15,339 nt of DNA. Origin: Candidatus Melainabacteria bacterium. GTDB taxonomy: Bacteria > Cyanobacteriota > Vampirovibrionia > Obscuribacterales > Obscuribacteraceae. This document shows positions 1-15,339 of this stretch, piece by piece (within the stretch, counting starts at the first letter, position 1; each line of letters starts with the position of its first letter). The DNA lies in assembly GCA_003151275.1 (NCBI GenBank), contig PLXC01000158.1:1-15339 (forward strand), written 5' to 3'. The notes beneath the pieces were generated by a model. That model did not search any database and had not been told where the DNA came from. It saw nothing but the letters and a program-made list of their open reading frames with translations. A program made the translations under genes and the position numbers.

Positions 1-1193
1 TGAAGAACCCTCCAGAGGCTCAGCGTATTCTTCTGGAAGCGCTTCAGGGTCGCCGCGTCCGCCTGCCTAACCCGCTTGGTGGCTCGGTTGGCTTCGACGG
101 CGTTGTGATCATCAACTCCAACGAGTCTGAATACAACAAGTTCGTCAACATCCGTGAGAATGAACCGTACCTCGACCGTTTTTACCGAATCTGGTTCCCT
201 TACCCGGTGGAGAAGTCGGCGGCTCGGCGCGTGATTGAGAAAATCTGGGGTTCATCGGAGTTTGCTAAGCCGGAGAGCGAAGGTGGTGTGCATGTCGACC
301 CTGACGTGTTCGACTACCTGGCTCAGCTGGAGATTCTCACTCGCATTGAGAAACACCCGTCTGTACCGATGAACATGAAAGTCGATGCCTACGATGGTCG
401 CGATCTGCGTGCCAAAGGCATGGGCATGAAGCTCACTGTGCACGATCTGCGCGATCAGGCGTCTGCTCGTGAGGGTCTTGAAGGGCAGTCTCCTCGTGAG
501 ACCGCCAAAATCATCAACTCTGTTGCCGCGGAGGTAAAAGGCAAAGGTAATACTGTAACCTCGCGCCTGATTCGCGAGCGTCTCAGAGAGTGGTTCAAGG
601 CTAATGTCGTCGACGAGAAAAAGCGTGATGCTCTTATGAGTCTGATCGCCAACGAACTCGACGAAATCCGCAACAAAACGCTGCGCGACATCGTGCTGCA
701 ATCGCTGATCGAGAGCTTCCCGTCCGAGTGCGAAGCAACCTGGCAGAAATACCTGGACAACATTCGCGCCTTTGCGCTTAACCAGAGTGTTAAGAGCCAG
801 GCTGGTTATGCTCGTGGTCCTGTTGGTGGTGACGAGACCTTCATGCGTGAGATCGAGACGGACCCGGATTGGGGCGTAACCCTGTCTGAGGCACCGAAGT
901 TCCGCGCTGAGATCCTGGCTGCTGTCAATCAGCATCTCACTGAGAAGCGCAGTGCTGTTGTGCCGTATTCCTGCCACGAGGCAGTGCGGCGTTGCATCGA
1001 GCGCTATGTCCTGAAGAAAGTACGTTCCGGCGCACGTTTGTTCAGTTCTTCCAACGCCCGTAACGACGAAGATAAGCGCAAGATCAATGATGCCAAAGAG
1101 CGCTTGATCAACCAGTATGGGTTCAGTGACTGGTCTGCTGAAGAGCTTTTGCGCGAAGCTGAGGAGAACTCGGACTTCCTCGTCGAGCGCTAA
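1..1193 (+). CDS. prkA: PrkA-family serine protein kinase, C-terminal part (5' end outside window)
   Basis: The reading frame is open from base 3, giving 396 visible residues, so this is the C-terminal portion of a protein that is about 640-690 residues in the family. The first residues (GRRVRLPNPLGG, then IINSNESEYNKF) match the end of the PrkA AAA-like domain. They are followed by the family signatures ENEPYLDRFYRIWFPYP and MKVDAYDGRDLRA. PrkA (E. coli YeaG) is a cytoplasmic AAA+ protein with Ser/Thr kinase activity, linked to nitrogen starvation and stationary phase in enterics and to sporulation in Bacillus. The P-loop half is not visible, so catalytic competence cannot be judged. The C-terminal 100 residues resemble a segment inside the next gene product (see findings). 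The gene ends with TAA, about 210 bases before yeaH, with an intrinsic terminator between them. Identity is secure; the function is inferred from homologues. Confidence 0.93.
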   Translation, partial: KNPPEAQRILLEALQGRRVRLPNPLGGSVGFDGVVIINSNESEYNKFVNIRENEPYLDRFYRIWFPYPVEKSAARRVIEKIWGSSEFAKPESEGGVHVDPDVFDYLAQLEILTRIEKHPSVPMNMKVDAYDGRDLRAKGMGMKLTVHDLRDQASAREGLEGQSPRETAKIINSVAAEVKGKGNTVTSRLIRERLREWFKANVVDEKKRDALMSLIANELDEIRNKTLRDIVLQSLIESFPSECEATWQKYLDNIRAFALNQSVKSQAGYARGPVGGDETFMREIETDPDWGVTLSEAPKFRAEILAAVNQHLTEKRSAVVPYSCHEAVRRCIERYVLKKVRSGARLFSSSNARNDEDKRKINDAKERLINQYGFSDWSAEELLREAEENSDFLVER

Positions 1194-1200
1194 TCCGGCT

Positions 1201-1245
1201 GCACCGAATGTGGTGCTGACCCGCCTGTTGCGTTTTGATAGGCGG
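1201..1245 (+). other. Two short hairpins in the prkA 3' region
   Basis: Directly after prkA lie GCACC/GGTGC (1201-1205 with 1212-1216) and CCGCCT/AGGCGG (1221-1226 with 1240-1245). Both are perfect short stems just upstream of the intrinsic terminator. They could be 3' UTR structures that protect the prkA transcript from exonucleases. No coding potential is evident here. Confidence 0.35.
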
Positions 1246-1286
1246 TGTGGTGCCGGCAGTTATGCTGGCGCTCCCAGGTGTAATTG

Positions 1287-1335
1287 AAAGAGGGAAAGGT
1301 GGGCTCTAGGCTCATCTGACCCTCTTTCTTTTTTT
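1287..1335 (+). terminator. Intrinsic terminator between prkA and yeaH
   Basis: An outer 8-bp stem AAAGAGGG/CCCTCTTT (1287-1294 with 1320-1327) encloses a second stem AGGTGGGC/GCTCATCT with a TCTAG loop. It is followed at once by C and seven T residues (1329-1335). This is a strong rho-independent terminator on the + strand. It implies that prkA and the yeaH-spoVR pair are transcribed separately or joined only by partial read-through. A TTGACA box at 1343-1348 follows, but no convincing -10 element lies at normal spacing. Confidence 0.88.
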
Positions 1336-1362
1336 GTCACGCTTGACAATTCACAAAATTGC

Positions 1363-1395
1363 GTCCTCGCAAGAGGGCAAGACCCGCGAAGGAGG
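1363..1395 (+). promoter_or_regulatory. yeaH leader: GNRA-capped hairpin and strong Shine-Dalgarno
   Basis: A 6-bp stem (1363-1368 with 1373-1378, one G-U pair) capped by the GNRA tetraloop GCAA sits about ten bases before AAGGAGG (1389-1395), which is six bases from the ATG at 1402. The strong ribosome site fixes the yeaH start. The hairpin may stabilise the 5' end or tune translation; this is inference. Confidence 0.45.
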
Positions 1396-1401
1396 TCTAT
1401 C

Positions 1402-2970
1402 ATGTCCAAAAGAAAGACCAACGTGGCAGCTGCAAATCGGTTCTTCACGCACATCGATCCTGATGTGCTGGAGCCGCCGATTATGGCTGACCGCAACGTA
1501 ATTCGACCGCCTCACACAGGCGGTGATCCAACCAAGCCCGACCGCGATCGCTACAAAGACCGTCAGAAGGGCAAAGCAAAAAAGAAAATCGGGGACATCA
1601 TTGGTGACAACCCGATCATCACCAAACCAGGCAAAATCAAGATCCCTGTCGAGCCTGACAAGGAGCCAATCTGGCGCTCTGGCCGCGACGGCAAGGGTGG
1701 TGGCGGCTCAGGCAAAGGCAAGGCAGGCGATCAGCCCGGTGACTACATTGAGGTGAGCTGGGAAGAATTCATCGAGATGTTCTTTGATTCCATAAATCTG
1801 CCGAACATGCTCAAAAAGATGTTCGCCCAGACAATGGTGAAAACCCAGAAGCGGCGCGGTGTTACCAAGGTTGGTCCACGCTCCCGCATGAGTAAACATG
1901 ACACTGCTATTGCTCGCATGAAGCGCGCTTCTGCCTTGCGCAACAGCCGGCCTGACGAGTTTGTCGATGACTTTGCCGCCAAGTGTCAGTCCGTCTTTGA
2001 GGCTTATGCTTTCTGGGCGGCAAGCCGCAGCGGTTTTGGCTCGATCTTGCCGGAACCGGTGATCTTCTTGATTGGCGACGAAGTGGATGAGTTTCTCAGC
2101 CAGGTCGAAAACGCCATCCCAAGCAACCTGGTTCAGGAGCCTGAGAAATATCGCCAGGCAATCCTCACTACTGTTAATGCCTATTTGGAGGAAAACGACA
2201 CCAATACTGCCCCATATACTCTGGAAGAAGAGCTTCGTCAGCGCATCGAAGCATATGTGTACGAGAAGGAGCGCCAGGGTGACTTGATCCCCTCAGCGTG
2301 GGAAGTGCCCTTCGCCAACTCAGACATGCGCTATAACCGCGTTGAAGAGAAGGAAGATCCAGACAGCAAAGCAATGGTCGGGCTCATTCTCGATCGCTCA
2401 GGCTCTATGTCAGGCGATCCGATCATCATTGCCAAGGCTTACTTCTTCATCTGTGTGCTCTTCCTCAAGACGAAGTACAAAAACGTGGCGATCGTGATGA
2501 TCTCCCACGATGCACAGGACTACTTGTGGAGAACGGAAGAAGAGTTTTTCAAGATTGGTGCCGGTGGTGGCACTGTTGCTGTTCCTGCCTGGGATCTTCT
2601 TTTGCGCATCGCCCAGACCGGCGCCACCTGCAAGCAGACTGGCGTTCAGGCTGGTCCTTATCCAGCCAGCGAGTGGAACAGATACATGTTCCATGCCACA
2701 GACGGTCAGCTTTTCGATGGTGACGACACAATCAGAGATTGGTGGACGAAGATCATTCGTGCTCCATTCAATTACGCCGGCTACCTCGAGATAGGCAACT
2801 CCTGGGGTGGGTGGGGTAGTAGCCGCGGTTGGGACATGGCTGGTGAGGCGCTTCTTGGTCTACCTGCCGATGTGAAGGCGCACGTGGGAATGGCTCAAGC
2901 CAAGTCTCTGGCTGACGTTCCTGAAGCATTCAAGCAGATCCTGGACAAGGATCGCCAGAAGGAGGCGTAA
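1402..2970 (+). CDS. yeaH: DUF444 (YeaH/YhbH) family protein with vWA-like domain and an extra PrkA-like insert
   Basis: The 522-residue protein has YeaH/YhbH landmarks in order. A basic N-terminus is followed by a Gly/Lys-rich linker (about 92-112), the segment EEFIEMFFDSINLPNML (121-137), VPFANSDMRYN (302-312), and a vWA-like core with the MIDAS-type motif DRSGSMSG (331-338). A later ATDGQLFDGDD probably supplies another metal-site Asp. The family is co-conserved with PrkA and SpoVR and induced under RpoS/starvation or sporulation control; its biochemical role is unknown. E. coli YeaH has about 427 residues and B. subtilis YhbH about 390. The excess lies between the LPNML and VPF landmarks, and residues 195-297 there resemble the PrkA C-terminal region. 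The stop is two bases before spoVR, whose ribosome site lies inside this gene's last codons, indicating translational coupling. Confidence 0.93.
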   Translation: MSKRKTNVAAANRFFTHIDPDVLEPPIMADRNVIRPPHTGGDPTKPDRDRYKDRQKGKAKKKIGDIIGDNPIITKPGKIKIPVEPDKEPIWRSGRDGKGGGGSGKGKAGDQPGDYIEVSWEEFIEMFFDSINLPNMLKKMFAQTMVKTQKRRGVTKVGPRSRMSKHDTAIARMKRASALRNSRPDEFVDDFAAKCQSVFEAYAFWAASRSGFGSILPEPVIFLIGDEVDEFLSQVENAIPSNLVQEPEKYRQAILTTVNAYLEENDTNTAPYTLEEELRQRIEAYVYEKERQGDLIPSAWEVPFANSDMRYNRVEEKEDPDSKAMVGLILDRSGSMSGDPIIIAKAYFFICVLFLKTKYKNVAIVMISHDAQDYLWRTEEEFFKIGAGGGTVAVPAWDLLLRIAQTGATCKQTGVQAGPYPASEWNRYMFHATDGQLFDGDDTIRDWWTKIIRAPFNYAGYLEIGNSWGGWGSSRGWDMAGEALLGLPADVKAHVGMAQAKSLADVPEAFKQILDKDRQKEA

Positions 2971-2972
2971 TT

Positions 2973-4751
2973 ATGTCCACAGATAATAAAACCAGCCAGG
3001 AAATGGCTGCTTTGATGATTTACGACAAGCGCATGCGCCTCGCCGGAGAGCGGCTTGGCCTGAAGCCTTACCTTGTCGATTACTGGTATATGCACGACGC
3101 GCAGATCATGCAGGTCTTGCCGTTTGTCGGTGTGCCAGGCGACTATCACTACTGGAATAAAGGCAAAGAGGCTGAGAAGAACAGGCAGGGCGGCTACGGT
3201 GGACACATCTATGAAATGGTGCTGAACACTAACCCGAGCATCTGCTACCTCTCAACCACCAACACTATTCCTATGCAGCTCCACGTCATGGCTCACGCCG
3301 TGTGGGGTCACGTGGACTTCTTCGCTAACAACAAACTGTTTGCTGAGACCCAGCCAACGACAGTGCTTGCCCGCTTCAAGCAAGCGCGCAACAAGCTCCA
3401 GACTTTGGTCGATAATCCGGAATGGGGCTGGCAGAACGTTGAGTACTACATGGATGCCATCCATGCCATCGAGAACTATGTTGGCTGGTTGCCCACTCTT
3501 GCTGGCAAACTGACAGACAAGCAGCTGCGCCAGGAGCTGAAGTTAGAATTGATGGACTTGAAGCGGCGCGCCAATACCGAAGGCGAGGTCTCTTCATCGC
3601 TGAAGCGTCAGCTTGAGACACAGATCTCTTTGATCGAATCTCAGCTTAAGCGCTACCCGATCCAACCCACCGATGACTTGCTCGGCTTTCTTGCCGATCC
3701 GGAGAACACACCAGATCTGCCTGAGGAAGTGCGGATGATGCTGGCAATTGTGCGCGATCGTTCGCGTTACTTTCAGCCTCAGGCGCGCACCAAATTCATG
3801 AACGAGGGCTGGGCATCATACTGGCAGAAGGATCTCCTCCTGCAGCCAGAGGTCGACTTGCCTATGGAATACCGCTTCGACCTGGCTCAAAGCTGGACGA
3901 TGCACGATCAGGTGGCAAGCGCCTGGTACCTCGATCCGTACGCTCTCGGTCAGGGTGTCTGGCGTTACATAGACCGCGAGTATGGCTATGACGAAGGAGA
4001 AGTGACGATCAAAGTGCCATTGCTCAAGAACGACAAAGATGGCAATCTGATTGAGAGTCGCAGCAGCAAGAAGGTGACAACAACCGTACGCAACCGAGAC
4101 AAAATGCTCGAAGTGCGGCGTCACTATGACGATAATCGCTTTCTGGAAGAATTCGTCAACGAGGAGTTCTTTGAATATGTCAACACGCAGGCCCTGGACT
4201 GGCTGCGTCGGGCTATCCGGTTGATCAACAGGACGCTGATTAATAACGGTTGGGATCGTGGTCTCACTTTCGAGCCCATTCCTCCTTCTCTGGAAGAGAT
4301 GATGCAGATCGTGCAAATCTGGATGCAGGTGCAGAAGACATCCGTTGCTTCTCGGCAGGAGACAGGCTCGCCTATCTTCCCTGTCTCAGAGCAGACCTTG
4401 CAGCAGATGGGCACTGTGCTTCAAATCGTCGCCGCTTTTGACGCCGACAAGAACAAGGCTCGTAAGCAGCTTGTTCTGCGCACTGGTTATCACTGGATGC
4501 CAAACATCCAGCTTGTCGATACCGGCAAATTTAGCGATAACTTGTGGACACTCAAACACGAGGTTGACGAAAACTTTGGACCGCTCATGCAGTCCGAGTG
4601 CAAGGACACCTTGAAGTTTTTCTGGCGCCTGCGCGGCACCTCATCGCCAGTGCGTCTTCTCACACTCGAGCCTAAGAAAGAAGATGGTCCGCTCGAGCCT
4701 TACGAGTATTACACCGAGGACGGCGAGAACGTCAAAGAGCGCTGGCTCTAA
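2973..4751 (+). CDS. spoVR: SpoVR/YcgB family protein
   Basis: The 592-residue protein matches SpoVR along its length. It shows YEMVLNTNPSICYL (80-93), the MQLHVMAHAVWGHVDFF block (101-117), DDLLGFL (234-240), YFQPQARTKFMNEGWASYW (266-284), LDPYALG, and the C-terminal PNIQLVD...LKHEVDENF...FFWRLRG...PVRLLTLEP region. SpoVR is needed for normal spore cortex in Bacillus and is a stationary-phase protein (YcgB) in E. coli; the mechanism is unknown. Two oddities stand out. The usual MNEGWAxxxH motif ends in Gln (Q285) here instead of His. The protein is also longer than E. coli YcgB (about 510), apparently with extra sequence near residues 420-495. The AAGGAGG ribosome site lies at the end of yeaH and the two genes form one operon closed by the terminator at 4775. 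Confidence 0.94.
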   Translation: MSTDNKTSQEMAALMIYDKRMRLAGERLGLKPYLVDYWYMHDAQIMQVLPFVGVPGDYHYWNKGKEAEKNRQGGYGGHIYEMVLNTNPSICYLSTTNTIPMQLHVMAHAVWGHVDFFANNKLFAETQPTTVLARFKQARNKLQTLVDNPEWGWQNVEYYMDAIHAIENYVGWLPTLAGKLTDKQLRQELKLELMDLKRRANTEGEVSSSLKRQLETQISLIESQLKRYPIQPTDDLLGFLADPENTPDLPEEVRMMLAIVRDRSRYFQPQARTKFMNEGWASYWQKDLLLQPEVDLPMEYRFDLAQSWTMHDQVASAWYLDPYALGQGVWRYIDREYGYDEGEVTIKVPLLKNDKDGNLIESRSSKKVTTTVRNRDKMLEVRRHYDDNRFLEEFVNEEFFEYVNTQALDWLRRAIRLINRTLINNGWDRGLTFEPIPPSLEEMMQIVQIWMQVQKTSVASRQETGSPIFPVSEQTLQQMGTVLQIVAAFDADKNKARKQLVLRTGYHWMPNIQLVDTGKFSDNLWTLKHEVDENFGPLMQSECKDTLKFFWRLRGTSSPVRLLTLEPKKEDGPLEPYEYYTEDGENVKERWL

Positions 4752-4774
4752 GACAAACTGTTTCGTTCGTAAAT

Positions 4775-4807
4775 GAGGGCTTGTCTTCGGGCAAGCCCTC
4801 CTCTTTT
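4775..4807 (+). terminator. Intrinsic terminator after spoVR with C(UUCG)G tetraloop
   Basis: GAGGGCTTG pairs with CAAGCCCTC (4775-4783 with 4792-4800), extended inward by T-G and C-G pairs to the extra-stable loop C(TTCG)G, and followed by CTCTTTT (4801-4807). This is a textbook rho-independent terminator for yeaH-spoVR. It ends only four bases before the AGGAG of the next gene. Confidence 0.93.
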
Positions 4808-4821
4808 AAAAGGAGTCAAAC

Positions 4822-5484
4822 ATGAAAATTACCGATACACTCGGGCGCACTCTGGACGTCGACATTGTCGTGAAAGCGACCATGTTCGATGGCTGGATGG
4901 AGCCGCTCGGTTACAAGTTGGACAATAAAAGCACCATGTTTTTGCGCGTGCCAAAGGGACCGTTTGCCTTGCGCGTGATCTCGCAATTGGGCGCAGACGT
5001 TCTTGTTCATCTGGACGGTAAGCATTTGCTTGCCACCGCTATCCCGAAAGGAATCCAGTATCTGGAGCGCGACGCCGATGGCAAGCCCTTCTATTTTGGG
5101 GCTCAAGGCGGAACGTCTGATCCAGATCTGCCTACCGGGGCGAGCCGAGATGGCACCACAGGCGATGGCGTTTCCGTTCCGGTTGATCGCACCATTGGCG
5201 ATGCTGAAAGGCAAGCGCCTATGGTTGTACCATCTGGACAGGGACTGCTCTTCGTAGTTGCTCGCTTTGCCGATGACCCGACCAACGAGGGCTCCCAGCC
5301 ACCGCGTCAGGAATATGAGATGGCATTTCAATTGCAGGCACCAGAGGATCATGACAGAAGCCTGTCCGGCAGCCTGAGCCAGATGGTTGAACCGCCCTTG
5401 CCGCCGGACCCGGATGACATCGTCAAGATGACACCATCCAACCATCCCACTTTCGTTTGCTCTTGTAAGAGCCATTCCCACTAA
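4822..5484 (+). CDS. Hypothetical protein with C-terminal CxCxxHxH tail
   Basis: The 220-residue product is not recognised. The N-terminal 90 residues look like a compact alternating beta domain without a signal peptide. Residues about 95-135 are Gly/Asp/Thr-rich and probably disordered, and 175-210 is Pro/Asp-rich. The last residues contain C213, C215, H218 and H220, a possible metal site. The start is fixed by AGGAG (4811-4815) six bases before ATG. The gene is followed after 14 bases by 5499, with GAGGAGG between them, so the pair is probably co-transcribed. Because the spoVR terminator abuts this gene, its mRNA must come from read-through or from a promoter hidden in about 20 bases, which is odd. 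It is clearly coding, but the function is unknown. Confidence 0.8.
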   Translation: MKITDTLGRTLDVDIVVKATMFDGWMEPLGYKLDNKSTMFLRVPKGPFALRVISQLGADVLVHLDGKHLLATAIPKGIQYLERDADGKPFYFGAQGGTSDPDLPTGASRDGTTGDGVSVPVDRTIGDAERQAPMVVPSGQGLLFVVARFADDPTNEGSQPPRQEYEMAFQLQAPEDHDRSLSGSLSQMVEPPLPPDPDDIVKMTPSNHPTFVCSCKSHSH

Positions 5485-5498
5485 GAGGAGGAAAGCCC

Positions 5499-5918
5499 AT
5501 GTTATGCAACCGCTGTCAGCAGACGCTTGTCGTTGCCGGCGAGTGCAAGAATTGTGGTGGCGTTTATCTGACCAAGGTTCGTGAAGCCACAGACCTCCAC
5601 GAGACATTCAAGGGGTTGCGTGCAGGCGAAGAGATCCACATTGAAATGAATGAGGATCAATATTCCGGCAAGCAGTGGGAAGTGACAAAACCACTGCACA
5701 CCAGCTTCCGCCTCAAGCTGAAGGGACCGTTTGTTCAGAACCCACAAGACGGACAGTACGGCACTCGCACTTTTGTATTCGAAGTCGTTGGCTCTGGCTC
5801 AGGCAACATCGAGTTGCATGAAGTGCAGCGGGTCTGGAGTTGGTTTAGCACCATCTCCAGCTCGACTGCGCCAGTTGTCGGCGGCAAGCAGTTTAACTGT
5901 GTGTTTCAAATTAAGTAA
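5499..5918 (+). CDS. Zinc-ribbon protein with chagasin-like (I42) C-terminal domain
   Basis: The 139-residue product starts with a four-Cys zinc ribbon, CxxC-x9-CxxC (C3, C6, C16, C19). Residues about 38-138 follow the layout of chagasin-type peptidase inhibitors (MEROPS I42). LRAGEEIHIEM stands where the family has its vxxGexxxixL strand, DQYSGKQW (53-60) stands for the NPTTGYxW loop, GTRTFVFEVVGSGSGNIEL (88-106) stands for the Gly-rich loop and strand, and QRVW (110-113) stands for the RPW motif. Chagasins inhibit papain-like cysteine peptidases. Here the NPTTGY loop is only loosely kept, so inhibitory activity is uncertain. No signal peptide is seen, implying a cytoplasmic location. The start is supported by GAGGAGG (5486-5492). 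The gene forms a likely operon with 4822-5484. The zinc ribbon is clear; the chagasin-like assignment is by pattern only. Confidence 0.75.
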   Translation: MLCNRCQQTLVVAGECKNCGGVYLTKVREATDLHETFKGLRAGEEIHIEMNEDQYSGKQWEVTKPLHTSFRLKLKGPFVQNPQDGQYGTRTFVFEVVGSGSGNIELHEVQRVWSWFSTISSSTAPVVGGKQFNCVFQIK

Positions 5919-6071
5919 TCTGCGACTCGTGGCCCCAAATCCGGTGCCAGAGTCTGTGGCGATCCGGAAGGGAACGACCACGGACTTACCAATAATTCTG
6001 CTTTCGGGCAGCAAATTTCTCAGGCTACAAGCGAGCGCAATAACTCGCCAGAAGCCAGGAAGGAGTCCGCT

Positions 6072-6731
6072 ATGAAACGGTCATCTTTGCATGAAGCTGG
6101 CTCCACGTCAGCCAGCACCCCTGGGCTCAAGAAACTGGTACAAGGCGTACATAAATTCCAACTTGAGCACTTTGAAGAAAACAAAATTCTTTTTGAGAAG
6201 TTGGCTCACGGGCAGAAACCGCAGGCACTTTTCATTACGTGCGCTGATTCGCGCATCGATCCCAATCTGATTACCGGAAGCCAGCCTGGTGATCTGTTCG
6301 TCATGCGCAACGTCGCAAATCTCGTCCCGAAGTACGACAGCAACACGCCAACAGAAGCCGGAGCGGTTATTGAGTATGCGGTGTCGGCTCTAGGCGTATC
6401 AGACATCATCATCATGGGTCATAGCGATTGCGGCGGTATCAAGGCTGTATTGCATCCTGAAAAATTGACCTCTCTTCCGGCAGTATCTGACTGGTTGACT
6501 CACGCTGCCTCGGCAAACGAGCATTGCTGCGCATTCTCTGAAGAGTCTGTGCAGTTGGCCGAAATCACCAGAAACAACGTACTGCTACAGATCAGCCACC
6601 TTGTTTCATATCCGTCGGTGGCGGAAGCAGTGGCAAACGGCAAGCTGCGCATTCATGGCTGGATTTATGAGATTGAAAGTGGCTCTATCAGCTATTTCAA
6701 TCAAGATCGGAAGAGCTGGTGCAAACTTTAG
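6072..6731 (+). CDS. Beta-class carbonic anhydrase
   Basis: The 219-residue protein is a beta-carbonic anhydrase that interconverts CO2 and bicarbonate using zinc. The hallmark motifs are CADSR (57-61), which gives zinc ligand C57 and the Asp/Arg dyad D59/R61, and HSDCGG (117-122), which gives ligands H117 and C120. GDLFVMRNVANLV and EYAVSALGVSDIIIMGH complete the family pattern. The N-terminal LVQGVHKFQxxHFEEN...LAHGQKPQALFITCADSR resembles the cyanobacterial IcfA/CcaA group, although no carboxysome genes are present. Length is typical for a cytosolic enzyme. The start is set by AAGGAG six bases upstream. It sits 15 bases before the aminopeptidase gene with a ribosome site between them, so the two are probably co-transcribed; a functional link is not obvious. 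Confidence 0.95.
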   Translation: MKRSSLHEAGSTSASTPGLKKLVQGVHKFQLEHFEENKILFEKLAHGQKPQALFITCADSRIDPNLITGSQPGDLFVMRNVANLVPKYDSNTPTEAGAVIEYAVSALGVSDIIIMGHSDCGGIKAVLHPEKLTSLPAVSDWLTHAASANEHCCAFSEESVQLAEITRNNVLLQISHLVSYPSVAEAVANGKLRIHGWIYEIESGSISYFNQDRKSWCKL

Positions 6732-6746
6732 AAAGGAGTATCTATC

Positions 6747-9413
6747 ATGTGCAAAAAATATCATTCGGCCGGTTCTTCTAAGGTTGGAAAAGCTTTCCGC
6801 CTGCCCAAGAACGTGGTGCCAATTAATTATGCTATCGAGTTGACTCCTGACTTGGAAATGTTCACGTTCAGTGGCAAGGTGTCCATTGAAGTGGACGTTC
6901 TCTCGCCTGTTTCCGAGGTCAAGATCAACACCAAAGAGCTGGAAATCAGCTCCTTTTATGCTGTCTGTGCCGGTGAAACCAGGCACAATGGCATGGTCTC
7001 TATTGACCACGACACAGAAATCGCCACGGTCTCCTTCGCTGGCCAACTCGGTGCAGGTAGGTGGATTCTCCACAGTAGTTTCACCGGCACCCTCAACGAC
7101 AAGCTCAAGGGCTTCTATCGTTCCATTTGGACCGATGCCCAGGGCAACAAACATACCATCGCCACCACGCAGTTCGAATCGACCGACGCACGTCGCGCTT
7201 TTCCCTGCTTCGACGAGCCGGAGTTTAAAGCCACTTTCGATGTCACCTTGATTGTGCCGGAGAGGCTCACCGCTCTCTCTAATGGTGCTATCACTTCTTC
7301 ACTGCCGGTTGATGGTGGCAAGAAGCGCGTCAGCTATGAACGCACCATGAAGATGTCGACGTACCTCGTCGCCTTCTGCATTGGCGAGTTTGTCTCTTCG
7401 CCGGCGGTGCTCGTCAATGGTATCGAAGTGCGCATCTGGTCTGTTCCCGGCAAAGAGCACATGATGGCTTTCCCTTTGTCCGCTGCTGCTTACGCCACCG
7501 ACCACTATGAGAAGTATTTCGAGATCCCCTATCCGGGTGGCAAGAAGATCGATCACATAGCCATTCCTGATTTTGCCTCAGGGGCGATGGAAAACCTCGG
7601 TCTGATCACCTACCGCGAAACCTCTCTTCTCCTCGACGAGAAAACGGCCACTCACGCCGAACGCAACCGCGTCGCCGTGGTGGTGCTGCATGAATTGGCC
7701 CACATGTGGTTTGGTGACCTGGTCACCATGCGCTGGTGGAATGGCCTGTGGTTGAACGAGAGTTTCGCTACTTTCATGGAAAACCTCTGCCTCAGCCACT
7801 GGAAGCCGGAGTGGAAGATTTGGGATGAGTTTGGCCAGTCTCGTGCCGCCGCTTCTCGCGTCGACGCGCTGAACAGCACTCACCCGATTGAGAGCCCGGT
7901 CAATCATCCAGACGAAGTCGCTGAACTCTTCGATGTGATTTCTTACGAGAAGGGCTGCAGCGTTCTCTATCAGTTGCACCAGTTTATCGGTGCTGAAAAC
8001 TTCCGTCGTGGCATCGCTGCTTACCTCAAAAAGCACAGCTACGGCAACACCGAAACACATGACCTCTGGGATGCTCTGGAAGAGTCGTGCAAGCTCGCCG
8101 ACCCGGTACATCCGGTGCCGGTGCGCAAGATCATGGATGCCTGGGTTTTCACTGCAGGTCACCCGGTTGTGGAAGTCTCCTCGACTGACATGGCCGGTTT
8201 CGTCAAACTCAGCCAGCGTCCCTTTAAGTTTTTGCCCAGCGGTGAAGGTACCCTCTGGCCCGTGCCTGTCACCCTGCGCGTCAAAGCCAGGGGAGCGGTA
8301 AGTGAGAAAAAGTTTTTGCTCGAAACTGCCCAACAAGTTGTCTACGTTGGCGAGGACTTCGAATGGGTCGTGGTCAACGCGGGCGGCTCCGGTTTCTATC
8401 GGGTCTCCTACGACAAGTGCCTAGCAGCCAAGTTGACTGCTCAAGTGCAGGAAAATCTTTCGGCCATTGAGCGTTTCAACCTGGTCAATGATTCGTGGGC
8501 TTGCGTCAAAGCTGGCCTACTGCCGACCACCGACTACCTCGAGATGGTGAAGCTCTTCGCCAGCGAGGAAGACCCAAACGTCTGGGCGATTGTTCTGGGC
8601 TCGCTCTCCACTTTGCATTCTCTGGTCAAGGACGAGGCCGGTAGCCCATACCGTTCCTCCTTGCAGAAGATCGTGCGTGACCTTGTCTCGCCGACTTTGA
8701 CCAGACTGACGTATGTTCCCAGCGAAAACGAGTCTGTTCAGACTCGTCAGCTGCGCAGCACCCTCATGGGTACGCTCGGCACCATTGGTGAAGACGCCGC
8801 TGTACAGCAGAAGTCCGTCGAGCTCTTTAACTGCTGGACGGCCGATAAGCAGTCGGTGGACGCCAACATCGTACCGGCCATTGTCGGCATCCTCGCTTAT
8901 AAGGGCGACGAGCAGCGTTACAATCAGTTCTTCAAGATCTCGCGTGAAGCCACCAGTCCGCAGGAAGTGCAACGCTTCCTCTTTTCGCTGGCCCGCTTCC
9001 GTGACGAGAAGCTCCTGGCTAACACCATCGCCAAGTGTCTCACTGACGATGTGCGCACCCAGGACGCCCCGTCCCTCTTCGCCAGCGTCCTCGGCAACGA
9101 AGTCGCTAGCGTCGCCGCCTGGAACTTCCTCAAGGGCAACTGGGCAGAGATGGTGGCGCGCTATCCGGAAAACGGTGTGGTGCGCATGATCGGTTCGGTA
9201 ACCGCCCTTGATACCATTGAACTCGAGGCTGAAGTGAATGACTTCTTCGCCAAAAACCCGGTCAAGTCGGGTGAAATGGCTATTGCCCAAGCTCTCGAGC
9301 AGCTGCGTGTGAACGTGGCCATGCGCGAGCGTGAGACCGGTCGCCTCCAGGCGCATTTGGTCAAGGCTGTCGCACCGGCCCCCGCTGCCAGTGGTGCCGA
9401 CGACAAGAAGTAA
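6747..9413 (+). CDS. M1 family zinc aminopeptidase (ERAP1-C type)
   Basis: The 888-residue enzyme removes N-terminal amino acids from peptides. It has the exopeptidase motif GAMEN (279-283), the zinc site HELAH (H315, E316, H319) and the third ligand E338 in LNESFA, 18 residues later. A VISYEKG segment near residue 395 supplies the conserved catalytic Tyr. The N-terminal beta domain runs to about residue 220 (FESTDARRAFPCFDEP near 143-158). The C-terminal helical-repeat part is of the ERAP1_C kind, entered through VNAGGSGFYRVSYD (about 543-556). This places it with puromycin-sensitive/ERAP-like bacterial aminopeptidases and not with E. coli PepN, whose C-terminal half differs. No signal peptide is seen, so it is probably cytosolic. 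The last residues are Ala/Pro-rich and likely disordered. The start is fixed by AAAGGAG at 6732-6738. Confidence 0.95.
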   Translation: MCKKYHSAGSSKVGKAFRLPKNVVPINYAIELTPDLEMFTFSGKVSIEVDVLSPVSEVKINTKELEISSFYAVCAGETRHNGMVSIDHDTEIATVSFAGQLGAGRWILHSSFTGTLNDKLKGFYRSIWTDAQGNKHTIATTQFESTDARRAFPCFDEPEFKATFDVTLIVPERLTALSNGAITSSLPVDGGKKRVSYERTMKMSTYLVAFCIGEFVSSPAVLVNGIEVRIWSVPGKEHMMAFPLSAAAYATDHYEKYFEIPYPGGKKIDHIAIPDFASGAMENLGLITYRETSLLLDEKTATHAERNRVAVVVLHELAHMWFGDLVTMRWWNGLWLNESFATFMENLCLSHWKPEWKIWDEFGQSRAAASRVDALNSTHPIESPVNHPDEVAELFDVISYEKGCSVLYQLHQFIGAENFRRGIAAYLKKHSYGNTETHDLWDALEESCKLADPVHPVPVRKIMDAWVFTAGHPVVEVSSTDMAGFVKLSQRPFKFLPSGEGTLWPVPVTLRVKARGAVSEKKFLLETAQQVVYVGEDFEWVVVNAGGSGFYRVSYDKCLAAKLTAQVQENLSAIERFNLVNDSWACVKAGLLPTTDYLEMVKLFASEEDPNVWAIVLGSLSTLHSLVKDEAGSPYRSSLQKIVRDLVSPTLTRLTYVPSENESVQTRQLRSTLMGTLGTIGEDAAVQQKSVELFNCWTADKQSVDANIVPAIVGILAYKGDEQRYNQFFKISREATSPQEVQRFLFSLARFRDEKLLANTIAKCLTDDVRTQDAPSLFASVLGNEVASVAAWNFLKGNWAEMVARYPENGVVRMIGSVTALDTIELEAEVNDFFAKNPVKSGEMAIAQALEQLRVNVAMRERETGRLQAHLVKAVAPAPAASGADDKK

Positions 9414-9433
9414 TCGCAGTAGGATAAAGCAGT

Positions 9434-9477
9434 GCAAGAGGCACCGGGCGAACTAGAGCTTCCGGTGCCTCTTCGCA
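9434..9477 (+). terminator. Large hairpin after the aminopeptidase gene, no T-run
   Basis: AAGAGGCACCGG (9436-9447) pairs perfectly with CCGGTGCCTCTT (9462-9473), and TGC/GCA extends the stem past one bulged base. A 14-base loop separates the arms. The stem is strong enough to act as a transcript end, but no T tract follows, so it may need Rho or serve as a 3' stabiliser. The rest of the gap to 9638 holds nothing else I can support. Confidence 0.6.
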
Positions 9478-9638
9478 TCTTGCGCCAAAAACTTTCAACA
9501 CGATCCAAAAGCTGATCGATAGCGAACAGATAAAGCAGCGCTGCCAGAGCAGCTGTTTCACCGAAGCGCAATTCCCCAAGTGCTGCCGCATGGGCAGTTG
9601 CCTGAACTCGTAAGAGCAGGTCGGGATGGAGGTTTCAG

Positions 9639-9827
9639 ATGAAAAAACAAGCGAACAAACAAGAAGAAAGCAATCGTGGTCAAAATGCCAACGGTGGCGA
9701 AGTTCGTGTTTGCACCTGCGTCAATCAGTTTCAAGATGAACAACACGGTAAGGGCATGAGGCTCATGAATCGCTGCAAAGATGGCGGGCTGCGCTGCACG
9801 GTGTGCGGAGCAAAGGTCGCCAAATAA
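9639..9827 (+). CDS. Small Cys-rich (zinc-binding-like) protein
   Basis: The 62-residue product has a polar, disordered N-terminus (1-20) and a compact C-terminal part with C25, C27, C46, C53 and C56. The arrangement CxC...FQDEQHGKGMRLMN...CTVCG suggests a small zinc ribbon. I have the impression of having seen similar short proteins with a QDxxxGxGxRxxN...CTVCG pattern in other bacteria, but I cannot name a family. GGAGG lies eight bases upstream of the ATG, which supports both start and reality. A transcriptional or RNA-binding role would be a guess. Confidence 0.7.
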   Translation: MKKQANKQEESNRGQNANGGEVRVCTCVNQFQDEQHGKGMRLMNRCKDGGLRCTVCGAKVAK

Positions 9828-9916
9828 GGTGGGTTCTTTATTATATAGCCTGGCGCAAGCGAGGTGCAGAACTGTGATTTGAAGAGGAGGAATACGTTCA
9901 ACAATAGGAGTTTGAC

Positions 9917-10489
9917 ATGACACTATTTCACTTGTATCTTTCGATATTAATTGGCATAGCAGCGATCAACATGCTATTGCTAACAACTCGTGTTTGCAGA
10001 TACGGCAAACCTTGTATTCACAAGAAATCCAAATTGCCGACTGATTTCTTAGTCGTAGATCATGAAACCATCACTATTCTCGAGAACACGGTTTATACAG
10101 CCAGAGGCACTGCCAAAGTCATTTCCCAAGGCGCTTGCGGTGTAGCAATGGGTCAGGCACGCGTGACCGGTTTGCAGGGAGCAGAGACATTGGCGCTCGG
10201 CGAATCGCACGTCGAAGGTGAAGCACTCTCGCTGACCATCGTTTTTCCAGGCGTCAGCGCTCGCATCAAAGGCAATGCTAAAGGCATTATCGAAAGGGGC
10301 GTAAAAGCATATGTGCGAAATGGTGGCACGGTAGTGGACGAAGGTGGGCGCATTTACAACACAGGTGATCCCACTGTGCTGGCGGGACTTGAACCAGCAC
10401 GCGTGGTCGGTGAAAGTGGTGCAGTTATTCACGCCCTGCCAGGCTCAGAAGTCATAGTTGAGCCAAACGTCCTGATCCTGATGGGTTGA
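9917..10489 (+). CDS. Membrane-anchored beta-solenoid-like protein
   Basis: The 190-residue product begins with a single membrane segment (about 4-24), so it is either an N-terminally anchored protein or one with an uncleaved signal. A short basic stretch (RYGKPCIHKKSK, 28-39) follows and would keep that end in the cytoplasm. From about residue 45 onward the chain is built of short alternating beta units of the G-x-A-x-V type (GTAKVISQGACGVAMGQARV, GESHVEGEAL, SARIKGNAKGIIERGVKAYV, GGTVVDEGGRIY). This is the look of a beta-helix or solenoid, as in many uncharacterised 'GxAxVxA' proteins; bactofilin-like architecture is an alternative. The ribosome site is GGAG (9907-9910), six bases before ATG. 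A second purine-rich GAGGAGG at 9884-9890 has no start codon at proper spacing. Confidence 0.75.
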   Translation: MTLFHLYLSILIGIAAINMLLLTTRVCRYGKPCIHKKSKLPTDFLVVDHETITILENTVYTARGTAKVISQGACGVAMGQARVTGLQGAETLALGESHVEGEALSLTIVFPGVSARIKGNAKGIIERGVKAYVRNGGTVVDEGGRIYNTGDPTVLAGLEPARVVGESGAVIHALPGSEVIVEPNVLILMG

Positions 10490-10526
10490 CAGTTTCTGCA
10501 GGACTCTTTGGGTCCGAAAATCTTTA

Positions 10527-10557
10527 ATTCGACAGTGTGCTCGGCACACTGTCGAGT
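10527..10557 (+). other. Perfect 12-bp hairpin in front of the small membrane protein gene
   Basis: The arms TCGACAGTGTGC (10529-10540) and GCACACTGTCGA (10544-10555) pair perfectly around a TCG triloop, with one G-U and one A-T pair extending outward. The hairpin ends just before the AAGGGAG ribosome site (10561-10567). With no T-run it is not a classical terminator for the upstream gene. An operator, an RNA processing site or a 3'-end stabiliser is possible. Confidence 0.55.
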
Positions 10558-10572
10558 CTGAAGGGAGACTTG

Positions 10573-10845
10573 ATGATAATTACAATAATACTGATTCTAA
10601 TTCTCGGACTGCTAATTGGCTTTGCTGCCGGGTCACCTAATACCAGGGGCAGTGCCAAGATTGCTATCGAGACTGGTGCCTATCTTGGTGCCATATTGGG
10701 CTACGCCCTTTTTCTTGGAGGGAATGGTTGGATTGCATCATGTTGTATCTTCGGCAGCGTTGTAGCTGGCAGCTTTATGGCTGCGATCACGCCGAACAAC
10801 GTGATCAAAAGTTTCTACAATCGTGCGATCTATAGACGGCAATAA
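10573..10845 (+). CDS. Small integral membrane protein
   Basis: From the ATG at 10573 the product is 90 residues. A longer version from a GTG at 10537 would begin inside the hairpin stem and lacks a ribosome site, so it is rejected. AAGGGAG lies five bases upstream of the chosen ATG. Three hydrophobic segments are visible: 1-20 (IITIILILILGLLIGFAAG), about 35-49 and about 53-72. The C-terminus is basic (SFYNRAIYRRQ), so it probably faces the cytoplasm. No family is recognised. The Gly-rich segments would suit tight helix packing. Confidence 0.65.
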   Translation: MIITIILILILGLLIGFAAGSPNTRGSAKIAIETGAYLGAILGYALFLGGNGWIASCCIFGSVVAGSFMAAITPNNVIKSFYNRAIYRRQ

Positions 10846-10940
10846 CCGAACTTGGTCAGTTTGTTTTTCTGAGGCTGCAAGAGGAGGGCAATTTCTTGCC
10901 TGACTTAGCTCAACCCGATCAAAAGAAAGGAGAAAACACC

Positions 10941-11279
10941 ATGAAAACACAGATCATCAGTTCAGCTTTAACCGACGGGAACAACGCTTCTGACCTAATT
11001 CCGGGCACCACCTGGACTTATTTCGACGCCGCTTCCACAGCCAAAGAGCTCAACCGCGAAGCACGGCTCTTCCCCAAGCACAGGCACCCTGTGCCTATGC
11101 CGCGCCGGTCGTCCATGACGCGGTCCGCCAACTTCAAGGCCAACTTCCTCAAGGAGACTGGCTGGTCCTGGGACGATGCCGTGGACGAAGCCAAGAAAAC
11201 TGATCGCGACCGGCGCCCCAGTAGCCTGCGTCTCTACGAGACGTCCAAGGCGCCGGTCTTTAGCTCCCTGCAGTTTTGA
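10941..11279 (+). CDS. Hypothetical polar protein, possible second start at 10896
   Basis: The 112-residue product (from ATG 10941) is not recognised. It is polar and basic in the middle (FPKHRHPVPMPRRSSMTRSANFKANFLKE, about residues 41-70), followed by a short predicted helix around WSWDDAVDEAKK and a tail ending SSLQF. No signal peptide or membrane segment is seen. AAAGGAG (10926-10932) is eight bases upstream. An in-frame TTG at 10896 also has an excellent GAGGAGG (10881-10887) eight bases upstream and would give 127 residues, so two isoforms are possible. The downstream Cys-rich gene has no obvious terminator before it and may share the transcript. Confidence 0.65.
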   Translation: MKTQIISSALTDGNNASDLIPGTTWTYFDAASTAKELNREARLFPKHRHPVPMPRRSSMTRSANFKANFLKETGWSWDDAVDEAKKTDRDRRPSSLRLYETSKAPVFSSLQF

Positions 11280-11368
11280 GCTGGAGAACCAAAAATCGGC
11301 TGGAGCAAATCAACTAGCTTTAGCACTCTGCAAAAGCGATAACCAAAATCAAAAATGGAGAACAAACA

Positions 11369-11596
11369 TTGTGTAACAATTCGAATTGCAAATCTGGTGG
11401 CAATTGCGCCCCCAAGACCAATGACCCCAAAGAAGTCAAAAGCGGCTGCAAATGCGGCGGCTCCTGCGGTACAGACAAAGTCAAAGACACCAAGGGCGGT
11501 TGCGGTGGGTCCTGTGGTGGATCCTGCGGCACCGATAAAAGCAAAAGCAGCGACACCAAGGGCGGTTGCGCCTGCGGCGGATCCTGTGGCTGCTGA
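11369..11596 (+). CDS. Cys/Gly-rich metallothionein-like protein with TTG start
   Basis: The 75-residue product has 13 cysteines (2, 7, 13, 27, 29, 33, 45, 49, 53, 67, 69, 73, 75) and no aromatic residues or His. The Cys are arranged in CxC and CGGSCG clusters separated by Lys/Asp/Ser/Thr linkers, which is what a metal-thiolate protein would look like. No known metallothionein family is matched with confidence. A modified-peptide precursor is an alternative, but no modification enzyme is nearby. The start is TTG, supported by GGAG (11357-11360) eight bases upstream. An internal duplication covers GGSCGTDK...DTKGGC twice. A 101-residue frame from 11355 overlaps it but is Ala/Pro low-complexity with no ribosome site. 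Confidence 0.65.
   Translation: MCNNSNCKSGGNCAPKTNDPKEVKSGCKCGGSCGTDKVKDTKGGCGGSCGGSCGTDKSKSSDTKGGCACGGSCGC
11486..11570 (+). repeat. 19-bp direct repeat inside the Cys-rich gene
   Basis: GACACCAAGGGCGGTTGCG occurs at 11486-11504 and again, identical, at 11552-11570. The 66-base offset is exactly 22 codons, so the repeat is in frame. It marks an internal duplication of a Cys-cluster unit. Confidence 0.85.
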
Positions 11597-11662
11597 CATT
11601 GTCAGTGCGCTAGCGCTTTGCTGCACCATGAGTGAAGCATTGGCACTTATCACTGCTTAATC

Positions 11663-11707
11663 GCGTTGGAGATGACTGTGTTCAAAGTTATCTCCGGCGC
11701 ATTTTTC
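11663..11707 (+). terminator. Intrinsic terminator after the Cys-rich gene
   Basis: A 15-bp stem (GCGTTGGAGATGACT at 11663-11677 with AGTTATCTCCGGCGC at 11686-11700, three G-U pairs) has an 8-base loop and is followed by ATTTTTC (11701-11707). This is a convincing rho-independent terminator. It closes the transcript carrying the Cys-rich gene and separates it from 11781. Confidence 0.88.
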
Positions 11708-11780
11708 GGGGACGACAAAATTACCTTGCGGTCAGCCTTATGAGCCTGACGGCACCAATCTGTTTGAAAGGGAGACCAGT

Positions 11781-12203
11781 ATGAATACCTATAATCCTAA
11801 CAAAACGCTGCGCCAGGAAATAGCCGAAGTAATCGCGGCAGAAAAAAAGGTGGCAGCTGAGCTTGCCGAACAGCAAAGGACAGCAGAAGATCAGTCGAGG
11901 ATCGAACAACATCTCGCGGATACTGTTAGGGCAGAGGCAATTATTGCCACAATCAGAGAAAAAGTCTTGGCTCCCGACAGGGCCAACTGGAAGGAGCTCA
12001 TGACTTTGACTGAATCCCAGGTCTTTGTGCCTGACACCCACAGCGACAGCGATATCCTGCTTTTCGACGGCGCTGCTAAGCAGGTGCGGGACTACTGCAG
12101 GGACAACGAAATAATGGTGCGTATCGTGCCAGAGCGCAGGGACGGGCAGTATTCCATAACCTCATCCACTGGAAACTACATCATGAGTATTTGCGTTAAG
12201 TGA
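11781..12203 (+). CDS. Hypothetical protein with N-terminal coiled coil
   Basis: The 140-residue product is not recognised. Residues about 8-65 are rich in Ala, Glu, Gln and Lys with a heptad-like spacing (RQEIAEVIAAEKKVAAELAE and onward), so a long helix or coiled coil is likely. Residues about 75-140 look like a small alpha/beta domain (ILLFDGAAKQVRDYC, MVRIVPERRDGQYSITSSTG) that ends with MSICVK. No signal peptide or membrane segment is seen. AAAGGGAG is about six bases upstream of the ATG. The gene stands alone after a terminator; a weak GTCAG/CTGAC inverted repeat at about 11731-11750 lies in its leader. Confidence 0.68.
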   Translation: MNTYNPNKTLRQEIAEVIAAEKKVAAELAEQQRTAEDQSRIEQHLADTVRAEAIIATIREKVLAPDRANWKELMTLTESQVFVPDTHSDSDILLFDGAAKQVRDYCRDNEIMVRIVPERRDGQYSITSSTGNYIMSICVK

Positions 12204-12418
12204 AGCGTAAGCAAGAGTCACTATATCTATAGGTCGGAGGGAGACCATTGCTCTCCACGATATCCGCACGAAGCTGTGTCACATATCAGAGTCGTAAGGC
12301 GCTCTAAGATCGATTAGTTTGGCGGAGATCCCCCGCCAGACCAATCCTCTCTTAATCTGAAACTGAGCCTAGCTCTTGCAAAACTGGCAGTTCTCTCTCC
12401 AGTGTTTCATTGCCTTTT
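12204..12418 (+). other. Intergenic stretch, no convincing gene
   Basis: This stretch has no supported gene of normal size. A purine-rich GGAGGGAG (12236-12243) stands before a TTG at 12248 that would open a 19-codon frame to the TAA at 12305. A 6-bp stem TGGCGG/CCGCCA (12320-12325 with 12333-12338) follows. Base composition becomes more AT-rich toward the IS remnant. Confidence 0.5.
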
Positions 12419-12518
12419 GCCTCATTACCTTAAATCAGTTCCCGTTTGGGGTTCTGTTTTTTGGGCCCAGCCTCATCACCTTAAATCAGCCCCTTGTTAG
12501 GGTGTCTGATTTTTGGGG
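12419..12518 (+). repeat. Two imperfect tandem repeats with internal dyads
   Basis: The units at 12419-12465 and 12470-12518 share 19 of their first 20 bases (GCCTCATYACCTTAAATCAG) and a similar end (CTGWTTTTTGGG). Each unit contains an inverted repeat: AAATCAG...CTGTTTT in the first, AAATCAG...CTGATTT (12483-12489 with 12506-12512) in the second, with CCC...GGG inside. They lie directly upstream of the transposase remnant and may be copies of an IS end or of a terminator-like element. Confidence 0.7.
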
Positions 12519-12535
12519 AATGTTAACTATATAAT
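12506..12535 (+). promoter_or_regulatory. Candidate promoter for the transposase remnant
   Basis: A perfect TATAAT (12530-12535) lies upstream of the transposase frame. The -35 region at 17-18 bases distance (CTGATT/TGATTT) is only a partial match to TTGACA and overlaps the repeat's inverted arm. A T-rich stretch follows the -35 region. Confidence 0.35.
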
Positions 12536-12565
12536 AGAGTATATGCAAAGTTTATACTGAGGTGA

Positions 12566-13090
12566 GCCAATAACAAGTTTCCCAAGGACCTACTAGAGTT
12601 CGCTAATCGATTCGGAACAAAAGAACAATGCGAGGCGATGTTAGAAAAGATAAGATGGCCCAAGGGTTTTACTTGCCCGAATTGCGGTCACGACGACGGT
12701 TACAAATTGAATGGGCGACGTCAAATCCAGTGCGCTCTCTGCCGTCATCAGTCTTCGTTGACTTCGGGCACCATTTTTCACAGAACACATTTGCCGCTTA
12801 CAGTTTGGTTTTGGGTCATCTACCAACTCGCGCAAGACAAATGCGGTACTTCTGCGACTCGCTTGGCCAGCCAATTGAACAGACCTTACAAAACCATGTG
12901 GCATGTTCTACACAAGCTCAGATACGCCATGCGAGCCAGAGACCAAGGCATTACTCTTGCAGGATTAAATCGAACTTGATGAAGCGGTTTTGGGTCCAGA
13001 AGCACGGCGTCCATCAAACGCGGATGATGAGTCTAGAAAAAATATCGTGGGTGGTAGACTATTGTGTTGCGAGGGAGGTCTGGGCGGACA
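12566..13090 (+). pseudogene. IS1595-family transposase remnant, frameshifted and truncated
   Basis: Translation from 12566 (no start codon before the ATG at 12638) gives the IS1595 N-terminus: FPKDLLEFANRFGTKEQCEAMLEKIRWPKGF, then a zinc ribbon CPNC...CALC (C13, C16, C32, C35 counted from 12638), SLTSGTIFHRTHLPLTVWFW, and a helix-turn-helix-like YKTMWHVLHKLR. The frame stops at 12979. Removing one A from the AAA at 12967-12969 restores GLIELDEAVLG, whose Asp is the first residue of the DDE triad, and continues as PEARRPSNADDESRKN in the other frame. Recognisable sequence fades by about 13060-13090, so the second Asp and the Glu are missing. The family is normally near 300 residues. The element is inactive. 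The end given is approximate, and no right inverted repeat was found. Confidence 0.82.
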
Positions 13091-13123
13091 GGATTTTACT
13101 GACCGTGCCATGATGAAGTTCTC

Positions 13124-14962
13124 ATGTCTAAGCAGATCGCAGATAACCGCATCAAGTCCAAACGCTTGTACAAATTGGGTCGTGCCGTCTTTGTTCTCTC
13201 CCACAACGATCCTTCATTTGAGCACGTACTCGGCCAATTATTGACTCATTGCAATGACAGCAATTTTGAGTGTGACCTGGTTTATGATGTGCGGCTTGGC
13301 TGGAGCTTCGATCTAAACGAGCTTTTAAACCAGCTGGTCGAGAGTCACAAGCGGTGCAGCCGGCTGTGCGCGGCCAGTCTGGTTAGTCCAGATGGACAAA
13401 AAGTTCTGATCTCAGGCGGCGCAGATACCGGCAAAACGACGTTGGCTCTGGCGCTCGTTTTTGGCCACGGTTGGAAAGTAATCAGTGAACACAGTACCTT
13501 GCTCGACATGGAGCGCAACGAGATCGTAAATTTCACAGCACCATTTCGTTTGAAAAAAGGCATTCGTGATGTGCTGGAAAGTGTCTCAATATCGCTGCCT
13601 CAATTTATCCTGCACGACTTCCTTCCAGTAAAAGAAGAGCATTCTGCTGAGGACTGCAATGGACCGTTCGATGTTGTCGTACATCTGGAGGGAGAGCCTG
13701 GAACCGCGCTGGACTGCTCTTCAATGAACGTTGCTCAGTATGTGCGAAAAATTTTGCCGATTTCGAATCTGCTCGCTGAGCCAGAAAATGTCCATAGATT
13801 CCAGGCTTATCTAACCGACTGTTGTTATCGGTTCATGGGCGGCGGCATCGAGCAGCGCATTGAGAAAGTTCTGCAAATCTGTGAGTTGGAAAGGACAGCT
13901 GCGCCTAAGGGGTCGGCAGTCGAAACCGAGTCTGTCGTGGTTCCGGGCATCGTCATGAAAGAAACGTTCGCCGCTGTGAAGCAACAGACCATAGAGATTG
14001 ATGACACGGAATGGACCCGATCCTTCTCGTGGCTTTCTAATACAATCCTGGTTCCACCATCGACTCCGGTCACCAGAGTCGGGTTGCAGGATGATCTTCT
14101 GGTGTCCATCATGGGACCGGTTGACGGCAGGCGGCTCGACATATCGAATACGGGCCCGGTATTCGGCGGCTTGTTAGCTCTAAGCAGGGGTGCAGCTCCG
14201 ACTTTGCGCGTGGTTGATCGACTTCCATCTGCAGGGATCTGGATCGATCATCGTGCATTTGTGCGTTCCATCTCTTGCGAGCAAATGGTCCTCCACCTGC
14301 ATACACGTGAGGGCATGCGAGTAATAGTTAATACGGACTGCAGCTTTGTGCACGATGTGCGCCTTCAATTCGGGCAGCTTTACGTGGTATCAACAGGCAC
14401 TAATGAGGTGGTTCAGCTGTCCTTGTCAGGAAAAATTTTGCGCCGCTGGAAATTTCCAGGCGAGGGTGACTCACGCCATTTGAACTGCATGGATCTGTGG
14501 AACGGTCGATATGTAGTCTCCTGCTTCGGGCGTTTCGAGAAACCCGGTGCATATCCGCAACATGGAGCGGGCGAGGGAGTTGTCTTTGATCTCGAAACGG
14601 ACGAAACCATTTGGGACGGACTGCATTTCCCACATACTCCACGCATGGACGCTGGGCGGCAGTTTGTTTGCGACTCAGGGTCGAGCCGGTTGCTGATTCG
14701 CGATTGCGACAATGGTAAGGTTCGGGAGGTGCACTTCCCGGGATCTTTTACACGGGGAATTGCCTTCGGTCCTAAGTGTATCTATGTAGGTCTAAGCTGC
14801 ATCAGGGATGCTATCAGGGGGCAATCGGTACCGAGCATTCCCAATGCCAGAATTGCAATCCTGGATCGGACAACTTTCGAGTTAATAGACGAGGTCGATG
14901 TGCCAGGACTAGAAATCTACGACATCATGGTGGTTACGCCCGATGTCGATGCGTTCCCATGA
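13124..14962 (+). CDS. HPr-kinase-like P-loop domain fused to DUF4915/TIGR03032-like domain
   Basis: The 612-residue protein has two parts. Residues about 60-250 resemble the HPr kinase-like P-loop proteins often found beside peptide-modification genes: ASLVSPDGQKVLISGGADTGKTTLALAL carries the Walker A motif GGADTGKT (98-105), then GWKVISEHSTLLD and the FTAPFRLKKG segment. The usual Asp-Asp after the second strand is Glu-His here. Residues about 395-612 match DUF4915/TIGR03032, a beta-propeller-like family of unknown function: HDVRLQFGQLYVVSTGTNEVV, FTRGIAFGPKCIYVGLS (542-558) and PGLEIYDIMVV near the end. No signal peptide is seen. The ATG at 13124 has no clear ribosome site, and the region just upstream is IS remnant, so the native leader may have been lost. 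Catalytic function is unproven. Confidence 0.82.
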   Translation: MSKQIADNRIKSKRLYKLGRAVFVLSHNDPSFEHVLGQLLTHCNDSNFECDLVYDVRLGWSFDLNELLNQLVESHKRCSRLCAASLVSPDGQKVLISGGADTGKTTLALALVFGHGWKVISEHSTLLDMERNEIVNFTAPFRLKKGIRDVLESVSISLPQFILHDFLPVKEEHSAEDCNGPFDVVVHLEGEPGTALDCSSMNVAQYVRKILPISNLLAEPENVHRFQAYLTDCCYRFMGGGIEQRIEKVLQICELERTAAPKGSAVETESVVVPGIVMKETFAAVKQQTIEIDDTEWTRSFSWLSNTILVPPSTPVTRVGLQDDLLVSIMGPVDGRRLDISNTGPVFGGLLALSRGAAPTLRVVDRLPSAGIWIDHRAFVRSISCEQMVLHLHTREGMRVIVNTDCSFVHDVRLQFGQLYVVSTGTNEVVQLSLSGKILRRWKFPGEGDSRHLNCMDLWNGRYVVSCFGRFEKPGAYPQHGAGEGVVFDLETDETIWDGLHFPHTPRMDAGRQFVCDSGSSRLLIRDCDNGKVREVHFPGSFTRGIAFGPKCIYVGLSCIRDAIRGQSVPSIPNARIAILDRTTFELIDEVDVPGLEIYDIMVVTPDVDAFP

Positions 14963-15046
14963 GCTCAAGATGACAGCCAGTCGCATACTATGAGATTTGG
15001 CTCACCTGTTATGGCATTCTGTTTGTTATCTTGTCATCCAGTTTTC

Positions 15047-15062
15047 GGCTGCTGATGCAGCC
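15047..15062 (+). other. Short perfect hairpin after the P-loop fusion gene
   Basis: GGCTGC and GCAGCC pair around TGAT. No T-run follows on either strand. It may mark the 3' end of the preceding transcript, but the evidence is weak. The rest of 14963-15116 shows nothing I can support. Confidence 0.3.
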
Positions 15063-15116
15063 ACATCTTCCAGAAATGCCCATTTGAACAGATGGTCGAA
15101 CTAACGGACCCTGAAA

Positions 15117-15339
15117 ATGTTAAGCACGCTAGAGATTGAGTCGCAGCAAACTGGCATGGTCAGCCGAGCCAATCGGACTGCATCGAGCGGCGCCGATGCT
15201 TATGTTCTGGCGCTGTTCCGCATAGTTCTGTCTTTGGTGGGCATCGCATATCTTGTCGCGTATTTTCTCAATTGCGATCTTCTATGGATGTGCTATGACG
15301 AACCGACTCAGCTTTGTGGGAAAGCCTTATGTTTACTGG
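15117..15339 (+). CDS. Membrane protein start, possibly HTTM-like (runs off the window)
   Basis: An ATG at 15117 opens a frame that stays open for 74 codons to the window edge. After a polar N-terminus of about 27 residues comes a hydrophobic segment (YVLALFRIVLSLVGIAYLVAYF, about 29-50), then NCDLLWMCYDEP. The order 'LxLFRI, long hydrophobic helix, D-x-x-x-x-Y-D-E' resembles the first helix of HTTM-domain proteins, the bacterial relatives of vitamin K-dependent gamma-carboxylase. This rests on a short stretch only. No clear ribosome site precedes the ATG, and the ATG 13 codons later is an alternative. It lies downstream of the P-loop fusion gene on the same strand. Confidence 0.5.
   Translation, partial: MLSTLEIESQQTGMVSRANRTASSGADAYVLALFRIVLSLVGIAYLVAYFLNCDLLWMCYDEPTQLCGKALCLL

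What the first reader, a model, noticed from the sequence alone, without database searches (positions are those of the whole stretch)
2131..2280. YeaH carries an inserted copy of the PrkA C-terminal region
Residues 244-293 of this DUF444 protein align without gaps to PrkA residues 260-309 (counted from the GTG at 105; bases 882-1031), with 20 of 50 identical: E, K-x-R, IL, VN, L-x-E, PY, E, R, IE, YV, K-x-R-x-G. Similarity probably extends upstream to YeaH residue 195. E. coli YeaH lacks about this many residues between its LPNL and VPF landmarks. A kinase module and its putative partner or substrate sharing a domain suggests intragenic-cluster duplication, and possibly a matched docking or dimer interface that ties YeaH to PrkA. 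I am not aware of a description of this.
Basis: partly seen in the sequence, partly recalled or inferred. Interest (0 to 1): 0.82.

Follow-up and report, generated by a model that had tools for sequence, protein, structure and literature searches.

The report
PrkA domain copied into YeaH
In one group of non-photosynthetic relatives of cyanobacteria, a protein that probably works with the ATP-driven stress protein PrkA carries in its middle a diverged copy of one of PrkA's own domains, which hints at how the two proteins might dock.

Summary
The shared part is larger than reported: YeaH residues 187-296 (bases 1960-2289) match the C-terminal helical domain of PrkA (bases 702-1049) over 115 profile columns (HHalign probability 98.9, E 2.7e-17). 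A PrkA-domain profile finds 66 of 113 YeaH-family proteins at E below 1e-4 and not E. coli YeaH. Predicted helices agree in register. Ten of 53 genomes searched in the order carry the insert. It sits just before the VWA domain, was most simply gained once and lost once, and is closer to prkA2, the neighbouring gene, than to the tandem prkA1. It is under purifying selection but changes three to seven times faster than the VWA domain. An unrelated insert entered the same site in another clade. Docking on PrkA is plausible, with ChlI/ChlD of magnesium chelatase as precedent, but is not shown, and co-evolution was not specific. Ten full-text searches showed no description. A real, apparently undescribed domain duplication; function inferred.

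The parts
1402..2970 (+). yeaH (DUF444 / VWA protein), 522 aa
   Evidence: ORF; PF04285 182.1 bits against a cut-off of 27
1960..2289 (+). PrkA-derived insert, YeaH residues 187-296, four predicted helices (191-209, 218-236, 247-265, 276-291)
   Evidence: PrkA-domain HMM E 2.7e-12 for the window protein; HHalign of the insert family against PrkA, probability 98.9, E 2.7e-17; AlphaFold2 block pLDDT 79-97 over residues 191-290
3..1193 (+). prkA2, last 396 residues of about 730, cut by the window start
   Evidence: PF06798 and PF08298 over cut-off; full-length relatives
702..1049 (+). PrkA C-terminal helical domain homologous to the insert (residues 234-349 of the 396)
   Evidence: HHalign alignment; predicted helices 573-592, 612-619, 631-649, 660-677 of P0107, whose number is the window number plus 334
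2305..2961 (+). VWA (MIDAS) domain of YeaH, directly after the insert
   Evidence: Structural matches to VWA domains, model residues about 320-521; D331, S333, S335, T391, D434 invariant in 79 aligned proteins; the MIDAS motif itself is recalled
2973..4751 (+). spoVR, third gene of the cluster in the window
   Evidence: PF04293 211.9 bits

Best explanation
Shown: residues 187-296 of this YeaH are a diverged copy of the four-helix C-terminal domain of PrkA, placed between YeaH's N-terminal part and its VWA domain. Inferred from trees: the copy came once, in an ancestor of one clade of the order, from the lineage of prkA2, the gene just upstream of yeaH, and was lost in one known relative. Inferred, not shown: YeaH is the VWA co-factor of a PrkA AAA+ assembly, and the copied domain lets YeaH take part in a contact that PrkA's own C-terminal domain makes, either between PrkA subunits or between PrkA1 and PrkA2. 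YeaH would then be docked on the AAA+ ring by imitation of a subunit, as the VWA subunit ChlD is held to ChlI through the AAA+ domain that both share.
Against: No binding data. Residues conserved in PrkA but changed in the insert are many, for example D252, P288, E303, H325, C331, R334, R345 of the window's PrkA, so any contact that needs them is not imitated. Insert identity among YeaHs is 0.386 against 0.632 for the VWA part and 0.586 for the PrkA domain. Divergence of the insert follows PrkA given the VWA (partial r 0.216, p 0.005, 25 pairs), but equally for the PrkA AAA end (0.184) and middle part (0.214), so it is not specific. Helix 2 differs in length (19 residues against 8). One relative, P0049, does without the insert. 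Type I as one clade has only 81 SH-aLRT support on the YeaH tree.
Confidence: 0.5

Rival explanations
1. The insert is homologous to PrkA but now serves only as a folded spacer or stabiliser between the two halves of YeaH and does not touch PrkA specifically.
For: An unrelated insert of about 100 residues was gained once at the same site in another clade (8 rows; no match to PrkA1, PrkA2 or SpoVR profiles); rapid evolution of the insert; one loss (P0049); co-divergence with PrkA not specific.
Against: A spacer need not come from the partner gene; the insert was kept in 59 of 60 rows of its clade with the fold-core positions of PrkA (F, CQ, Y, F, E, FR, PY, IE, V).
Confidence: 0.27
2. The insert competes with or replaces PrkA's C-terminal domain at a third partner (SpoVR or a client protein), so that YeaH is a decoy or adaptor rather than a PrkA ligand.
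For: The domain was found only within this gene cluster in the genomes searched; spoVR follows in 21 of 23 fetched loci, the other two stretches being cut.
Against: No partner of the PrkA C-terminal domain is known from the calls; no direct evidence.
Confidence: 0.15
3. Chance or convergent similarity of helical segments, not descent.
For: Both segments are helical; the public Pfam PrkA model does not report the window YeaH at E up to 10.
Against: Shuffles, family-wide profile match, reverse search reaching E. coli YeaG, negative controls.
Confidence: 0.02
4. The shared domain was acquired by both genes from a third, mobile source rather than passing from prkA2 to yeaH.
For: Holding all PrkA2 rows together as a clade without the inserts is not rejected (p-AU 0.151), and the stem of the inserts is long (1.82), so the direct donor is not fixed.
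Against: The domain is part of the long-standing PrkA family, including E. coli YeaG, and matched nothing outside PrkA and YeaH in 14 genomes.
Confidence: 0.06

Closest known systems
DUF444 / YeaH / YhbH family (PF04285)
   Same: Whole-protein match far over cut-off; VWA part and MIDAS-like invariant residues; place beside prkA and spoVR
   Different: About 100 extra residues before the VWA part, not in E. coli YeaH or in the 38 insert-free rows
PrkA / YeaG C-terminal domain (PF06798)
   Same: Profile homology over 115 columns and agreeing predicted helices
   Different: Lies in a VWA protein, lacks PrkA's last two helices and many PrkA-conserved residues
Magnesium chelatase ChlI/ChlD
   Same: A VWA protein that shares a domain with its AAA+ partner; there the shared domain mediates association (PMC6604950, passages)
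   Different: The shared domain there is the AAA+ domain itself; here it is a C-terminal helical domain and association is untested
NorQ/NorD (MoxR AAA+ with VWA partner)
   Same: AAA+ plus VWA pair; NorQ chains are among the structural matches of the PrkA model
   Different: The passages read describe contact through a VWA finger, the NorD C-terminus and an N-terminal domain, not through a copied domain (PMC13036017)
Two-PrkA / DUF444 / SpoVR cluster of haloarchaea
   Same: Two adjacent PrkA genes with DUF444 and SpoVR genes (PMC3102087, one passage)
   Different: The passage mentions no insert; their DUF444 proteins were not examined here

Membership tests
DUF444 (PF04285) | Score over Pfam's gathering cut-off | tested here: met
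   182.1 bits against 27
DUF444 (PF04285) | VWA fold with conserved MIDAS residues (motif recalled) | tested here: met
PrkA C-terminal domain (PF06798) | Score over Pfam's gathering cut-off for the window's YeaH | tested here: not met
   No PF06798 match for the window YeaH at E up to 10; 14 of 79 family members match at E up to 1, best 3e-5
PrkA C-terminal domain (homology, not Pfam membership) | Significant profile match to PrkA proteins | tested here: met
PrkA C-terminal domain (homology, not Pfam membership) | Same fold | tested here: inconclusive
   Predicted helices agree in register for three of four; no coordinates were at hand for superposition, and the PrkA structure 9xip, found by sequence, was not among the fold-search rows shown
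ChlD-like VWA subunit | AAA+ domain copied into the VWA protein | tested here: not met
   Only DUF444 is over cut-off in the window YeaH and the insert matches the C-terminal helical part of PrkA, not its AAA part
ChlD-like VWA subunit | Shared domain mediates association with the AAA+ partner | not testable with these tools
   Needs binding experiments

The most novel reading that the evidence does not exclude
YeaH of this clade is a hybrid subunit: its PrkA-derived domain takes the place of a PrkA C-terminal domain in a mixed PrkA1/PrkA2/YeaH assembly, so that the VWA co-factor is built into the AAA+ machine. This would be a second, independent case (after ChlI/ChlD) of a VWA partner captured by copying a domain of its AAA+ motor, and would point to the docking site used in ordinary PrkA-YeaH pairs.
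Probability: 0.22. Interest if true: 0.72.

Novelty: new variant of a known kind. Interest (0 to 1): 0.5.

Why it matters
PrkA and YeaH are widely neighbours and in E. coli share a starvation phenotype (PMC4664914, passages), but how, or whether, they touch is not told in the passages read. A natural copy of a PrkA domain inside YeaH is an evolutionary hint at the contact, and it names a 110-residue piece to test by binding, deletion and structure. If the copy docks YeaH on PrkA, it repeats the solution of ChlI/ChlD and supports the view of PrkA-YeaH as an AAA+/VWA machine.

Tried and rejected
Chance similarity was rejected. An assembly artefact was rejected: the insert is in uninterrupted frames in 10 genomes and in many further database proteins. 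PrkA1 as donor was disfavoured. In one search my first PrkA1 set was wrong: 7 of its 20 rows were PrkA2 pieces; one search repeats the test with 20 PrkA1 frames. A type II insert (P0069, P0072-P0077, L077y) was tested as another PrkA copy and gave no match to PrkA1, PrkA2 or SpoVR. Its only signal against the type I family was the last 31 columns, at 28.9% probability. A test of co-divergence between insert and PrkA was not specific; 17 of its 25 pairs were matched only by equal contig length, an inference. Fold searches with the two models listed VWA domains and AAA+ proteins and said nothing on the insert, since its residues were barely covered; absence there shows nothing. The solved-structure search with the mixed profile A2 gave no PrkA row at E up to 1, while profile A4 did. 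Profile A4 holds both PrkA and insert segments, so searches do not test homology independently.

Limits. The protein searches scored only the roughly 8000 candidates sharing most words. Whole genomes were searched only in the order (53), the class (194) and the phylum (194) of G001, so the range outside this phylum is unknown. Rows dropped: P0078 (frame-shifted) from the YeaH set; P0056, P0081, P0028, P0036, P0039, L063y, L069y, P0013 (fragments or near-duplicates) before the tree; P0097 and P0099 before the HMM; P0097, P0098, P0099, L063p, L069p, L071p, where 37 insert rows were chosen. P0063 was counted as type I by me although the PrkA HMM gives it only E 0.0065. Three insert-free proteins (P0087, P0088, P0090) appear at E about 2. 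P0049 and P0136 were taken as neighbours from equal contig length.

Papers: PMC13001217, PMC4664914, PMC13036017, PMC6604950 and PMC3102087 were seen as found passages; others only as search listings. The statement that no description was found rests, in open-access papers only.

Full report
What is there. The window carries, on the + strand, the last 396 codons of prkA (bases 3-1193), yeaH (1402-2970, 522 aa) and spoVR (2973-4751). Whole-protein Smith-Waterman gives 107; the best of 2000 full shuffles is 78 and of 2000 local shuffles 81. The DNA of the two stretches is 74 of 150 identical, so this is not a recent duplication.

Extent and significance. A profile of the PrkA C-terminal segment, built from 32 PrkA proteins, matches 66 of 113 YeaH-family proteins at E below 1e-4, the window protein at 2.7e-12 over residues 187-296. 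Of the other 47, P0063 scores E 0.0065, three insert-free proteins about E 2, and the rest are not listed at E up to 10. HHalign of 64 insert sequences with the PrkA family aligns 115 columns at 98.9% and E 2.7e-17; comparisons of PrkA with the YeaH N-part, the YeaH VWA part, SpoVR and the type II insert stay at or below 0.9%. The insert profile finds 77 of 81 PrkA2 proteins at E up to 1e-3, and E. coli YeaG at residues 491-590 (E 1.1e-4) but not E. coli YeaH (E 16). Searching 194 genomes of the class with the window YeaH, 14 PrkA frames in 13 genomes are hit through the insert, E down to 7.1e-9. Pfam's own PrkA model misses the window YeaH but matches 14 of 79 family members, best 3e-5.

Structure. 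AlphaFold2 models were made separately for YeaH (79 sequences, mean pLDDT 78.3) and for a full-length PrkA, P0107 (50 sequences, 87.2). Mapped by the sequence alignment (P0107 number = window number + 334), YeaH helices 191-209, 247-265 and 276-291 fall on PrkA helices 573-592, 631-649 and 660-677 within two residues. Helix 218-236 shares only its end with PrkA 612-619. PrkA has a solved relative, 9xip (692 aa, 30 chains in 3 entries), whose residues 545-644 match the domain profile (E 6e-9).

Distribution and origin. Of 53 genomes searched in the order of G001 (a Melainabacteria assembly), 21 match the window YeaH and 10 of them carry the insert. All 23 fetched loci have prkA beside yeaH, and spoVR follows in 21, the other two stretches being cut. 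In the region between YeaH residues 180 and 303, insert-free close relatives have about 20-34 residues against 124 in the window. On a tree of 105 YeaH proteins built without the insert, three changes explain all states: type I (59 rows, one relative, P0049, without it inside the clade), type II (8 rows, one clade, 100*) and none (38). The fork joining all type I rows has only 81 support, but its two halves have 100* each. On the domain trees the inserts are one clade (100*; 100/100*) and group with the PrkA2 of this order (96/89*). The direct donor among PrkA2 is not resolved (p-AU 0.151). Most of the loci examined also have a second, upstream PrkA gene, prkA1. The insert is much closer to PrkA2 (HHalign E 7.3e-20) than to PrkA1 (3.3e-7). 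In 14 genomes the domain profile matched 15 PrkA2, 9 YeaH inserts and 2 PrkA1 frames and nothing else at E up to 0.01.

Constraint. In five pairs of loci, insert dN is 0.066-0.423 against 0.009-0.136 for the VWA part, 3.1 to 7.3 times more; dN is below dS in the insert in the four pairs where dS could be computed. Mean pairwise identity is 0.386 in the insert, 0.632 in the VWA part and 0.586 in the PrkA domain. Positions conserved in both groups are mainly likely core ones (window YeaH F191, C195, Q196, Y202, F231, E236, Y250 (F in most), R251, P271, Y272, I282, E283, V286), while many PrkA-specific conserved residues are changed; PrkA E242 is K194 and D252 is F204 in most inserts. So the fold is kept and the surface has diverged.

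How it may work (inference). YeaH ends in a VWA domain with invariant MIDAS-type residues. PrkA begins with an AAA+ domain resembling, among others, NorQ. [quoted passage not shown] the insert lies before the VWA domain of YeaH. In magnesium chelatase, ChlI and ChlD associate through the AAA+ domain that both carry (PMC6604950). By analogy, the PrkA-derived domain could hold YeaH on the PrkA assembly by taking part in a PrkA-PrkA type of contact. The fast change, the non-specific co-divergence (partial r 0.216 against 0.184 and 0.214 for other PrkA parts), one loss and an unrelated insert at the same site leave a spacer role open. I put docking at about one half.

Known or new. The pairing of PrkA, DUF444 and SpoVR, also with two PrkA genes, is known (PMC3102087, one passage). 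I found no account of a PrkA domain inside a DUF444 protein in ten full-text searches of open-access papers, and Pfam annotates these proteins as DUF444 only. It is a new variant of a known family with a testable implication.

Noticed in passing
P0069, P0072-P0077 and L077:3038-4657: A different insert of about 100 residues (two of eight rows longer) at the same site of YeaH in another clade, with no match to PrkA1, PrkA2 or SpoVR profiles.
   Followed up: partly
L094-L113; e.g. G001:C309:7145-8092: A second, tandem PrkA gene (prkA1) upstream of prkA2; 20 such frames were taken from 20 fetched stretches. The window begins inside prkA2 and does not show it.
   Followed up: partly
L064 (G001:C129): The genome of L001 has a second prkA-yeaH-spoVR cluster whose YeaH lacks the insert.
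   Followed up: partly
1194-1401: The gap between prkA2 and yeaH folds unusually well as RNA (z -5.3, 0 of 200 shuffles as good) and holds a terminator-like hairpin with a T run at about 1286-1336 (read; not listed by the scan). No Rfam family matches the window.
   Followed up: partly
4775-4800: Strong terminator-like hairpin just after spoVR (11 pairs), probably the end of the cluster's transcript.
   Followed up: no
   Followed up: partly
12628-13113: Overlapping frames, one with an IS1595-type transposase zinc ribbon (PF12760); looks like a broken insertion element.
   Followed up: no
5499-5918: Small protein with CxxC pairs at its start and a chagasin-type (I42) peptidase inhibitor domain.
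   Followed up: no
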